A DNA stretch of 64,000 nucleotides from the NCBI RefSeq assembly GCF_000299035.1, contig NZ_AKCS01000005.1, forward strand, positions 62,001 through 126,000. The letters run 5' to 3'. The translations under genes and the position numbers were made by a program. Positions 1 through 64,000 of the stretch are shown here, piece after piece. The notes under the pieces are model-generated. The model was given only the letters and a program-made list of their open reading frames with translations, searched no databases and was not told the DNA's origin. Position 1 is the stretch's first letter. Each line of letters opens with the position of its first letter. The stretch is from Bacillus bingmayongensis. Its GTDB lineage: Bacteria; Bacillota; Bacilli; Bacillales; Bacillaceae_G.

Positions 1-219
1 GCTGGAAGGCAAGATATAGTTGTAGGATATCAAGACTTATTGGAGATTATGGAAGAGTATCCACGAGCAACAATTGCTGTTTTAGATATGGCGGGTCATA
101 ACTTACAGATTGAACAACCTGAGTTATTTGAGAATCTAGTCGGGGAATGGATGAAACGAACAGAGAATTCCAGTCCTAATGATTCGTATGAAAAGCAACA
201 AAAGGAATCACCTTTATAA
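1..219 (+). CDS. Alpha/beta hydrolase, C-terminal end (partial)
   Basis: The reading frame is open from the window edge to a TAA at 217-219 (72 codons). The residues around MAGHNLQIEQPE look like the catalytic-histidine strand-loop of an alpha/beta hydrolase, with the usual following 'pelf...l..Wl' helix. The tail is unusually polar (ends SYEKQQKESPL). The nucleophile and acid lie outside the window, so substrate cannot be judged. Confidence 0.7.
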   Translation, partial: AGRQDIVVGYQDLLEIMEEYPRATIAVLDMAGHNLQIEQPELFENLVGEWMKRTENSSPNDSYEKQQKESPL

Positions 220-569
220 GGATATTTCGAGGAGAAGAATGTGTAAAAAATGGCCTGTATTATAGAGTGTCAAGTAATCTATGATGCAGGTTTACATTTC
301 AGTAATTAACTATCTTTGTATATATTTAACCTATGTCGGCTCTTTTATTTTTAGGTTTATGAAAGGGGGAAAGAGGAAAAGGCTTATACAAAGATTCTTT
401 GATGGTGACGGCTACATCTATGATAAACTAAGATTATCAAGATTTACCACCTGAAAAAATATCCTATGGAAATAAATCAGGGCAGGTTATTTGGTTAGAA
501 TTGTAATGAATTACAAAGATTTTTACCCGTTCTAGTCTTTAAATCAACTTCATATCAAAGGAGTATACC
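220..569. other. Intergenic region with a possible decayed ORF
   Basis: No intact gene. A GAGGAGA box before ATG at 239 leads only to an 8-codon ORF. At 363-506 a plus-strand frame reads like protein on both sides of a TAA at 429-431 (SLMVTATSMIN, stop, DYQDLPPEKISYGNKSGQV), ending at TAA 504-506. This may be the remnant of a small gene, but I cannot assign a family. Confidence 0.3.
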
Positions 570-1115
570 ATGATAATTAATAAACAGGAATTTTATGTAA
601 ATGGGATGCGCTATACTGTTAGATCCGCACTTGAAAAAGATGCAAAAGATTTGTCTGATTTAAGATTACAGATTGATGGAGAGACCGAAAATATGGATAG
701 AGAAAAAGGGGAGGCATTCATAGATATACCGGGGTTTGAAGAAATTATACAAACGGATACTGAAAGTCCCAGGAACTTATTTTTAGTTGCTGTAGTGAAC
801 GAACGGATTGTTGGTTTTTCAAGATGCGAGGGAGTGTATTTAAAGCGATTCTCTCATAAAGTAGAGTTTGGTGTATGCGTATTAAAAGAGTTTTGGGGAC
901 ATGGGATTGGTAAAAATCTTTTACAAGAGTCTATATGTTGGGCTGACGCCAATGGAATTACAAAGATTGCTTTGAATGTGCTAGAAACAAACGATAAAGC
1001 TATTACACTTTATAAAAAACTAGGGTTTGAAATTGAAGGTGTATTAAAGAATGATAAAAGACTTGCTAACGGTAAGTACTATAATACCATCATTATGGGA
1101 AGATTTAATGGATAA
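570..1115 (+). CDS. GNAT-family N-acetyltransferase
   Basis: Predicted acetyl-CoA-dependent N-acetyltransferase, 181 residues, cytoplasmic. The acetyl-CoA pyrophosphate-binding motif is visible at about residues 109-115 (WGHGIGK), and the C-terminal 'ND.Ai.LYkklGFe.eG' signature at about 141-157 is that of RimI/SpeG-like members. AAAGGAG sits 8 bases before the ATG, fixing the start. Substrate is unknown; the closing segment resembles ribosomal-protein or small-molecule acetyltransferases. It stands alone between unrelated genes. Confidence 0.9.
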   Translation: MIINKQEFYVNGMRYTVRSALEKDAKDLSDLRLQIDGETENMDREKGEAFIDIPGFEEIIQTDTESPRNLFLVAVVNERIVGFSRCEGVYLKRFSHKVEFGVCVLKEFWGHGIGKNLLQESICWADANGITKIALNVLETNDKAITLYKKLGFEIEGVLKNDKRLANGKYYNTIIMGRFNG

Positions 1116-1192
1116 TAACTTATGAAGTTATATATATTTCTACACGAACAAATTAAAAAATAGAGTAGGAGCATACGTGTAAAGGAGTGAGA

Positions 1193-1369
1193 ATGTTGCA
1201 ATTAAGAACAAAATTATGTATTAGTATCATGTCCACTGTTTTGTTCATTATAGGAAGTACCATATTTTTTCTAAACAATCATCCGATGAAGTGGTTATGG
1301 GTTTTCATTGCAGTGAGTTCTATTTTGCAAAATCTAGTATTATTTAGAAAGTATAAAAGTATTCATTAA
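1193..1369 (+). CDS. Small two-helix membrane protein, unknown function
   Basis: A 58-residue protein with two hydrophobic helices (about residues 9-26 and 33-49) and basic ends, so a likely small inner-membrane protein. I use ATG 1193 because AAAGGAG at 1181-1187 is correctly spaced to it; an in-frame GTG at 1187 would put the ribosome-binding site inside the gene. No family recognised. Confidence 0.55.
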   Translation: MLQLRTKLCISIMSTVLFIIGSTIFFLNNHPMKWLWVFIAVSSILQNLVLFRKYKSIH

Positions 1370-1413
1370 GATATTCGAATTGTTAACATATTTGTGTCAT
1401 CTCCTTGATTGTA

Positions 1414-1442
1414 TTGAAAACGTTTTTATGGAGTTTTATAAT
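1414..1442 (+). promoter_or_regulatory. Sigma-A promoter overlapped by a cre-like site
   Basis: TTGAAA (1414-1419), a 17-base spacer and TATAAT (1437-1442) precede the AcoR-like gene. TTGAAAACGTTTTTA at 1414-1428 fits the CcpA cre consensus (WTGNAANCGNWNNCW) with one mismatch and covers the -35 box. Catabolite repression of this gene is an inference. Confidence 0.6.
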
Positions 1443-1511
1443 AAAATTATATTTCCTCGCATGCCCTCTTAAAAATGAATCTCCAACAATGAAGAAAAGG
1501 GAGATGATAGA

Positions 1512-3368
1512 ATGTTAGCTTCACCGTTTTACTTACATACATGGAAAAAGTTTGTTGATGAAGGTGTGCTCGATTCTACTAGAATAAACAAAAGAATTTC
1601 AGAATCTTGGCACCGATGTAAAGAAGCAAATGTCAATCCGCATATGAATAAAGGTCAGAATATTTTAACTTCAAATACGTTTTTTGAACAAAAGAAAAAA
1701 AGCGAAATCTTCCTTGATATAGCCTTACCACACTTGCATAATATGAAAAAAACAATAGATGAATTACAAATGATGGCACTATTAATAGATCCTGATGGAT
1801 ACGTACTTTCTATAACTGGAAATAAAAATACGTTAAAGCAAGCTAAGCATATTAATTTTATTGAAGGTGTGAAATGGACAGAAGCAGCTGTTGGAACGAA
1901 TGCGATTGGTACAGCGCTTGCGATAGAAGAAGCAATTATGATAAGTGGTACAGAACATTATTCTGTCGCGTCTCATAGCTGGAGCTGTGCAGCCGCAACG
2001 ATTCATAATGATGATGGCAAGTTAATTGGTGTCCTTGATTTTTCATGCCCGATTGAATTTTCCCATCCGTATATGCTAGGGATGGTAACATCTATTGCAC
2101 ATGCAATTGAGCGTGAATGTAGCATTCGTGTGCATCAACATGAATTAGAATTAATTCATCGTTTTTTAGATGTAATTGATAGTGACGAGCCATTGATTAT
2201 TTGTAATCATCGGCAAGTTGTCATTTCTGCAAGTAAACCGGTTCGAGAGCAAGTTTCTGATTGGTCACGGATGAAGGTAAATGATTTATTGCAGTACGGG
2301 TTTCAAAGTCGGATGGAGGTACCTGTATATAATAATGATAGGATGATAGGGAAATGTATCTACTTATCAAGAAATCAACCTGAAAAAGTGTATGACTCTT
2401 TTCAAATGGAAAAGACAGTACATTTTCCAGGAGTTGTGGGAATAAGCGATTCGTTCCAGCACACGTTAGAAGAAATCAAGCTTGTTTCTCCGACTGATGC
2501 AAGTGTTTATGTTTGCGGGGAAACTGGTGTTGGGAAAGAGTATGTTGCAAGAGCAATTCACGAGAATAGTACAAGAAAAAACGGTCCATTTGTAGCTGTT
2601 AACTGCGGAGCGTTGCCAAAGGAATTAATGGAGAGCGAACTGTTTGGGTATGGAGAAGGAGCCTTTACAGGTGCCCGCCGCCAAGGATACAAAGGAAAAT
2701 TCGAACAAGCAAATGGTGGAACGATTTTTCTTGATGAAATAGGGGAAGTTCCGCCCGAAATGCAAGTAGCACTTCTACGTGTTTTACAAGAGCGTAAAGT
2801 AACACCGATTGGAAGCACGAGAGAAGTGCCAGTGGATATTCGCGTCATTACTGCAACGCACCGTGATTTACTGCAGTTAGTAGAAGAAGGGAAATTCCGC
2901 CAAGATTTATACTATCGTTTACATGTATATCCTATTTATGTACCTTCTTTATGTGAAAGAAAAGAGGATATTCCATATTTTATTCAAGACTTTTGTAAAA
3001 AGAAAGACTGGGATGTTCAATTCCCATCTAGTATTTGTAATCAGTTTCTACAGCATGAATGGCCAGGAAATATACGCGAATTGTTAAATATGTTAGAACG
3101 TATATATATTCTCTCGCAAGGACGAGAAATATGTGAAAAGCAAATTTCTTTCTTATTACAAACAATGCATGAAAATCAAAAAGGTCTTGAATTAAAAGAA
3201 CAAAAAGACGTTAAGCCAGAACATACATTAACCTTCCGTGAAAAAATACAGCGTGACGGAATGATTGAAGCGCTTCAAAAAACAAAGGGAAATGTATCGC
3301 TTGCGGCAAAACTATTAGATGTCCCGCGTAGTACGTTTTATAAACGAATGCAGCGATTTCAGTTGTAA
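1512..3368 (+). CDS. acoR: Sigma-54-dependent activator, AcoR-like
   Basis: Bacterial enhancer-binding protein of 618 residues that should open sigma-54 promoters, in B. subtilis AcoR those for acetoin breakdown. An N-terminal GAF-type sensory region (about 60-200) is followed by a central AAA+ ATPase with Walker A GETGVGKE near 335, Walker B GGTIFLDEIGE near 404 and the sigma-54-contacting GAFTGA loop near 383. A Fis-type helix-turn-helix ends the protein (about 590-615, GNVSLAAKLLDVPRSTFYKR). The N-terminal sequence (TWKKFVDEGVLD, ESWHRCKEANVNP) resembles AcoR. No acoABCL genes are in the window, so the target is inferred. The promoter carries a cre-like site. Confidence 0.85.
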   Translation: MLASPFYLHTWKKFVDEGVLDSTRINKRISESWHRCKEANVNPHMNKGQNILTSNTFFEQKKKSEIFLDIALPHLHNMKKTIDELQMMALLIDPDGYVLSITGNKNTLKQAKHINFIEGVKWTEAAVGTNAIGTALAIEEAIMISGTEHYSVASHSWSCAAATIHNDDGKLIGVLDFSCPIEFSHPYMLGMVTSIAHAIERECSIRVHQHELELIHRFLDVIDSDEPLIICNHRQVVISASKPVREQVSDWSRMKVNDLLQYGFQSRMEVPVYNNDRMIGKCIYLSRNQPEKVYDSFQMEKTVHFPGVVGISDSFQHTLEEIKLVSPTDASVYVCGETGVGKEYVARAIHENSTRKNGPFVAVNCGALPKELMESELFGYGEGAFTGARRQGYKGKFEQANGGTIFLDEIGEVPPEMQVALLRVLQERKVTPIGSTREVPVDIRVITATHRDLLQLVEEGKFRQDLYYRLHVYPIYVPSLCERKEDIPYFIQDFCKKKDWDVQFPSSICNQFLQHEWPGNIRELLNMLERIYILSQGREICEKQISFLLQTMHENQKGLELKEQKDVKPEHTLTFREKIQRDGMIEALQKTKGNVSLAAKLLDVPRSTFYKRMQRFQL

Positions 3369-3400
3369 AAGAAGCAGGTTTCTATCAACCTGCTTCTTTT
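3367..3400 (+). terminator. Rho-independent terminator after acoR-like gene
   Basis: Perfect 14-bp inverted repeat (AAAAGAAGCAGGTT) with a 6-base loop and a T-rich 3' arm, starting in the stop codon. Confidence 0.9.
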
Positions 3401-3417
3401 ATACGTTAGTGCACGTT

Positions 3418-3452
3418 CTGTCGGAATATGCGCTTACCGGGGAAATAGTAAA
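3418..3452. repeat. Copy 1 of a direct repeat flanking the YdcF-like gene
   Basis: The core ATGCGCTTACCGGGGAAATA closely matches 4164-4198 (ATGCGCTTACCAGGGAAATA). Both copies start CTGTC and have the same orientation, one on each side of 3505-4056. Confidence 0.6.
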
Positions 3453-3504
3453 CGATAAAAATTTTTATACATTTTAATTAGTTAATAGGATAAAGGTATA
3501 TCAT

Positions 3505-4056
3505 TCAAATGTAATTTTGCTGAAGGAATCGGGAAATCATATGATATTCATTCCATACTCTCTTTCTACCGATATCAGTTAAGTGCCAAGTATCTTTCGT
3601 AAGATTTCTATTATCTTGTAATGGAAGAACATCAATAGTTATGTTGCTAGTAGCATATGCGGTTGCTATCAGTAAGAATCTCTTCATAAAAAAGGTCTTA
3701 CCTACTAGTAAAATATTTTTACTTACTGTTGTTTTGGATAGGTGAAGCATTGCATTTTTTATAACATCGTTAGCGGTAGTAGCTTCTCCTGTTATTGGAA
3801 TAACTAATTCTTCAGGAATTCCTGATTTAACTAGAATTTCTTTATGAAAGATAAACTCATTTTCATTTAAAAATGTATTATGTACACTGGGAATCATAAT
3901 CGTTTTAAAGCCTTCCTCATGAAATAATGTGATAATTTGTTCATTTAATTCAGTGTAATGACCAGGATGATAGAGAACAACATCTGGATTTTGAAATTTA
4001 TTTTGTCTTTCTACAAAAATCATTTCACTTAATAGGGTAGTAAATTGATTATTCAT
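3505..4056 (-). CDS. YdcF-like (DUF218/ElyC-type) protein
   Basis: A 183-residue protein with the features of the YdcF/SanA/ElyC superfamily: an early strand 'PDVVLYHPGHYTELNEQII', the segment GEATTANDVIKNAM that matches the conserved E-x-T-x-x-N element, then NILLVGKTFFMKRFLLIA, equivalent to the strand-turn before the second helix. YdcF of E. coli binds S-adenosylmethionine; others act in envelope polysaccharide metabolism. No signal peptide or membrane helix is visible. AGAGAGGT precedes the ATG. The gene lies between two copies of a 35-bp repeat, suggesting acquisition as a unit. Confidence 0.65.
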   Translation of the reverse strand: MNNQFTTLLSEMIFVERQNKFQNPDVVLYHPGHYTELNEQIITLFHEEGFKTIMIPSVHNTFLNENEFIFHKEILVKSGIPEELVIPITGEATTANDVIKNAMLHLSKTTVSKNILLVGKTFFMKRFLLIATAYATSNITIDVLPLQDNRNLTKDTWHLTDIGRKRVWNEYHMISRFLQQNYI

Positions 4057-4163
4057 AATACATATACCTCTCTAAAGACAATATTTACTTATTTTTGAGT
4101 TATTCGTCATTATAGAACTTTCTCCTTTATGCTAACTTCAGTAAGGGAGAAACAAAGGAGAAT

Positions 4164-4198
4164 CTGTCAAAACATGCGCTTACCAGGGAAATAATAGA
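4164..4198. repeat. Copy 2 of the direct repeat flanking the YdcF-like gene
   Basis: See 3418-3452; the two copies agree at most positions over about 32 bases. An incomplete resemblance to a cre site (GCGCTTACC) was noted but is not convincing. Confidence 0.6.
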
Positions 4199-4259
4199 AT
4201 GTTTAGAACAACATTTCCTAAGAGGAGATTACAGGTATTTCATATAAGGAGAGTTATAA

Positions 4260-4502
4260 GTGAAATATGTAGAAGTTGGTATCGGAAATAAATGGTTTAT
4301 CCGAACAGAAATAAAGCGAGAAGATGGAACAGAGTTTGAGCAAAAAGGAGTTGTGAAACCTATTTATTTTGAATCATGCTATTTACGAGTTTGGTTTAGA
4401 AAAACTTGTTTGATCTTTGATTCAAAAGAAGGGTACAAGAAGATGCGAAAGAATCGAAATGATTATAAATGTATTTTAGGAATTGTAAGTAGATTACAGT
4501 AA
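4260..4502 (+). CDS. DUF3977-family protein
   Basis: An 80-residue cytoplasmic protein with the DUF3977 pattern (KYVEVGIGNKWFIRTE at the start, then EFEQKG and VWFRKTCLIFDSKEGYKK). Function is unknown. The start is GTG 4260 after AAGGAGAG at about 4247-4254. It converges with the TetR gene downstream. Confidence 0.75.
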   Translation: MKYVEVGIGNKWFIRTEIKREDGTEFEQKGVVKPIYFESCYLRVWFRKTCLIFDSKEGYKKMRKNRNDYKCILGIVSRLQ

Positions 4503-4596
4503 ATTGATTAAATATCGTTACCAAGAATGTTGTTGTAACGATTATTTTTATAAGAATGATAGAATAGCACACTTTCTTCATGTAAAGGAAAGTGTG

Positions 4597-5214
4597 CTAT
4601 TCGTTTTTATATAACCCTGCTGAATACATCTCTGTTAGTGTATAAACAATACCCTCTAAATCTATTTCCTCTTTGTTTCGAACGATGTCCCATAGAAACA
4701 TCTCATTCATATAGAACCAGCCACGTGCCACAATTGACTTGTTTAATTCATCTCGTGCTAACTCATTTTCTTGAGAATAAGTAATATCCTGCATAATACG
4801 TCTCACAAAGCGCTCACGAATCTCATTCCACTTTTGACGTATTTCTTTTGAAGCACCGATGGCCTCTTCGACAACTTGCAATATATTTCTTTCTTCCTCA
4901 GCTAATTGTAAGAAGGCACGTACTTGATTTTGAATCATATCATGCGCTTCTGTTTTTGTTTTAGGAAAAAAGGATCGTTCAGCAATGTTGTAAAAGCGAT
5001 TCATCACATCTTCCATAAGGACAGTGAGTATTGCATCTTTATTTTTAAAATAAACATATGCCGTACCATAACCAGTTTCAGCATGTTTAATAATTTGAGA
5101 GATTGTTGTTTTGTGAAATCCGTTTTCTAGAAATATATGCTGTCCGGACTTTAGCAATTTCTTTCTTGTTTCGAGTGATCGATGTTGTCTGGATGAAAGA
5201 TGTTCTTTTTTCAA
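4597..5214 (-). CDS. TetR-family regulator, probable regulator of the kyn genes
   Basis: A 205-residue one-component repressor. The N-terminal helix-turn-helix (about residues 18-65: LENGFHKTTISQIIKHAETGYGT then YVYFKNKDAIL) is diagnostic of TetR; the rest is the variable ligand-binding helical domain. It is divergent from kynU with 159 bases between the starts, and a perfect palindrome (5297-5319) overlaps the kynU promoter. Regulation of kynUBA, with tryptophan or kynurenine as effector, is inferred from position only. The start is the ATG at 5214, preceded on the minus strand by AAAGGGGT. Confidence 0.85.
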   Translation of the reverse strand: MKKEHLSSRQHRSLETRKKLLKSGQHIFLENGFHKTTISQIIKHAETGYGTAYVYFKNKDAILTVLMEDVMNRFYNIAERSFFPKTKTEAHDMIQNQVRAFLQLAEEERNILQVVEEAIGASKEIRQKWNEIRERFVRRIMQDITYSQENELARDELNKSIVARGWFYMNEMFLWDIVRNKEEIDLEGIVYTLTEMYSAGLYKNE

Positions 5215-5296
5215 AATACCACCCCTTTACACTGAAATATCTGAAAATATAACTTTATTCTAGTGGAATAGAATGTAAAAAGTCAACTGACATAAT

Positions 5297-5319
5297 ATCA
5301 TTGACGTCATGTCAATGAT
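5297..5319. promoter_or_regulatory. Palindromic operator candidate for the kyn operon
   Basis: ATCATTGAC-GTCAT-GTCAATGAT has perfect 9-bp arms and a 5-bp centre. It overlaps the -35 box of the kynU promoter. TetR repressors usually bind palindromes of this size. Confidence 0.7.
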
Positions 5320-5330
5320 AATGGTATATT
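5301..5330 (+). promoter_or_regulatory. Predicted kynUBA promoter
   Basis: TTGACG (5301-5306), 18-base spacer, TATATT (5325-5330). The -35 lies inside the palindrome at 5297-5319, so repressor binding would exclude RNA polymerase. Confidence 0.6.
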
Positions 5331-5373
5331 TCAATTAGTTAGAATAAATAGAAAATTAAAAGAAGGTGAGAGA

Positions 5374-6660
5374 ATGTATCAAGAGCCATTTGAACCATCT
5401 TATGAGTATGCAACCCAATGTGATAAACACGATGAACTCGCTGAATTTCAAAAAGAATTTTATAAGAAAGCAGATACAATATACTTAGACGGAAATTCCT
5501 TAGGATTACTTTCTAAAAGAGCAGAGAAATCTTTATTTACTATGCTAGATTCGTGGAAGGAGTATGGTATTGACGGATGGACAGAGGGGGAACATCCCTG
5601 GTTCTTTCTTTCAGAGCGATTAGGTGAGTTAACTGCGCCTCTTGTAGGTGCTTTACCGGAAGAAGTGATTGTAACCGGTTCCACGACAACGAATATTCAT
5701 CAAGTTATTGCGACGTTCTATGAACCAAAGGGGATTCGTACAAAGATTCTTGCTGATGAACTAACGTTTCCGTCAGATATTTATGCTTTGCAAAGTCAAA
5801 TCCGCTTAAAAGGGTTAGATCCAGATGAACATCTCGTACAAGTCAAGAGTCAAGATGGTAGAACACTGCAAGAGGAAGATATTATTGATGCAATGACGGA
5901 TGATATTGCATTAATTTTATTACCGGCTGTGTTATATCGAAGCGGGCAAATTCTTGATATGAAGCGATTAACTATTGAAGCGCATAAACGCGGGATCCAT
6001 ATTGGCTTTGATTTATGCCATTCAATTGGCTCAATTCCGCATGATTTTAAGGGATGGGGTGTTGATTTCGCAGTATGGTGTAATTATAAATATTTAAATG
6101 CAGGACCTGGTGGTGTTGCTGGATTATATGTAAACAAAAAACATTTCGATCGCCTTCCAGGGCTTTCTGGTTGGTTTAGTTCTAGAAAAGACAAGCAATT
6201 TGATATGGAACATACATTAACAGCAGCTGAACATGCTGGAGCGTATCAAATTGGTACACCTCACGTATTAAGTACAGCGCCACTCATCGGTTCTCTTGAG
6301 ATTTTCAAAGAAGCTGGCATTGAAAGATTGCGAGAAAAATCATTACACATTACCCGCTATATGCTAGATTTAATCAATCATGAATTGAAGGGGATGGGAT
6401 TTACAATTGGAAATCCATTAGAGGATGAAAAACGTGGGGGACATATTTATTTAGAGCACCCAGAAGCTGCACGTATATGTAAAGCTTTAAAAGCAAATGG
6501 AGTTATTCCTGATTTTCGTGCTCCGAATGGTGTTCGTCTTGCGCCAGTTGCTTTATATAATACGTACGAAGAGGTGTGGAAGTCTGTGCAAATTTTGAAG
6601 AAGATCATGAAAGATGAAGAATATAAACAATTCGAAAATAAGCGAGAGGTTGTGGCATAG
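5374..6660 (+). CDS. kynU: Kynureninase
   Basis: PLP enzyme that cleaves L-kynurenine to anthranilate and L-alanine. The 428 residues match family length. The PLP-binding lysine lies in [12 protein letters not shown] (Lys239); DLCHSIG (about 215) supplies the PLP-ring aspartate, and an N-terminal '[10 protein letters not shown]' block is typical. It is the first gene of kynU-kynB-kynA. Its stop is 2 bases before the kynB start, implying coupling. AAGGTGAG precedes the ATG. In this operon order the substrate is made by the two downstream enzymes. Confidence 0.95.
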
Positions 6661-6662
6661 CG

Positions 6663-7292
6663 ATGAAAGAAGCTGGTTGGATTGACATTTCACAACCTTT
6701 AAATAATGAGATTGCGACATGGCCAGGAGATACCCCATTTTCATATGAAGTGTCTTGGTCAAAAGAACAAAGCGGATCTGTCAATGTGGGGAAATTAACG
6801 ATGAGTATTCATACGGGTACACATATTGATGCACCATTTCATTTTGATAACAACGGAAAAAAGGTACTAGATTTAGATGTTAATGTCTATGTTGGGAAAG
6901 CTCGAATCATTGATGTATCAAGTATGGAAAGCATTGGTGCAAAAGAAATAGAAAAATTCTCTTTAGATGGTGTAGAGAGGTTATTACTGCGGACTTCTTC
7001 ACATGGTAATACACAGGAGTTCCCCAAAATAATTCCATATTTACGTGCTGATATTGCACCGTTTCTTTCAGAGAAGGGCATCCGGTTAATTGGAGTGGAT
7101 GTACCTTCTGTAGACCCGCTAGATGATAAAGAATTAGCGGCGCATCACCAATTATTCAAGCACGGTATTCATATTTTAGAAAATGTTTTATTAGATCATG
7201 TACAAGATGGAGATTATGAACTGATTGCTTTGCCACTTGCATTGACAGATGCGGATGGTAGTCCAGTTCGTGCTGTAATAAGACCACTATAA
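6663..7292 (+). CDS. kynB: Kynurenine formamidase (arylformamidase)
   Basis: Metal-dependent cyclase-family hydrolase converting N-formylkynurenine to kynurenine and formate. The 209 residues include the metal-site signature HTGTHIDAPFHF (His50, His54, Asp56), and later GVDVPSVDPLDDKELAAHH, which is characteristic of the bacterial KynB group. Its ribosome-binding site (GAGAGG) lies inside the end of kynU, so it is probably translated by coupling. Second gene of the operon. Confidence 0.95.
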   Translation: MKEAGWIDISQPLNNEIATWPGDTPFSYEVSWSKEQSGSVNVGKLTMSIHTGTHIDAPFHFDNNGKKVLDLDVNVYVGKARIIDVSSMESIGAKEIEKFSLDGVERLLLRTSSHGNTQEFPKIIPYLRADIAPFLSEKGIRLIGVDVPSVDPLDDKELAAHHQLFKHGIHILENVLLDHVQDGDYELIALPLALTDADGSPVRAVIRPL

Positions 7293-7330
7293 GAGTAGAC
7301 AGATGATGCATAGAAGGGGTGTTCATTTTT

Positions 7331-8170
7331 ATGAAAGAAAATGAAAAAGTAATCATGGAAAAGGGAATTCATACGGATTTTAAAGAAAATATGACATATG
7401 GAGAGTATTTACAATTAGATAGTTTGCTAGGAAGTCAAAAAAGGCTTTCCGATCATCATGATGAAATGTTATTTATTGTCATTCACCAAGCAAGTGAACT
7501 TTGGATGAAGTTGATTTTACATGAGCTTAGCGCAGCGATTGAATCTATTCAAAATGAAAGGTTGGCACCAGCTTTTAAAATGCTTGCGCGTGTTTCAAAA
7601 ATTCAATCACAAATTATTCAATCTTGGGATATTCTTGCAACGCTTACACCATCTGAATATATCGAGTTTCGTGATTCACTCGGTCAAGCATCGGGATTCC
7701 AGTCTTACCAATACCGTATGATTGAATACGCACTTGGCTATAAAACACCGCACGCATTAAAAATTTATGAAAAAGATCCAGAGCTGCATGCTCGCTTGCA
7801 TAAAGCGCTGCATTCGCCAAGTCTTTACGATGTTGCAATTCAGGCACTTGTAAAAGAGGGATTCCCAATTCACAAAGATGTACTAAATCGTGATATTACA
7901 CAGCCTTATGAAGAAGATGCGACTGTTGAAGCAGCATGGCTAGAAGTATATTCTGATGTGAAGAAATATTGGGATTTATATCAACTTGCAGAAAAGTTAA
8001 TTGATATTGAAGACTGGCTCCAGCAGTGGCGATTCCGTCATATGAAAACTGTAGAACGCATTATTGGTCATAAAATGGGAACGGGTGGATCGTCTGGTGT
8101 CTCTTATTTAAAGCGTGTTCTTGATCAATGCTTTTTCCCTGAACTTTGGAATGTGCGGACGAAGTTATAA
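7331..8170 (+). CDS. kynA: Tryptophan 2,3-dioxygenase
   Basis: Haem dioxygenase that opens the indole ring of L-tryptophan to N-formylkynurenine, the committed step of the pathway. I use ATG 7331 (279 residues) because AAGGGGTG at 7314-7321 is spaced to it; an in-frame GTG at 7319 overlaps that box. Family segments are [37 protein letters not shown] and, near the C terminus, [21 protein letters not shown], which contains the haem-ligand histidine. Last gene of the operon; a terminator follows about 100 bases later. Confidence 0.95.
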
Positions 8171-8611
8171 AAAGTCAGTAGCTCTTATTAAGGTGACTAA
8201 GAAGTTCTATCTTTATCATTCTTGTTTAATAAAGTGTTATCTAATTAAGATTTTTAAATAATTAATAAAAAAGACCCTTCAAATAAATGAAAGGTCTTTT
8301 TTCGTATGGAATTCCATCAATGTAAAGATGTTTAATGAAGCAGATCATATATTGTTACTAGACAAATGTAAGAACAAATGAAACGGTTTAGCTAGGTGAA
8401 GAGAAACATATACTAGCACAAAAGAGTATCACACTTTTAAAACAAGGTTATAATTGAAAAATTGCTAATAGCGTTGGTTTTATTTATAGAAGAACGTTTT
8501 TGTTATCTTTAGAATAAGATATATAGATGTTATAAAAGTTGGTTAGAGGGAGGGAAGTCAAAATAGGAAAAAATACTGTTTCTTATTTATTTCAAATAAG
8601 GAAGTGAAAGA
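8171..8611. other. Intergenic region after kynA
   Basis: Contains the kyn operon terminator (8267-8302). The remaining 300 bases are AT-rich with only very short ORFs lacking ribosome-binding sites. Confidence 0.6.
8267..8302 (+). terminator. kyn operon terminator
   Basis: AAAAAAGACC pairs with GGTCTTTTTT, and the internal CTTC/GAAA segment extends the stem. Confidence 0.85.
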
Positions 8612-8854
8612 ATGGAAGAGTTAAAAGAACTAAAACAACTTAATCAAAAAATAGATAGCTTAAAGTCAGAGCAAAAAGAGATAATGCGTGATATCCGAAA
8701 TTTAGAAACGCGCACTACTATAAATGAAAAAGATATTGCGACAATAAATAAGCAATTAGAGAAAATTAGTATGAACACAACTTGGATTTTGCGAATTATT
8801 ATCGGGGCAGTTGTAATGGGGATTTTAGGCTTAGTGATGAAAGGTACATTGTAA
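8612..8854 (+). CDS. XhlA-like hemolysin-family small protein
   Basis: An 80-residue protein with a charged coiled coil (about 1-52, heptad-like LKELKQLNQKIDSLKSEQ) and one C-terminal membrane helix (about 57-76, TTWILRIIIGAVVMGILGLV). This is the architecture of the XhlA family, small phage/PBSX-derived membrane proteins linked to holin function. No holin or endolysin lies beside it, so it is probably a solitary domesticated copy. AAGGAAGTG precedes the ATG. Confidence 0.7.
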   Translation: MEELKELKQLNQKIDSLKSEQKEIMRDIRNLETRTTINEKDIATINKQLEKISMNTTWILRIIIGAVVMGILGLVMKGTL

Positions 8855-8890
8855 TACAACAACGGATTTAAAGTACAGATATTATTGTGA

Positions 8891-8918
8891 AAAAAGAGGG
8901 ACAAGCGTCTCTCTTTTT
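8891..8918 (+). terminator. Terminator after XhlA-like gene
   Basis: AAAAAGAGGGAC / GTCTCTCTTTTT stem with one G-U pair and a T-rich tail. Confidence 0.8.
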
Positions 8919-9105
8919 ATTTTATGAATGATGAAGAGATTTTTTAAAAAGGAAAAAATAGTAGCTATTGATAATTAGTATTACTTATAATAAAAATTAT
9001 TAATACATACTTGGAATGAATACCAAATATTCTCGATGTAAAACATATTGTCTAAGAAGATATGTAAAGACTATTAGAAAAGGTAAGTATTTGGAGGAAT
9101 AAATA

Positions 9106-10014
9106 TTGGATTTTCACACGTTAGAAAATATGTTTAAACTGAAGAAAGTCAATGCATTTCTTGTATTTCAACGAGGTGAGTTGACTACGAGATACTATAA
9201 AACAAAAGAATGCGCACAAAATTTATATAAAATTAATTCAATCACTAAAAGTATCATATCTATTCTAATTGGTATTGCGATAGATAAAAGTTATATAAAT
9301 AACATACATACACCTATTACAAAATGGATTCCAAATGTACCAAAAGAAAAGAAAGAATTAACTATTTATCACTTGTTAACAATGACAACTGGTGAAGAGT
9401 GGAAGGAGTTCGGGAATGGAGTCGTATTTCCTAATGATTTTGTGGAATCAGACGATTGGGTAAAATACATTTTACAGAAACCATTAATAGAAGAAATGGG
9501 TACGAAAATGAATTATAACTCAGGTTCTTCCCATCTGTTAAGCTATATTTTACAAGCCGCAACAAGAATGTCGACTGAACAATTTGCGAAGAAATATTTA
9601 TTTGAGCCATTACATATTGCTGAATATGAGTGGCAACAAGATCCCCAAGGAATTCATGTCGGTGGATTTGGTATGAAAATGAAGGTCGATGACTTATTAA
9701 CATTAGGACTGTTATGTTTGCAAAATGGATTTTGGGATGGAAATAAAATTGTATCGGCAAGATGGATTGAAGAGTCGAGTGTAGCTCGGTTTCAAACATA
9801 TGAGCATGTCGGAGCATATGGGTATCACTGGTGGGTGTTAGATAACGAAAGATTTCACATACCGTATTCTATGTATTTTGCAATGGGGTATGGTGGGCAA
9901 TATATTATTATTATGCCACAGTTAGAACTTGTAGCAGTAATAAGCAGTCAAATGCCAAAGCGTGGGTTAGTACCGCTTAAATTATTTATAGAGCATTTAC
10001 AAGAGTTTTCATAA
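9106..10014 (+). CDS. Serine hydrolase, beta-lactamase/penicillin-binding-like
   Basis: A 302-residue member of the class C beta-lactamase-like serine hydrolases (Pfam beta-lactamase). The S-x-x-K nucleophile motif is SITK in 'INSITKSIISILIG' and the Y-x-N motif is YNSGSSH. No signal peptide is visible, so the protein is probably cytoplasmic and more likely an esterase or peptidase than a true beta-lactamase. The start is TTG 9106 after GGAGGA (9093-9098). The terminator hairpin overlaps the stop codon. Confidence 0.8.
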   Translation: MDFHTLENMFKLKKVNAFLVFQRGELTTRYYKTKECAQNLYKINSITKSIISILIGIAIDKSYINNIHTPITKWIPNVPKEKKELTIYHLLTMTTGEEWKEFGNGVVFPNDFVESDDWVKYILQKPLIEEMGTKMNYNSGSSHLLSYILQAATRMSTEQFAKKYLFEPLHIAEYEWQQDPQGIHVGGFGMKMKVDDLLTLGLLCLQNGFWDGNKIVSARWIEESSVARFQTYEHVGAYGYHWWVLDNERFHIPYSMYFAMGYGGQYIIIMPQLELVAVISSQMPKRGLVPLKLFIEHLQEFS

Positions 10015-10027
10015 ACTCTTGTTTTTT
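9999..10027 (+). terminator. Terminator overlapping serine hydrolase stop
   Basis: ACAAGAGTTT-tcat-AAACTCTTGT followed by T residues. Confidence 0.85.
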
Positions 10028-10181
10028 ATGTGAATGTAAAGTTAAATGGTAATAAAAAGGGGAATATTAGCGCTAAATGAATACACTCTAAGTTTTGAGT
10101 GAAAGAATAAATAAAAATATGAAAGTTGTAATGGTGAACTAATAAGTAATAGTTCATTTGCTGGTTGAGGTTTACATTGTT

Positions 10182-10226
10182 AGAAAAATAAAATTCTACT
10201 AATTATGAGTAGAATTTTATTTTTCT
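10182..10226. terminator. Long perfect hairpin upstream of lipoprotein gene
   Basis: 19-bp perfect arms (AGAAAAATAAAATTCTACT and its complement) with a 7-base loop. The T-rich 3' arm suggests a terminator. It lies 55 bases before the next ATG, so it could also be part of that gene's leader. Confidence 0.6.
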
Positions 10227-10281
10227 TTATTAATTTTAATATTTTTGTATTATAAAATTACGATTAAAAAGGAGATGAAAT

Positions 10282-11022
10282 ATGACAAAAATAAAAATTA
10301 TGTGGAGTCTACTCGTTCTGTTGCTACCATTAACATCTTGTGACATATCAGATAAAGAAATTGAGAAAAAAGCACAGGCTTATGCAAAGTCTTATTATGG
10401 TATTTCTGTTAAGCTAAATCAAGTTGAAACACATGGGGACGGAAAGAATTTATTTGGCCCAGAAACGAGAACTGCTTATGTAAAACAATTAGAAAACCCA
10501 AATCTGGAATTCCAACTTAAGGTTGATGGCCAAATTTCTCCTAAAGTAACTAATGATAACTATAAACTAAAAAAAGAAGCAAATGACTTACTAGAGAAAT
10601 ATAAAAAATATAATGCCAAATTGTTAAATAACAATATATTTTTATTTGATCAAATGGAAACGGGAAATGTCGTTTTTGATAAAAAAATTGTTGAGGAAGC
10701 AACTAAGAAAAATTCGAATCATTATTTTACAGCGGTTTTTAAAAGTAACGTTTTTTTAGATTTAAACAACTCTTCACATATGGAAGAATTAGCTCAAATT
10801 GCAAGGAATATACAAAGTTTTAATAAAACAATTGAACAGAGTAAGTGTAGAATTGAAGATATGAAAATTATTTTACCAGATGCTGATGAGAACTTAATAC
10901 ATAATCTTGTAGTAGATTATGTATTAACAGCTGAAGAAGCAAAAAAAGCTCTTGAGAAGAGAGAAACGTATGTAAAAGCTTTGCAGTATACAAATGATAA
11001 ACAAAAAGAGGGAATCGAATGA
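10282..11022 (+). CDS. Putative lipoprotein, unknown function
   Basis: 246 residues with a lipoprotein signal peptide ending in the lipobox LTSC (Cys20), so predicted to be anchored to the outer face of the membrane. The remainder is lysine- and glutamate-rich and mostly helical, without a domain I recognise. AAAGGAGATG precedes the ATG. A 20-bp perfect terminator hairpin spans the stop codon. Similar B. cereus lipoproteins are uncharacterised. Confidence 0.75.
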   Translation: MTKIKIMWSLLVLLLPLTSCDISDKEIEKKAQAYAKSYYGISVKLNQVETHGDGKNLFGPETRTAYVKQLENPNLEFQLKVDGQISPKVTNDNYKLKKEANDLLEKYKKYNAKLLNNNIFLFDQMETGNVVFDKKIVEEATKKNSNHYFTAVFKSNVFLDLNNSSHMEELAQIARNIQSFNKTIEQSKCRIEDMKIILPDADENLIHNLVVDYVLTAEEAKKALEKRETYVKALQYTNDKQKEGIE

Positions 11023-11040
11023 TTCCCTCTTTTTGTTTAT
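10997..11040 (+). terminator. Terminator spanning lipoprotein stop codon
   Basis: 20-bp perfect arms with a GAAT loop. The TGA stop lies in the loop and first pair. Confidence 0.9.
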
Positions 11041-11161
11041 TGCATGAATGAACGTCAAGAATTGAAGAAACAAAAGAAAATAGGTGGGAAAACTGTCCGT
11101 GAAATCTGGATTGGTTTACTAACCATCAGTGTAGAAGAATGCATGCTGATGGAACCCCATT

Positions 11162-11494
11162 TTAACTACTACTTTTCTGAAATGTAATCTTCAAAAACTT
11201 CTCCGTTCTTGTATCAAACTCTACATCAACAAAAACCCCATACTCTTTTCCATCTTCACGCAGCCATAATTTAAATTTTTCAGTTGTTATATTCACCGTC
11301 TTCGGCTTTCTCCCAATATGAAGGTAATCAATAATTTGTGCTGTTGGATATTTTTCTTTCGTTTTTTCTACCGCAAGTTTACCCCATTTTGCATAGGGTG
11401 GTTGTGCGTGAACAACAGATGAATGGGTATATGTATTGCAATATGCTGTAGCAAATACAATTCCTAATACGAAACATGCAAAAATACGCTTCAT
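11162..11494 (-). CDS. DUF3889-family secreted protein
   Basis: 110 residues with an N-terminal hydrophobic signal segment (about 4-20) and likely cleavage near VHA-QPP (about 31). The mature part matches DUF3889: YAKWGKLAVEKTKEKYPTAQIIDYLHIGR. Predicted exported; function unknown. AAAGGAG precedes the ATG. It is divergent from sleB. Confidence 0.8.
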   Translation of the reverse strand: MKRIFACFVLGIVFATAYCNTYTHSSVVHAQPPYAKWGKLAVEKTKEKYPTAQIIDYLHIGRKPKTVNITTEKFKLWLREDGKEYGVFVDVEFDTRTEKFLKITFQKSSS

Positions 11495-11639
11495 AATAAA
11501 CTCCTTTTATTCGTTTTCCTTATTGTATACATGCAGTCTAAATCATATAAGTTTGGATTTTTTTGTCTTTTTTACATAAAAGCGTTTTATTTACAAAACA
11601 TAACCATGAAATCATTACTACAAATAAGGAGGGAACTAT

Positions 11640-12377
11640 ATGCGTCATACAGTTATTTTTAAAATACTGATTTTATTTGTATTAATCGGTATATCTATAA
11701 TTGTAAGTAGCGGGCAAACGAGAAATGTCCAAGCCTTTTCTAATCAAGTAATTCAAAGGGGTGCCTCTGGAGAAGATGTCATTGAATTACAGTCTCGATT
11801 GAAATATAACGGATTTTATAAAGGAAAAGTTGATGGTGTATTTGGTTGGGGTACATATTGGGCACTGCGAAACTTCCAACAAAAGTTTGGTTTACCTGTT
11901 GATGGCTTAGCGGGGGCTAAGACGAAGCAGATGCTCGTGAAAGCAACAAAATATAAGAAACCGACTGGTGGACAAAGTAATAAGCCACCCAAAAATATAG
12001 GTTCAAATGTACCAAATGGTTATTCAAAAAATGACATCCAATTAATGGCGAATGCTGTATATGGTGAATCTCGTGGTGAACCGTATTTAGGACAAGTTGC
12101 AGTTGCTGCAGTTATTTTAAACCGTGTAACGAGTCCATCTTTTCCTAATACAGTATCTGGCGTTATCTTTGAGCCTCGAGCTTTTACTGCGGTTGCGGAT
12201 GGACAAATTTATTTAACACCAAATGAAACAGCTAAAAAAGCAGTATTAGATGCTATTAACGGCTGGGATCCTACTGGAAATGCACTGTATTATTTCAATC
12301 CAGATACCGCAACGAGTAAATGGATTTGGACTCGACCACAAATTAAAAAAATTGGAAAACACATTTTCTGTAAATAG
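11640..12377 (+). CDS. sleB: Spore cortex-lytic enzyme SleB
   Basis: Lytic transglycosylase that degrades cortex peptidoglycan at muramic-delta-lactam during germination. 245 residues: signal peptide (about 1-32), peptidoglycan-binding domain (about 38-97, RGASGEDVIELQSRL to AGAKTKQML), a linker, and the catalytic Hydrolase_2 domain (about 130-245) with the catalytic glutamate in NAVYGESRGEP (Glu143). GGAGGG precedes the ATG. It is followed at 15 bases by ypeB, whose product is needed to keep SleB in the dormant spore. Forespore (sigma-G) expression is expected from the family; I could not define the promoter with confidence. Confidence 0.95.
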   Translation: MRHTVIFKILILFVLIGISIIVSSGQTRNVQAFSNQVIQRGASGEDVIELQSRLKYNGFYKGKVDGVFGWGTYWALRNFQQKFGLPVDGLAGAKTKQMLVKATKYKKPTGGQSNKPPKNIGSNVPNGYSKNDIQLMANAVYGESRGEPYLGQVAVAAVILNRVTSPSFPNTVSGVIFEPRAFTAVADGQIYLTPNETAKKAVLDAINGWDPTGNALYYFNPDTATSKWIWTRPQIKKIGKHIFCK

Positions 12378-12392
12378 AGTGGAGGTGAAAAA

Positions 12393-13733
12393 ATGTTACG
12401 AGGTATCATAATTGTATTGTTAACAATTGGTGTAGTAGGAACAGGATATTGGGGTTATAAAGAACATCAAGAAAAAAATGCAGTACTGATTCGAGCTGAA
12501 AACAGCTACCAGCGAGCTTTTCATGATTTAACATATGAAGTTGATTTATTACACGATAAAATTGGAACAACACTCGCAATGAATTCACGTACATCATTAT
12601 CACCGGCATTATCAGATGTATGGCGTCTAACATCGGAAGCTCGTTCTGATGTAGGACAATTACCTTTAACATTAATGCCGTTTAATAAAACAGAGGAATT
12701 TCTAGCGAATATTGGTGATTTTAGTTATCGTACTGCAATTCGCGATTTAGAGAAAGAGCCTTTAAACGATCAAGAGTATAAAGCATTGCAAAATTTATAT
12801 TCAAATGCAGGGGATATTCAAGACGAGCTTCGAAAAGTACAACATCTTGTTTTAAAAAATAATTTACGTTGGATGGATGTAGAACTTGCGCTTGCATCAA
12901 ATAAAGATCCAGCAGATAACACGATAATAGATGGATTTAAAACGGTTGAGAAAAATGTAACATCCTATTCTTCAACTAACTTTGGTCCGACCTTTACAAG
13001 CTTACAAAAGGAGAAAAAGGGCGGATTTCAAGCAGAAGGCAAAGCAATTTCAAAAGATGAAGCAGCAAAAATTGCAAAATCGTTTTTAAATTTAAAAGGC
13101 AATGAAAAAGTAGAAGTTGAGAAAAGTGGAAAAGGTGCGAAAGAATCCTTTTATAGTGTAAAGATTCAAGATCCTAAAACAAAGAATGAATTTTATATGG
13201 ATATTACCGAAAAAGGTGGATATCCAATTTGGGTGATGAATGACCGTGAGATTAAGGAACCGAAAATTAGTTTGAATGACGCAGGAAGTAAAGGATTAAC
13301 ATTCTTAAAGGACCATAAGTTTACCAATATGGAGCTGTATGATAGTTCACAATACGATAATATCGGTGTGTTTACCTACGTTGTTAATGAAAATAATGTG
13401 CGTATTTATCCAGAAGCAATTCAAATGAAAATTGCTTTAGATGATGGATCAATTGTTGGTTTTTCAGCAAAAGATTATTTAGCATCACATCAAAAGCGGA
13501 CCATTCCAACTGCAACATTAACGGCCGCGGATGCAAGAAAGAAAATTAATCCAGATGTAAAAGTAATGGAAGAGCGTCAAGCGGTTATTGTAAATGACGT
13601 GCATAAGGAAGTACTGTGCTATGAATTTATTGGTACACTAGGAAAAGATACGTACCAAATTTTTATTAATGCGAATGACGGAAGAGAAGAAAAAGTGAAA
13701 AAGATGCAGGCTATCGAAAAAATTTATGATTAA
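12393..13733 (+). CDS. ypeB: Germination protein YpeB
   Basis: 446-residue partner of SleB, required for its assembly and stability in spores. An N-terminal membrane anchor (about 4-21) leads to a helical domain, then PepSY-like repeats (for example SKDEAAKIAKSFLNLKGNEKVEVEKSG and later TAADARKKINPDVKVMEERQ) that inhibit SleB. GGAGGTG lies just before the ATG, in the sleB-ypeB gap. Length and order match the conserved sleB-ypeB operon. Confidence 0.95.
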   Translation: MLRGIIIVLLTIGVVGTGYWGYKEHQEKNAVLIRAENSYQRAFHDLTYEVDLLHDKIGTTLAMNSRTSLSPALSDVWRLTSEARSDVGQLPLTLMPFNKTEEFLANIGDFSYRTAIRDLEKEPLNDQEYKALQNLYSNAGDIQDELRKVQHLVLKNNLRWMDVELALASNKDPADNTIIDGFKTVEKNVTSYSSTNFGPTFTSLQKEKKGGFQAEGKAISKDEAAKIAKSFLNLKGNEKVEVEKSGKGAKESFYSVKIQDPKTKNEFYMDITEKGGYPIWVMNDREIKEPKISLNDAGSKGLTFLKDHKFTNMELYDSSQYDNIGVFTYVVNENNVRIYPEAIQMKIALDDGSIVGFSAKDYLASHQKRTIPTATLTAADARKKINPDVKVMEERQAVIVNDVHKEVLCYEFIGTLGKDTYQIFINANDGREEKVKKMQAIEKIYD

Positions 13734-13759
13734 ACATCAATGATAAAGTGGTGAGAATA

Positions 13760-14356
13760 ATGAAAATTCTTATATACATGCTTATGATTTGTTTTGCTGT
13801 TACAGGATGTAGTGTTGGGAAGCAAAATAATGCTCAAGAAAAACAAGAGCAACAAAATATTTCCATGAGAAACGTTAATTATAAGGCAGATCAAAACAGG
13901 CCAAATGAAAAGGTAGCAGACCATTTAGCATCTTTAGCTTCTAGTATACCAGGGGTGAAAGATGCAACAGCGGTAGTTGTAGGAAAATATGCAGTTGTCG
14001 GTATAGATGTAAAAGCGAAATTGGATCGTTCTCGAGTGGAATCAATCAAGTATTCTGTTGCTGAAAGCTTAAAACATGATCCAAATGGTGCAAATGCAGT
14101 TGTTGTAGCAGATGTTGATACGTATGAACGATTAAAGCAAATGGGGAATCAAATTAGACATGGAAAAGCTGGCGAAGGAATTCTTGATGAACTTGCTGCA
14201 ATTGTTGGACGTGTTATGCCACAAGTACCAAATGATATGATAGAAAATAAAGAAACGAATCCAATTAAAGAAAATGACAAACAATTACCGAAAAATGAGG
14301 AAAACCAATTAAGAAAAGAACAAGAAGATCAATCGAATACTCATCTTAAAAGATAA
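13760..14356 (+). CDS. YhcN/YlaJ-family sporulation lipoprotein
   Basis: 198-residue spore lipoprotein. The signal peptide ends in lipobox AVTGC (Cys17). The YhcN/YlaJ core is visible: 'HLASLASSIPGVKDATAVVVGKYAVVGIDV' and 'GANAVVVADVDTYERLKQM'. The C terminus is a charged asparagine/glutamate-rich tail. ATG 13760 is chosen over GTG 13748 because GTGGTGAG upstream serves as its binding site. It is third in sleB-ypeB-yhcN, and a strong terminator follows, so it ends the operon. Confidence 0.85.
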   Translation: MKILIYMLMICFAVTGCSVGKQNNAQEKQEQQNISMRNVNYKADQNRPNEKVADHLASLASSIPGVKDATAVVVGKYAVVGIDVKAKLDRSRVESIKYSVAESLKHDPNGANAVVVADVDTYERLKQMGNQIRHGKAGEGILDELAAIVGRVMPQVPNDMIENKETNPIKENDKQLPKNEENQLRKEQEDQSNTHLKR

Positions 14357-14396
14357 CAAAAACATCTCGTGCTATATGGCGCGAGATGTTTTTGTT
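14355..14396 (+). terminator. Terminator of the sleB-ypeB-yhcN operon
   Basis: 15-bp perfect arms (AACAAAAACATCTCG and complement) around a 12-base loop. Confidence 0.9.
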
Positions 14397-14537
14397 AATT
14401 ATTAATATTCGGTTTATTGAAAGAGGAATATATGATTTAATAATAATGAGGAAGTTACAATAGTTCAACAATATATAAAATTATATAAAACCATCTGAAA
14501 ATGATGAAAAATAATTAACAAAGAAGGAGGTTTACAT

Positions 14538-14675
14538 ATAAAACAAGGAAATGAAAATTCAGCTAACTATAAACAAACTTTTGCATGGAAAGGAAATACA
14601 CCGTAATCATTTGCTGAGATTATCTTTTTAGATGGAAGAGTACGTTCCAAGTCACAGCAAGGATTAAGTGAGTAA
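14538..14675 (+). pseudogene. Possible decayed small gene before GNAT
   Basis: AGAAGGAGG (14522-14530) is a near-perfect ribosome-binding site, but at the expected start there is ATA (14538). The frame then reads KQGNENSANYKQTFAWKG, meets TAA at 14604-14606, and continues SFAEIIFLDGRV to a TAA at 14673-14675. That last stop overlaps ATG 14675 of the next frame (TAATG). It looks like a small gene that lost its start codon and gained a stop; family unknown. Confidence 0.4.
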
Positions 14676-14698
14676 TGAGAAGAAATGGGGAAATGAAA

Positions 14699-15193
14699 AT
14701 GAATTTGCAAGCAGAAGATATTCAACTTATTCCATATGATGAAAAATATAAAGAAATCATAGAAGCATTTATTTTACCTAGTGAACAAATTCAGTTTACA
14801 GCAAAACCGATTGACTTGCTTGAAAAAGCTAAAAAAGATGTAACTCGAAATGTTGTTGTAATTATGGCAAATCATACACCAGTAGGAATTTTTGCATTGC
14901 AATCAGGAGCAAGGGTAGCTGAATATACAGATAATCCTAATGCTTTACTTTTAGTTGCTTTTTCTATCAATTACGAGAAACAAGGAAAAGGGTATGCGAA
15001 AAAGGGATTAACATTATTAAATGACTTTGTAGCATCCTATTTTCCGAATAAAAATGAAATTGTACTAGCTGTAAACGAACGGAATATTCCTGCTCAAAAG
15101 TTGTATTTACAAGTAGGTTTTGAAGATAGAGGTCAAAGAAGAATGGGCCCGATCGGAAGACAACTTGTTTTATACTTACCATTAGAAAAGTAA
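14699..15193 (+). CDS. GNAT-family N-acetyltransferase
   Basis: About 164 residues. The acetyl-CoA motif EKQGKGYAKKGL and the later NERNIPAQKLYLQVGFEDRGQRR block are typical of GNAT enzymes (spermidine/diamine-type members look similar). The start is uncertain: ATG 14699 or 14693 follow a GGGGAAA box, while ATG 14675 overlaps the stop of the decayed upstream frame and would add 8 residues (MRRNGEMK). Substrate unknown. Confidence 0.85.
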   Translation: MNLQAEDIQLIPYDEKYKEIIEAFILPSEQIQFTAKPIDLLEKAKKDVTRNVVVIMANHTPVGIFALQSGARVAEYTDNPNALLLVAFSINYEKQGKGYAKKGLTLLNDFVASYFPNKNEIVLAVNERNIPAQKLYLQVGFEDRGQRRMGPIGRQLVLYLPLEK

Positions 15194-15204
15194 ATAATTA
15201 TAGT

Positions 15205-15247
15205 AAAAAAGCTTACTGCAAAAATATTTTATGCAGTAGGCTTTTTT
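15205..15247. terminator. Terminator after GNAT gene
   Basis: AAAAAAGCTTACTGCA / TGCAGTAGGCTTTTTT with one wobble pair. Confidence 0.85.
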
Positions 15248-15265
15248 ATTATTTTAACCGAGAAG

Positions 15266-15298
15266 ACCCCCTCCTCTAAACGAAGTGAAGGTGGGGGT
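15266..15298 (-). terminator. GC-rich hairpin after the minus-strand membrane gene
   Basis: ACCCCCTCCT / AGGTGGGGGT stem with one T-T mismatch. It lies immediately 3' of the gene at 15302-15715 and may end its transcript. Confidence 0.5.
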
Positions 15299-15301
15299 AG
15301 T

Positions 15302-15715
15302 TCAATGATATCGTTTCGAAACAATAAATTCTACAAATGGAATAATAATGAATGAAGAACAAAGTGCAATAAATAAAGGGAGATTACGAATATCATCAAG
15401 TGAGTATAAGGTAGAAAATCCTTCTGACCAAATCAATAAAATAAACATAATAGCGACTAATACAAAATATCCAATTTTGAAACTTTTATATGTAATTTGT
15501 TGTCCCATTTCATCTTGACTTTCTTTCGAAACACCATTTGGATCTCCCCATGTAATATGATTCATTAAATAACTAATTATTAAAGAGCCCGCAAAAATGG
15601 TCCCTCCGAGAATAGTTCCTTCAGTCATATATTTATATGTGCTATATATGAGTATTCCAAATAATGATAGTACAATAATAATAAAAATAAACTTATTCTG
15701 ATTCATCTGATTCAC
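15302..15715 (-). CDS. Four-helix membrane protein, unknown function
   Basis: 137 residues with four predicted membrane helices (about 8-25, 36-52, 78-97, 110-130) and a soluble loop SKESQDEMGQQITYKSFKIG between helices 2 and 3. Proteins of this type are often encoded beside a small helix-turn-helix regulator, but none is adjacent here. AAAGGGGTG precedes the ATG. A perfect 10-bp palindrome (15723-15748) lies directly before that binding site. Confidence 0.6.
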   Translation of the reverse strand: MNQMNQNKFIFIIIVLSLFGILIYSTYKYMTEGTILGGTIFAGSLIISYLMNHITWGDPNGVSKESQDEMGQQITYKSFKIGYFVLVAIMFILLIWSEGFSTLYSLDDIRNLPLFIALCSSFIIIPFVEFIVSKRYH

Positions 15716-15722
15716 CCCTTTA

Positions 15723-15748
15723 TACGTGTAAAAAACTCTTTACACGTA
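15723..15748. promoter_or_regulatory. Palindromic operator candidate
   Basis: TACGTGTAAA-aaactc-TTTACACGTA: perfect 10-bp arms, 6-bp spacer, just upstream of the 15302-15715 gene. It is too symmetrical to be chance in this AT-rich gap, and lacks a T-run on either strand, so an operator is more likely than a terminator. Confidence 0.55.
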
Positions 15749-15947
15749 ATAGTATAAAAATGGTAGAGAATAATGTCAAATATATTTTACACAAATGAAG
15801 GGATTTATAAAAATTCACTATTGATTTCTCATTGTAGAAACAAATATCAAAAAATAAAAAGGAAAAAGATTTTTATTTGACTTGAATGTCAAAGTTATGA
15901 GCCGCATATATTGGGAAGGGATGTCAGATTAAATTAGGGGGGTATAT

Positions 15948-17117
15948 ATGTCCGTACATTTAAAAGCTGGTGCAGATGCTGGGAATAACGGTTTGAAGTT
16001 AATGGTGAAAGGTCAAAAGCCGATTTATATTCCGAGTATTTATTCACTATATATTGGAGAGTCGACAGGTTTATTAGATGAAGAGGAGGTGCAGATGTCA
16101 GAATTAGAAAATCATATTGATGTAACAATTAGTTCTCCATCTCTCATGTTAAATAATGTCCGTTACATTGTTGGTCAAAAAGTTATCAATGATCAGCTGA
16201 AAGGGACAGAAGTGGAGAAGAAGTCTGATAAATCTACAGATGAATTGATGCTTCTTACGATTTTATCTGGTTTGGCAATTAGTGCTATGCGCCATAACCC
16301 AAATTCCAATCATATCAATATTCGATATGATTTATCAGTTGCGCTACCGATGCAAATTATTACGCAAGAAATAGCAGCAGAAAATTCCAAACGTTATATG
16401 GGAAATCATAAAGTTATATTTCATTATCCAAATGGAAGAAATGTTATGATAAATGTTTCTGTTGAGTTTTGCAAATGTTTACCTGAAGGAGCATCCGGTA
16501 CTTGGGGGATTGTGTACGATGAAGACGGAAATGTTTTAAAACATAAAGTTGAAAGCGAAAAAAATGCAATTACTGAGGTTGATTTCGTTGACAAGACATT
16601 ATTGTCTTTCGATATTGGTGCTGGTACAACTGAAGAAGTTGTTTCATTTGGAGTGAATTTTAGACCGCAATTAAGTAAAGGATTGTCCTATGGAGTTAAA
16701 GAAACTTTATTGCAGATTATTACAAGATGGAATAGGAAGCATCCGAAAAAAACAATAGATAGTATTACAGAGTTTAATCAAATTTATTTAAATGAGAAAC
16801 ACCCAAGGCATGCTCTACTAGTAGAAGAGTCCCAACAAGCACTTTTAGGATTAGCCGCACGAGTTGCAACGGATATCATTAATAAAATTGATGATATGAA
16901 AGATGATCCATATGTATTTATCTATGGTGGTGGAGCGGTTATCATTAAAAATAGTTTGCAACTTATTTTAAAACAAAAAGGTCGTTTAAAAAATGTAATA
17001 TTTGTAGATAATCCTCTATTTACAAATGCACGTGGATTATTAGTTTACACGTGTTCACCACGATATAGAGAACATAAACAAAAAGAATTAGGGTTTACGA
17101 ATTTAACAATTAGTTAG
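15948..17117 (+). CDS. ParM/StbA-like actin-family ATPase
   Basis: 389-residue actin-like protein of the plasmid-segregation (ParM/Alp) type. Actin-fold landmarks are the first phosphate motif DAGNNGLKLMV (about 10-20), the second phosphate motif FDIGAGTTEE (about 221-230) and the adenosine-site glycine cluster YGGGAVIIKN (about 325-334). The start ATG follows GGGGGG. It is followed at 11 bases by a small basic protein resembling ParR, giving the two-gene layout of a type II partition system. There are no plasmid replication genes nearby, so this may be an integrated or domesticated partition locus. No clear parC iterons are visible upstream; three spaced ATGTCA copies are weak. Confidence 0.8.
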   Translation: MSVHLKAGADAGNNGLKLMVKGQKPIYIPSIYSLYIGESTGLLDEEEVQMSELENHIDVTISSPSLMLNNVRYIVGQKVINDQLKGTEVEKKSDKSTDELMLLTILSGLAISAMRHNPNSNHINIRYDLSVALPMQIITQEIAAENSKRYMGNHKVIFHYPNGRNVMINVSVEFCKCLPEGASGTWGIVYDEDGNVLKHKVESEKNAITEVDFVDKTLLSFDIGAGTTEEVVSFGVNFRPQLSKGLSYGVKETLLQIITRWNRKHPKKTIDSITEFNQIYLNEKHPRHALLVEESQQALLGLAARVATDIINKIDDMKDDPYVFIYGGGAVIIKNSLQLILKQKGRLKNVIFVDNPLFTNARGLLVYTCSPRYREHKQKELGFTNLTIS

Positions 17118-17128
17118 TTGGTGTGAGT

Positions 17129-17464
17129 ATGGGGCGCAAGCGTTATAAACGTGGCGATCGGATAAAAATACATTTAAATAAGTCTGTATCTCCTGAAATG
17201 ATTGATTGGATTAATAAGCAATCTGATGTAACAAGCTTTTTCTTATACGGTGTCCAGCAATTGTTTAAACAAGTGGGACATATTGATGTATCTAAAACAT
17301 TACCAACCAGTCATGCTTTTTCCATGTATATGGAACCTACGTCTATGTTTAAAATTGAAGTGAATCCTTTTCAAAAAGTAACCATGAGAAAGAAAGAATT
17401 TGTTGAACGTGTAGAGAATAAGCCTTGGGAATGTATTGATCAAATAGATTGCCCCTTCTTTTAA
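17129..17464 (+). CDS. ParR-like DNA-binding adaptor candidate
   Basis: 111 residues beginning with a very basic stretch (MGRKRYKRGDRIKIHL), then a segment LNKSVSPEMIDWINKQSDVTSF consistent with a ribbon-helix-helix fold (strand, helix, turn, helix). In type II partition systems ParR binds parC and caps ParM filaments through its C terminus. The assignment rests on size, charge and position directly after the parM-like gene. GTG 17123 is an alternative start. A strong terminator follows, so the pair is one operon. Confidence 0.6.
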   Translation: MGRKRYKRGDRIKIHLNKSVSPEMIDWINKQSDVTSFFLYGVQQLFKQVGHIDVSKTLPTSHAFSMYMEPTSMFKIEVNPFQKVTMRKKEFVERVENKPWECIDQIDCPFF

Positions 17465-17483
17465 AACATATAAAAGAATATTT

Positions 17484-17527
17484 AAGACCCTCCACTGTAC
17501 ATATGGATTAAGTGGAGGGTCTTTTTT
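17484..17527 (+). terminator. Terminator of the parMR-like operon
   Basis: AAGACCCTCCACT / AGTGGAGGGTCTT, 13-bp perfect arms followed by T6. Confidence 0.9.
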
Positions 17528-17552
17528 GCTCGTATTTAAAAAGTTAATATTA

Positions 17553-17835
17553 GAATACGATATCGTATTAGATACGATTAGTGAAGAAGTTCAAGAGAAA
17601 AGCTTTCAAATTTTAAAGAAAAAATGGTGTTCTTATTTCTATTGTGCATCCACCTATTGAAGAAGAAAGGGATTAAAGGATATAAAAAGACTTTTATGGT
17701 TACAGCCTAATAGAAAGCAATTACAAGAATTAAGCCGGCTCATTCAAATTGGTAAAATAAAATCAATTAGTCAGGGTTTTTTGTAAAAATTTTTTTGAAG
17801 TATATCAGGGAGTTCCAGAAAAGAGAGACCAGATA
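17553..17835 (+). pseudogene. Remnant of a zinc-type/quinone oxidoreductase C terminus
   Basis: Three frames together spell the C-terminal third of an MDR-family NADP-dependent oxidoreductase: EYDIVLDTISEEVQEKSFQI, then NGVLISIVHPPIEEER, then KGYKKTFMVT, then PNRKQLQELSRLIQIGKIKSI, then FFEVYQGVPEKRD. At least four frameshifts or stops separate these blocks. The N-terminal domain is absent, replaced by the parMR terminator region. Clear gene decay. Confidence 0.8.
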
Positions 17836-17965
17836 ATAGAAGGAACTGAAATTATCAGAGTATTCAGATTTTTATTGAGAAATAGCGGAATCTCCCTATC
17901 TAAATTTAATATCTGTTATTGTTTAAATTAAGCATAGTAAAATATAAATAGAAGAGGGGGATATT

Positions 17966-19057
17966 ATGTTTGTCCAAATAAAGGGAAATGAACAAGTTAC
18001 AAATCTTTTAAATCAATGGTATCACTTAATGATCCAGCAGCAAGTTGTTTCGGCAAGCCAAATAAAAAAAGAAATCGATAAAAAAATTAATGATATAGAA
18101 GAGTCAAATTTATTGCTGTATTATGCTCTTTTAGATTTCCGATATAAAGTTTTAACAGATATTTTAAATATAACTCCGACAAGTTTTGAAAAAATCGATT
18201 CATTAGAAATTCCAAAAGGTAATTCCTTATCTTATTATTATCATTTTTTCAAAGCAATTCATGCCACACTTCTTACAAATAACAATGAGGCTATGGAACA
18301 CTATGAAAAAGCTGAAGGATTATTAAAACTTATACCAGATGATTGTGAAAAAGCCGAATTTAACTATCGAATTTCTTCTTTTTATCTCCATACTTATCAG
18401 CCATTAGAAGCAATTAAACATGTAATGAAAGCAAAAGAATTTTTCACTAAAAAATCAGGATACGAGAATAATACAGCAGCTTGTGATAACATTCTAGGTG
18501 CAGCCTGTATCGATATTAAGCAATTTCCACAGGCGGAAGAAAGTTTTAATTCGGCTATAAACATTCTAAGTAAACAAAATGAAGAAACATTAATTTTAAA
18601 AGTACGAAGTAATTTAGGGTTATTATATGCGAGCCAAAATTTATCTACTTTAGCAATAAGACATTTATCCGAGGTTAATCATAAAATCCCTAATCAATTC
18701 AGAACTTTGTATCTAGAAGCTAAAGAACACTTTAAATTAGGTGAAACAAATATTGCTGAAGAAATTATTAAAAAAGGATTGGATATTTGTAATACAATAG
18801 ACAATGAGGAATATAAACATCATTTTGTAATTTTAGATGGGCTTAATAAAAATGTATCAGCCGAAAAACTTGAAGAAACAATTATTAAGGGAATTAATTA
18901 CTTTAATAAAGAACAACTTTTTAATTACACACAAGAATATGCAAGTATATTAGCAGTTAAGTTTTATGAAGAAGATAACCATTTCAAAGCAAGTAAATAT
19001 TTCTACCTTAGCCATGAAGCTAAAGGTAAAAAATTCGAAAAAGGAGCGTTAAAATAA
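17966..19057 (+). CDS. Rap-family tetratricopeptide regulator
   Basis: 363 residues: an N-terminal three-helix bundle (about 1-70) and a C-terminal array of TPR helices (for example 'AEFNYRISSFYLHTYQPLEAIKHVMKAKEFF', 'LKVRSNLGLLYASQNLSTLAIRHLSEV'). Rap proteins either dephosphorylate Spo0F~P or block response regulators such as ComA, and are inhibited by an imported Phr peptide. GAGGGGG precedes the ATG. The next gene encodes the peptide precursor and overlaps the stop codon (TAATG). The target cannot be read from sequence. Confidence 0.9.
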   Translation: MFVQIKGNEQVTNLLNQWYHLMIQQQVVSASQIKKEIDKKINDIEESNLLLYYALLDFRYKVLTDILNITPTSFEKIDSLEIPKGNSLSYYYHFFKAIHATLLTNNNEAMEHYEKAEGLLKLIPDDCEKAEFNYRISSFYLHTYQPLEAIKHVMKAKEFFTKKSGYENNTAACDNILGAACIDIKQFPQAEESFNSAINILSKQNEETLILKVRSNLGLLYASQNLSTLAIRHLSEVNHKIPNQFRTLYLEAKEHFKLGETNIAEEIIKKGLDICNTIDNEEYKHHFVILDGLNKNVSAEKLEETIIKGINYFNKEQLFNYTQEYASILAVKFYEEDNHFKASKYFYLSHEAKGKKFEKGALK

Positions 19058-19212
19058 TGAAAAAAATCACATCGATTATCACAGGTCTTGTGTTTACCTT
19101 CATTGTAACATGTGGATTGAATATTTCTTCAGAAACACATCAAGCAACTAAAGATATCTCATCTAAATCAAATACTCCTATTGTCCAGTACAGTCATGCA
19201 GAAACATGGTAA
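19057..19212 (+). CDS. Phr signalling peptide precursor
   Basis: 51-residue pre-peptide with a lysine start (MKKITS), a hydrophobic secretion segment (about 7-24) and a polar C-terminal part ending SKSNTPIVQYSHAETW. This is the Phr plan: export, cleavage, re-import of a 5-7-residue peptide by Opp, and binding to the cognate Rap. Its ATG overlaps the rap stop (TAATG), so translation is coupled. The mature peptide probably lies in the last 14 residues, but the exact cut is not predictable here. Confidence 0.85.
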   Translation: MKKITSIITGLVFTFIVTCGLNISSETHQATKDISSKSNTPIVQYSHAETW

Positions 19213-19261
19213 TAAAAAAGAGTGAAATAATTAAATAAACTTTTTAATAACATAATTAGAG

Positions 19262-19291
19262 CGCAAGGACTTGTATGTATGAATCCTTGCG
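19262..19291 (+). terminator. Terminator of the rap-phr operon
   Basis: CGCAAGGA / TCCTTGCG stem with T-rich tail. Confidence 0.75.
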
Positions 19292-19310
19292 TTTCTTATC
19301 TCTATGATCT

Positions 19311-19490
19311 TTATTTTATTAACCTGTCTATACAAACTATCCCATTGGAAAGATTTCCGTTCATTGTTGTATAGTCCACTTTCTCATATGCTAGCTGTTT
19401 AAAATCCTTCATCCATCCCTTTACTCGTTCTTCATGATGTTGACGCAAAATATCTCCATCTGGTAATTCAAATACACCGTATGTGTGTCA
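19311..19490 (-). pseudogene. C-terminal CDS remnant, perhaps a methyltransferase
   Basis: The minus frame reads VFELPDGDILRQHHEERV, then KGWMKDFKQLAYEKVDY and NGNLSNGIVCID before TAA at 19311-19313. It has coding character but no start and no upstream continuation. The pattern recalls C-terminal ends of class I SAM methyltransferases; that assignment is weak. Confidence 0.45.
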
Positions 19491-19633
19491 AGTTGTTGCT
19501 TCACTCAAAACAGCTCAAATGGAGCTACCGATTGAATACATAGAAATGCTAGGTTTTTCATTGTATATATATGGAAAAATAGTTTTTATATTAATAAGGG
19601 GAGAAGCATCCCTTTTCTACACCGCATCTTTCA

Positions 19634-20102
19634 TCATAACCAACCTTTTTCATCGGCAATACGAATAGCATGAAATCTTGATTCAGCTTCAAATTTTTGA
19701 ATGGCAGATGATAAATAATTTCTAACAGTTCCGTTTGTTACATTGAATACCGGCTGTATGTAATAGCTCACGAACGTGAGTAAATTCGTTTTCGATTGAT
19801 ATATATTTCATATCAGTAACAAGTTTACGCACTTGTTTTGATGCAAAGCGTGATGTATCTAGAATATCGTTTAATTCTCGTTTTGCTTGTGGTGGCTCCT
19901 TTTCTATTAATCTTATTGTCAGTTCACTTTTCACTTTAATCATTGTTAATGTTTGTCCGAGTGTATCGTGAAGGTCTCTCGCGATTCGGTGTCTTTCTTC
20001 TTCTTGAATATATCTTTCAATTTGAGAGTTTACGGCGTTTAGCTCTTTCTGTAAAGACTTTGCTTTTTCATGAATTTGGATGACAAATGGCTGTACAAGT
20101 TA
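19634..20102 (-). pseudogene. Fused remnant of a DesK-like kinase and DesR-like regulator
   Basis: Reading the minus strand: a HisKA_3 dimerisation/phosphoacceptor region (SLQKELNAVNSQIERYIQEE, then RHRIARDLHDTLGQTLTMI with the phospho-histidine) runs on to RELLHTAGIQ. It is then joined, after a frame change, to NVTNGTVRNYLSSAIQKFEA and RIADEKGWL, the C-terminal helix-turn-helix end of a NarL/DesR response regulator, ending at TGA 19634-19636. The kinase ATPase domain and the receiver domain are missing. One internal deletion across two adjacent genes explains this. Confidence 0.8.
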
Positions 20103-20315
20103 AAGAATAAAGGTAGAAGAAAAGAGAATTGTCAACAAAACTTTATCAACTATGTAATATTTCATAATTGATAGACAATTCAAATGATGTAGTTTACAGT
20201 ATCTTTAAGTTAATAAATGTGATAGAGAATTGGAGATCCACACTATATAACCTTCGCGAATTGCGTAGGTATATCTTTGTGAATCTTTTTTCTATTACAT
20301 AAAAAGGGGGTAAAA

Positions 20316-20330
20316 ATGAAAGCGTTTTAT
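20316..20330 (+). promoter_or_regulatory. cre-like site and 5-codon ORF before lipase
   Basis: ATGAAAGCGTTTTAT fits the cre consensus with one mismatch. The same bases begin a 5-codon ORF (MKAFY, stop) after a strong GGGGG box. Confidence 0.35.
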
Positions 20331-20363
20331 TAGAGGGGTAGAAAAAAGAAAAGGGGATGTAAA

Positions 20364-21605
20364 ATGAGAAGATTATTTTGGGGATTATTAATTTTATGTT
20401 TTATCGCTTCGAGTGTAATGCTGCCAATGCCAACGCACGCAGAGGAGGGAAAGAAGAATAACAATCCTATTATTTTAGTACATGGTTTTACGGGATGGGG
20501 AAGAGATGAATTGTTGGGTGTAAAGTATTGGGGTGGTGTACATGATATTCAAGAGAATTTAAAGAGGAATGGATACAATGTACATACCGCCGCCGTTGGG
20601 CCATTATCAAGTAACTGGGACCGTGCTTGTGAATTATATGCTGAAATTAATGGTGGAACAGTAGATTATGGAGCAGCACATGCGGAGAAACATGGACACG
20701 ATCGATATGGTAGAACATATACAGGGTCTGTTCAAAATTGGAATGAAACAAATAAGGTTCATTTAGTAGGACATAGCATGGGTGGTCAAACGATACGCGC
20801 GCTCGTTCAATTATTGAAAGAAGGAAATCAAGAGGAGAGGGAGTATGCAAAACAACATGCAGATGTGAAGATGTCTCCATTGTTCCATGGCGGAAAATCA
20901 TATGTTCATAGTGTAACGACATTGGCAACGCCTCATAACGGGACGACACTTGCAGATGGAAGTTTACTTCTGCCAGCCGTAAAGCAATTACTAGTTGCAA
21001 CTGCTGGAATTGGAGAAAATAACAATCTATCACTATACGACTTTAAATTGGATCAATGGGGAATTAAAAAGAAAGCCGGAGAGTCATTTCTTCAATATTC
21101 AAATCGTGTGTTAAATAGTTCCATTTGGAATGGGACGAAAGATATAAGTCAATGGGATTTAAGTACAGACGGAGCGAGAGAATTGAATGAATGGGTAAAA
21201 GCGCAACCAGACGTATATTATTTTTCTTACAGTGGACATGCAACACAAGCAACTCCTATAACAGGGCTTCACTTACCGCACATCACAATGAATAAAACGT
21301 TAATGGGGAATGCAATTTTCTTAGGATCATATGAAAGGTATGAACAAAATCAACCATTCATTGATTCATCTTGGTGGCAAAATGACGGTGTGGTAAATAC
21401 AAGTTCGATGGTAGGGCCATCAACTGATACAATCATAAATAATAATAGTGCACCAGAGATTGGAAAATGGAATCATATTGAGACAAAACAAAATTGGGAT
21501 CACCTTGATATGGTTGGACTAAGTGTTTCGGACTCATTAGGTTTTTCTGATATTAATACTTTTTACCGGACAATTGTTGAAAAGTTATCCAATTTACCAA
21601 AATAA
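20364..21605 (+). CDS. Secreted triacylglycerol lipase (family I.5-like)
   Basis: 413 residues with a signal peptide (about 1-26, cleavage near THA-EE). The start of the mature protein, NPIILVHGFTGWGRDE, carries the oxyanion-hole strand; the nucleophile elbow is GHSMGG (Ser138). The C-terminal part has DGVVNTSSM and WNHIETKQNWDHLDMVG, where the charge-relay aspartate and histidine of Geobacillus/Staphylococcus-type lipases lie. The extra domain with YGAAHAEKHGHDRYGRTY contains zinc-binding residues in the Geobacillus family. It is predicted to hydrolyse long-chain lipid esters outside the cell. GGGGATG precedes the ATG; a cre-like site lies upstream. Confidence 0.92.
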   Translation: MRRLFWGLLILCFIASSVMLPMPTHAEEGKKNNNPIILVHGFTGWGRDELLGVKYWGGVHDIQENLKRNGYNVHTAAVGPLSSNWDRACELYAEINGGTVDYGAAHAEKHGHDRYGRTYTGSVQNWNETNKVHLVGHSMGGQTIRALVQLLKEGNQEEREYAKQHADVKMSPLFHGGKSYVHSVTTLATPHNGTTLADGSLLLPAVKQLLVATAGIGENNNLSLYDFKLDQWGIKKKAGESFLQYSNRVLNSSIWNGTKDISQWDLSTDGARELNEWVKAQPDVYYFSYSGHATQATPITGLHLPHITMNKTLMGNAIFLGSYERYEQNQPFIDSSWWQNDGVVNTSSMVGPSTDTIINNNSAPEIGKWNHIETKQNWDHLDMVGLSVSDSLGFSDINTFYRTIVEKLSNLPK

Positions 21606-21634
21606 CTGAATTCATATTTATATTGAAAAGCAAG

Positions 21635-21665
21635 AACTCCCTCAAAGTATGGTGAGGGAGTTTTT
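21635..21665 (+). terminator. Lipase terminator
   Basis: AACTCCCTC / GAGGGAGTT stem followed by T residues. Confidence 0.85.
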
Positions 21666-21741
21666 ACTTCGTGAATTGTATCGTATCTTTGGAGTATAAT
21701 GGAGCTAACATTAAAATAGCATAGTAGTTTGAGGTGATGAT

Positions 21742-22767
21742 ATGAGAGTTAACGTGGTGATATCTGGATATGGAACTGTTGGTAAAGAGTTTGTGAGATT
21801 GGTATTGGAGAAATGTTCATATATAAAAGAGATGTACGGAATTGAACTTGTCATTACTGGAATTATTGGAAGTACAGTCAATCTTTATAATGACAAGGGC
21901 TTACATATTAAAGAACTATTAATTTATGGTACTGGTTCTTATGCATTAGAGAAATATATCAAACACTATCCACTTGATAAAACTGAAAAAATTCTTTTTG
22001 GTGATGTATTAATAGAATCTACACCAACAAATTTTCAAACTGGCGAGCCTGGAAGAACATACATTGAAACAGCGATTGAAAATCAAATGGATGTAGTAAC
22101 TATTTCGAAAGGGGCACTTGTTACCGCGTGGAAAGAAATAAAAGAAAAAGCAAAACTAGCAAACGTACGTATTCGTTATAGCGGGGCAACTGCAGCTGCA
22201 CTCCCTACTTTAGATATTGGACAATTTAGTTTAGCTGGATGTCAAATTGAAAGCATAGAAGGTATTTTAAATGGAACGACAAATTATATTCTTACAGAGA
22301 TGTATGAAAAAGATGTAACATTCCAGGAAGCATTACATCAAGCACAGCAAAAAGGAATAGCTGAAACAGCCCCGTCATTAGATGTAAGTGGAATGGATAG
22401 TGCTTGTAAACTATTATTATTGGCAAATAGTTTGTTGCGAGTAGAATGTTCATTGAATTGTATATCTATAAAAGGTATAGAGAGTGTTACGAAACAAGAT
22501 ATACTGAAAGCGAAAGAACAAGGTAAATCTCTAAAACTAATAGCAAAAGCATATAAAGATTATTCAGGAAATCTTAAACTTGAAGTCTGCCCGTGTGAAA
22601 TAGGGAAAGAACATTCGTTGGCTCATGTAAATGGAACGGAAAAAGGAATCACTTTTCATACTGATACGATGGGAAAAGTTACTTCAACCGGAGGAGCTTC
22701 GAGCCCAAGAGGAGCAGCGGCAGCGGCTTTAAAAGATTTGATTAATTTATATCGAACAGATATATGA
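21742..22767 (+). CDS. hom: Homoserine dehydrogenase (short form)
   Basis: NAD(P)H-dependent reduction of aspartate semialdehyde to homoserine, for threonine and methionine. 341 residues: N-terminal Rossmann motif SGYGTVGKEF (about 8-17), the family signature GILNGTTNYILTEM (about 174-187), and a catalytic-domain segment DVSGMDSACKLLLLAN. The C-terminal regulatory ACT domain of the usual 430-residue Gram-positive enzyme is absent, so threonine feedback is probably lacking. It stands alone, not with thrB/thrC. Confidence 0.88.
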   Translation: MRVNVVISGYGTVGKEFVRLVLEKCSYIKEMYGIELVITGIIGSTVNLYNDKGLHIKELLIYGTGSYALEKYIKHYPLDKTEKILFGDVLIESTPTNFQTGEPGRTYIETAIENQMDVVTISKGALVTAWKEIKEKAKLANVRIRYSGATAAALPTLDIGQFSLAGCQIESIEGILNGTTNYILTEMYEKDVTFQEALHQAQQKGIAETAPSLDVSGMDSACKLLLLANSLLRVECSLNCISIKGIESVTKQDILKAKEQGKSLKLIAKAYKDYSGNLKLEVCPCEIGKEHSLAHVNGTEKGITFHTDTMGKVTSTGGASSPRGAAAAALKDLINLYRTDI

Positions 22768-22835
22768 TGAAAAAGAAGAGCGGTTTTGAATTGACAAGAG
22801 GAACTAAGTAGCACGAATCATAGTAGAAATACGTA

Positions 22836-22864
22836 TTGACAAATAATTATTTTTGTGTTATAAT
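22836..22864 (+). promoter_or_regulatory. Consensus sigma-A promoter
   Basis: TTGACA (22836-22841), exactly 17 bases, TATAAT (22859-22864): a perfect consensus promoter about 90 bases upstream of the MBL hydrolase gene. Confidence 0.9.
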
Positions 22865-22954
22865 TAAATATTTTATGATTGACCTTATTTTCTCTAATGT
22901 GATACATTTTAGTAAGAATAATAACTACATTATGTATCGAGGAGGAAGTGTAAC

Positions 22955-23677
22955 ATGAAAATAGGAAATGGTCTAGCGGTTTTGAAATTAAAAATTCAAG
23001 GATTTGAATTAAATCCAACATTACTTTGGGATGAAAAAGAAGCTATATTGGTCGATACTGGTATGCCAGGACAATTGAAACAAATTCGTGATGTGATGAA
23101 TGATGTTGGCGTGCCTTTCGAACAATTACAAGCAGTCATTTTAACACATCAGGATATAGATCATATTGGGAGTCTTCCTGAAATACAACAAAAAGCAGAT
23201 CAACCTATTGAAGTGTACGCACATGAATTAGATAAGCCGTATATTGAAGGACAAGTGCATTTAATGAAAACAAATCCAAGTAAAATGAGTAAAGACCAAT
23301 GGGATGCACTTCCGGAAGTTATGCAATTTCTATATAAAAATCCACCTATAGCAAAAGTAAATCAAACATTAAAAGATGGACAAAGTTTACCCTTTTTCGG
23401 AGGTATTAAAGTAATTCATACACCAGGGCATACTCCGGGACATATTAGTTTATATAGTGAAAAACATAAATCATTAATTGCAGGTGACGCAATGGTATGT
23501 GTTGATGGAAACTTAAAAGGGCCCGTCCCGCAAACGACACCAGATATGGAAATAGCTACAGAATCGCTTAGAAGATTTTTAGAGTTTGATATTGAGACTG
23601 TAATTTGTTACCACGGTGGTGTTTGTAATTTAAATGTTAAAGAGCAGATTGAACAGTTAGTGGGAATAGATGAATAA
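22955..23677 (+). CDS. MBL-fold metallo-hydrolase
   Basis: 240-residue metallo-beta-lactamase-fold hydrolase. The metal motif reads THQDIDHIG (H-x-D-x-D-H instead of the usual H-x-H-x-D-H), followed by HTPGHTPGH and the strand AGDAM with a bridging aspartate. The substrate is unknown; glyoxalase-II-like and lactonase-like enzymes share the fold. Cytoplasmic. GAGGAGG precedes the ATG. tenA begins 65 bases downstream, possibly on the same transcript. Confidence 0.85.
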   Translation: MKIGNGLAVLKLKIQGFELNPTLLWDEKEAILVDTGMPGQLKQIRDVMNDVGVPFEQLQAVILTHQDIDHIGSLPEIQQKADQPIEVYAHELDKPYIEGQVHLMKTNPSKMSKDQWDALPEVMQFLYKNPPIAKVNQTLKDGQSLPFFGGIKVIHTPGHTPGHISLYSEKHKSLIAGDAMVCVDGNLKGPVPQTTPDMEIATESLRRFLEFDIETVICYHGGVCNLNVKEQIEQLVGIDE

Positions 23678-23742
23678 TATTTTATAAAAAATACAGATTG
23701 TAACTATTATTTGTAATTTATATATTTATTGGGGGTCTTATA

Positions 23743-24432
23743 ATGTCATTTTCACAGTTATTACGCAAAGAAGTTAATCCAATTTGGGAGGCAAGCTTTA
23801 ACCATCCGTTTGTCACAAAACTAGGAGATGGAACGCTAGATTTAGCTAGTTTCCGCTATTATGTACTGCAAGATTCATATTATTTAAGTCATTTCGCAAG
23901 AATCCAAACGTTAGGGGCGGCAAAAGCTACTGAATTAGAAACGACAGCTCGCATGGCGCATCATGCACAAAATACATACCAAGCTGAATTATCGTTACAT
24001 GAGAATTTTGCAAAAAAATTAGGAATTACTGAAGATGAAAAAGAATCATTCGTTCCTGCACCGACGGCTTATGCGTATACATCACATATGTATCGCGCTG
24101 CCTATGAAGGACATTTAGGGGATATTATTGCAGTGATTTTACCTTGCTATTGGCTTTATTATGAAATTGGTGAACGTTTGAAAGAATGTCAACCTGAAGA
24201 ACCAATTTACCAAGAGTGGATTTCCGCATACGGCTCTGACTGGTTCCGTACTTTAGTAGAAGAGCAAATTGCACGATTAGATGCAATTGCTGAAACAGTA
24301 ACAGAAGCTGATCGTAAGCGTATGAAACAACATTTTGTAATTAGCAGCCAGTATGAATATTCATTTTGGGAGATGGCTTACACATTAGAAAAGTGGCCAG
24401 TGGAAGAAAAGGGAGAAGGTGTAAGTCTGTAA
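23743..24432 (+). CDS. tenA: Thiaminase II / aminopyrimidine aminohydrolase TenA
   Basis: 229-residue all-helical enzyme that releases HMP from aminopyrimidine breakdown products of thiamine. The active-site cysteine lies in LPCYWLYYEIGERL, and the segment 'FRYYVLQDSYYLSHFAR' near residue 45 is diagnostic. GGGGGTC precedes the ATG. I see no thi-box (TPP riboswitch) in the short upstream gap or before the MBL gene, so this copy seems outside direct thiamine control. A terminator follows. Confidence 0.93.
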   Translation: MSFSQLLRKEVNPIWEASFNHPFVTKLGDGTLDLASFRYYVLQDSYYLSHFARIQTLGAAKATELETTARMAHHAQNTYQAELSLHENFAKKLGITEDEKESFVPAPTAYAYTSHMYRAAYEGHLGDIIAVILPCYWLYYEIGERLKECQPEEPIYQEWISAYGSDWFRTLVEEQIARLDAIAETVTEADRKRMKQHFVISSQYEYSFWEMAYTLEKWPVEEKGEGVSL

Positions 24433-24851
24433 GGAAAAGATATTACTCACATTGCAAAAGTAACTGTGGATTACAAAAAATGGCTAACTTAGTTTAGTCA
24501 TTTTTTTGTGTACAAAAATATTCTACGTTTTAGAAAAATTAAATTCAGTAATTAGTTGCGGACATATTATAAAAAAATTACACAATAAAAAGAGGGAGAG
24601 TATGATTTTTATTGAAGATTCTTAGGAGGGAAATAGCTGTAAAGAAAATTGTTACTCTCTATTCATCTTGCAATAATTGGAATATCGATTGATATACTTC
24701 AAATTTAGCAAATCATTCACTTTTTCTCGAAAGCTTTCTTAGGGATAAGAAGTTAATTAAAGGAAATAATCAACAAACGTATTTTTAGAAAATGTATCTA
24801 CCTAGGTTGTACGATAGTTATAAAAATTTAATATTGGAGGAATCGAAAAAT
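24433..24851. other. Intergenic region with terminator and a doubtful ORF trace
   Basis: Terminator at 24473-24509. Further on, GGAGGGAAATAGCT is followed by GTA and a frame reading KKIVTLYSSCNNW that stops after about 16 codons. It recalls the start of an Spx/ArsC-like protein but has no start codon and no CxxC; not annotated as a gene. Confidence 0.4.
24473..24509 (+). terminator. tenA terminator
   Basis: ACAAAAAATGGCTAA pairs with TTAGTCATTTTTTTGT, with one wobble pair and one unpaired T. Confidence 0.7.
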
Positions 24852-26399
24852 ATGAGGACGAGAAAACGAATAGGGAATAAATTATTACTTGTAAGTACAA
24901 TTTTTGCGATAAGCATTCCGACTGTTATATATGCGGAAGAAACAACTACACATACGAAATTCTCCATCGCACCTGGTTTGAATGAGATGAAAAATACAGA
25001 TGAACTGAAAACAAGTTTTTATCCTGATTTATTTATGAATTCGTATAATAATCCATTATTCAGCCAGCAATTAACCTCAATGTTAAAAGAAACAAACACA
25101 AATATTAAGGAAGTAGAAAATACCAGCGATGAAACCCCTTTTATATCTACTACTCTTAAATTTATTCGTGATATGAATACTGAAAATTATAAATCTGCAT
25201 TTGATTTAACTTCTCGATCTTTGCAAAAGGTAATATCTGAAAAATGGTTGGAAAACTATTGGAAGGGACTCCCGCTACAATTACAAGCAGGTCATTTTAT
25301 TGGAATCGGGGAAGTGAAACAAAAAGAAACAAATTCCGTTCATACAAATGTAGAAATCGGATTAATTTTTGAACAATTCACTGTGCCTTTACTAATTAAA
25401 TTGAATCCATCTGGAAAAATAGATGATTTTCAACTTAGCATGTCGTTTAGTTCTGTTGCAGAACGCCCATCATATAGTAAGCCTGAATCATTTGTTGAAA
25501 AAGAAGTAGTAGTTGGAAGTGGCGCGTTTCCATTACCAGGAACATTGTCTGTTCCGAAGGGGGCTGGACCTTTTCCAGTGGTTATTCTTGTTCAAGGATC
25601 TGGAGCCAGTGATAAGGATGAAACTGCTTTTGCATTAAAACCGTTTCGTGATCTAGCTGAAGGTCTTGCTTCAAAAGGAATTGCTGTCCTTCGTTATAAT
25701 AAACGAACGTACGAACATACCTTAAAAACACAATTAAGCCCTTTTTACACAGTTGATAAAGAGACAACAGATGATGCCCTCCTTGCGACTCGTTTTCTGC
25801 AAAATCAACCAGGGATAGACAAGAATCAAATTTATATTCTCGGCCATAGCCAAGGTGGAATGATGGTCCCGCAAATGATTGAAAAAGATCAAAACAAAAA
25901 CATTGCTGGGGCAATTGTGATGGGAGGGCCAGCTCGCACGATCCAAGATGTTGTTTTAGATCAATTTGATTACTTGTTTTCTATTGGAGGAATGAAACCT
26001 GAAGAATATAAGTTTTACAAATCGCAATTTGAATTATTAAATGATCCTAATTTCTCTAGCCAGAATCCTCCAAAAGATTTTTATTTAGGCTCACCAGTAT
26101 TTTGGGATTCTATCCGTAAAATTAAAGCAGCAGAAATGTCCAGGGAACAAAAGACACCGCTTTTTATTATTCAAGGAGAAAGGGACTATCAAGTTCAATC
26201 CAAAATTGAAATCCCCCTTTGGAAAGAACAACTTAAAAATCGTGATAATATAGATTATCGACTTTATCCAAAGTTAAATCACTTCTTTACAGAAGGGGAT
26301 GGGGAATTGAGTAAACCAGAAGAATATAATAGACCTGCCAATATTCCTGAATATGTTATAAATGATATTGCTACTTGGGTGCAAGGAAGATCGAAATAA
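24852..26399 (+). CDS. Secreted alpha/beta hydrolase with N-terminal DUF3887-like domain
   Basis: 515 residues from ATG 24852, selected because TTGGAGGA ends 10 bases before it; an upstream in-frame ATG (24792) lacks a binding site. There is a signal peptide (about 1-29, ending IYAEE). An N-terminal NTF2-like/DUF3887-type domain (about 75-190) is followed by an alpha/beta hydrolase domain with nucleophile LGHSQGGM and C-terminal histidine in KLNHFFTEG. Predicted exported esterase or peptidase-like enzyme; substrate unknown. Confidence 0.82.
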   Translation: MRTRKRIGNKLLLVSTIFAISIPTVIYAEETTTHTKFSIAPGLNEMKNTDELKTSFYPDLFMNSYNNPLFSQQLTSMLKETNTNIKEVENTSDETPFISTTLKFIRDMNTENYKSAFDLTSRSLQKVISEKWLENYWKGLPLQLQAGHFIGIGEVKQKETNSVHTNVEIGLIFEQFTVPLLIKLNPSGKIDDFQLSMSFSSVAERPSYSKPESFVEKEVVVGSGAFPLPGTLSVPKGAGPFPVVILVQGSGASDKDETAFALKPFRDLAEGLASKGIAVLRYNKRTYEHTLKTQLSPFYTVDKETTDDALLATRFLQNQPGIDKNQIYILGHSQGGMMVPQMIEKDQNKNIAGAIVMGGPARTIQDVVLDQFDYLFSIGGMKPEEYKFYKSQFELLNDPNFSSQNPPKDFYLGSPVFWDSIRKIKAAEMSREQKTPLFIIQGERDYQVQSKIEIPLWKEQLKNRDNIDYRLYPKLNHFFTEGDGELSKPEEYNRPANIPEYVINDIATWVQGRSK

Positions 26400-26459
26400 A
26401 AAATAGGAACAGTATCATTTAATAACGATTTTCTACATTTAAGATAAAATCATTTTTTT

Positions 26460-26488
26460 TTGAAAAACACATATAATCATAGTATGAT
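26460..26488 (+). promoter_or_regulatory. Promoter of the mph leader transcript
   Basis: TTGAAA (26460-26465), 17 bases, TATGAT (26483-26488). Transcription would start near 26495, just before the leader ORF. Confidence 0.75.
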
Positions 26489-26522
26489 GTAAGCAACTAT
26501 AAAGAACGGAGGGATTTACCTA

Positions 26523-26564
26523 ATGGCATTTTCCAGATTCCGAATGGATACTTTGAGCTGCTAA
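26523..26564 (+). CDS. Leader peptide MAFSRFRMDTLSC (candidate macrolide sensor)
   Basis: 13 codons with a strong binding site (GGAGGG, 26508-26513). Codons 5-7 encode Arg-Phe-Arg, which fits the +X+ (Arg/Lys-X-Arg/Lys) pattern known to cause macrolide-dependent ribosome stalling, as in the Arg-Leu-Arg of the ErmD leader. It sits between a good promoter and a terminator, upstream of a macrolide phosphotransferase gene. The role is inferred from motif and context. Confidence 0.6.
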   Translation: MAFSRFRMDTLSC

Positions 26565-26651
26565 TTGAATAGTGCTACAAAGGCTCTGCCTGTGCGCAGG
26601 GTAATCGGAATTGGTCTGCCTAATTTAAGGTAAACCCTATTTGGGTGACGT

Positions 26652-26679
26652 AAAAAGAGAACGAAACTACTCTCTTTTT
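26652..26679 (+). terminator. First leader terminator upstream of mph
   Basis: AAAAAGAGA / TCTCTTTTT stem with a 10-base loop, ending in U-rich sequence. Confidence 0.75.
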
Positions 26680-26877
26680 GATGTCTTTAAAAATATAATA
26701 AACAATGTCATATGATTCAGAAACATTTTTATTTTTTGATAAAGTTTTCTAGGTGATAAGATGTGAATCATAAATTATTTTATTCTATCTATAGACCATT
26801 CATAGGACTGAGAAAACCTTTATTTATAAACAAGAGGGTTCTTTCTGTTTATTTGTAATAGCTTATTCCGTTTACGT

Positions 26878-26906
26878 AAAACACAGGCAACTAGCCTGTG
26901 TTTTTG
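26878..26906 (+). terminator. Second leader terminator, 36 bases before mph
   Basis: AAAACACAGGC-aacta-GCCTGTGTTTT, 11-bp perfect arms and T-run. It lies directly upstream of the mph ribosome-binding site, so read-through must be regulated or another promoter used. A start-stop ORF (ATG TGA at 26761-26766 after AGGTGA) lies between the two terminators. Confidence 0.8.
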
Positions 26907-26941
26907 TGCTTATATGAAGAAATTTAAAGGAGTGTTTATCT

Positions 26942-27862
26942 ATGAGAAATGTAAATGAACAGAAAAGTATAGAAGAAATTTTAAAGATCGCTGAAAAGAA
27001 TGGCTTACAATTGAATAAAGAAAGCGCTGAATTAAACGAATCAGGAATGGACTTTCAAGTGGTGTTCGCTACTGATGAACAGGGGAGTTCATGGGTGCTT
27101 CGCAAACCAAGAAGAGCAGATGTCATTGAAAGAGGAGCGTTAGAATGGAAAATACTAGGGCTTGTTCAAAAGTATTTACCTGTTGCAGTACCAAACTGGA
27201 AAATCAATACAACAGAATTAATTGCGTATCCATTAGTAAAGGGTGATCCTGCTGCTGTGATTGATTTAGAAATACAAAATTATGTGTGGCGCATTCAAAA
27301 TAATCCACCATCTATAACGTTTGTTCGATCTTTAGCAGAATCGCTTGTTGCCTTGCATTCGATTGATCATAATGAGGCGAATAAACATGGAATTGAAGTT
27401 CTTCAACCTGCTGAAGCAAAGCAATTGTTAATAGACAGGATGCATCAAATAAAGTCGCAACTTGGTGTGTCAGGTGAACTATGGGAGCGCTGGCAAAAAT
27501 GGCTTGCAGATAAAACGTATTGGCCAAAGCATTCTGCATTTGTTCATGGCGATTTACATCCGCCGCATATTTTAGTTGATAAAAATACCAAAGTAACCGG
27601 TCTGCTAGATTGGACGGAAGCGAAAGTAACGGATCCAGCTACGGACTTTACTCTTTATCTCACAATCTTTGGAGAGGATAATTTGAAAGTATTGTTAAAC
27701 GAATATGAAAAAGCAGGAGGAAAAGTTTGGCCGAGAATGTTTGAACACATTATTGAACTTGGTGCTGCTTATCCGGTGATGATTGGATTATTTGCTCTTC
27801 AGACGAAGGAGGAAGCACATTTGAAGATGGCGCGTGGAGCTTTGGGAGTGAATGAGAAATAG
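26942..27862 (+). CDS. mph: Macrolide 2'-phosphotransferase (Mph family)
   Basis: 306-residue aminoglycoside-phosphotransferase-fold enzyme. The catalytic loop is FVHGDLHPPHILVD, with His in place of the usual Asn as in Mph enzymes, and the metal-binding aspartate is in GLLDWTEAKVTDPATDF. The N-terminal lobe carries WVLRKPRR with the ATP lysine. Mph enzymes phosphorylate the desosamine 2'-OH of 14- to 16-membered macrolides; B. cereus group chromosomes carry such a gene (mphL in resistance catalogues), and I believe this is that type. AAAGGAGTG precedes the ATG. Regulation by the upstream leader is likely. Confidence 0.88.
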   Translation: MRNVNEQKSIEEILKIAEKNGLQLNKESAELNESGMDFQVVFATDEQGSSWVLRKPRRADVIERGALEWKILGLVQKYLPVAVPNWKINTTELIAYPLVKGDPAAVIDLEIQNYVWRIQNNPPSITFVRSLAESLVALHSIDHNEANKHGIEVLQPAEAKQLLIDRMHQIKSQLGVSGELWERWQKWLADKTYWPKHSAFVHGDLHPPHILVDKNTKVTGLLDWTEAKVTDPATDFTLYLTIFGEDNLKVLLNEYEKAGGKVWPRMFEHIIELGAAYPVMIGLFALQTKEEAHLKMARGALGVNEK

Positions 27863-27983
27863 TAAATATGCTATCGTGTGAAGTATATGCGTTATGAGTG
27901 AAAGTATAATCGTATTAAAATGGTATCTTCAAGTCTCGGATCTCTTGTTCATCACACCCTTGCAGATATGAAAATAATGACAA

Positions 27984-28012
27984 GCATCCCTGCTAGGTAG
28001 GGGCAGGGATGC
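27984..28012. repeat. Perfect 10-bp inverted repeat
   Basis: GCATCCCTGC-taggtaggg-GCAGGGATGC. No strong T-run on either side. Confidence 0.6.
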
Positions 28013-28035
28013 AAGGGTAAAGAAGGCTATTTATT

Positions 28036-28065
28036 ATTTATCGAATTAAGTCGAATTCGATAAAT
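28036..28065. repeat. Perfect 12-bp inverted repeat
   Basis: ATTTATCGAATT-aagtcg-AATTCGATAAAT, 24 bases after the preceding palindrome. Confidence 0.6.
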
Positions 28066-28267
28066 TAATAATATCACTAAATATTAGGAAAGCAGCATGA
28101 CAGATGTGTCTGAATTATAAATATAATATGAATAAATTTTAACAGTACTCCAACAGAAGTCCCCTTACTCAAACACGCGCAGGACATAGTACATGTGGTA
28201 GGAAGGGGATGAATGTCGGTCTTGCAAAGCACGAAGTTTCTATTTCCTTTTTATGTAACTTTATTCA

Positions 28268-28299
28268 AAATCCCGCTAATTTATAAATCAGCGGGATTT
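28268..28299 (+). terminator. Terminator-like hairpin
   Basis: AAATCCCGCT / AGCGGGATTT perfect 10-bp arms; the tail is only moderately T-rich. Confidence 0.55.
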
Positions 28300-28532
28300 G
28301 TCATTTCTTTATATAAATGTAGTTATCTATTGTCATTTATAGCTTTGTTTTTTTGTTTACTTTTTGGCATGAATAGGATTAAGATATCTTTTAGGAATGT
28401 TATTATTTCATTGAGCGTTAACCTATGCAAAATACATTTATGCTATACTTTTTCAGAAGTGAGTAATATGTTATAAAAAAATAAAATTTGCTATATAGAA
28501 GGTAGAAAGATAGCTGAAAGGGGTGGAGAATT

Positions 28533-29300
28533 GTGAAGAAACTTGATGTGCTATTAATGGTGCTCAGCTGCCTGTTTCCGATTGCAGGAATTATGAAACA
28601 AATCCCTCTAGAATTGTCATTGTATATAGGTGGATTATTATTTTTAACTAGTTTAGGAAGTTATTATGCAAAACGAATGCATTCACGAATATTTAGTTGG
28701 ATAGCTTATACTATATTTATCACATTCTTGCTGGCGATTTGGGATCAATACGTAACAATGAGCTCCTTAGTAGCAAATGCAAAAATTGCTGCATGTATTG
28801 CGATAATTCCGTTATTATTCCGATTTCGTACCTATGCAATTACCTTAGGATTACTTGCATTATGGGGGGCGTTACTATGGGATATAAAACAAATCCAATC
28901 ATTAGTAGTTCTTCAGCGTATTACGAACTTACTGACAGCAGAACGATTGTATCTGCTTCTGCTAGTAGTAGGCTTTTTATTTGGTGGATTCCTTGCAAAC
29001 GCACTACATCGTGAAAATAGTAATGAAAAACAAGAAAAAACAAACCTATTCAAACAAAAAAAGAAACGAATCAAACCGAAATTTAAGATTCGTATTCCGA
29101 GTTTACCACGATTGAAAGTGAAGATGCCAAAGTTCAGTCGAAAATCTTCTAACTCAAAAGAAACACGTCCGTATGAACCAAATCGTGAAGAACGAGCACA
29201 AACGTATCATACAACGCAAACAGAGCACCAACATCATGAAGTTGAAACACCACAAGGTCAAACAAGGATGGAACGAAGAAAAAATCGTTATAAAGTATAG
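28533..29300 (+). CDS. Membrane protein with basic C-terminal tail, unknown function
   Basis: 255 residues. The first 160 form about five to six membrane helices; the rest (160-255) is a very basic, proline-rich cytoplasmic tail (KQKKKRIKPKFKIRIPSL) ending in a histidine/glutamine-rich patch. GTG 28533 follows AAAGGGGTGGAGA. No enzymatic motif. The tail could bind nucleic acid or acidic polymers; that is speculation. Confidence 0.65.
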   Translation: MKKLDVLLMVLSCLFPIAGIMKQIPLELSLYIGGLLFLTSLGSYYAKRMHSRIFSWIAYTIFITFLLAIWDQYVTMSSLVANAKIAACIAIIPLLFRFRTYAITLGLLALWGALLWDIKQIQSLVVLQRITNLLTAERLYLLLLVVGFLFGGFLANALHRENSNEKQEKTNLFKQKKKRIKPKFKIRIPSLPRLKVKMPKFSRKSSNSKETRPYEPNREERAQTYHTTQTEHQHHEVETPQGQTRMERRKNRYKV

Positions 29301-29330
29301 AGAATGTTTTTATATAAATAGCTGAACCCG

Positions 29331-29362
29331 AAATGCTCCTTCATACAATTGATGGGGCATTT
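29331..29362 (+). terminator. Terminator after membrane protein gene
   Basis: AAATGCTCC / GGGGCATTT stem with one wobble pair; weak T-run. Confidence 0.55.
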
Positions 29363-29451
29363 AGCGTTTTTCACTGTATAATAATTAACATATGAATAGC
29401 TTAATTATCGAAGAGTTTTATTTAGAAGAATAACGATAAGAAAGGAATATT

Positions 29452-29574
29452 ATGAGCAAATTAAGTAAGTGTTTACGAATGATAGAATTGTTACAAGCAA
29501 GAGGAAAAATGCAAATTCGAGAATTAGCTGAAGAATTAGAAGTTAAAGAAAGAATGCTTGTGGTATCCTACTGA
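29452..29574 (+). pseudogene. Truncated YafY/DeoR-type regulator (helix-turn-helix only)
   Basis: 40 residues: SKCLRMIELLQARGKMQIRE then LAEELEVKERM is the winged-helix start of YafY-family (HTH-WYL) regulators, but the sequence changes abruptly to LVVSY and a stop where the recognition helix should continue. The effector-binding WYL domain is absent. AAAGGAAT precedes the ATG. The break lies about 180 bases before the SIR2 gene, consistent with insertion of the SIR2 segment into this regulator. Confidence 0.75.
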
Positions 29575-29746
29575 AAAAAATTCAAAACAGATTATAAGAA
29601 GGAGTTTTTTATATGACAGATTGTATAATTATATTTAAGTGCAGATATTATATTTAAATATTTTTTTATAAAGAATATCTGGTCGTAAATATTAAAAAAA
29701 TACAATGGTATTAAGTTCTATAGTTACAATTGTTGGAGGAGAAAAC

Positions 29747-31288
29747 ATGAATTTACCTAATTTATCTTTGTTTTTTGGAGCAGGAGCAGAAATTGGATAT
29801 GGTTTACCCTCAGGAGGAAAATTTGCTTTAGAGATTTTTAGAATGTCTAATGATCAAGATAAGGAAGCTTTTCGTGAGCAAATTAGAAATATAGAACCTA
29901 GATCTCAAATTGCTGCAAAATGGCTGCCAGATAATTATAATACTAAGAGATTAAATGTTTTTGGAAAGGGGGAATTTGAAGGCCTCATTGCTTCTAGCTT
30001 AGAACATAGACGGGCTAACATATTAGAGTATCTCGAGAATTTTGATAATAAAGTTTCAGATTTATTAAGAAATTGGCATGTTACAGAAGAGATTATTAGA
30101 AATAAATATTTTGATGAAACTGAAGAACAGATCGGCGATGTATTATACAATCAATTAATTCGGTTAAATGAAAAATTAGCATCACGTGTACAACTTTTCG
30201 AATCTCATTATTTTTCTGCTTTTTTAAGATTACTAGAAAAATTTCCACAAGATCGATACTTAAAGAGAATTGTAAGGGCTTATTTAGAATTATTATTAGG
30301 AGCTTTTGGACAGAGCTTAGTTTCCCAACTAAATGAAGAGTTATTTACAGAAGCACCAGATGAAATTACAGTATTTGATGATTTAACAGGTATTTTTTCT
30401 CTGAATTATCAAGGGGTAGGTCAAACAGGAATGGAAATCGTTATTGAAGAACAACCTCTTGAAATAAATGAACAAACAGAAGGATTAACTATCTTCAAAG
30501 AATTGGGACGTAATATTTTAGAAGAAATCTATTGTCAGGCTATGGATTATCAAACATTAATCGATAGTCATTTTGCATACTTGTATAAACCAAAAGCCCA
30601 TTGGGCGAAATTTACTCGAATTGGTATTTTTCTTCACACAGTCCAACGTTATATAAAAAATCATGTTAAAGTCGATGATGCAAAAATTTCTGAAGGGCCA
30701 GGCTATTATCATGATCTTTTACAATTAAAAGATCATTTTCACGTACAAGCGATAGGTACAACAAATTATAATAATTTTGTTAGTCAAGTAACTGCTAACC
30801 TTGGGCTCGAGGATATTCCGATATATCATTTGAATGGAAGTGTTGATGAATTCTATGATCCATATAAAAATACAATATTAAAAGAACCTACTGTGGAGGA
30901 GAGTGGTGGGAAAATACTGGTTCCATTTATGTTTACCCAAAGCGGGATAAAACCTTTGACTTCAGTGTCTATGTCGAGAAAATATGTGGATTTATATGAT
31001 CATTTTGTTAATTCTGATATCATTTGTATAATTGGTTATGGTTTTAATGGTGATGATGGACATATCAACGGGATGTTAAGAAGCCTAGTGGAAGAAGAAA
31101 ATAAAAAACTTATTATTATCCATTATAAGACTGATGGTAGTAACAAGCACCAATTATTAAGACAATATCAAGAAAAGTTGAGATTACATACATCAACAAA
31201 TTTAAAAGTTTACATTGTAGATCACCATCGTACATCTAATGAATCTATATGGTATGAAAAAATAGTAGAAGAATTTGCTATTGTTTAA
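29747..31288 (+). CDS. SIR2-like domain protein, candidate phage-defence NADase
   Basis: 513 residues from ATG 29747 (TTGGAGGAG just upstream; an in-frame ATG at 29705 lacks a site). SIR2-fold NAD-binding landmarks are split across the protein: LFFGAGAEIGYGLPSGGKFA near the N terminus, AIGTTNYNNFV, YHLNGSVDEF and IIGYGFNGDDGHI near the C terminus. Between the first and the others lies a 300-residue helical insert. SIR2 proteins in Thoeris, DSR, SIR2-HerA and pAgo systems deplete NAD+ on phage infection. No partner gene (ThsB, HerA, Argonaute) is adjacent, so this would act alone. It has no membrane segment. The 500 bases after it hold no intact gene. Confidence 0.8.
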   Translation: MNLPNLSLFFGAGAEIGYGLPSGGKFALEIFRMSNDQDKEAFREQIRNIEPRSQIAAKWLPDNYNTKRLNVFGKGEFEGLIASSLEHRRANILEYLENFDNKVSDLLRNWHVTEEIIRNKYFDETEEQIGDVLYNQLIRLNEKLASRVQLFESHYFSAFLRLLEKFPQDRYLKRIVRAYLELLLGAFGQSLVSQLNEELFTEAPDEITVFDDLTGIFSLNYQGVGQTGMEIVIEEQPLEINEQTEGLTIFKELGRNILEEIYCQAMDYQTLIDSHFAYLYKPKAHWAKFTRIGIFLHTVQRYIKNHVKVDDAKISEGPGYYHDLLQLKDHFHVQAIGTTNYNNFVSQVTANLGLEDIPIYHLNGSVDEFYDPYKNTILKEPTVEESGGKILVPFMFTQSGIKPLTSVSMSRKYVDLYDHFVNSDIICIIGYGFNGDDGHINGMLRSLVEEENKKLIIIHYKTDGSNKHQLLRQYQEKLRLHTSTNLKVYIVDHHRTSNESIWYEKIVEEFAIV

Positions 31289-31805
31289 TTGGTGAGAAAA
31301 TTCATAAAGTTTATGTATGAATTTATTTATATTCCTTTAGTGAAATGAACAATTATATAAGCAGTTCCTATCAAAGGACTGTGGTTCCTGGTTTCGGCTA
31401 CTTGTAATGCGAATAGTATTTTTGATTACGATTGAAAGGTAAAACTATTCATGATTTTACTTGACTTAGTAATCTTATCTGACTGGACAGGGGCTTTTGA
31501 AATTTCTAGATTCTAAAAGGTTACCACTTAAATGCATGTACGCTTCTAATCTTTTTCTCCAACGCTGCCATAAAACAGAGAGAAGAAGCTTACCTTTAAG
31601 AGGATTGCTGACATGACACAATCATTAGAACAATTATTTTTAACAGCATGCACAAGAGAACGTTTTGTTAAGAAATTTGAATTTTGTATTAGACGTTTTT
31701 ATTAAAAGGCCTTAAATATGACCTTTTTTTGTTATACTTTATAACAAGTAAAGAAATGATATCTTTGATTAAGAATTTTGATTCAACGAAAGGAATTAAA
31801 TTATT
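31289..31805. other. Gene-poor region after the SIR2 gene
   Basis: Only a 30-codon ORF (31613-31705) with a plausible binding site is visible. A weak hairpin (31704-31727) precedes the DUF6933 gene. No repeat or tRNA end marking an insertion boundary was recognised. Confidence 0.5.
31613..31705 (+). CDS. Very short ORF, possibly a truncated gene
   Basis: 30 residues (MTQSLEQLFLTACTRERFV and KKFEFCIRRFY) after AAGAGGA. Ends just before a hairpin. Could be the N-terminal stub of a lost gene or a small protein; nothing identifies it. Confidence 0.3.
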   Translation: MTQSLEQLFLTACTRERFVKKFEFCIRRFY

Positions 31806-32333
31806 ATGCAACTTATCCAATGCACAAAAAAACTAGCAGATGAAATGGGAATAACAGTAGAGAAAATAGACCCAACAAGTGATAACAATTCCCTTAATTG
31901 CTGGCATGCGCACTTATTTAGAATCAATCGTAAGAAATGTGTAGTTGTTATGAATAATATCACAAGGTATCATTTTGTTATATATGGGGTAACAAAACGG
32001 GAATTACAAAAATTAAATCTTCTATTCCAGAAAGATTTAGTAACAAACTTATTATTAGATGGAATTAAACCGGAAGTGATTGAGCAATATCTAAATCAAG
32101 ATCCTATTATTCAATATACAGCGACGAATAATCGTAGTATCATTTCGCAAATGAATGAAGCGATTTTTACAATTGAAAGTTATTTCTATGATGAATGGGG
32201 AATAAACAAACGGGATGTTATTAATATTGCAGAATTAAACCAATATTTAAATCGTACTGTTATGCTGAAAATACCAAAATATCCAGTTGAAATGATGAGA
32301 GCAGCACTTATGCAACAATTTTCAACGTATTAA
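31806..32333 (+). CDS. DUF6933-family protein
   Basis: 175 residues starting MQLIQCTKKLADEMGI, with WHAHLFRINRKKCVVVMNNITRYHFVIYG, the pattern of DUF6933 proteins of B. cereus and other bacteria. Function unknown; likely cytoplasmic with no membrane segment. AAAGGAATT precedes the ATG. Monocistronic. Confidence 0.7.
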   Translation: MQLIQCTKKLADEMGITVEKIDPTSDNNSLNCWHAHLFRINRKKCVVVMNNITRYHFVIYGVTKRELQKLNLLFQKDLVTNLLLDGIKPEVIEQYLNQDPIIQYTATNNRSIISQMNEAIFTIESYFYDEWGINKRDVINIAELNQYLNRTVMLKIPKYPVEMMRAALMQQFSTY

Positions 32334-32556
32334 TACGTCTTCATTTTTTGATAATCCGTAACATAGTAAAAGGTGCTATATAAATTTACATAAGTATTAA
32401 TAATGTATTACGATAGACAATACAAAAAAATATGGTCTCATTTCAAGCACGTGAAATCGAGAAACCATCTATTTTCCTGTATTTCGTATCAAGTGTTTTA
32501 GGACTGTTAATTGCTAGTTTATGTTGAATAAATAGTTTTATTTCTAATTTTCTCAA

Positions 32557-32583
32557 TTGACAAAACAAAAATAGTTCTATAAT
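32557..32583 (+). promoter_or_regulatory. Predicted T-box/trpB promoter
   Basis: TTGACA (32557-32562) and TATAAT (32578-32583), with a short 15-base spacer. Confidence 0.55.
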
Positions 32584-32607
32584 ATCATAGTTAAATTTCA
32601 ATAATCA

Positions 32608-32897
32608 AAAATCGTTGACTAAGAAGAGTACGTTTAATTGATGCGTTACAGAGAGCTGGGGTTGGTGCGATCCAGTACGATAGATTATGCCGAATGGACT
32701 TAGGAGAGGTACGCTGAAACATTAGGAGTATGCGACCCGGGTTCCGCCGTTACAAGGATGAGGATATCGAATTTATTTTTCCGTATCCAAAAACGAGAGG
32801 GTTCTGAGTCTATGTGATAAAGAACCAAAAGAGGTGGCACCACGGTATAATCGTATATATCGCCCTCTACATGCATACAGCATGTAGAGGGCTTTTT
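32608..32897 (+). promoter_or_regulatory. T-box riboswitch, tryptophan specifier
   Basis: Classic tRNA-sensing leader. Stem I contains AGAG and GGTTGGTGCGATCC, the specifier loop carries GAA-UGG-AC (UGG at 32695-32697, tryptophan), and the T-box proper AGAGGTGGCACCACGGT lies at 32830-32846. The terminator GCCCTCTACATGC/GCATGTAGAGGGC plus T5 is at 32862-32897. Uncharged tRNA-Trp should favour the antiterminator and allow transcription of trpB. Confidence 0.93.
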
Positions 32898-32950
32898 GCA
32901 TTTTTTTACTTTTCTCATTCAATATTTATAAATTACAAGGAGGAATTAAC

Positions 32951-34141
32951 ATGAATTTATTACAAGCGGAAAATGGATATTTCGGAGATTTTGGGGGTAG
33001 TTTTGTACCAGAACAGCTACAAGAGGCTTTAATTCACCTAGAAAATGCGTTTAATCAATACAAAGATGATCCAGAGTTTATAAATGAATATGAATACTAT
33101 CTTAAAGAATATGTAGGGCGCCCAAATCCGTTGTATTATGCGAAACGTTTGAGTGAAGAGATTCGTGGTGCAAAAATCTATCTTAAAAGAGAAGACCTTA
33201 ATCATACAGGAGCCCATAAAATTAACAATGTATTAGGGCAAATTTTACTCGCGAAGAGAATGGGAGCAAAACGCATCATTGCAGAAACAGGAGCAGGGCA
33301 GCACGGAGTGGCTACAGCTACTGCATGTGCGATGTTCGGAATAGATTGTACGATTTATATGGGAGGAATGGATACAGAACGCCAACAATTAAATGTATTT
33401 CGCATGGAACTATTAGGGGCTAAGGTAATTGCTGTTCAAGAAGGAGGACGAACTCTTAAAGAAGCAGTAGATGCGGCACTTGAAGATTACGCTCAAAACT
33501 ATGAAAGCACATTTTATTTATTAGGTTCTGCACTGGGACCACATCCGTATCCAACGATTGTTCGTCATTTCCAAGCTGTAATTGGAAGAGAAGCAAGAGC
33601 GCAACATATTGAAAAGGAACAACGTTTACCTGACTATTTGGTTGCTTGTGTAGGTGGAGGAAGTAATGCGATTGGGCTATTTGCCCCATTTTATAATGAT
33701 AAAGAAGTAAAAATGGTAGGTGTTGAACCAGGTGGTAAAGGGATTGAAACAGGGATGCATGCAGCACCTCTTACAGCAGGAGAGCCTGGTATCATCCATG
33801 GATTTAAGTGTTATATGATGAAAGACAAAAATGGAGAAATTGCAGAGGCGCACTCCATTGCTGCGGGACTGGACTACCAAGGTGTTGGACCAGAGCATAG
33901 TTATTATAAAGAAACTGGTCGTGCAGAATATGTAGCAATTAATGATAAGGAAGCATTAGAAGCTTTTCATAAGTTATCTCGTGTTGAAGGGATTATTCCT
34001 GCATTGGAAAGTTCTCATGCGGTGGCGTATGCTATAAAGTTAGCAGCAACCTTACGAAACGATCAAAGTATTATTGTGAATTTATCTGGGCGTGGTGATA
34101 AAGATGTACAACAAGTATTTGAAATGAACAACCAAAAATAA
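32951..34141 (+). CDS. trpB: Tryptophan synthase beta chain
   Basis: PLP enzyme joining indole and serine to L-tryptophan. 396 residues of the TrpB1 type: [14 protein letters not shown] start, PLP lysine in HTGAHKINN, phosphate-binding GGGSNAIG and the C-terminal LSGRGDKD. It is solitary, with its own Trp T-box, and no trpA beside it. It may partner with the main trp operon's TrpA or scavenge indole. GGAGGA precedes the ATG. Confidence 0.95.
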
Positions 34142-34757
34142 GTGTATATTATAAATAGAATATAAAAAAGAAAATTTAAAAAATAAAGAATACTGAATCA
34201 GTATTACCAGGAAGGGGGTTGAAAAATATACGTTTTTAATTTCACAAAACGTATGTAGAATTAGAAAGGCGATCTTTCATTCAGTCTTGAATGGAAAATC
34301 GCCTTTTTCTATGTTCTTTTTTATTTTGGTTCTTTCAACATAATCCTATTCTTTTTCAATTAGAGCGACAATTTCATTGATTTCACGTGATTTTATCACA
34401 ATTATATTCAATAGTTGTTGTATTGTATTGGAACATCAGCATTTTTGTAACTCAAACTAACGATTCAGGTGTTACTACGATGGAATTTTTTTATCATAAG
34501 GTTGGTGAGGGAAAATTATAACTTATAAAAAATTTAAAAATAAAAGTGGAAGTTAGTTTAAAAAATGATTCTTGAATAAGTATATTTACCAAATTCAGAG
34601 TATCAGTATCTCCCATAATTAAGATGGGTACAATCATTGTTATGGGAGATCTTTTCACAAGCTGAAACTTATATCAAAAATAAATAAGTTAAGTTCCATT
34701 ATATAAAGGGAGTGTACATCATGGACATATTTTAAAAAATTCGCTTTATTTTTCATC
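34142..34757. other. Intergenic region with terminator and gene traces
   Basis: Terminator at 34265-34309. A plus-strand fragment at about 34436-34521 reads VTQTNDSGVTTMEFFYHKVG before a stop and may be the tail of a lost gene. An 11-bp inverted repeat ATCTCCCATAA/TTATGGGAGAT sits at 34608-34650. Confidence 0.5.
34265..34309 (+). terminator. Terminator downstream of trpB
   Basis: AAAGGCGAT...ATCGCCTTT with an inner TTTCATTCA/TGAATGGAA stem and T-run. Confidence 0.8.
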
Positions 34758-35429
34758 TCAATTTTCATGTGTACAGTCTCGAATTGGATGCCCCAAATCG
34801 TTTGTGCACCATGATTGAGACTGAAATGCTAAAAAGATAGCAACCCAATTATTTGTAAATTGGATGAGAATTCCCCCATCATGCCAGATTCCGTTATCAT
34901 CTCCCCAACGTCCATTTTCATCATTACCTTGGTTCATATGAACATTATGAATACCTCTTTTTGGAGAAAATCTAAACTTGTCATCTTGCCCTTTTTCAGG
35001 TCCCCACTTAGATCCATATACATAAACGATTGCACTTTCTTCTTTCGCCTTTTCTATGTACTTAATAAGTAATTCATTTAAATCATTATCTGGCCCTGAA
35101 ACATTATGAGGCAAAGGTTTCATAGTTCGGGGGTCAAATAAGTTACCCCGAATATAGTCAAGCGCTATTTCTTGTCTATTACAGTAAATAATTGGAGTAA
35201 ATCCCTTCTCCATTTTATGAAGTTGAGTAATAGCAGAAGCATCATATTGTTCGTCCACTTTATAGAGAAGCACAGATTCATCATCACTAGACATGACATT
35301 AACAGCGATTCTGTAATATCTATTAAATTCACCTATCATGTGAATTTGAAAGTGAGGAGTATCATTATCTCTTTCTTCATTCCAATTTTTGACGTTTCCT
35401 TTAAATACACCGTAGTTTTCAATAGGCAT
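34758..35429 (-). CDS. DUF2278 (YukJ-like) family protein
   Basis: 223 residues. MPIENYGVFKGNVKNWNEER, then HFQIHMIGEFNRYYRIAVNV and the C-terminal RRGIHNVHMNQGN-like block 'KRGIHNVHMNQGNDENG' are hallmarks of YukJ/DUF2278 proteins, which are uncharacterised. ATG 35429 is used because GGAGGA lies 7 bases upstream. No signal peptide. Confidence 0.8.
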   Translation of the reverse strand: MPIENYGVFKGNVKNWNEERDNDTPHFQIHMIGEFNRYYRIAVNVMSSDDESVLLYKVDEQYDASAITQLHKMEKGFTPIIYCNRQEIALDYIRGNLFDPRTMKPLPHNVSGPDNDLNELLIKYIEKAKEESAIVYVYGSKWGPEKGQDDKFRFSPKRGIHNVHMNQGNDENGRWGDDNGIWHDGGILIQFTNNWVAIFLAFQSQSWCTNDLGHPIRDCTHEN

Positions 35430-35844
35430 GTTTGATTCCTCCAAGTTATGAAATCGGATGTTTTATAACTATCTTACCCTTCAAAGATTTCGATATTCGT
35501 AATATTTTAGTAAGCTCAGTATGCTTGTTCTAAAAACAGTGACATTATTTCAAAGGTACTGTCTAATTTTAGAAAACTTCTGAGATACAAAGGATTTCCT
35601 TCCAATATTGCTCTTAAATCGTATCTTTCTATCTTTAGAAAAAATATTTTTATATATAAAAAGTTGATAAAAAGAAAAGAAGATTTTATTCTTGCGCGGT
35701 TGGTAACGAGGGGTTGCTAAAAGAAAGTAATTTTTTGCTACTTTTAAGTGAACTTAATTCATTATTTTTATTTTCAAGAGGTCTTTGTATGAGCTCTTCT
35801 GATATACTACAATTAACTGTAACATACGAAAGAGAGGATTATAC
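35430..35844. other. Intergenic region between divergent DUF2278 and DUF1835 genes
   Basis: AT-rich, about 415 bases, presumably holding both promoters. I see no ORF with a binding site and no strong hairpin. Confidence 0.5.
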
Positions 35845-36858
35845 GTGATAGAAAAACTGAATCAAATTATTAAAAATATGCCAGATGATGAAGCGAAATC
35901 TTTACTTCATCACATCTTAATTCAACTCGATTTAATGGAAACAGAGCCAAGCGAAGATAGAATGGCAATCTTAACAGAAATCCCAAAACAACTCATTGAA
36001 TCACAAAAACCTAGGCTACATATTAGAGAGAGTAAACATGTACATATTGCATTTGGTGACTCGCCAGCTGGGTGTATTAAGTACATGCTGAAACAAGCTA
36101 ATTTAAAAGAAGACTATGTAATTCTTTTCTCAGATGCATTCTCTATCGGGCCAATCCATCAATTGGAGTTAGAAGCTGGACAAGTAGCACGTCAGCAATG
36201 GCTATCTAGAAATTTAAATTCTTATGATCTTTATTTTGAAGAAGAATATTTATCAACATTTAGACAATCGATGGAAGAATTACAGTCTATTCCTCTAGAT
36301 ATACCAATCACAATTTGGAAAGCTGATAATGCGCATGAACATGTAGGTCTTTGTTTTGTACTTGCACATTTACAAAATCGAGATAATATTCGTGTAATTA
36401 ACACATCAGAAGCATACAGAGAACTGTTCCCAGAAGGTTATGATATACGCGGAACAGGGGAGTTATCTTCAGAGAAACTAGCAGTTATTTATGAAAAGTA
36501 CGGGAAAGATGCATTACTGACTAATGAAGCACGAAAAACTCTTGAACAAGAATGGGAATTACTCTCTGAAACTACAGATTTATTACGAATTTGGAATGAA
36601 AACCAAGTTCAATCTGTACAAGAAGATTATTTCGATTCTTTCATCATTGAATGTGCAAAGAATTTGGAGAAAGAAAGAACAGAAGGAGATTTTTATAAGG
36701 CTCCAAGACTAATTGGCGAAGTTCTTGGGCATTTGGAACAGTCAGTTGGGGATGTTTTTCTGGAATATCGCTTGCGTACGTTAATTGGGCAAGGTGTATT
36801 TGAAATGGAAGGTACTTTGAAAGCGATGCGCTATTATAGTGTTAAATTAAAAAAGTGA
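35845..36858 (+). CDS. DUF1835/DUF3658-domain protein
   Basis: 337 residues. A short helical N terminus is followed by a DUF1835 domain (HVHIAFGDSPAGCIKYMLKQ then DYVILFSDAFSIGPIH; about 65-190) and a C-terminal DUF3658-type helical domain (about 200-320). Function unknown; cytoplasmic. The start ATG follows AGAGAGGA. A strong terminator follows the gene. Confidence 0.8.
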   Translation: MIEKLNQIIKNMPDDEAKSLLHHILIQLDLMETEPSEDRMAILTEIPKQLIESQKPRLHIRESKHVHIAFGDSPAGCIKYMLKQANLKEDYVILFSDAFSIGPIHQLELEAGQVARQQWLSRNLNSYDLYFEEEYLSTFRQSMEELQSIPLDIPITIWKADNAHEHVGLCFVLAHLQNRDNIRVINTSEAYRELFPEGYDIRGTGELSSEKLAVIYEKYGKDALLTNEARKTLEQEWELLSETTDLLRIWNENQVQSVQEDYFDSFIIECAKNLEKERTEGDFYKAPRLIGEVLGHLEQSVGDVFLEYRLRTLIGQGVFEMEGTLKAMRYYSVKLKK

Positions 36859-36974
36859 AGGACAAACATATATTTCTAAAAACTTCTATAAAAATTTTTA
36901 CTGAAAGATAAGAAAAACGAAATTTAAGGCTTGATTTAGCACTAAAGAGATGTTGTTAAACAAATAAAGGGATA

Positions 36975-37006
36975 AGAAAAGGAGTGGGGGAATCCACTCC
37001 TTTTCT
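36975..37006 (+). terminator. Terminator after DUF1835 gene
   Basis: AGAAAAGGAGTGG / CCACTCCTTTTCT, 13-bp perfect arms. Confidence 0.85.
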
Positions 37007-37144
37007 GACGACAATGTGCGGTTTATTTATACGTCCTAAATATGATTGAAGAGATAAAGCCCCGTATCTTTTTTTATAAATGTTACATCTTTATTCAAAA
37101 CTTCGCATCTTTTTTACAAACATTGGGACTCTGTTTTAAATTTC

Positions 37145-37411
37145 CAGGAGTATGGCGGTTGGAGCGGGATGACAATTTATCCGACAAAAGTTTCAACTGG
37201 CGAGGCAATTGAAATCATCGAACATTACAGCACAAATAAGATCATGATTAATACGGCAGCGGACTGGGGACCGTCTAATCCTCTTAATGTAGTAAAAACT
37301 GCGCTTGAGATGAGAAAGAAAGGGCATACGGAAAATATCATCCAAGAGCTAGTTTGGAATAACCCGTTCCGCTTTTATGAACAGTCTGGAAAGTTGAAAC
37401 TAGATTCATAA
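37145..37411 (+). pseudogene. eboB: eboB (TatD-like metal hydrolase), C-terminal fragment
   Basis: The coding match begins abruptly at about 37145 (QEYGGWSGMTIYPTKVSTGE) and contains NTAADWGPSNPLNV, the metal-site end of the TatD-like TIM barrel of EboB. About the first two thirds of the protein are missing; the DNA just upstream is AT-rich and unlike ebo genes. ATG 37169 could initiate an 80-residue product but it would lack most metal ligands. It is the first recognisable gene of the ebo block and marks a deletion or recombination junction. Confidence 0.8.
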
Positions 37412-37425
37412 GGGGTGAAAAGACC

Positions 37426-38256
37426 ATGAAACTCGCATATAGCAGTAATGGATTTAAGAGATTTGACCTGTTAAAAACAATCGATTTATTAGCTGAAATC
37501 GGATATGAAGGAATAGAAATCTTACTAGACATCCCGCATGCTTTTCCACCTGAAGTGACCAACGAGAAGATAGATATGATTAAAGACAGGTTGAAGAAAC
37601 GAAACATGACTATATCAAATTTGAATGCGTTCATGCTGTATGGAATAAAAGATAATTGGCACCCGTCTTTTGTTGAGGCTGATGTAGTAGAACGAAGACA
37701 GCGTATAGAACATACGCATAACTGCATTGACTTGGCTCGAAAACTCGGTGCAAAGACATTGTCTACCGAACCAGGGGGGCCGCTCATCAATGTAGGAAGG
37801 GAATGGGCAAATAAAGTTTTTATTTCGGCAATGGAGGAATTAGCTGACCATGCCGAAAAATCTGGTGTAACAATTCTTGTTGAACCGGAGCCGGACTTGC
37901 TAATTGAAACATCTGATCAATTTATTGAATTCAAGAAGTCTGTTCCCTCCCAGGCAATTGGATTAAATTTTGACATAGGACATTTTTTTTGTGTTGGAGA
38001 GGATCCGGCTACATTAGTTCATAAGTTGTTGCCCTATACAAAGCATTATCATCTGGAGGATATTGCCGAGGACCGTGTTCACGAACATCTCATTCCAGGG
38101 TATGGCGCTATTCCTATTCTTGAAGTTTTACAATCTATAAAGAAAACGGGCTATGATGGTTTTGTTACCATTGAATTATACCCCTATGAAAGTCAGGCGA
38201 TACAGGCTGCCACGGAATCTTATGACTATGTGCAAAGCATCATTAACAGCCTATGA
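37426..38256 (+). CDS. eboE: EboE, xylose-isomerase-like TIM barrel protein
   Basis: 276 residues of the sugar phosphate isomerase/epimerase (AP endonuclease family 2) fold. The start MKLAYSSNGFKRFDLLKTID and EILLDIPHAFPPE are typical of EboE. Metal ligands are suggested by ILVEPEPD, GLNFDIGHFF, HYHLEDIAEDRVHEHL and FVTIELYPY. It begins 14 bases after the eboB fragment (AAGGGGTG site) and its stop overlaps the eboC start by 4 bases (ATGA). In cyanobacteria and Pseudomonas the ebo genes help move a precursor to the periplasm; the chemistry of EboE is not established. Confidence 0.85.
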   Translation: MKLAYSSNGFKRFDLLKTIDLLAEIGYEGIEILLDIPHAFPPEVTNEKIDMIKDRLKKRNMTISNLNAFMLYGIKDNWHPSFVEADVVERRQRIEHTHNCIDLARKLGAKTLSTEPGGPLINVGREWANKVFISAMEELADHAEKSGVTILVEPEPDLLIETSDQFIEFKKSVPSQAIGLNFDIGHFFCVGEDPATLVHKLLPYTKHYHLEDIAEDRVHEHLIPGYGAIPILEVLQSIKKTGYDGFVTIELYPYESQAIQAATESYDYVQSIINSL

Positions 38257-39131
38257 GAAAGATTCGCACCTATTTTGAGCTCATACGATTTCCGAATACC
38301 TTTACAGCTATGGCAGACATATTGGCAGGTACTTGGATTGCAGGTGTAGTTTTGGATCAGAGCTACTTCATTCAGATTATCCTTCTCATGTTTGCAAGTG
38401 CATGTATATATGCGACAGGAATTATTTTAAATGACTTTTTTGATTTTGAAATTGATAAGAAAGAGCGACCTGAAAGGCCTTTGACATCTGGCCTCATCTC
38501 ACTTCGTTCAGCGCTGCGTTTTAGTCTTGTACTCCTTACGGCTGGTGTTGTATCTGTATGTTTTGTGTCCAAGATAAGTTTTTTGATTGCGTGCATTCTC
38601 ATTGTTTTGGTATTCGTTTATAATCGCTATTCAAAGCATCATGATGTTTTTGGACCGTTGACAATGGGAATTTGCCGAGGAGTCAATTTGTTATTAGGGT
38701 TGAGCGTGGCAACAGATAAATTAGCGCAATTTTGGTGGATAGCGGGATTAGGATTTTTATATATTTTCACTGTTACTGTGATGTCCAAAGGCGAGGTTGG
38801 AAATGGCAGTCATCCGAATCGAGTCAGAATCATGGCAGGGTCGGTTTTAACGTGTGCTATTGTTATTTTATTCTTGCAATTCGACGGTACAAGGGGAGCA
38901 ACAGTTATTGCTTTAATCTTTTTTTTGTTATGGACTTTTTCAGGGATTGTACCAGCACTAGCAAAGCCGACATCACCTAACATTAGAAAGGCTGTCGGAA
39001 CATGTATAGTAGGTCTTCCGTTATTGGATGGGGCGATTGCTGCTTCATTTGGCGGATGGCCAGCTTTTTTTTCTGTATCTTCTTTCCTAATTCTGAGTTA
39101 TATCATGTCTCGTATCTTTCCGGTCACTTAG
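38253..39131 (+). CDS. eboC: EboC, UbiA-family prenyltransferase
   Basis: 292-residue membrane prenyltransferase with about eight helices. The first aspartate motif is NDFFDFEIDKKERPERPLTSG (NDxxDxxxD). The segment NRYSKHHDVFGPLTMGICRGVN occurs in EboC proteins; the second aspartate motif is poorly conserved (VMSKGEVGNGS). It presumably transfers an isoprenoid to a soluble or lipid acceptor made by the neighbouring enzymes. It overlaps eboE by 4 bases and abuts eboF. Confidence 0.88.
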   Translation: MRKIRTYFELIRFPNTFTAMADILAGTWIAGVVLDQSYFIQIILLMFASACIYATGIILNDFFDFEIDKKERPERPLTSGLISLRSALRFSLVLLTAGVVSVCFVSKISFLIACILIVLVFVYNRYSKHHDVFGPLTMGICRGVNLLLGLSVATDKLAQFWWIAGLGFLYIFTVTVMSKGEVGNGSHPNRVRIMAGSVLTCAIVILFLQFDGTRGATVIALIFFLLWTFSGIVPALAKPTSPNIRKAVGTCIVGLPLLDGAIAASFGGWPAFFSVSSFLILSYIMSRIFPVT

Positions 39132-40478
39132 ATGAAAGGATGGTTATCTTTGGAGAAAAAAAACGTGGTTGTATTAGATATTATCAGTTTGACAGTGGAA
39201 CATCTGAATGACACCGAATTAACTCCGAATATTCAGGAATTATTAAAGGATGGTCAACATGCAAGAATTAAGCCAGTATTTCCCGCTGTAACTGGTTCAA
39301 TACAAGCTACTTATATCACTGGAACTCCGCCTGCTGAACATGGAATTATTTGTAACGGTCTCCCAAACTTGGATACTAAAGAAATTACAATGTGGAATCA
39401 GACGATGGTTCCAATTCAAGGCGAAAAGATCTGGGAGAAGTTGAAGAAAGAAGACCCGACAGCTGAAACAGCAGTGCTATTTTGGCAGTTCAGCAAGCTG
39501 AGCACAGCGGACTATGTAGTTACACCTGCCCCTATCCATCTCGATAACAAAATGATCTTGTGGTGTGATTCGAAGCCGAGGGACTTATACGGAAAATTGA
39601 GGGAGAAATATGGGGAATTTGACCTGAAAAGTTTCTGGGGCCCACTCTCCTCTGTCAAGTCCAGTGAATGGATCTTACATGCAGCAATAGATGTATTAGA
39701 AGACTACAAACCAAGATTATCGCTTGTATATTTACCCAATATAGATTATAACGCGCAAAGGTTTGGACCGAATAGTGAAGCAGCAAGGAGATCGGTTAAA
39801 GAAATTGACGATTTGATTGGAAATTTTATCGGGCAACTGGAAGAACGCGGATTAAGGGATCACACACGTCTCGTTGTTTTATCAGAATATAACTTCAAGT
39901 CAGTTAACAGACCTATCCTTATCAATCAAACGTTGAACAAAGAGGGATATGTGGCTATCAAACATGTTGAAAATATGGATTTTCTCGATTTAGAGATGTC
40001 GAGGGCCTTTGCCTTGGCAGACCATCAATTGGCCCATGTGTATATTCAAGACCCACATGATATAGGGGCAGTTAAGGCAATTCTTGAAAAAATCCCAGGT
40101 ATAGCCGAGGTATGGGGAGAGGAGGAAAAGCGAGCTCATAAGATTGATCATGAGCTTTCAGGTCAGTTAATTGCAATTGCAGAACCCGACAGCTGGTTTG
40201 TATATTACTGGTGGCTGAATAGCGAACAGGCACCAGAATTTGCATACACTGTGGATATTCATAGGAAGCCCGGTTATGATCCAGTTGAGCTGTTTGTAAA
40301 TCCAAAAACATTCCAAATCCCACTAGAACCGGATCGAATCAAAGGATCTCACGGTTTGCCGCCAAAGGACGAAGGGGATTATGTATCACTTGTAGTAACA
40401 GGGAACGATTTTGAACTTCCAGAAACATTAGAAGCGACCGAAGTCCATGACTTATTGTTACAACTTTCAAGAAAATAG
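39132..40478 (+). CDS. eboF: EboF, alkaline-phosphatase-fold phosphodiesterase/pyrophosphatase
   Basis: 448 residues of the nucleotide pyrophosphatase / type I phosphodiesterase group. Landmarks are VLDIISLTVEHL (metal aspartate), PAVTGSIQATYITGTPPAEHGI with the catalytic threonine or serine, YLPNIDYNAQRFGP, ADHQLAHVYI and DIHRKPGYDPVELF. These agree with EboF. ATG 39132 directly follows the eboC stop; a TTG at 39150 after AAGGA is an alternative. No signal peptide is visible. Confidence 0.85.
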   Translation: MKGWLSLEKKNVVVLDIISLTVEHLNDTELTPNIQELLKDGQHARIKPVFPAVTGSIQATYITGTPPAEHGIICNGLPNLDTKEITMWNQTMVPIQGEKIWEKLKKEDPTAETAVLFWQFSKLSTADYVVTPAPIHLDNKMILWCDSKPRDLYGKLREKYGEFDLKSFWGPLSSVKSSEWILHAAIDVLEDYKPRLSLVYLPNIDYNAQRFGPNSEAARRSVKEIDDLIGNFIGQLEERGLRDHTRLVVLSEYNFKSVNRPILINQTLNKEGYVAIKHVENMDFLDLEMSRAFALADHQLAHVYIQDPHDIGAVKAILEKIPGIAEVWGEEEKRAHKIDHELSGQLIAIAEPDSWFVYYWWLNSEQAPEFAYTVDIHRKPGYDPVELFVNPKTFQIPLEPDRIKGSHGLPPKDEGDYVSLVVTGNDFELPETLEATEVHDLLLQLSRK

Positions 40479-40491
40479 AAGAGGTGAAAAA

Positions 40492-41667
40492 GTGACATAT
40501 CAAACGGGTGTGTTATTCGTGGGGATGCTGGGTGCGGTTGCAACAACAACAATTTCAGGACTCTTTGCAGTCAATCAAAATCTTGCTCCGTTAAGGGGAG
40601 TTATTTCTTCAGAGAAGGAATTTGAGGCGCTGCAGCTAACTCTGCTTGACCAAATTGCTTTCGGTGGATGGGATATACAAAAAAATTCATTGATGGAAGC
40701 AGTAAAGAGTCATGGTATCATTCAGGAACCTATTTTGCAGAAGATTGAAATGAATCTCAATGATGTTCCTGTTTGGCAAGCGCCACTGGCTAATGTGAAT
40801 GATTTTGTCAAAGGGGTATATAGACTGAAAGGAGAGCCTGAGACTTTAGAGAGCGCAGTGGATAAGATACAAGAAGACATCGAGGTATTTAGGAAAAAAT
40901 ATGATCTTGAGAGAATTGTTATGATAAACACCGCTTCGACAGAAGAAAAAACAAAAAACCATTCGTTATATCAATCATTAAAAGCATTTGAGACCGCGTT
41001 AAGAGAGAATTCACCGGACATTCGACCAGGTATGCTTTACGCTTATGCGGCAATGAAGGCTAAATGTGCTTATGTGAACTTTACGCCGAGTGTGACGGCT
41101 GAGATACCGGCGCTGCAGAAGCTTGCAGAAATTCAGGGTGTTCCGACAGCAGGGAAAGATGGAAGGACAGGACAGACTTTATATAAACATGTTTTAGGGA
41201 AAATGTTCAAACAGCGAGGGTTGAATATTGTCGGATGGTACAGCACGAATATCCTAGGGAATCAAGATGGTGCAATATTGGATCATCCGAGGCATTCTTC
41301 AACAAAGATTGATTCAAAATCCATTGGATTAGAACGTATACTAGGGTACAGTCATTTTGATCATAAAGTTAGGATTGATTATTTTCCTGTCCGGGGAGAT
41401 AGAAAAGAAGCATGGGATACGGTTGACTTTGAAGGGTGGCTAGGAGAGAGGATGACAATGAAAATCAATTGGCTAGGCATTGATTCTATTTTAGCTGCTC
41501 CCCTTATAATTGACCTTTCCCGGTTTATGGATCATGCACTTCGGAAGGGGAAGGTAGGAATAATGGAGCACTTATCACTCTTCTTTAAATCCCCAATTGG
41601 AACAGATGAATATGCCCTTGATCAGCAATACCAAACGTTATTGGAGTATGTGAAACATTTTGAATAA
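40492..41667 (+). CDS. Inositol-3-phosphate synthase (sugar-phosphate cyclase)
   Basis: NAD-dependent isomerase converting glucose 6-phosphate to 1D-myo-inositol 3-phosphate. 391 residues from GTG 40492, chosen for the GAGGTG at 40481-40486; an earlier in-frame ATG (40447) lies inside eboF and lacks a site. Rossmann start VLFVGMLGAVATTTISG; catalytic region includes GKDGRTGQTLYKHVLGKMF and GWYSTNILGNQDG. It closes the operon 13 bases after eboF. Canonical ebo clusters carry EboD, a 3-dehydroquinate-synthase-like cyclase; here this unrelated cyclase may occupy that role (inference). Confidence 0.88.
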   Translation: MTYQTGVLFVGMLGAVATTTISGLFAVNQNLAPLRGVISSEKEFEALQLTLLDQIAFGGWDIQKNSLMEAVKSHGIIQEPILQKIEMNLNDVPVWQAPLANVNDFVKGVYRLKGEPETLESAVDKIQEDIEVFRKKYDLERIVMINTASTEEKTKNHSLYQSLKAFETALRENSPDIRPGMLYAYAAMKAKCAYVNFTPSVTAEIPALQKLAEIQGVPTAGKDGRTGQTLYKHVLGKMFKQRGLNIVGWYSTNILGNQDGAILDHPRHSSTKIDSKSIGLERILGYSHFDHKVRIDYFPVRGDRKEAWDTVDFEGWLGERMTMKINWLGIDSILAAPLIIDLSRFMDHALRKGKVGIMEHLSLFFKSPIGTDEYALDQQYQTLLEYVKHFE

Positions 41668-42402
41668 CAATGCTTAATCTCCCTTGTGGCCTTGGAGCTG
41701 AAAAAACTATGTTAGAAGTCAAAGCAAATGATTAATAAAAAATTACAGTTGGAGAAATTTTACACTTGCCTTCTGGTACAGTATTTTTCATATTTTCCTA
41801 ATTATCTTTTGAATACATTTATTCTTCTACTTCTTAACTAAGAAATAGTTAAGCTCCATTTAAAAGAATTTTCCCATAATAAAAGTATAAGAGCGTAAGA
41901 AATTTGGTATTTTCACATGAGTAAAATAATAAAAATCACTAATTTAACGAATGTAATACATGATCTACAGTATAAGGCATCACTACGAACGTATGGTGAT
42001 GTCTTATTTCATTAGAATATCAATCAATAACCTAGAGAGTAGATTGTTAGAGATGCACAGAGACAATAAAGTCGTTGCATACTGATGTAAAAAACTAAGA
42101 GCAAGGCTACAGTTTGTAAGTAGTATTGCCCTTTAAAGTTATTTAATCCGCAATAAATAAAATCGTAACTATTTAAAAAATGGATAATAAAGTCGTTTTA
42201 AATTTTACACCTTAATTGCGTTGAGTAATATAAACAGTTTGAAATTTCCATATATCCATCTGAATATCCACATAGAACCTATCAAAAACGTACCAAAATT
42301 AAAAGGAAATTTACTCAATTCCCCGGCCCTAATTTGATACTAATAGCACAGTTCTAATCATATTCTTATAAAAGAAGACAATAAGAAGGAGTGTAAAGTT
42401 AG
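41668..42402. other. Gene-free region after the ebo block
   Basis: A 21-codon ORF at 41670-41735 (MLNLPCGLGAEKTMLEV) follows immediately but has no binding site and may be a gene stub at the end of the acquired segment. A terminator lies at 41974-42005. The rest is AT-rich without features. Confidence 0.5.
41974..42005 (+). terminator. Hairpin, possible terminator of the ebo operon
   Basis: AAGGCATCAC / GTGATGTCTT with one wobble pair, short T-rich tail. Confidence 0.65.
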
Positions 42403-43833
42403 TTGATAAAAGTTAAGGTTAGTTTACGACCCATTGTAAGTAAGATAAATTTACCTACTGTTTTGAAAACAGCTATACTTCCGGGTGACTCAATTGAAAG
42501 ATTATTTATTGCAACCCAAGTAGGAGAGATCTTTTACACAGGAAACGGAGATATAAGGACTTTTTTAGATATTCGCCCGCGAATCATAAAACTAGGTAAT
42601 TCTGAACTAGGTGTTTCTGGTAGTGGATATGATGAACGGGGATTGCTAGGGCTAGCATTTCATCCAGAATTTTATTATAACGGGCTGTTTTATCTTCATT
42701 ATTCAGTAGCTGGAACACAAGGTCCAGGTGCTCTTCCTGAATCTTTTAAGCCTAACCCGTGTGATCCCAGAACGTTAAACCTAAGATGGATAAATAGAGA
42801 AACTCAATATGATCATGTTGATACAGTTGAAGAATGGATTTTACAATCGAATGGTCAACCTCAAAAACGACGGACATTACTTAACTTAAGAAGACCATTT
42901 TTTAATCATAATGGTTTCAATAGCTTAAACTTTTCACCTGAAACCGGAAAACTTGTTTTAACAACCGGAGATGGTGGTTCAGGCTATGATCCATTTAATT
43001 TAAGTCAGGATGACATGGAAATGGCTGGTAAAATAATTGGAATTGATGTAGTTAAGAATACATTTATCTATAATCCACCCGTAGTCACACGTTTTAATGA
43101 ACTTCCCGCACCTATTCAGGAAACGCTTACGGTAATCGCCAAAGGGGTTCGTAATATACCAGGCATTTCATTTCAAAAGCTTTATAATCAATATATTAAA
43201 TATGCAGGAAATGTCGGACAGGATTTGGTAGAGTCGATTTTTTCATTCGTTCATTATAAACCAATGCCGGTTACACAGCTTATTCAAGCTTCATTAATGA
43301 ACTCTACACCTGATCAAGAAGGATTTATAAACTTTGGCTGGCGAGGGTGGGAAGGTGCTTTTCCTACTTCGTTTATAAGGGGCTGCTCTGCAAATCCGGC
43401 TTTGGCTGAAAAAACAATCGCTTATTATGATGAAGCAGTAAAAACTTTAGTGAGGCGTCTTCAGCCTTTAACTAGTTATTTTCATAAAGATCCCCGGCCC
43501 AATAAGTTTGGGGGAACTGCACTTACAGGAGTCCAGCCATATATGGGGAACGGAATCCCAAATTTAACGGGAAGCGTTGTATTTACCGATCTTGCCCGGT
43601 ATGAAGAATCTCGGCCTCCGGTTAGAGGGGGTTTAGCCTATACCAGAGTAAGGACAGATTGTAAACTAAATGATTTTAGTGTGATTGAAACCGATTATAA
43701 TTTTGGATCTCAATCAGCTTATTATGTTAATTTGGGAACGAATCTGGATCAAACCAGACTATATTTAGGGGTTTATGGCTCTATGAAAGTGACTGATTTT
43801 AACCGAGGTACTGTTTTTGAAATTGTTCCGTGA
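42403..43833 (+). CDS. Sorbosone/glucose-dehydrogenase-like beta-propeller protein
   Basis: 476 residues resembling the soluble PQQ glucose dehydrogenase / sorbosone dehydrogenase family: ERLFIATQVGEIFYTGNG, DERGLLGLAFHPEFYYNGLFYLHYS, the FFNHNGFNSLNFSPETGKL block that includes the proton-acceptor histidine region, and GDGGSGYDPFNLSQD. No signal peptide is seen although the family is usually secreted, and no PQQ-synthesis genes are in the window. The start is TTG 42403 after AAGGAGTG. Sequence is slightly richer in G+C than flanking DNA. Activity is uncertain. Confidence 0.78.
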   Translation: MIKVKVSLRPIVSKINLPTVLKTAILPGDSIERLFIATQVGEIFYTGNGDIRTFLDIRPRIIKLGNSELGVSGSGYDERGLLGLAFHPEFYYNGLFYLHYSVAGTQGPGALPESFKPNPCDPRTLNLRWINRETQYDHVDTVEEWILQSNGQPQKRRTLLNLRRPFFNHNGFNSLNFSPETGKLVLTTGDGGSGYDPFNLSQDDMEMAGKIIGIDVVKNTFIYNPPVVTRFNELPAPIQETLTVIAKGVRNIPGISFQKLYNQYIKYAGNVGQDLVESIFSFVHYKPMPVTQLIQASLMNSTPDQEGFINFGWRGWEGAFPTSFIRGCSANPALAEKTIAYYDEAVKTLVRRLQPLTSYFHKDPRPNKFGGTALTGVQPYMGNGIPNLTGSVVFTDLARYEESRPPVRGGLAYTRVRTDCKLNDFSVIETDYNFGSQSAYYVNLGTNLDQTRLYLGVYGSMKVTDFNRGTVFEIVP

Positions 43834-44002
43834 TTTATAATTATAAAATTCGACGGCTGGAGTATTTGTCATACATTTATGACGATAAAGACAAAGAGGG
43901 AAAAACTTTCAAAATAGAGTGAATTGTAGCTTTGAAATAAAGTTTGTTCAAAAATGTAGTTCTGAAAAGAAAATAGTAAAAGGATTAGTTTTACTGCGAA
44001 TC

Positions 44003-44035
44003 AAATAAACCTCATGTTATCCATGAGGTTTATTT
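44003..44035 (+). terminator. Terminator after the dehydrogenase-like gene
   Basis: AAATAAACCTCATG / CATGAGGTTTATTT, 14-bp perfect arms. Confidence 0.8.
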
Positions 44036-44107
44036 GTGTTGGACTAATAAAGGCATTTAATTCTGTTCTTGGGGTACTATAAAATTTTAGTTTGATGGTT
44101 ATGGGGC

Positions 44108-44190
44108 ACTCCACTATTTGTGGGGACAGGCTCTGCACGCCTTACATAAATCCCCATAAGTTTTTAAATAACTTCTCCTAATAGTGGGGT
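44108..44190. repeat. Nested-stem element, possible B. cereus group repeat or RNA
   Basis: Outer stem ACTCCACTATT/AATAGTGGGGT, middle stem TTGTGGGG/CCCCATAA and inner stem AGGC/GCCT are nested. GGGGTACT occurs just outside both ends (44071 and 44186). B. cereus group genomes carry short mobile structured repeats (bcr elements); whether this is one cannot be told without comparison. Confidence 0.45.
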
Positions 44191-44612
44191 ACTTTCCAAT
44201 AAAAACTTCTATTGTTTTATACTCTTTCACGTATAGTATGTAGTCTTTTATTTTTAACTAATTTATTATTAAAAAATTATAGAAAAATCGTGACTCTATT
44301 TCAAATTCATAGTAGTGATAAAACGAAGGAGAAGTCATAAAAAATAAACGTATCCAGCAAAGTGTTGATACACCTTAAAACTACATTTTTAAACAACATG
44401 CTTCGTCGTGTAGTAATACTTATATTTCTTTAAATATTTTAGATTCAGTATTACCTATTAATAGGAGTCTTTTTTACTTCAAGATGAGAAGATGGGTTGA
44501 TTGAACACTTAAAAATCTCCTCGTTATTTTGGGCTATATAAATAAGCTACATATAAAAACGATACGACATATGAATGGATAGAGTGATAAATCATAAGAG
44601 GTGATTTTTTCT

Positions 44613-45029
44613 ATGTATAATCAACCAACGTATTTTCCATATGTAGAGTATAATCAAACACCGTATTATAATCCACAAAACTTTGGATATGAACCATCTA
44701 GTGAAGTAAGAGAAACTGAGCATGAAGAATATCGACCTGATGATGCTGAAGACGCTCCAACGTCACCACCACCATCACAAGCACCTTCTGTACCATCAAC
44801 ATTTGCTGCTCCTGTACAAAGCAGTAATATAAAATCATGGATGTGCAATTGTCTAGGAAGATGGGGATACTTACGTTTACATCGACCAGGACCTTTTGGA
44901 AGAGATTTATGGTTTTTCCCAACTGAAGTGAGAAGGAATGGAGTATCAGGGTACACTTGGCAAGACGGGCGTCGCCGGAAAGTAAGTTACCGATATCAAC
45001 AAATTAGCAATTTCATGTGTTTCGCTTAG
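44613..45029 (+). CDS. Hypothetical protein, proline-rich N-terminal half
   Basis: 138 residues from ATG 44613 (AAGAGGTG upstream). The N-terminal half is low-complexity (Tyr/Asn/Pro, then DDAEDAPTSPPPSQAPSVPS); the C-terminal half is compact, aromatic- and arginine-rich (WMCNCLGRWGYLRLHRPGPF). The layout recalls B. cereus spore-surface proteins, but I cannot identify it. No signal peptide. Confidence 0.6.
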   Translation: MYNQPTYFPYVEYNQTPYYNPQNFGYEPSSEVRETEHEEYRPDDAEDAPTSPPPSQAPSVPSTFAAPVQSSNIKSWMCNCLGRWGYLRLHRPGPFGRDLWFFPTEVRRNGVSGYTWQDGRRRKVSYRYQQISNFMCFA

Positions 45030-45061
45030 CAATAAAATAAACGGAGGGAAAGAAACTTTCA

Positions 45062-45103
45062 GTAGGCGAGAGGAAAATACATTCTTCTTGCCTATTTTTT
45101 TGA
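45062..45103 (+). terminator. Terminator after the proline-rich protein gene
   Basis: TAGGCGAGA / TCTTGCCTA stem with one wobble pair and T7. Confidence 0.7.
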
Positions 45104-45239
45104 AAATGTCATCGTTTTATTATTTTTCAATATTTAAAGTAAGATCCATAACACTAAATTTACAATTTTCGCATTTTTATTAAGTTATAATTCATATATT
45201 GAAGTGATTTTTACAAATATATGAAAGTGAGGGAGTACA

Positions 45240-46475
45240 ATGTCTTCTAAAAACAAGGTTGGTCAAAAAATAACAGATGGTATTCAGTTAGCTTCTCGGG
45301 AATTTAAAGAAGATGCCTATGACATTTATAAGGAATCACGCAAATTACAACCTATTTTGTTTGTATATAAGGGGGAATTGGGTACTGAATGGCTTATTAC
45401 AAGATATGAAGATGTATTAGCATTTTTAAAAGATTCTCGTTTAAAGAAAGACCCTGAAAATGTATTTGAAAAAGTAGAGATTAATCCATTTCTTTCTGTA
45501 GACAATGGAGACTATTTAACGACTCATATGTTAAATTCGGATCCGCCCGATCATAATCGATTACGATCATTAGTCCAGAAAGCATTTACTCCCAAGATGA
45601 TTTCACAATTAGATGAACGTATTCAGCATATTGCGGATAATTTATTAGATCATGCCGAACAGAAACGCTCTCTAAACCTTGTTAATGACTATGCGTTCCC
45701 ATTACCAATCAATGTAATTAGTGAAATGCTTGGTATTCCAAAAGAAGATCAAGAGAAATTTAGAGTATGGTCTCATGCTGTAATTGCTTCACCTGAAACA
45801 CAAGAGGAAATAATGGAAACGGAAGAAAAACTATCTGAGTTTATTACATACCTCCAATATTTAGTTGATGTGAAAAGAAAAGATCCAGAAGAAGATTTAG
45901 TTAGCGCATTGATTCAGGCGGAAAGCGAAGGAAGTAAATTAAGTGCACGGGAGCTTTATTCAATGATTATGTTACTCATTGTAGCTGGGCACGAAACGAC
46001 TGTGAATCTCATTACGAATACAGTACTAGCATTATTAGAAAATCCAGATCAATTACAGTTATTAAAGGAAAACCCAGAGCTTATTGATTCCGCAATTGAA
46101 GAAGGATTACGTTATTATTCTCCTGTTGAAGTTACGACAGCACGCTGGGCAGCTGAACCTTTTATGATACATGATCAAGAAATTCAAAAAGGGGATATGG
46201 TGACTATTTCATTAGCTTCAGCGAATCGTGATGAGAATGTTTTTGTAAATCCAGAGGTTTTTGATATTACAAGGGAAAATAACAGGCACATTGCCTTTGG
46301 ACTTGGGAGTCACTTTTGTTTAGGAGCACCACTTGCCCGGCTAGAAGCAAAAATTGCAATTTCCACATTGCTAAAACGTGTGCCTAATATGCGAATTAAA
46401 GGTGAGCGAGAAAAAATTAAGTGGCAAGGCAATTATTTAATGCGTTCTTTAGAGGAATTGCCGTTAACTTTCTAG
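45240..46475 (+). CDS. Cytochrome P450
   Basis: 411-residue soluble bacterial P450 (CYP107/CYP102-independent type). The I-helix oxygen-activation motif is AGHETTVNLI, the E-x-x-R pair is in 'EEGLRYYSPVE', and the haem-thiolate loop is FGLGSHFCLGAPLARLE. The substrate is unknown; it needs a separate ferredoxin or flavodoxin partner, none adjacent. GAGGGAG precedes the ATG. It lies upstream of an MFS pump and Vat-type acetyltransferase, but with a 276-base gap. Confidence 0.95.
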   Translation: MSSKNKVGQKITDGIQLASREFKEDAYDIYKESRKLQPILFVYKGELGTEWLITRYEDVLAFLKDSRLKKDPENVFEKVEINPFLSVDNGDYLTTHMLNSDPPDHNRLRSLVQKAFTPKMISQLDERIQHIADNLLDHAEQKRSLNLVNDYAFPLPINVISEMLGIPKEDQEKFRVWSHAVIASPETQEEIMETEEKLSEFITYLQYLVDVKRKDPEEDLVSALIQAESEGSKLSARELYSMIMLLIVAGHETTVNLITNTVLALLENPDQLQLLKENPELIDSAIEEGLRYYSPVEVTTARWAAEPFMIHDQEIQKGDMVTISLASANRDENVFVNPEVFDITRENNRHIAFGLGSHFCLGAPLARLEAKIAISTLLKRVPNMRIKGEREKIKWQGNYLMRSLEELPLTF

Positions 46476-46751
46476 AATAAGTATTTGAGACGTGCATACA
46501 TTGTATTTCATTCACATAGAGTATGTATGTGTCATTTAAAATCGAAACGGAAGGGTGAAAACATCCCAATGATCAACTAATTCTATTTTTTAAGAAATCT
46601 TCGTTATAAAACGAAATATTCTTCTGAATAGGATTAGTATGTACATTTTTATATGTAAAAGGGATGTATTTTCGCACTGCGAATAAACTGACTTTTATAA
46701 TATGATGATGGTGCTGCCTCCTGTTCAGAATGTAGAATAGGGGGCTTTATT

Positions 46752-48023
46752 ATGTCTATGAATGTAGAAGCGAAACAAAAGAGTAGTATGTCTGTAGTAT
46801 TAAAAAATCGATTTGTGCAAGCAATTATTGCTTCAGCATTATTTCTCCAGATTGGAATTTGGATCCGAAACTTTGCGGTACTGCTGTATGTAATGGATAT
46901 GACGAATGGTGATGCGTTTGCCATTTCTATGATTTCAGTTGCGGAATTTGCACCAATTTTTATTTTTTCATTTATAGGAGGCACATTCGCGGATAGGTGG
47001 AAACCAAAAAGAACGATGATTTGGTGCGAAACTTTAAGTTCATTATCTGTATTTGCAGTACTTTTCACACTTATGTTTGGTACGTGGAAAGTTGTATTTT
47101 TTGTTACACTTATCTCTGCAATTCTTTCGCAATTTTCACAGCCTTCAGGTATGAAATTATTTAAACAACATCTATCTACAGAAGAAGTACAGTTGGCTAT
47201 GTCATTATATCAAACCATTTTTGCGATTTTCATGGTATTAGGTCCTATACTTGGAACATTTATATTTCAAGCCTTCGGAATTTACACTTCAATTATTGTG
47301 ACGGGTGTTGCATTTTTACTTGCGGCTTTAGTCTTGTTATTTCTGCCAAAAGATATTGAAGAACAAGAAGAAAAGAAAAAAGTTAGTTTATTGCAAGAAA
47401 TGGTAGACGGAATTAAATATGTAAAGGCAAAGAAAACATTAACATTACTCGGAATTTGTTTTATGGCAGCAGGATTAGGGATTGGTCTGATTCAGCCGCT
47501 AGGTATTTTTATCGTGACAGAACAATTAGGTCTACCAAAAGAAGGCTTACAATGGTTATTAACTGTAAATGGAGCAGGAATGATTATTGGTGGTACTTTA
47601 GCAATGGTGTTTGCGAAAAATATTGCTCCACAAAAGATGTTAATTTTAGGAATGTTTGCACAGGCTGTAGGTATTGGTATTATCGGATTTTCTACAAATT
47701 TATGGATCACACTTATTGCTCAGTTTTTCAGCGGGCTAGCTCTTCCTTGTATACAAATTGGGATAAACACACTAATTATTCAAAACTCTGATACAGACTT
47801 TATTGGGCGTGTAAATGGGATTTTGAGCCCGTTATTTACAGGTTCAATGGTATTAACGATGAGTATAGCAGGATCATTAAAAGAAGTATTTTCACTTAGT
47901 ACAATGTATGAAGGAACAGCATTACTATTTATTATTGGTGTATTATTTATTTTGCCAATATACAATTTGAAACCAGTAATAGGAACTTCAAATGAGGAAG
48001 GTGCTGTTCAGCATGAATCCTAA
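46752..48023 (+). CDS. MFS transporter (drug-efflux type)
   Basis: 423 residues, 12 predicted membrane helices. The loop 2-3 motif '[16 protein letters not shown]' matches the MFS signature GxxxDRxGRR. Closest in character to the MefA/Mef-like macrolide and enterobactin exporters (MFS_3). AGGGGGC precedes the ATG. It overlaps the downstream vat-like gene by 11 bases, so the two are translated together, suggesting joint antibiotic handling. Confidence 0.88.
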
Positions 48024-48645
48024 TCCAAATGTGAAATATCCTATTGAAGGAAACAAAAGTGTTCATTTTATCAAAAATACAATAACAAAACCAAATATTA
48101 TTGTTGGAGATTATTCTTATTATGATTCGAAAGACGAGGAAACATTCGAAGAGCAAGTGCTATATCATTATGAAATTTTTGGAGACCGATTGGTTATGGG
48201 GAAATTCTGCTGTATAGCACCCGGTGTTACATTTATTATGAATGGCGCAAACCATAGAATGGATGGGTTTTCAGCGTATCCATTTAATATTTTCGGTCAT
48301 GGCTGGGATAAATTCACGCCTACACTTTCTGATTTACCGTTCAAAGGAGATACGGTAATCGGAAATGACGTATGGATTGGAATGGACACAACGATTATGC
48401 CTGGAGTTAGAATAGGGGATGGGGTCATTATTGCTGCTAAAGCTGTTATAACAAAAGACGTTCCGCCATATACAATTGTTGGTGGTAATCCTGCTACTGA
48501 GATAAAAAAGAGATTTTCAAATGATGTAATAAATGAATTGTTAGAAATAAAGTGGTGGGACTTGGACATTAAGACTATTTCTAAAAATATTGATGTGATT
48601 GTAAGTGGAAATATGGATGCGTTGAAAAAATTATCAGACGCTTAA
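48013..48645 (+). CDS. Vat-family streptogramin A O-acetyltransferase-like enzyme
   Basis: 210-residue left-handed beta-helix (hexapeptide) acetyltransferase of the xenobiotic class. The catalytic histidine is in [10 protein letters not shown], hexapeptide repeats appear as '[33 protein letters not shown]', and '[10 protein letters not shown]' and the C-terminal helix [10 protein letters not shown] are Vat-like. It should acetylate streptogramin A or chloramphenicol-type hydroxyls. ATG 48013 is chosen for AGGAAGGTG at 47995-48003. Co-translated with the MFS pump. Confidence 0.88.
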
Positions 48646-48660
48646 GTGTGAAAAATATGC

Positions 48661-48703
48661 AAAAAAGGAGGACTCCATTATGAAAGGTGAGTCCTCTTTT
48701 TTT
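48661..48703. terminator. Bidirectional terminator between vat-like gene and the converging pseudogene
   Basis: AAAAAAG-GAGGACTC / GAGTCCTC-TTTTTTT. Confidence 0.85.
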
Positions 48704-49097
48704 CATTCACTTTATCCATTTTATAAACAAAACCACCATCACACCAAAGATCATAATTAAATGTTTCTGGTTTAGATAGAAGGGTTTTGGAGCGCTCAAC
48801 CCATTTTGAAATATCTGTATTTGTTGAACTTGCTGCACTTTGTAAGATGTTTTGAAGGCATTGTAAATCATATGTGTTTCCGTCAGTCCGAATAGCATCT
48901 CCAACTAATAGATATAAACAATGAAGAAAAAAAGTTTGATTAGGACAATTTGTATCACTTGCAATACTCAGTATAATTTCTGCTGCATTAGTGATAGTAC
49001 AAACCGATAAGTCCCAGTCTTGCTCAGGGAAAACAGCATGTTTTGTATAAGCTCATTCAATAATTTCCTTTGTTGTAGGGTTCCACGGATCTTTCAT
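48678..49097 (-). pseudogene. Hypothetical protein gene with one in-frame TGA
   Basis: A 139-codon frame from ATG 49097 (AGGAGATTGTATT upstream) is interrupted only by TGA at codon 15 (49053-49055), after KEIIE and before AYTKHAVFPEQDWDLSV; a tryptophan would fit. The rest is open and protein-like (CTITNAAEIILSIASDTNC, DGGFVYKMDKV) to TAA 48678-48680. A single nonsense mutation is the simplest reading. Family unknown. Confidence 0.7.
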
Positions 49098-49113
49098 AAT
49101 ACAATCTCCTTTA

Positions 49114-49135
49114 TGATTTATTAAATAATAAATCA
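49114..49135. promoter_or_regulatory. Palindrome upstream of the interrupted gene
   Basis: TGATTTATT-aaat-AATAAATCA, perfect 9-bp arms, just upstream of the pseudogene's binding site. Operator or hairpin. Confidence 0.4.
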
Positions 49136-49287
49136 ATTATATAACAGAGAAAAAAGTTTGAGGAAAATGTTTTTCTTGTCCAATTTTTCATGATAATTAG
49201 CAAGCGTAGTATCAATACAAAGAAAAAATAGAAGTATCATACCTCCCAAATTTGTTAATGATAAAAGAATAAGGAGGTGTGATACTT

Positions 49288-49443
49288 ATGGCACAAGATG
49301 TTTTATGCGAAGTAAATAACTGTAAATATTGGGGTAACGGAAACAAATGTAACGCAGATGCAATTTATGTAGTAAGTCATAAAGGTAACCAAGCATCTAC
49401 AACGGAAGAAACTGATTGCAAAACTTTCATTCCTGAAGCTTAA
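49288..49443 (+). CDS. DUF1540-family small cysteine protein
   Basis: 51 residues: MAQDVLCEVNNCKYWGNGN-KCNADAIYV then ETDCKTFIPEA. The four cysteines (C-x4-C, C, C) are the DUF1540 pattern, probably a small metal-binding protein often seen in sporulating Firmicutes. AAGGAGGTG precedes the ATG. It is its own transcription unit with a terminator. Confidence 0.85.
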   Translation: MAQDVLCEVNNCKYWGNGNKCNADAIYVVSHKGNQASTTEETDCKTFIPEA

Positions 49444-49448
49444 ACGAT

Positions 49449-49477
49449 AAAGGGTAACCGCAGCTGGTTGCCCTTTT
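49449..49477 (+). terminator. Terminator after DUF1540 gene
   Basis: AAAGGGTAACC-gcagct-GGTTGCCCTTTT. Confidence 0.85.
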
Positions 49478-49541
49478 ATTAATTATAGTATTGATAATAA
49501 ATTTCATTTTCATTCAATGTTTTTTCTTTTCTTGTTATTTT

Positions 49542-50039
49542 TTATATTTTTTTCATGAGAGAAGTAATCCAAGCTAGCTCATGTTCAATACGTGATTTAC
49601 TATGCTGTATGACCTCAGAAATAAAAAGTGATGTTTCAGCTAAAGATTGAATGGAGCTTAATTGTGTGTATAGCACATTTTGACGAGTCGTTAAAACTTC
49701 TTTTCGAGCTTCGTAATCCAGTTTCTCAAACAGTGCAACACGTACAAGAAATTCAGCATCATTAGCAGCTAGTTTCTCTGGGAACTCTCGCATCATTTCA
49801 TAAAAGATTTCTTCACCTGTAGGAGTTAATGCATAAATGTTACGGTTTGGTTTACCCATTTGTTGATGAATCTCTTTTGTAATTGCTCCCATATCTTCAA
49901 AACGACGAAGAGCAGGATAGAGCATGTTATGATTCAATTCAAAATTTTCTCCAAGACGATTTTGAATATTTTTCTTTATTTCATAACCATACTTTGGACC
50001 AGAAGTTAATTCTGCGAGTAGTAAAATATCAACATACAT
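49542..50039 (-). CDS. PadR-family regulator
   Basis: 165 residues. The winged-helix start LLAELTSGPKYGYEIKKNIQ and LNHNMLYPALRRFEDMGAI are diagnostic of PadR; the C-terminal helices form the dimerisation region (PadR C-terminal/Vir-like). PadR proteins respond to phenolics or drugs. It is divergent from a cytochrome P450 gene with a palindrome in the shared gap, so it probably represses that gene and itself (inference). AGGGGGAT precedes the ATG. Confidence 0.9.
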   Translation of the reverse strand: MYVDILLLAELTSGPKYGYEIKKNIQNRLGENFELNHNMLYPALRRFEDMGAITKEIHQQMGKPNRNIYALTPTGEEIFYEMMREFPEKLAANDAEFLVRVALFEKLDYEARKEVLTTRQNVLYTQLSSIQSLAETSLFISEVIQHSKSRIEHELAWITSLMKKI

Positions 50040-50091
50040 ATGTATCCCCCTAATTTTTTCTCAAGTTTATATCCGTAAATATCTCTTTTAT

Positions 50092-50110
50092 ATATGTTAA
50101 AATAACATAT
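50092..50110. promoter_or_regulatory. PadR operator candidate
   Basis: ATATGTTA-aaa-TAACATAT, perfect 8-bp arms, between padR and the P450 gene. It contains the ATGT/ACAT half-sites typical of PadR operators. Confidence 0.6.
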
Positions 50111-50179
50111 GTTAGTCTATACATCTTTGAACTGCCTACCTATTACTTTTTATTTTAAAAGAAAAGGGAGGAAAGAACT

Positions 50180-51391
50180 ATGAATTCGCCTGAAAATGTG
50201 ATTTTAGTTCATGAAATTTCAAAACTCAAAACAAAAGAAGAGCTGTGGAATCCTTATGAGTGGTATAAGCATATGAGGGAAAATCATCCGGTCTATTATG
50301 ATGCGGAGCAGGATGTATGGAATGTTTTTTTATATGATGATGTGAACCGTGTTTTATCTGATTATCACCTATTTTCAAGTAGAAGGGATCGTCGTCAATT
50401 TTCCGTCCCGCCTTTAGAAACAAGAGTAAATTTAAACTCTTCTGATCCTCCAGAGCATCGAAATGTTCGCTCTATTGTTTCAAAGGCATTTACCCCAAGA
50501 AGTCTTCAGCAGTGGAAGCCACGGATACAAGCAATTGCAAATGAACTTGTACAAGATATGAATAATTATGGTGAAATTGATATTGTAGAGCAATTTGCCG
50601 CACCTCTACCTGTAACCGTCATTTCTGATTTATTAGGTGTTCCAACAACAGACAGGAAAAAAATTAAGATGTGGTCAGATATTTTGTTTATGCCATATAG
50701 TAAAGAGAAGTTTAGCGATTTAGATAAGCAGAAAGAAGTTGCTTTACATGAATTTAAAGCCTATCTTCTCCCGATTGTTCAAGAAAAACGATACCATCTG
50801 AAAGAAGATATTATTTCAGATCTGATCAGAGCAGAGTATGAGGGAGAAAGATTGACTGACGAGGAAATTGTTACATTTTCATTAGGACTTTTAGCCGCAG
50901 GGAATGAAACCACTACAAACCTTATTATTAATAGCTTTTATTGCTTCTTAGTAGATGCACCTAAGGTATACAAAAAACTAAGTGAAAGTCCAGAGTTGAC
51001 TCCTAAAGCGATAGAAGAGGTACTACGTTATCGCTTCCCAGTTACATTAGCCCGTACTATAACGGAAGATACAACAATATTTGGACCAAAAATGAAAAAA
51101 GGTCAAATGATTATTACGTGGATAAGTGCTGCCAATTTAGATGAAAATAAATTTTCACAAGCAGATTGCTTTGATCTACATCGGCCTGGAAATGAAAAAC
51201 ATTTAACATTTGGCAAAGGGCCGCACTTTTGTTTAGGTGCACCACTTGCTCGTTTAGAAGCCGAAGTTGCATTAACTACGTTTATTAGCACTTTTAAAAA
51301 GCTAGAGCTTTCTCCATCCTTTCATTTAGCGAACTGTATTTTAGAGAATGAACAAACGTTAAAACAGCTTCCTGTTCTTTTAAAGAAATGA
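50180..51391 (+). CDS. Cytochrome P450
   Basis: 403 residues. I-helix AAGNETTTNLI (Asn replaces the usual acidic/His residue before the Glu-Thr), E-x-x-R in 'EEVLRYRFPVT', haem loop FGKGPHFCLGAPLARLEAE. It begins with a long hydrophilic N terminus (PENVILVHEISKLKTKEELW). The start ATG follows GGGAGGAAAG. It differs clearly from the P450 at 45240. PadR control is likely; substrate unknown. Confidence 0.95.
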   Translation: MNSPENVILVHEISKLKTKEELWNPYEWYKHMRENHPVYYDAEQDVWNVFLYDDVNRVLSDYHLFSSRRDRRQFSVPPLETRVNLNSSDPPEHRNVRSIVSKAFTPRSLQQWKPRIQAIANELVQDMNNYGEIDIVEQFAAPLPVTVISDLLGVPTTDRKKIKMWSDILFMPYSKEKFSDLDKQKEVALHEFKAYLLPIVQEKRYHLKEDIISDLIRAEYEGERLTDEEIVTFSLGLLAAGNETTTNLIINSFYCFLVDAPKVYKKLSESPELTPKAIEEVLRYRFPVTLARTITEDTTIFGPKMKKGQMIITWISAANLDENKFSQADCFDLHRPGNEKHLTFGKGPHFCLGAPLARLEAEVALTTFISTFKKLELSPSFHLANCILENEQTLKQLPVLLKK

Positions 51392-51394
51392 AGC

Positions 51395-51441
51395 ATAAAA
51401 AATAAAAACTCCTATTTTAAGTAGGAGTTTTTATTTTTTAT
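51395..51441. terminator. Terminator after P450 gene
   Basis: 20-bp perfect arms (ATAAAAAATAAAAACTCCTA and its complement) with a 7-base loop. Confidence 0.9.
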
Positions 51442-51602
51442 AATATCTAAGATTTTTTCAAACGAACTGAAAAATACCCCTTGACCTGAAACGCTTTTCA
51501 TAAATTATAACTAAGGTGTGCTTGACGATGCGAACATGGAAACGATTCCTCGTTTGTGTATTTATACAAGTATGTTTATTTATAGAAAGTGGTGACGGAA
51601 CA

Positions 51603-52463
51603 ATGAAACTAATCGCAATTGATTTAGATGGAACTCTTCTTTCCGGAAATAAAATGATTAGTAAAGAAAACGCAGAAGCTATTCGGAAATGTCAGGAGCA
51701 GGGGCATGTAGTAGCGATTTGTACAGGACGTTCTATAGTAGATATTGAACGTCTATTACTCGAAGCTAATTTACAATGTCCTATTATCGCAGAAAACGGT
51801 GCTCTTATTTATACGGATCAAAAAATGATGAAGCGATGCCCAATTCAAAATACACAGGCATTTGAAATTGTCGAGTATCTTGAACGAAATCGTATGTATT
51901 ATCAACTATATACAGATCGAGGTGTATACGTTCCGGCGTATGGTGAAGAAAGTGTAAATCAGGAAATAGAATGGATAAAAAGGTCAAAAAAAGATATAGA
52001 TCAAGAAGAGCCAGAAATCATCGCAGCATTGTATCTTGAACATACAGCATTTCATATAACAGAAAGTTGTAAACTGATATTAGAAGAAGAGATTTATGTG
52101 CATAAACTTTTACCATTTTCCTATAATATCGAGAAATTACAAAAGTTAAAAAAGCATTTTCAACATAATACAGAGCTAGCAATTACTGCTTCGTATTGGC
52201 ATAATTTAGAAATAAACCATTGTGACGCCCAAAAGGGGAATGGTTTATATACTTTAGCTGAACATCTTAATATTCCAGTGGAAAATACTGTTGCAATTGG
52301 TGATGGGCTAAATGATATTTCTATGATGGAAAAGGCACATATATCTATCGCAATGGGAAATGCAGTGGACGAAATTAAACGGATTTGTCACTATGAAACG
52401 CTATCGAATGAAGAACACGGAGTTGCACATGCTCTTTATCAATATGTCATGGTAAAAAAGTAA
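51603..52463 (+). CDS. Cof-type HAD phosphatase
   Basis: 286 residues from ATG 51603 (MKLIAIDLDGTLLSG, HAD motif I with nucleophile Asp8); an upstream in-frame extension to 51516 is hydrophobic and improbable. Motif IV is GDGLNDISMM and a type IIB cap separates them. Cof-type enzymes dephosphorylate sugar phosphates or flavin/pyridoxal phosphates. The terminator overlaps its stop. Stand-alone gene. Confidence 0.88.
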   Translation: MKLIAIDLDGTLLSGNKMISKENAEAIRKCQEQGHVVAICTGRSIVDIERLLLEANLQCPIIAENGALIYTDQKMMKRCPIQNTQAFEIVEYLERNRMYYQLYTDRGVYVPAYGEESVNQEIEWIKRSKKDIDQEEPEIIAALYLEHTAFHITESCKLILEEEIYVHKLLPFSYNIEKLQKLKKHFQHNTELAITASYWHNLEINHCDAQKGNGLYTLAEHLNIPVENTVAIGDGLNDISMMEKAHISIAMGNAVDEIKRICHYETLSNEEHGVAHALYQYVMVKK

Positions 52464-52490
52464 AAAAGAATCCATCAAGGATTCTTTTTT
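52462..52490 (+). terminator. Terminator of the HAD phosphatase gene
   Basis: AAAAAAGAATCC-atcaa-GGATTCTTTTTT. Confidence 0.9.
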
Positions 52491-52781
52491 ACTTTTTATT
52501 AGGGGTAAGGTATTCTATGAGATTCATAGAAGCCTTATTACATTTTATTTTATAGAATATACCGGAAGAATTGTGTGTTTTTTTTAATATTTTGTGAATT
52601 ATTTGTGAATATCACATTTATGGCAATTGAATTATACACCATTTTAAACAATTTTTTATTGAAAAATAAAATTTATTTGAATAATTATGCTTCTACTATA
52701 TACCTACGAGAACATTATTCGTATAATGGAGAAGCGTGAATAAAAAATGGTATTAATTTTACATATAGAGGTGGAAAGAGG

Positions 52782-54566
52782 ATGAATGCTCGGCTATTGG
52801 AACTCATTGATGTGAACACAATAGAAACCATGGCAGAACAATTTTATAAATTAACAAATATTTCGCATCAACTTATTGATCAAAATATGGAATGTGTTTT
52901 TTCATTCGGTATCGATCAAAAAGAAAATATACAACTTACAAAGATTGAAATTCCGTTTTTTTTACATGAGCAACATCTTGGATCATTTGTTGCTTATTCA
53001 ACAAAAAATGACATCCGTACTTGTCAAAAATACTTCGAAATGCTTTCAAATCTCATTGTAGATAGTGCAATGAATAAACTTCAAAACCAAACAAAAAATA
53101 TACATTTACTTTCTCAAAAAGAAGAACAGCTACATACCATTTTGCAAAATATGCCTATTTTAGTCGATGCTCTTGATAAAGATGGAAATTTCATATTATG
53201 GAATCGTGAATGCGAGCTTGTAACGGGCTATGTTGCGGAAGAAATTGTTGGAAATCCAAAAGCACTTGAATTGCTATACCCTGATGAAAGCTATCGCAAG
53301 CAAATCCAAAAGAAATTTTCTACTCGCGGAAAAAGTTTTCGAGATTGGGAAATGAATTTAACATGCAAAAATGGAGAAATAAAAACAATCATGTGGTCAA
53401 ATATTTCAGAGCATTTCCCAGTACCTGGTTATAGTTATTGGGCAGTTGGCGTTGATATTACTCATCGAAAAGGAATTGAAGAGCAATTAAAACAACAAAC
53501 TTCTGAGTTAGAGCTTATTTTCAAAGCATTACCTGATTTGTGTTTTGTAACTGAAGCTGATGGAACAATTATAGATTATAAAGCCGGTTCAACAGCTAAG
53601 TTTTATGTACCTGCAGAATCGTTTATGGGGAAGAAGTTTTACGAAGTCTTGCCATCACCTGTAGCACAGCAATTTCGTGAAGCAATTCACCAAGTACAAC
53701 AAAAGGAGTCGACAGTTATAGTCGAATACCCGCTTACACTCAAGGGGAGTATTAGTTTTTTTGAAGCTAGGTGTTTACCAATGTTAAAAGATAAAATTAT
53801 GATAATTGTTCGGGATATTACAGAACGCAAAAAGACTGAGGAGTTATTGAATAAATCAGATACACTTGCAGCGATTGGACAATTAGCTGCAGGCGTAGCT
53901 CATGAAGTAAGAAATCCGTTAACAGTGATTAAAGGATTTATTCAATTATTTCAAATTAACCAAGGAGAACAAGATAAATATTTTGATCTTATGCTATCAG
54001 AAATTGAGAGAATTGAAGCTATACTACATGAGTTTTTATCGATTGCAAAGACTGATGTCATTCCAACTGAAAAGAAAAATATTTGTTCGATATTAAGAAA
54101 TGTCGTTTCGTTAATCAACACAAAGGCAATCATGACAAATATTCAAATTGATCTGCATATAGAACCAGAAGAATTAATGATTGATTGCTGTGAAAATCAA
54201 TTAAAACAAGTTTTTATTAATATTTTACAAAACTCAATTGAAGCAATGCCAGATGGAGGGGAAATCTCTATTTTTGTGAAAAAATCAGAGCGTGAGGAAG
54301 TTATTATTAATATGGTTGATGAGGGCGTAGGAATTCCTGAAGAAAGAATAAAAAGGCTTGGAGAACCTTTCTATAGTACGAAAGAAAAAGGAACGGGTAT
54401 TGGGTTAATGCTCAGTTATAAAATTATTGAAAGTCATCAAGGAAGAATTAGTATTATGAGTGAGGTGGGAGTAGGAACATCGGTTACTATTTATTTACCC
54501 CTGTTTCAAAGTGAGCAGGTTACTTTTCATTCAGCTATGCCCTCTATAACAGGCGCTTTGCAATAG
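52782..54566 (+). CDS. PAS-domain sensor histidine kinase (sporulation-kinase type)
   Basis: 594 residues, no membrane helix. An N-terminal sensory region (about 1-110) is followed by two PAS domains (about 118-235 and 240-350), a HisKA domain with GVAHEVRNPLTVIKGF (phospho-His near 372) and a HATPase domain (N box NILQNSIEAMPDGG, DEGVGIPEE, GTGIGLMLSYKII). The absence of a neighbouring response regulator and the similarity to KinA/KinE suggest it feeds the Spo0F/Spo0A phosphorelay. GGTGGAAAGAGG precedes the ATG. Confidence 0.9.
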   Translation: MNARLLELIDVNTIETMAEQFYKLTNISHQLIDQNMECVFSFGIDQKENIQLTKIEIPFFLHEQHLGSFVAYSTKNDIRTCQKYFEMLSNLIVDSAMNKLQNQTKNIHLLSQKEEQLHTILQNMPILVDALDKDGNFILWNRECELVTGYVAEEIVGNPKALELLYPDESYRKQIQKKFSTRGKSFRDWEMNLTCKNGEIKTIMWSNISEHFPVPGYSYWAVGVDITHRKGIEEQLKQQTSELELIFKALPDLCFVTEADGTIIDYKAGSTAKFYVPAESFMGKKFYEVLPSPVAQQFREAIHQVQQKESTVIVEYPLTLKGSISFFEARCLPMLKDKIMIIVRDITERKKTEELLNKSDTLAAIGQLAAGVAHEVRNPLTVIKGFIQLFQINQGEQDKYFDLMLSEIERIEAILHEFLSIAKTDVIPTEKKNICSILRNVVSLINTKAIMTNIQIDLHIEPEELMIDCCENQLKQVFINILQNSIEAMPDGGEISIFVKKSEREEVIINMVDEGVGIPEERIKRLGEPFYSTKEKGTGIGLMLSYKIIESHQGRISIMSEVGVGTSVTIYLPLFQSEQVTFHSAMPSITGALQ

Positions 54567-54605
54567 AGATTAATGAGGAGATTATTTTCCAATTAATATA
54601 GAGAA

Positions 54606-54662
54606 ATAATAAAGAAAAGAAGCTATCTTATCATTTGTAAGATAGCTTCTTTTCTTTATTAT
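54606..54662. terminator. 25-bp perfect bidirectional terminator
   Basis: ATAATAAAGAAAAGAAGCTA... and its exact complement flank a 7-base loop; it includes the racemase stop codon. Serves the convergent kinase and racemase genes. Confidence 0.95.
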
Positions 54663-55339
54663 CCAGCGAATTGTACTGCAGTTTTAGCATGTAAAAAAGC
54701 AGTGTCAAATACAGGGATAGAAAGATCTTTCTGTGAAATGAGTAGCGGTATTTCTGTACAACCTAATAAAATTCCTTCTGCACCATTTCCAATGAGCTTT
54801 TGAATGATTTGTAAGAAACAATCTTTGGATTGCTGTGAAATAATGCCTTTACTTAATTCTTGAAGAATGACATGATGAATGAAATTTCGTTCTTCTTCTT
54901 TCGGAATAATTGTTTCAATACCATAATTAGCTAGTCTTGTTTTGTAAAAATCTTGTTCCATTGTCTGTTTTGTTCCAAGTAAACCAATCCGTTTCACATC
55001 ATGTTCAACAATTTCTTCAGCACTTACATCACCAATATGAAGAAGGGGGATAGATATTGCTTGTTCTACTTCTTCCGCAAATTGATGTACTGTATTTGAA
55101 CACATAAGTATACAATCTGCACCAGAATATTCTACTTTTTTTGCTACTTGAACGAGTTGATTTTGCACTTCCTCATATTGTTGATTTTGTAATAAATTTG
55201 TCACTTCACCAAAATCCATACTATATAAAACAAGCTTTGCATTATGATTATATTGAGATAGAGTTAGCGTATTAATATGTTTATAATAAAGAGATGTTGA
55301 TTCCCAACTTAATCCACCAATTAATCCAATTACTTTCAT
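54659..55339 (-). CDS. Aspartate/glutamate racemase family protein
   Basis: 226 residues from ATG 55339 (GGAGGAA upstream; TTG 55345 is in frame but less likely). MKVIGLIGGLSWESTSLYYKHIN is the YgeA/aspartate racemase N terminus. The two catalytic cysteines are in ILMCSNTVHQFA and GILLGCTEIPLL. It interconverts L- and D-aspartate or a related amino acid. Cytoplasmic. Confidence 0.92.
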   Translation of the reverse strand: MKVIGLIGGLSWESTSLYYKHINTLTLSQYNHNAKLVLYSMDFGEVTNLLQNQQYEEVQNQLVQVAKKVEYSGADCILMCSNTVHQFAEEVEQAISIPLLHIGDVSAEEIVEHDVKRIGLLGTKQTMEQDFYKTRLANYGIETIIPKEEERNFIHHVILQELSKGIISQQSKDCFLQIIQKLIGNGAEGILLGCTEIPLLISQKDLSIPVFDTAFLHAKTAVQFAG

Positions 55340-55749
55340 GCCCAATTCCTCCCGCTAACATGTTTGTAACGTTAATTATTCCATAATTCCGATAAGAATA
55401 CAATGATTTATTTGATAATTTCACATAAAAGTAAAAATAATAAGAAAAATATTGAAATTAATTTGCATTAGTACAATAATACAAATTACAAACGAATACT
55501 TATCTAGAGAGGTGGAGGGAACGGCCCTATGAAACCTCAGCAACCCTTATTTACTACAAATAGGAAGGTGCTAATTCCGCAAAAAGGACAGATTGTCTTT
55601 TGAAAGATAAGAGGATCATATATTCATATGCAAATGGCCTCTTATAGCAGAGGTCATTTTTTATTGGGGGGAGGGTAGTGAAGACTCATAATTTAGTATT
55701 TTTTTACATAGGACTAATAGAAACTAACTAGAATGAGAGGGGAATTCAT
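55340..55749. other. Region holding the S-box leader
   Basis: The 410-base gap is mostly the S-box (55499-55611) and its terminator (55632-55662); a short unstructured stretch precedes the ECF S-component ATG. Confidence 0.7.
55499..55662 (+). promoter_or_regulatory. SAM-I (S-box) riboswitch
   Basis: Conserved core: AGAGAGGTGGAGGGA, GGCCCTATGAAACCTCAGCAACC and AAGGTGCTAATTCC. P1 pairs CTTATC (55499-55504) with GATAAG (55606-55611). The terminator ATGGCCTCT/AGAGGTCAT plus T-run is at 55632-55662. ATAAGAGG (55607-55614) can instead pair with CCTCTTAT (55638-55645), the antiterminator, which excludes P1 and terminator. High SAM should switch off the transporter. Confidence 0.95.
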
Positions 55750-56298
55750 ATGAACAAATTATCTACAAAATTAGTTGTAGCAATCGGAATTGGTTCTGCA
55801 ATATATGGTGTATTAGGTCTGTGGGGGTTTTCAATTGCTCCAAACACATTTATTAAGCCTGCCATAGCTATATTAACGATCTTTAGTGCAATTTTCGGGC
55901 CATTTGCAGGACTTTTGATCGGGCTTATCGGTCATACGGTCACAGATACGATTGCTGGATGGGGAATATGGTGGGGATGGGTAATTAGTTCAGGTATTAT
56001 TGGATTTACGATGGGACTTGTACAAAAGCGAACAAGTTTCAGCGTAAAAAATGGAACATTCCATAATCGTGATATTTCATATTTTGCTGTAACAGGTTTA
56101 ATTGGGATTGTCATTGCAATTATATTTGCCGGTGCTTTCGATATTATCCTCATGGGAGAGCCTTTCGATAAAATTGTTATTCAAGTACTTGGTGCAACGA
56201 TTGCAGATGTCCTTGTTTTCTTAATTCTTGGTTTACCAATTACACTTGGATTAGCGAAAGCAAATAAAAAACATACACATTTAAAAATTGAAAAGTAG
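55750..56298 (+). CDS. UPF0397-family ECF transporter substrate-binding (S) component
   Basis: 182 residues with about five to six membrane helices. [20 protein letters not shown] and [31 protein letters not shown] are typical UPF0397. First gene of an ECF transporter operon under S-box control, so a methionine-related solute is likely (S-box-linked ECF systems are predicted to carry methionine precursors). GAGGGGAATT precedes the ATG. Confidence 0.9.
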
Positions 56299-56308
56299 GG
56301 ATATTACT

Positions 56309-58009
56309 ATGAATCCGATTATTTCTTTTGAACAATTTACATTTCAATACCAGCGGGTAACAGAGCCTACTTTAAGGGATGTTTCATTTCATATTTATCC
56401 AGGAGAAAAAGTGTTGATTGCCGGCCGAAGTGGATCAGGAAAATCAACATTGGCCCATTGTATAAATGGGCTTATCCCTTTTTTCTATGAAGGTTCAAGC
56501 ACTGGAAGAATTTCAATATGTGGTAAAGATCCACGAAAAGGCAGTATTTTTGAGCAAAGTAAGCATGTGGGAACTATTTTACAAGATCAAGACTCCCAGT
56601 TTATTGGTTTAACTGTAGGGGAAGACGTTGCTTTTTCGTTAGAAAACGATTGCGTGGAACAGAAGAAAATGAAGGCTGTTGTTATGGACTCACTGCAGAA
56701 AGTACAGATGCATACATTTCATTCCCGAAGCCCACATGAATTATCTGGTGGTCAAAAACAAACTGTCTCTCTTGCTGGACTACTAACGACAGATGCTGAC
56801 ATATTACTATTTGATGAGCCATTAGCAAATTTAGATCCCATAAGTAGTTTGAAAACAGTAGAACTTATTCAAAAGGTACATCAACAATTAAATAAAACAA
56901 TTGTTATTATTGAGCATAGAATAGAAGAAATATTAAAATTAGACCTTGATAAAATCATATTAATAGAACAAGGGGAAATTGTAGCAATCGATTCACCAAA
57001 AAGGATTTTACAAACAAATATTTTACAATCTGTAGGGTTAAGAGAACCTGTATATATTGAAGCGTTAAAAAATCTAAAAATGAATATTTCAAATGAAGAA
57101 ATATATCCAATTGAAACTTTAAATAATGAGAAGTTAAATAAAACGGTAAAACAATGGATGTTGAACTCTACTGCTTCTAAAAAACAACAAAAAAAAGAAA
57201 TCTTATGTGAAATAGAGAATCTCTCATTTTCATATTCTCACAAAAATTTTACATTAAAGGATATAACACTCTCTATACGAAGGGGAGAAATTTTAGCATT
57301 ATTAGGTCATAATGGTGCAGGTAAATCTACATTTGCCCATATATTAACGGGAATGAACAAAGCTAAGGAAGGAAAAATTGTAATTGATAATGAAAATATA
57401 ACTTCATGGTCTATTCGTAAGCGTGGAGAAGTAATCTCATACGTCATGCAAAATCCTAATCACATGATTACACAAGCTACAGTTTGGGATGAAGTTGCTT
57501 TTTCATTAAATTTACAGAAGGCTTCTATTGCAGAAATAAATAAACGAGTGGAAGATGCATTGCAAGTTTGTGGGTTATATCCATTTCGAAATTGGCCGAT
57601 TCAAGCGTTAAGCTACGGGCAAAAAAAGAGGCTTACCATTGCATCAGTTTTAACATCGAATCCAAAGCTTATCATATTAGACGAGCCAACAGCAGGACAA
57701 GATTATTTTCATTATAAACAATTTATGTCTTGTATAAGTCTATTAGCAACACAAGGCATATCATTTATCTTTATTACACATGATATGAACCTAGCTTTAG
57801 AATATGCAGATCGTGCGGTTGTCCTTCATAAAGGGAAAATACTTGCTGATGATACTGTTCCAATCGTATTAGCAAGCAGAATAATATTACAACAAGCTAA
57901 TTTACAGGAGAGTTCGCTAACAACATTAGCAAAATTAAGTAAAGTTCCTTTCCCAGAAGTTTTTGTACAAATGTATATGGAAGCAAAAAGGAGGGGGGAT
58001 TATGAGTAA
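56309..58009 (+). CDS. ECF transporter ATPase, two fused ABC domains
   Basis: 566 residues with two full ABC ATPase domains. Domain 1: Walker A GRSGSGKST, signature LSGGQKQ, Walker B ILLFDEP. Domain 2: GHNGAGKST, LSYGQKK (degenerate signature), LIILDEP. A linker lies between (about 275-300). It replaces the separate A and A' subunits. ATG 56309 follows AGTAGGGAT; an earlier TTG 56288 overlaps the S gene. Overlaps the T-component gene by 8 bases. Confidence 0.93.
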   Translation: MNPIISFEQFTFQYQRVTEPTLRDVSFHIYPGEKVLIAGRSGSGKSTLAHCINGLIPFFYEGSSTGRISICGKDPRKGSIFEQSKHVGTILQDQDSQFIGLTVGEDVAFSLENDCVEQKKMKAVVMDSLQKVQMHTFHSRSPHELSGGQKQTVSLAGLLTTDADILLFDEPLANLDPISSLKTVELIQKVHQQLNKTIVIIEHRIEEILKLDLDKIILIEQGEIVAIDSPKRILQTNILQSVGLREPVYIEALKNLKMNISNEEIYPIETLNNEKLNKTVKQWMLNSTASKKQQKKEILCEIENLSFSYSHKNFTLKDITLSIRRGEILALLGHNGAGKSTFAHILTGMNKAKEGKIVIDNENITSWSIRKRGEVISYVMQNPNHMITQATVWDEVAFSLNLQKASIAEINKRVEDALQVCGLYPFRNWPIQALSYGQKKRLTIASVLTSNPKLIILDEPTAGQDYFHYKQFMSCISLLATQGISFIFITHDMNLALEYADRAVVLHKGKILADDTVPIVLASRIILQQANLQESSLTTLAKLSKVPFPEVFVQMYMEAKRRGDYE

Positions 58010-58829
58010 ATCAGATTTATTTTATATAGACAATCATACATATTTTCATCGTATGGATGGCGCAATTAAATTGTTATTATTTATAATTTGGATGACTCTT
58101 ACGTTTATATTTTTTGATTTTCGTATCTTACTATGTTTGTTTTTCATTGGTTGTTTAGGATTAGTGGTTGCTAAAATCCCTGTAAGAAAAATTGGCATTA
58201 TTTTTAGTTTCTTTTTCACATTTAGTATGCTAAATTCAGTGATGATTTTATTAATTACACCAATCCATGGATCTGAGTTAACTGGTACAAGTACTGCATT
58301 CTTACATATTGGATATGCTACGATTACATTCGAAACATTATTTTATGCTCTTACGCTCTCATTAAAGTATTTTACGTTATTACCCTTTACACTTATTTTC
58401 ATATACACGACACACCCAAGTGAGTTCGCTAGCAGCTTATATAAAATTGGTTTACCTTATAAGATTGCCTATGCAATAAACATTGCGCTACGTTACATAC
58501 CAAATATACAAGCGGAATACAAGTTGATTAAACACGCTCAAGAAGCCAGAGGTGTACCATTTGAAAGAGGAGAGGCAAATTTTTGGAAACGTATTAAAAA
58601 CCGGGTACTCATTTTTTGGCCACTTGTTATTCAATCTTTAGAGCGAATCGATACCGTTTCAAATGCGATGGATTTACGAGGATTCGGAAAAAAAGAGAAG
58701 CGAACATGGTATTTTACAACAAAGGCAAAACAAGAGGATTATATAGGACTCATTATTGGCATTATAATTTTATTACTTGCCATTTATCTAAAATTCAATG
58801 TTTTCAAAGGGTTTTGGTATCCATTGTAA
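58002..58829 (+). CDS. ECF transporter T component (energy-coupling)
   Basis: 275 residues, membrane protein with about five helices and the coupling-helix motif ARGVPFERG (the A-R-G signature of EcfT) plus a second MDLRGFGKK. It links the ATPases to the S component. ATG 58002 follows AAAAGGAGGGGGG and overlaps the end of the ATPase gene. Last gene of the operon. Confidence 0.93.
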   Translation: MSKSDLFYIDNHTYFHRMDGAIKLLLFIIWMTLTFIFFDFRILLCLFFIGCLGLVVAKIPVRKIGIIFSFFFTFSMLNSVMILLITPIHGSELTGTSTAFLHIGYATITFETLFYALTLSLKYFTLLPFTLIFIYTTHPSEFASSLYKIGLPYKIAYAINIALRYIPNIQAEYKLIKHAQEARGVPFERGEANFWKRIKNRVLIFWPLVIQSLERIDTVSNAMDLRGFGKKEKRTWYFTTKAKQEDYIGLIIGIIILLLAIYLKFNVFKGFWYPL

Positions 58830-58991
58830 GTTTTTTCGTTATTATGGGGATAAAATTTAGGCGCTCAGCGGAGTGTCTTTTTAATTTTATCAAGACATGC
58901 TCCAAAATCACATAGATACATACTGTATAATACGAACCCGTTAATAAACGATTAATTACCCATTAGCTTTATACTAAAAGGAGGAGAAAAT

Positions 58992-59099
58992 ATGAGTTTC
59001 GGTGGTTCTTGTGGTTTTGGAGGAAGCTTTGCGTTATTAGTTGTGTTATTTATTTTATTAATTATTGTTGGATGCAGCTGCTGGGGCGGAGGGTATTAA
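58992..59099 (+). CDS. YjcZ-family sporulation protein
   Basis: 35 residues: MSFGGSCGFGGSFALLVVLF then ILLIIVGCSCWGGGY. The glycine/phenylalanine start and single hydrophobic helix are the YjcZ pattern of small spore-associated membrane proteins. AAAGGAGGAG precedes the ATG. Confidence 0.85.
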   Translation: MSFGGSCGFGGSFALLVVLFILLIIVGCSCWGGGY

Positions 59100-59194
59100 A
59101 ACACATACGATTTTTTAATCATTCGTCACAGAATCATGTAATCAGAAAAACTATTAAAGATACTTTTTTTAGTATTAATACGAGATTCAACATG

Positions 59195-59221
59195 AAAAAG
59201 GAGCTATCATGCTCCTTTTTT
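59195..59221 (+). terminator. Terminator, copy 1 of AAGGAGC-tatcat-GCTCC
   Basis: AAAAAGGAGC-tatcat-GCTCCTTTTTT; the identical loop and stem core recur at 60866-60889. Confidence 0.85.
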
Positions 59222-59300
59222 CAATAGAAAGTTTCTAGAGTTTTGAATTATTTTTGTGTACCGGTGATTGATTCTAATTGAGTTTTACAAATAAAAAACT
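59200..59300. repeat. Diverged ~100-bp repeat, copy 1
   Basis: Begins GAGCTATCATGCTCCTTTTT, then ATTTTTGTGTACCGGTGATTG and GATT...TTGAGTTTTACA. Copy 2 at 60870-60955 has the same order of blocks with substitutions and small gaps. Confidence 0.55.
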
Positions 59301-59705
59301 TAATGAATAAGTACGTGAAGAGTGGTACCGCTATGATTTAAATCAAAATGTTACCGAAATGACAAAGTTTAATTTCACATGATTTATGTTGCAATATTTT
59401 ATAGGCATTTATGATGCTAATCCTTTTTGATTCTTTTTCCTAAAAACCATAAGTTTACTTGTAAGGCTCACTCATTACAAAGAACAACAAGTACAGATTA
59501 ATAAGGATTTTAAATTCATTTACATTAATCAATGAGATGAAGTTACAGTAGATGAGATTAAAAGGGATGATATTCATTTTCTATGTAATTTATGGAACAA
59601 AATCCATCATAATTTATTCTAAATAGTTGCCAGAATAGAAAAAAAGAAATACCACATAATAACAAAAGTGAGTGAAAAGACACATCGTCAAGTGTACTGT
59701 AAGAG

Positions 59706-59878
59706 GTGATTTATAGCACAACATTTAAAACAACAAACCATCTGTTTTTCTATCTAAATAAAAAGATAAAAAAACTTGAGGAGCAACTAAATTCATTTTT
59801 TTAAACGAAAATCAGCTTCAACGTTATCAGGAACGTATAACAGAATATCATCGCCAGCTTATGGCTAACAAATTATAA
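59706..59878 (+). pseudogene. Frameshifted small coiled-coil protein gene
   Basis: From GTG 59706 the frame reads IYSTTFKTTNHLFFYLN then KKIKKLEEQLNSFF, stop. Dropping one T from the T7 run restores LNENQLQRYQERITEYH and RQLMANKL to TAA at 59876-59878. A one-base insertion in the homopolymer is the simplest reading. Predicted coiled coil; function unknown. Confidence 0.5.
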
Positions 59879-59906
59879 AGGAATTAATAATAAAAGGAGA
59901 ATGTTC

Positions 59907-59978
59907 ATGTACTAAAATAAATTTTTAGTATGCGTCATTTTTTTAGGGCTACTTTTTTTGAAAAAGAGTCGGGAATGA
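59907..59978 (+). pseudogene. Tiny membrane-peptide gene with stop at codon 3
   Basis: AAAGGAGAATGTTC-ATG-TAC-TAA, then in frame NKFLVCVIFLGLLFLKKSRE and TGA at 59976-59978. The second part is a complete hydrophobic helix with a basic end. Confidence 0.4.
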
Positions 59979-60005
59979 TTTCAGATTGTTGAGGTGATTA
60001 TATAC

Positions 60006-60818
60006 ATGCCAATGTTAGATGTGGACGGTAGTAGTCTGTATTATATCGTTAAGGGAAAAGGGATTCCTATTGTTTTTATTCATCCTCCTGTACTTACTTA
60101 TATGAATTTTGAGTACCAAATAGAGGAATTATCCCGAAATTTTAAGGTGATTGCTTTTGATATTAGAGGGCACGGAAGGAGTCAGTATTCAAAACAACCG
60201 ATAACCTATCGGCTGATTGCTGAAGACATTAGATGTTTGTTGGATCATTTGGAGATTGAAAAAGCACTTGTATGCGGATATTCGACTGGAAGCTCTGTCG
60301 CATTAGAATTTTTGCTGGCTTTTTCTGAAAGAGCATTAGGTGGTATTCTAATCGGGGGAATGTCAGAAGTGAGGGATGGATATTTAAAGAATAAGATTTC
60401 ACTTGGCGTGAAACTTGCAAAAGCGGGTGCAGTTTCATTTTTAGCATTGTCTATTTCATGGGGCAATTCAAATACACATAAATTGTTCAGAAAGATGTTT
60501 AAAGAAGCCCGAAAAGGGAATGCCAAAAATATAGAGCAGTATTATCGTTATAGTTTGCATTATAATTGTACGAATCAGCTTAGAAATATTCAGCTTCCGG
60601 TTTTGTTGGTTTATGGTAAGAAAGATAAAGTATTTTATAGTCATGCGAAATTACTGCATGGAGAATTGCCATGTAATGAATTAAAATTTATTGATAACGT
60701 AAAGCATCAAATTCCTACAAAGGCAGCGAAGCACTTAAATGAAATGATTCAGCAGTTTGCTTTTATCCATACTGAGATGAATAGGAAAGAGACTTTTTCT
60801 TTACCCATAAAAAGGTAA
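60006..60818 (+). CDS. Alpha/beta hydrolase
   Basis: 270 residues from ATG 60006 (GAGGTG 10 bases upstream). Fold landmarks: IPIVFIHPPVLT (oxyanion strand), FDIRGHGRS, nucleophile CGYSTGSSVAL (Ser near 95), acid in YGKKDKVF, and histidine in IDNVKHQIPTKA. Substrate unknown. It lies between two diverged copies of a repeat, next to decayed genes, which suggests recent gain. Confidence 0.87.
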   Translation: MPMLDVDGSSLYYIVKGKGIPIVFIHPPVLTYMNFEYQIEELSRNFKVIAFDIRGHGRSQYSKQPITYRLIAEDIRCLLDHLEIEKALVCGYSTGSSVALEFLLAFSERALGGILIGGMSEVRDGYLKNKISLGVKLAKAGAVSFLALSISWGNSNTHKLFRKMFKEARKGNAKNIEQYYRYSLHYNCTNQLRNIQLPVLLVYGKKDKVFYSHAKLLHGELPCNELKFIDNVKHQIPTKAAKHLNEMIQQFAFIHTEMNRKETFSLPIKR

Positions 60819-60865
60819 ATCTGTTTCGAAGTTACATACATCTATTGTGTCAGAAATTCAATGGG

Positions 60866-60889
60866 AAGGGAGCTATCATGCTCCTTTTT
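60866..60889 (+). terminator. Terminator, copy 2 of GGAGC-tatcat-GCTCC
   Basis: AAGGGAGC-tatcat-GCTCCTTTTT after the hydrolase gene. Confidence 0.75.
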
Positions 60890-60955
60890 ATACTTAACAT
60901 TTCAAATTTTTTTGTACAGGTGATTGTTTCGGATTGAGTTTTTTATAGAAAAAAT
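60870..60955. repeat. Diverged ~100-bp repeat, copy 2
   Basis: GAGCTATCATGCTCCTTTTT, ATTTTTTTGTACAGGTGATTG and GGATTGAGTTTTTTATAG parallel 59200-59300. Confidence 0.55.
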
Positions 60956-60956
60956 A

Positions 60957-60985
60957 AAAAGGAGCATAGGAACTCCTTTTAAATC
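60957..60985. terminator. Terminator between convergent hydrolase and kinase genes
   Basis: AAAAGGAG-cataggaa-CTCCTTTT; lies immediately 3' of the minus-strand kinase gene and suits both directions. Confidence 0.75.
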
Positions 60986-60999
60986 AAGATGTTATTTTA

Positions 61000-62256
61000 T
61001 TAAGCAATCTCATTATTTTGCGGAAATATAATCGTTAAAGTGGTTCCTTTATTAACGATACTCTTTATATTTAAAGTGCCATTCATCGTTTCAATGATTT
61101 TTACTGCAACCATCGTACCTAAACCAGTTCCTTTTGTTTTTGTACTAAAATATGGTTCGCCAAATCGATGTATTTGCTCTTGTGTCATACCAATTCCGCT
61201 ATCTTTAATGACAATAGTGACTTTGTTTTCAAAAATAGATGACTCAACACTTAGTTTTCCACCATTTGGCATCGCTTCAATGCTATTCTTTATTAAGTTT
61301 AAAAAGCATTGCTGGAAATGTTGTGTATTCCCGGTAATGGAACCTGTCACTAATTCCTCAGAAATATTTATAGAATTCATATTACATAATGGCATCATCA
61401 TACTTATTACTCTTTTTAATTCTTGATCTATTACAATGGTATCAAGTTTTTGTGATGCAGGTTTAGCAAATGTTAAGTAGTCATCAATGATAACCTGAGC
61501 GCGGTTTAGCTCTCCAAGAATATGTTCAATATATTGTTCTCGCGACTCTTGTGATAAATCTGGAGTTTTCAGGAGCTGAGTAAATCCTTTTACTACAGTA
61601 AGAGGATTTCTCACTTCATGTGAAATACTCGCAGCAAGTTGACTCACAATCTCCATCTTCTCCATTTTTACTAATTTAGATCTCATAAGAACTGCATCTC
61701 GTAAAATTTCGTTCATGTATACAACAAATAGCATGACAATTGGAGGCAGTAGAATAAAATAAATAATATATGATTTTGTAACTGGAAAATCTGATAAAAT
61801 CACAACGATATAGGTTGTAATTAAGGCCAGTATAAAAGGTAAAGTCATAGACATTATAAGCTTTTTCTTTCTATTTAATTGATTAAATTTAGAAGAAGAA
61901 AAGGCAGTGAAAATAAGCATTGTAATATAAACAATAACCGTTAAAAAGTTCACACCATAAAAAATAAATCGAATCAATAACATAATAGTTAATAAGGCAA
62001 TCCCAACTGGTAAACCACCATAAAGCGTACCAATTAAAAAAGGGATCTGTCTTAAGTCATGAACGCAATTTTCATCGATGTATATAGGGTATTTCATGCA
62101 TAAAATCAGTGGTACACTGGTACATATAATAATAAGAATCTTTTTGTATTTTTTTAAAAACATTCCGTTATTATATATAAAATAAAAAACAAAGACGCTA
62201 CTTAAAATATAAAGCAAATTATTTAATACGTTTTGATTGATATATATAAAATTCAT
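61000..62256 (-). CDS. Membrane sensor histidine kinase, KinB-like
   Basis: 418 residues. Six predicted membrane helices (about 1-190) of the 5TMR-LYT/KinB type, then HisKA with AASISHEVRNPLTVVKGF (phospho-His near 216) and a HATPase domain (NLIKNSIEAMPNGG, DSGIGMTQEQ, GTGLGTMVAVKII). Orphan, like the kinase at 52782, so it is a likely input to the sporulation phosphorelay. The ATG is preceded by a weak binding site; the 5' end could be a few codons different. Confidence 0.9.
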   Translation of the reverse strand: MNFIYINQNVLNNLLYILSSVFVFYFIYNNGMFLKKYKKILIIICTSVPLILCMKYPIYIDENCVHDLRQIPFLIGTLYGGLPVGIALLTIMLLIRFIFYGVNFLTVIVYITMLIFTAFSSSKFNQLNRKKKLIMSMTLPFILALITTYIVVILSDFPVTKSYIIYFILLPPIVMLFVVYMNEILRDAVLMRSKLVKMEKMEIVSQLAASISHEVRNPLTVVKGFTQLLKTPDLSQESREQYIEHILGELNRAQVIIDDYLTFAKPASQKLDTIVIDQELKRVISMMMPLCNMNSINISEELVTGSITGNTQHFQQCFLNLIKNSIEAMPNGGKLSVESSIFENKVTIVIKDSGIGMTQEQIHRFGEPYFSTKTKGTGLGTMVAVKIIETMNGTLNIKSIVNKGTTLTIIFPQNNEIA

Positions 62257-62357
62257 CTAGCATGCCTCATTATTGTAGTTTTCAGTACTATAAGTATTAT
62301 ACAGAAAAAATGTAACTTCTTCATGTATTAATTATTTTACTACAATGAGGAGGTTTG

Positions 62358-63227
62358 TTACTTTTTCATACTTAGTTTGTTACGAGTAGATGCCCATTCT
62401 AAATAAAACTCTTTAACTGATGCATAACGCTGATTCCTATTTTTTTCTACCGCACGAGATACTACGTCATACAGTTCTTTTCCTGCTTCCCATTTAGCTC
62501 CTCCTAAGAGTGCAAAAGCGATCGCTCCCATATTAAATACATTCGTTTTCCCATCAATTACTGCGCCTAATTCGAATTCCTCTGGTGACATAAATCGTGA
62601 TGACCCCCAAAGTCTTCCCATTGTATTGATATAAGGTTTCTTTTTATATAAGTCGATATCACAAATCTTCATTGTATTTGTTTCAAAATCATATAAAATG
62701 CTACCGTCATAAAAATCAATTGCTACATAATTTTTTCTTTCAACATGAACATGGAAAGAAAAAATATGATCTAGTGAAATAAGACGTTCTTCAACTGATA
62801 ACTGTTTATAGCGATAAAATGGGGAATCTGGATTACTATATTTCGCTGGTGGTGGAAATGACCAATGTGAATGAAGGCAGTCCCCGTTAAACCAATTAAA
62901 GATTGCCACATAGCCATTCGGTACTTCAAAATGGTCTACTAATTCAACTAAATGGTTATGTTTTAAGTCTTCATAAATTAACATAGCTTGTTTTAAATTC
63001 GCAATTGCATCAACTGGATCTCCTGTATACTCTATTGTCTTTGCCCCAGCAAATTTAACAAAACTTTTCTTTCCTTCCTTTTCAATACCAAAGCAAATAT
63101 TTCCTGAATCTTGTTGATCAAAAACTGCAAATACTTTACCAAGGTTTACAAGCCAACTGAAGTCTTGTTGTTCTTTTAATTGAAAAGTGACGTCATCTAA
63201 ATGAATTGTAATAGGAATTTCGTTCAT
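62358..63227 (-). CDS. Atypical serine/threonine protein-kinase-like protein
   Basis: 289 residues from ATG 63227 (AAGAGGTG upstream; the longer frame to 63263 lacks a site). Kinase-fold elements: beta-3 lysine in KSFVKFAGA, hinge region 'NGYVAIFNWFNGD', catalytic loop VAIDFYDGSILYD where HRD is AID and the following Asn is Ser, DFG replaced by DID (MKICDIDLY), and SPEE in place of APE. The activation and C-lobe helices (VFNMGAIAFALLGG) are present. It may be a divergent active kinase or a pseudokinase. Confidence 0.8.
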   Translation of the reverse strand: MNEIPITIHLDDVTFQLKEQQDFSWLVNLGKVFAVFDQQDSGNICFGIEKEGKKSFVKFAGAKTIEYTGDPVDAIANLKQAMLIYEDLKHNHLVELVDHFEVPNGYVAIFNWFNGDCLHSHWSFPPPAKYSNPDSPFYRYKQLSVEERLISLDHIFSFHVHVERKNYVAIDFYDGSILYDFETNTMKICDIDLYKKKPYINTMGRLWGSSRFMSPEEFELGAVIDGKTNVFNMGAIAFALLGGAKWEAGKELYDVVSRAVEKNRNQRYASVKEFYLEWASTRNKLSMKK

Positions 63228-63356
63228 TTTACACCTCTTATTTTGTATAATCAGATTAAACATTAATATATTCGAGGGAAATAATGAAAGTCCTGTTTCG
63301 ATTAGTTAAAAAAGATTGCTTATAAAGTTAGATACTGAGTATGAAAGGAGCAAAAG

Positions 63357-63884
63357 ATGGATAAAGAAATTATCATTGAACCATATAATTCAAATTGGCA
63401 TACGGAATTTATGAAAGAGAAAGAAAAATTTATCACATTACTAAAAAAGGAAATTTTAGCGATTAAACATATTGGAAGTACGTCAATAGAAGGTTTAGGT
63501 GCAAAGCCACTTATAGATATGATGATAGGTGTAGAAAATTTAAATGTAGTTAATCGGTGGATAGACCCACTTCAAACAATAGGGTATGAATATGTATTTC
63601 ATAAAGAATTCCCAAATAGGCGTTTTTTTAGAAAAGGGAAGTGGAGAGCGGGTACGCATCATTTACATGTCTATATGTATGAAAGTGAGGAATGGAATAA
63701 TAACCTGCTATTTCGTGAGTTTCTGAGAAAGAATGAGTGGGCTCGTGCAGAATATAGACAAGTAAAGCAGGACCTCGCTGCGAAATATCCATTTGATCGA
63801 GTTGCATATACAAAGGGAAAATCTCCATATATTGAAAAAATCATTTCATTAGCACAAGGGAAATTAGATGAAAGCGCTAATTAA
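63357..63884 (+). CDS. GrpB/UPF0157-family protein
   Basis: 175 residues of the nucleotidyltransferase-like GrpB family: IIIEPYNSNWHTEFMKEKEKF, IKHIGSTSIEGLGAKPLIDMMI (the G-S-T-S and following aspartates of the nucleotidyltransferase core) and THHLHVYMYESEEW. In some proteins the domain is fused to dephospho-CoA kinase; here it is alone. Function unknown. AAAGGAGC precedes the ATG. The last 116 bases of the window are gene-free. Confidence 0.9.
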   Translation: MDKEIIIEPYNSNWHTEFMKEKEKFITLLKKEILAIKHIGSTSIEGLGAKPLIDMMIGVENLNVVNRWIDPLQTIGYEYVFHKEFPNRRFFRKGKWRAGTHHLHVYMYESEEWNNNLLFREFLRKNEWARAEYRQVKQDLAAKYPFDRVAYTKGKSPYIEKIISLAQGKLDESAN

Positions 63885-64000
63885 GTATAGTTTCTTCTCT
63901 TATTTAATGAAATGATACATTTTATAGAGTGACCTGATAACTGGATAGGAATATAGCTGATGTATTAATATGTTGTTAAAAATCTTATCTCTAAGTAAGA

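What the first reader, a model, noticed from the sequence alone, without database searches (positions are those of the whole stretch)
26495..26690. Candidate macrolide-sensing leader peptide and attenuator upstream of mph
Seen: promoter TTGAAA-17-TATGAT, a strong binding site, a 13-codon ORF MAFSRFRMDTLSC, several hairpins, then a terminator, all upstream of a macrolide phosphotransferase gene. Codons 5-7 (Arg-Phe-Arg) fit the +X+ motif known to stall ribosomes with macrolides (ErmD leader has Arg-Leu-Arg). The very bases of these codons (26537-26543, ATTCCGA) are complementary to 26605-26611 (TCGGAAT), so a stalled ribosome would change the fold. Drug-dependent attenuation of mph is inferred. 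I do not recall this leader being described.
Basis: partly seen in the sequence, partly recalled or inferred. Interest (0 to 1): 0.82.

Follow-up and report, generated by a model that had tools for sequence, protein, structure and literature searches.

The report
Macrolide-sensing RNA switch before mph
A short RNA in front of an antibiotic-inactivating gene very probably lets the gene be switched on only when a macrolide drug jams ribosomes on a tiny upstream peptide, and close relatives of this RNA stand before several other kinds of macrolide-resistance genes in related bacteria.

Summary
Window 26500-26650 is a leader RNA with a 13-codon ORF (MAFSRFRMDTLSC), an Arg-Phe-Arg motif and the claimed codon pairing. 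It belongs to a conserved RNA class: a covariance model hits 140 of 397 Bacillales and 101 of 198 Paenibacillales genomes. Downstream genes include mph, hflX, ABC-F, erm, mef-like, rlmA-like and lmrB-like. A leader coding for the ErmDL peptide is a member found outside the training set. The resting fold covaries strongly.

One point changes. The likelier switch is a stronger terminator outside its coordinates (26878-26905), 36 nt before mph. That terminator's 5' arm and a box before it can pair with leader bases that the Arg-Phe-Arg codons otherwise occupy. Seventy-four of 114 leaders carry such a module; own pairings are stronger on average than in any of 5000 permutations, though the window's own pairing is unremarkable.

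The class is partly known (uORFC-6-1, HflXr, ErmK/ErmD). I found no paper on the mph instance or the long-range helix. Drug response is inferred.

The parts
26460..26488 (+). sigma-A type promoter TTGAAA-17-TATGAT
   Evidence: 10 of 12, not significant alone; -10 position conserved in relatives
26508..26513 (+). Shine-Dalgarno of the leader ORF
   Evidence: sequence; conserved in alignment A1
26523..26564 (+). leader ORF MAFSRFRMDTLSC
   Evidence: homologous ORFs in relatives
26535..26543 (+). Arg-Phe-Arg (+X+) codons; the bases also lie in the OFF helices
26510..26543 (+). 5' strand (SD to stall codons) of the OFF structure
   Evidence: individual folds of 36 leaders; covariation in A3
26551..26582 (+). 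hairpin P2 around the stop codon
26583..26602 (+). hairpin P3
26605..26638 (+). 3' strand pairing with the 5' strand (OFF)
26651..26680 (+).
   Evidence: -7.9 kcal/mol; no antiterminator predicted in the window
26588..26611 (+). leader strand of the proposed ON helix (GCCUGUG ... GUAAUCGGAAU)
26865..26875 (+). T2 box AUUCCGUUUAC, proposed partner of 26601-26611
26878..26905 (+). T2, strong terminator; its 5' arm CACAGGC (26882-26888) would pair with 26588-26594 in the ON state
   Evidence: -15.9 kcal/mol, z -4.0
26942..27862 (+). macrolide 2'-phosphotransferase gene (mph)

Best explanation
A macrolide-inducible attenuator of mph. Without drug, ribosomes finish the 13-codon ORF and leave. The SD-to-codon-7 strand then pairs with 26605-26638 (OFF), which hides UCGGAAU, and terminator T2 forms just before mph. 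With a macrolide, the ribosome stalls with Arg7 in the A site. The codons AUUCCGA are covered, so UCGGAAU and P3 can pair instead with the look-alike AUUCCG box and CACAGGC arm at T2. T2 cannot form and mph is transcribed. The codons thus compete with the T2 box for the same leader bases. Supported here by comparative sequence analysis: ORF, +X+, OFF fold, T2 module and, across the family, the long-range complementarity. Inferred: stalling, drug specificity, order of events, induction.
For: CM hit for the window 125.8 bits (the window is a training sequence). Folded one by one, all 36 aligned leaders show, by eye, the codon-strand/3'-strand helix and P3; the SD is unpaired in L085 and P2 differs in L083. 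OFF helices: 21 of 38 pairs with changes on both sides, 84.9% of cells paired, 0 of 500 shuffles. +X+ in 103 of 114. The leader of a B. paralicheniformis erm gene codes for MTHSMRLRFPTLNQ and is hit at 94.8 bits without being in the model. T2 module in 74 of 114. Leader x own T2 module -28.98 against -24.13 permuted, 0 of 5000, z -11.9. The window's T2 module written as TTCCGTTTAC-N6-CACAGG recurs, reverse-complemented and with one mismatch, inside the leader (26589-26610) and nowhere else in the window at up to 2 mismatches; none expected by chance. Blocking the 5' strand weakens T2 by 7.2 kcal/mol in the window and by 1.6 to 15.0 in nine other mph loci with a CRCAGGC-type T2 (L001-L008, L070). 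In L070, L005 and L006 the T2 arm moves to the leader core when the 5' strand is blocked (mean 0.02 to 0.78, 0.02 to 0.75, 0.16 to 0.67). 108 of 112 downstream genes fall in seven clusters whose scanned representatives match such resistance families; HflX models do not separate resistance from housekeeping HflX.
Against: With only a ribosome footprint blocked, T1 was unaffected in most loci (median 0.0, 20 of 91 above 1 kcal/mol). In the window the T2 arm is predicted to pair with the leader also in ribosome-free RNA while T2's 3' arm is withheld (mean 0.49 free, 0.53 blocked), so the model needs kinetic ordering. Exposure of the YGGRA bases rises on stalling (window 0.00 to 0.49) but over 99 loci rises as much with a ribosome at the stop codon (0.42 stalled, 0.49 stop); in the window a ribosome on the start codon exposes them more (0.80). 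A first test that scored only unbroken runs of pairs found nothing for the window (z -0.1; mean z 1.1 over 99 loci). The window's own pairing (-25.8) is no better than with other loci's boxes (mean -26.7) and has one U-U mismatch. Four mph loci with a CACAGAC/CACAGAT-type T2 (L137, L139, L140, L141) show little or no effect, 3.6 at most (0.6, -1.3, 0.1, 3.6). Of nine ON pairs only one varies strongly with its partner and a second weakly; most are nearly invariant, and the first changed only 4 times on a tree, too few for a lineage-corrected test. No expression data.
Confidence: 0.75

Rival explanations
1. Same sensor, but the switched terminator is T1 at 26651-26680, and T2 is an accessory or constitutive partial terminator.
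For: In relatives T1 is mostly GC-richer, and blocking the whole 5' strand frees an antiterminator for it (91 loci, median +5.1 kcal/mol, 76 above 1).
Against: In the window T1 is weak and the same calculation gives -1.8 kcal/mol, while T2 gives +7.2.
Confidence: 0.12
2. The leader acts mainly on translation or mRNA stability (for example stabilisation of the 5' end by a stalled ribosome) rather than on termination.
For: The leader's own SD is sequestered in the OFF fold; control at the level of translation is described for erm genes and for tlrB (passages of PMC8298421 and PMC6851288).
Against: The mph SD (26926-26932) lies after T2 and outside the leader pairings discussed here; T2 modules stand before many different genes.
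Confidence: 0.08
3. The leader is inherited but decayed in the window, so mph is expressed weakly by read-through without regulation.
For: T1 is weak; one mismatch in the ON helix; own T2 pairing no better than with foreign boxes.
Against: ORF, +X+, OFF fold and T2 box are all intact and the model score is high.
Confidence: 0.04
4. The ORF senses arginine or general translation stress rather than macrolides.
For: The motif is Arg-rich.
Against: It has only two Arg codons, and most downstream genes belong to macrolide/lincosamide resistance classes.
Confidence: 0.01

Closest known systems
uORFC-6-1 motif (PMC8632094; its section and other passages read)
   Same: Bacillales uORF with Arg-Leu-Arg and a covarying structure; proposed to sense stalled ribosomes and influence transcription of hflX
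   Different: Text reports 51 representatives, primarily before hflX, with structure wholly after the uORF start codon. Here mph is the target, the SD strand is part of the fold, and a distal T2 module is added. Its model was not available to compare.
HflXr / rli80 leader, Listeria (PMC6310831, passages read)
   Same: 14-aa RLR ORF in a region that encompasses an anti-antiterminator; transcription attenuation supported there by mutants and RNA-seq
   Different: Different gene, one terminator described in the passages; the Listeria RNA itself was not compared here
ErmD/ErmK leader (ErmDL passages in PMC8298421; ermK in review passages PMC5418344; ermD leader region with two leader peptides in passages of PMC6333372; the 1991 ermK paper is not held)
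   Same: Peptide class (MTHSMRLRFPTLNQ) and homologous leader RNA with a T2 module (L145)
   Different: Downstream gene is an rRNA methylase; the window has RFR, not RLR
tlrB (yxjB) leader, B. subtilis (PMC6851288, passages read)
   Same: RXR-dependent, tylosin-induced stalling; terminator
   Different: RYR at the C-terminus of a 9-aa peptide, the tlrB SD is sequestered, no overlapping antiterminator identified there

Membership tests
ErmD/ErmK-type +X+ attenuator | short leader ORF with an Arg-X-Arg stall motif | tested here: met
   RFR at codons 5-7; +X+ in 103 of 114 leaders
ErmD/ErmK-type +X+ attenuator | leader RNA homologous to the leader coding for the ErmDL peptide | tested here: met
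   L145 hit by R1 at 94.8 bits, not in the model; its downstream gene matches Erm and RrnaAD models
ErmD/ErmK-type +X+ attenuator | intrinsic terminator between leader ORF and gene, with an alternative pairing | tested here: met
   T2 and ON helix; by prediction and comparison only, and stronger across the family than in the window itself
ErmD/ErmK-type +X+ attenuator | macrolide-dependent stalling and induction | not testable with these tools
   needs toeprinting and expression data
uORFC-6-1 motif | uORF with conserved Arg-X-Arg in Bacillales, covarying structure | tested here: met
uORFC-6-1 motif | match to the published consensus model | not tested
   no Rfam 15 family matched the leader; the published figure was not available
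HflXr/rli80 leader | homology to the Listeria rli80 RNA | not tested
   no Listeria locus was sought by name
tlrB leader | RXR at the C-terminus of the leader peptide | tested here: not met
   motif is internal (codons 5-7 of 13)
known Rfam riboswitch or T-box | Rfam match over the leader | tested here: not met
   only a T-box at 32606 and a SAM riboswitch at 55497 in the window at gathering score; of 26400-26960 at E up to 10 only three weak matches, all at 26787 or later, none near its family's gathering score

The most novel reading that the evidence does not exclude
One portable RNA sensor, built of a +X+ peptide leader, a codon-competed switch strand and a distal terminator module, serves as a shared macrolide-responsive switch for at least seven resistance gene families across Bacillales and Paenibacillales. 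Its stall codons mimic the antiterminator's distal partner, so covering the codons hands the same bases over to a terminator some 250 nt away.
Probability: 0.55. Interest if true: 0.82.

Novelty: new variant of a known kind. Interest (0 to 1): 0.7.

Why it matters
It predicts that a chromosomal macrolide phosphotransferase is silent until drug is present, so susceptibility tests and expression surveys without inducer could miss it. It links mph, erm, hflX, ABC-F, mef-like, rlmA-like and lmrB-like genes to one sensor class. It also proposes a specific, testable two-state RNA switch with comparative support for both states across the family.

Tried and rejected
No Rfam family matched the leader. 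A strict leader pattern found nothing in viral contigs, and the leader found nothing in plasmids at E 1e-5. RNAalifold on a MAFFT alignment gave almost no structure, probably because the ends were misaligned; folding each sequence alone worked. Footprint-only blocking to explain T1 failed in most loci. A score of unbroken pair runs between leader and spacer did not single out the window. A first swap test had about a dozen misplaced leader segments (z -6.6) and was replaced. Exposure of the switch bases did not separate a stalled ribosome from one at the stop codon across the family. A lineage-corrected test of the clearest ON pair lacked power. Six Oceanobacillus mph loci (L026, L041, L049, L051, L054, L055) look similar by eye (MIDNQSLR type, no +X+) but are not model hits. 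Arginine sensing and the tlrB type were considered and rejected.

Dropped rows. One search was given 94 of the 120 sources then held (window plus 93 of 119 loci). Of its 65 hits and the 60, 114 were distinct. One search left out 23 of the 114: 12 without +X+ in the ORF chosen and 11 without a T1 candidate; one search used the remaining 91. One search printed 24 of the 27 mph loci. The output was cut, so L002 and L001 were seen in part. One search left out 15 of 114 (no anchor). One search used 41 of 67 rows with a clear register. One search used 99 of 114. The tree used 107 of 114.

Full report
What is there. Window 26441-26950 holds a promoter-like sequence, a Shine-Dalgarno, a 13-codon ORF (26523-26564, MAFSRFRMDTLSC), a structured stretch, two terminator-like hairpins (T1 26651-26680, T2 26878-26905) and the start of the mph gene (26942-27862). 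The mph protein matches Mph(C) and Mph(B) models at 325.7 and 313.9 bits, below their curated cut-offs, and Pfam APH. No Rfam family matched the leader.

Relatives. A search of genome contigs with the mph protein gave 64 loci, none with a title from the B. cereus group; the nearest was 62% identical, B. paralicheniformis. Upstream of mph in the B. licheniformis group and several Paenibacillus the same leader is plain to the eye. The leader DNA alone matched 56 of 397 Bacillales genomes; four of those matches cover only query 158-186 and I treat them as chance. Thirty-six leaders were aligned (A1). Folded one by one, they show one architecture: the strand from the SD to about codon 7 pairs with a 3' strand and encloses two hairpins. 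By eye the codon helix and P3 are in all 36; the SD is unpaired in L085, P2 differs in L083, and four leaders with longer peptides (L066, L071, L084, L113) add a hairpin. A covariance model built from them (R1) hit 65 places in 94 of the 120 sources I held. Among the 42 loci that were given to it, 14 were hit; in two of these (L011, L012) the leader stands before hflX, with mph further on. In genomes it hit 140 of 397 Bacillales and 101 of 198 Paenibacillales, at E up to 0.001 with rough E-values. Part of the Bacillales sample supplied training sequences.

What the class controls. Of 114 distinct leaders, 112 had a downstream ORF. They cluster as hflX 37, mph 27, ABC ATPases 18, erm 13, mef-like 6, rlmA-like 4, lmrB-like 3 and others 4 (biased by the mph query). 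In the 30 hits from 61 evenly drawn Bacillales genomes the counts are mph 9, hflX 5, ABC 5, mef-like 4, erm 2, lmrB-like 2, rlmA-like 1, other 1, none 1. Representatives were named by NCBIfam and Pfam: of the four ABC members scanned, three (L161, L132, L118) are Msr-like ABC-F and one (L130) looks like a sugar transporter ATPase. L145 in B. paralicheniformis codes for MTHSMRLRFPTLNQ, the ErmDL peptide, before a gene matching the Erm models, and was not in the model. On a leader tree the gene class changes at least 26 times where 6 is the minimum (shuffled mean 60.5); well-supported branches alone force 4 changes for mph and 3 for hflX. The tree is weak (107 rows, 155 columns, quick method).

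The ORF. 103 of 114 leaders carry an ORF with R/K-X-R/K, against 233 of 2280 shuffled cores. The 11 without include RLH and RLY variants (L161, L176), the NQ type (L039, L017, L028), L082, whose ORF is longer than the limit I set, and cases where my ORF choice may be wrong. A -10-like hexamer sits 20-34 nt before the SD in 105 of 114, against 46 of 114 at control offsets.

OFF state. On A3 (60 sequences, fitted to the model and so leaning to it; some are the same loci as in the training set) 84.9% of cells pair, 21 of 38 pairs have changes on both sides, and none of 500 shuffles reaches any of the five measures; slid versions pair at most 48.7%. The stall codons lie in helices 2 and 3 of that count (84.3 and 72.4% paired).

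Which terminator. With the whole 5' strand removed, an antiterminator against T1 appears in most relatives (91 loci with a T1 candidate and +X+, median +5.1 kcal/mol, 76 above 1), but in the window the value is -1.8. With only a 30-nt footprint blocked the T1 effect is mostly absent (median 0.0, 20 of 91 above 1). For T2 the window gives +7.2 kcal/mol, and nine other mph loci with a CRCAGGC-type T2 give +1.6 to +15.0 (L001-L008 and L070). Four mph loci with a CACAGAC/CACAGAT-type T2 (L137, L139, L140, L141) give 0.6, -1.3, 0.1 and 3.6, but have a T1 that responds in the same calculation (7.6, 6.6, 7.4, 5.6). The pairing responsible in the window is leader 26588-26611 with 26865-26888.

T2 module. 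Searched for by a CACAG-like 5' arm, hairpin and U-run only, a T2 of this type is present in 74 of 114 leaders (14 of the 27 mph ones), and the unselected bases upstream repeatedly read TTCC-N-TTTAC. Leader segment against own box: -13.79 kcal/mol, permuted -11.54 (0 of 10000), shuffled -6.89, 67 of 67 better than their own shuffles. Whole helix: -28.98 against -24.13, 0 of 5000, z -11.9; P3 against the T2 arm alone z -7.1 (69 rows). These permutations do not correct for kinship. In 41 of 67 rows with clear register, one pair is C-G in 26 and U-A in 11 and unpaired in 3, reached in 0 of 5000 permutations; a second (U-A/C-G) in 23 of 5000; the other seven hardly vary or do not differ from permutation at 0.05. 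On a tree the leader side of the first pair changed 4 times and the box side 7 times, so a lineage-corrected test has no power. In the window 8 of 9 positions pair. The window's T2 module, used as a 22-base bipartite pattern, recurs once more, reverse-complemented with one mismatch, inside the leader; none expected. Against this, a score of unbroken runs finds nothing for the window (z -0.1), and its own box scores no better with its leader than other loci's boxes do (-25.8 against -26.7).

Mechanism. OFF and ON share the bases CGGAAU (26606-26611). A ribosome held on Arg5-Phe6-Arg7 removes the OFF partner and leaves those bases for the T2 box. ErmDL stalls with the second Arg codon in the A site (passages of PMC8298421), and the HflXr leader was tested by mutants as anti-antiterminator, antiterminator and terminator (passages of PMC6310831). 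Stalling and induction in the window are inferred from these. Thermodynamics alone does not decide it for the window: the T2 arm pairs with the leader with or without the 5' strand while T2's 3' arm is withheld (0.49 and 0.53), although in L070, L005 and L006 it does so mainly when the 5' strand is blocked (0.02 to 0.78, 0.02 to 0.75, 0.16 to 0.67). Exposure of the switch bases is not specific to the stall position across the family (0.19 free, 0.25 at start, 0.42 stalled, 0.49 at stop; window 0.00, 0.80, 0.49, 0.00). The order of transcription must matter.

Known and new. The class was noticed as uORFC-6-1, mainly before hflX (section read). A search for that name found only that paper. Searches for a macrolide phosphotransferase leader or attenuator and for the wider class listed no paper that I recognised as describing an mph leader or the T2 helix. 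The longer lists were capped (20 of 21, 24, 164 and 119 papers shown). I read listings, and passages or one section of eight papers. Subscription papers, including the 1991 ermK paper, are not held, so the second terminator may be known for ermK.

Noticed in passing
window 32606-32870: T-box leader (Rfam RF00230, 124 bits), shortly upstream of a long ORF at 32951 that looks like tryptophan synthase beta (my reading).
   Followed up: no
window 55497-55613: SAM riboswitch (Rfam RF00162, 87.7 bits).
   Followed up: no
window 29705-31288: 527-aa ORF with a weak SIR2-like domain match (PF13289, below its cut-off).
   Followed up: no
L011 and L012 (leader at about 1270-1480, mph at 3001): The leader stands before an hflX gene and mph follows further downstream, as if in one hflX-mph unit.
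   Followed up: partly
L017, L028, L039 and Oceanobacillus L026, L041, L049, L051, L054, L055: mph leaders whose peptide has an Asn-Gln-Ser/Pro-Leu core instead of +X+; three are weak model hits, six are not. Possibly a second stall motif on a related RNA.
   Followed up: partly
L071, L084, L113, L066: Leaders with a longer N-terminus whose extra codons form an additional hairpin inside the OFF helix, keeping the architecture.
   Followed up: no
L130, L149, L151, L178: Model hits before genes without an obvious link to macrolides (sugar-type ABC ATPase, short-chain dehydrogenase, dicarboxylate symporter, alpha/beta hydrolase); some may be false hits or misassigned ORFs.
   Followed up: no
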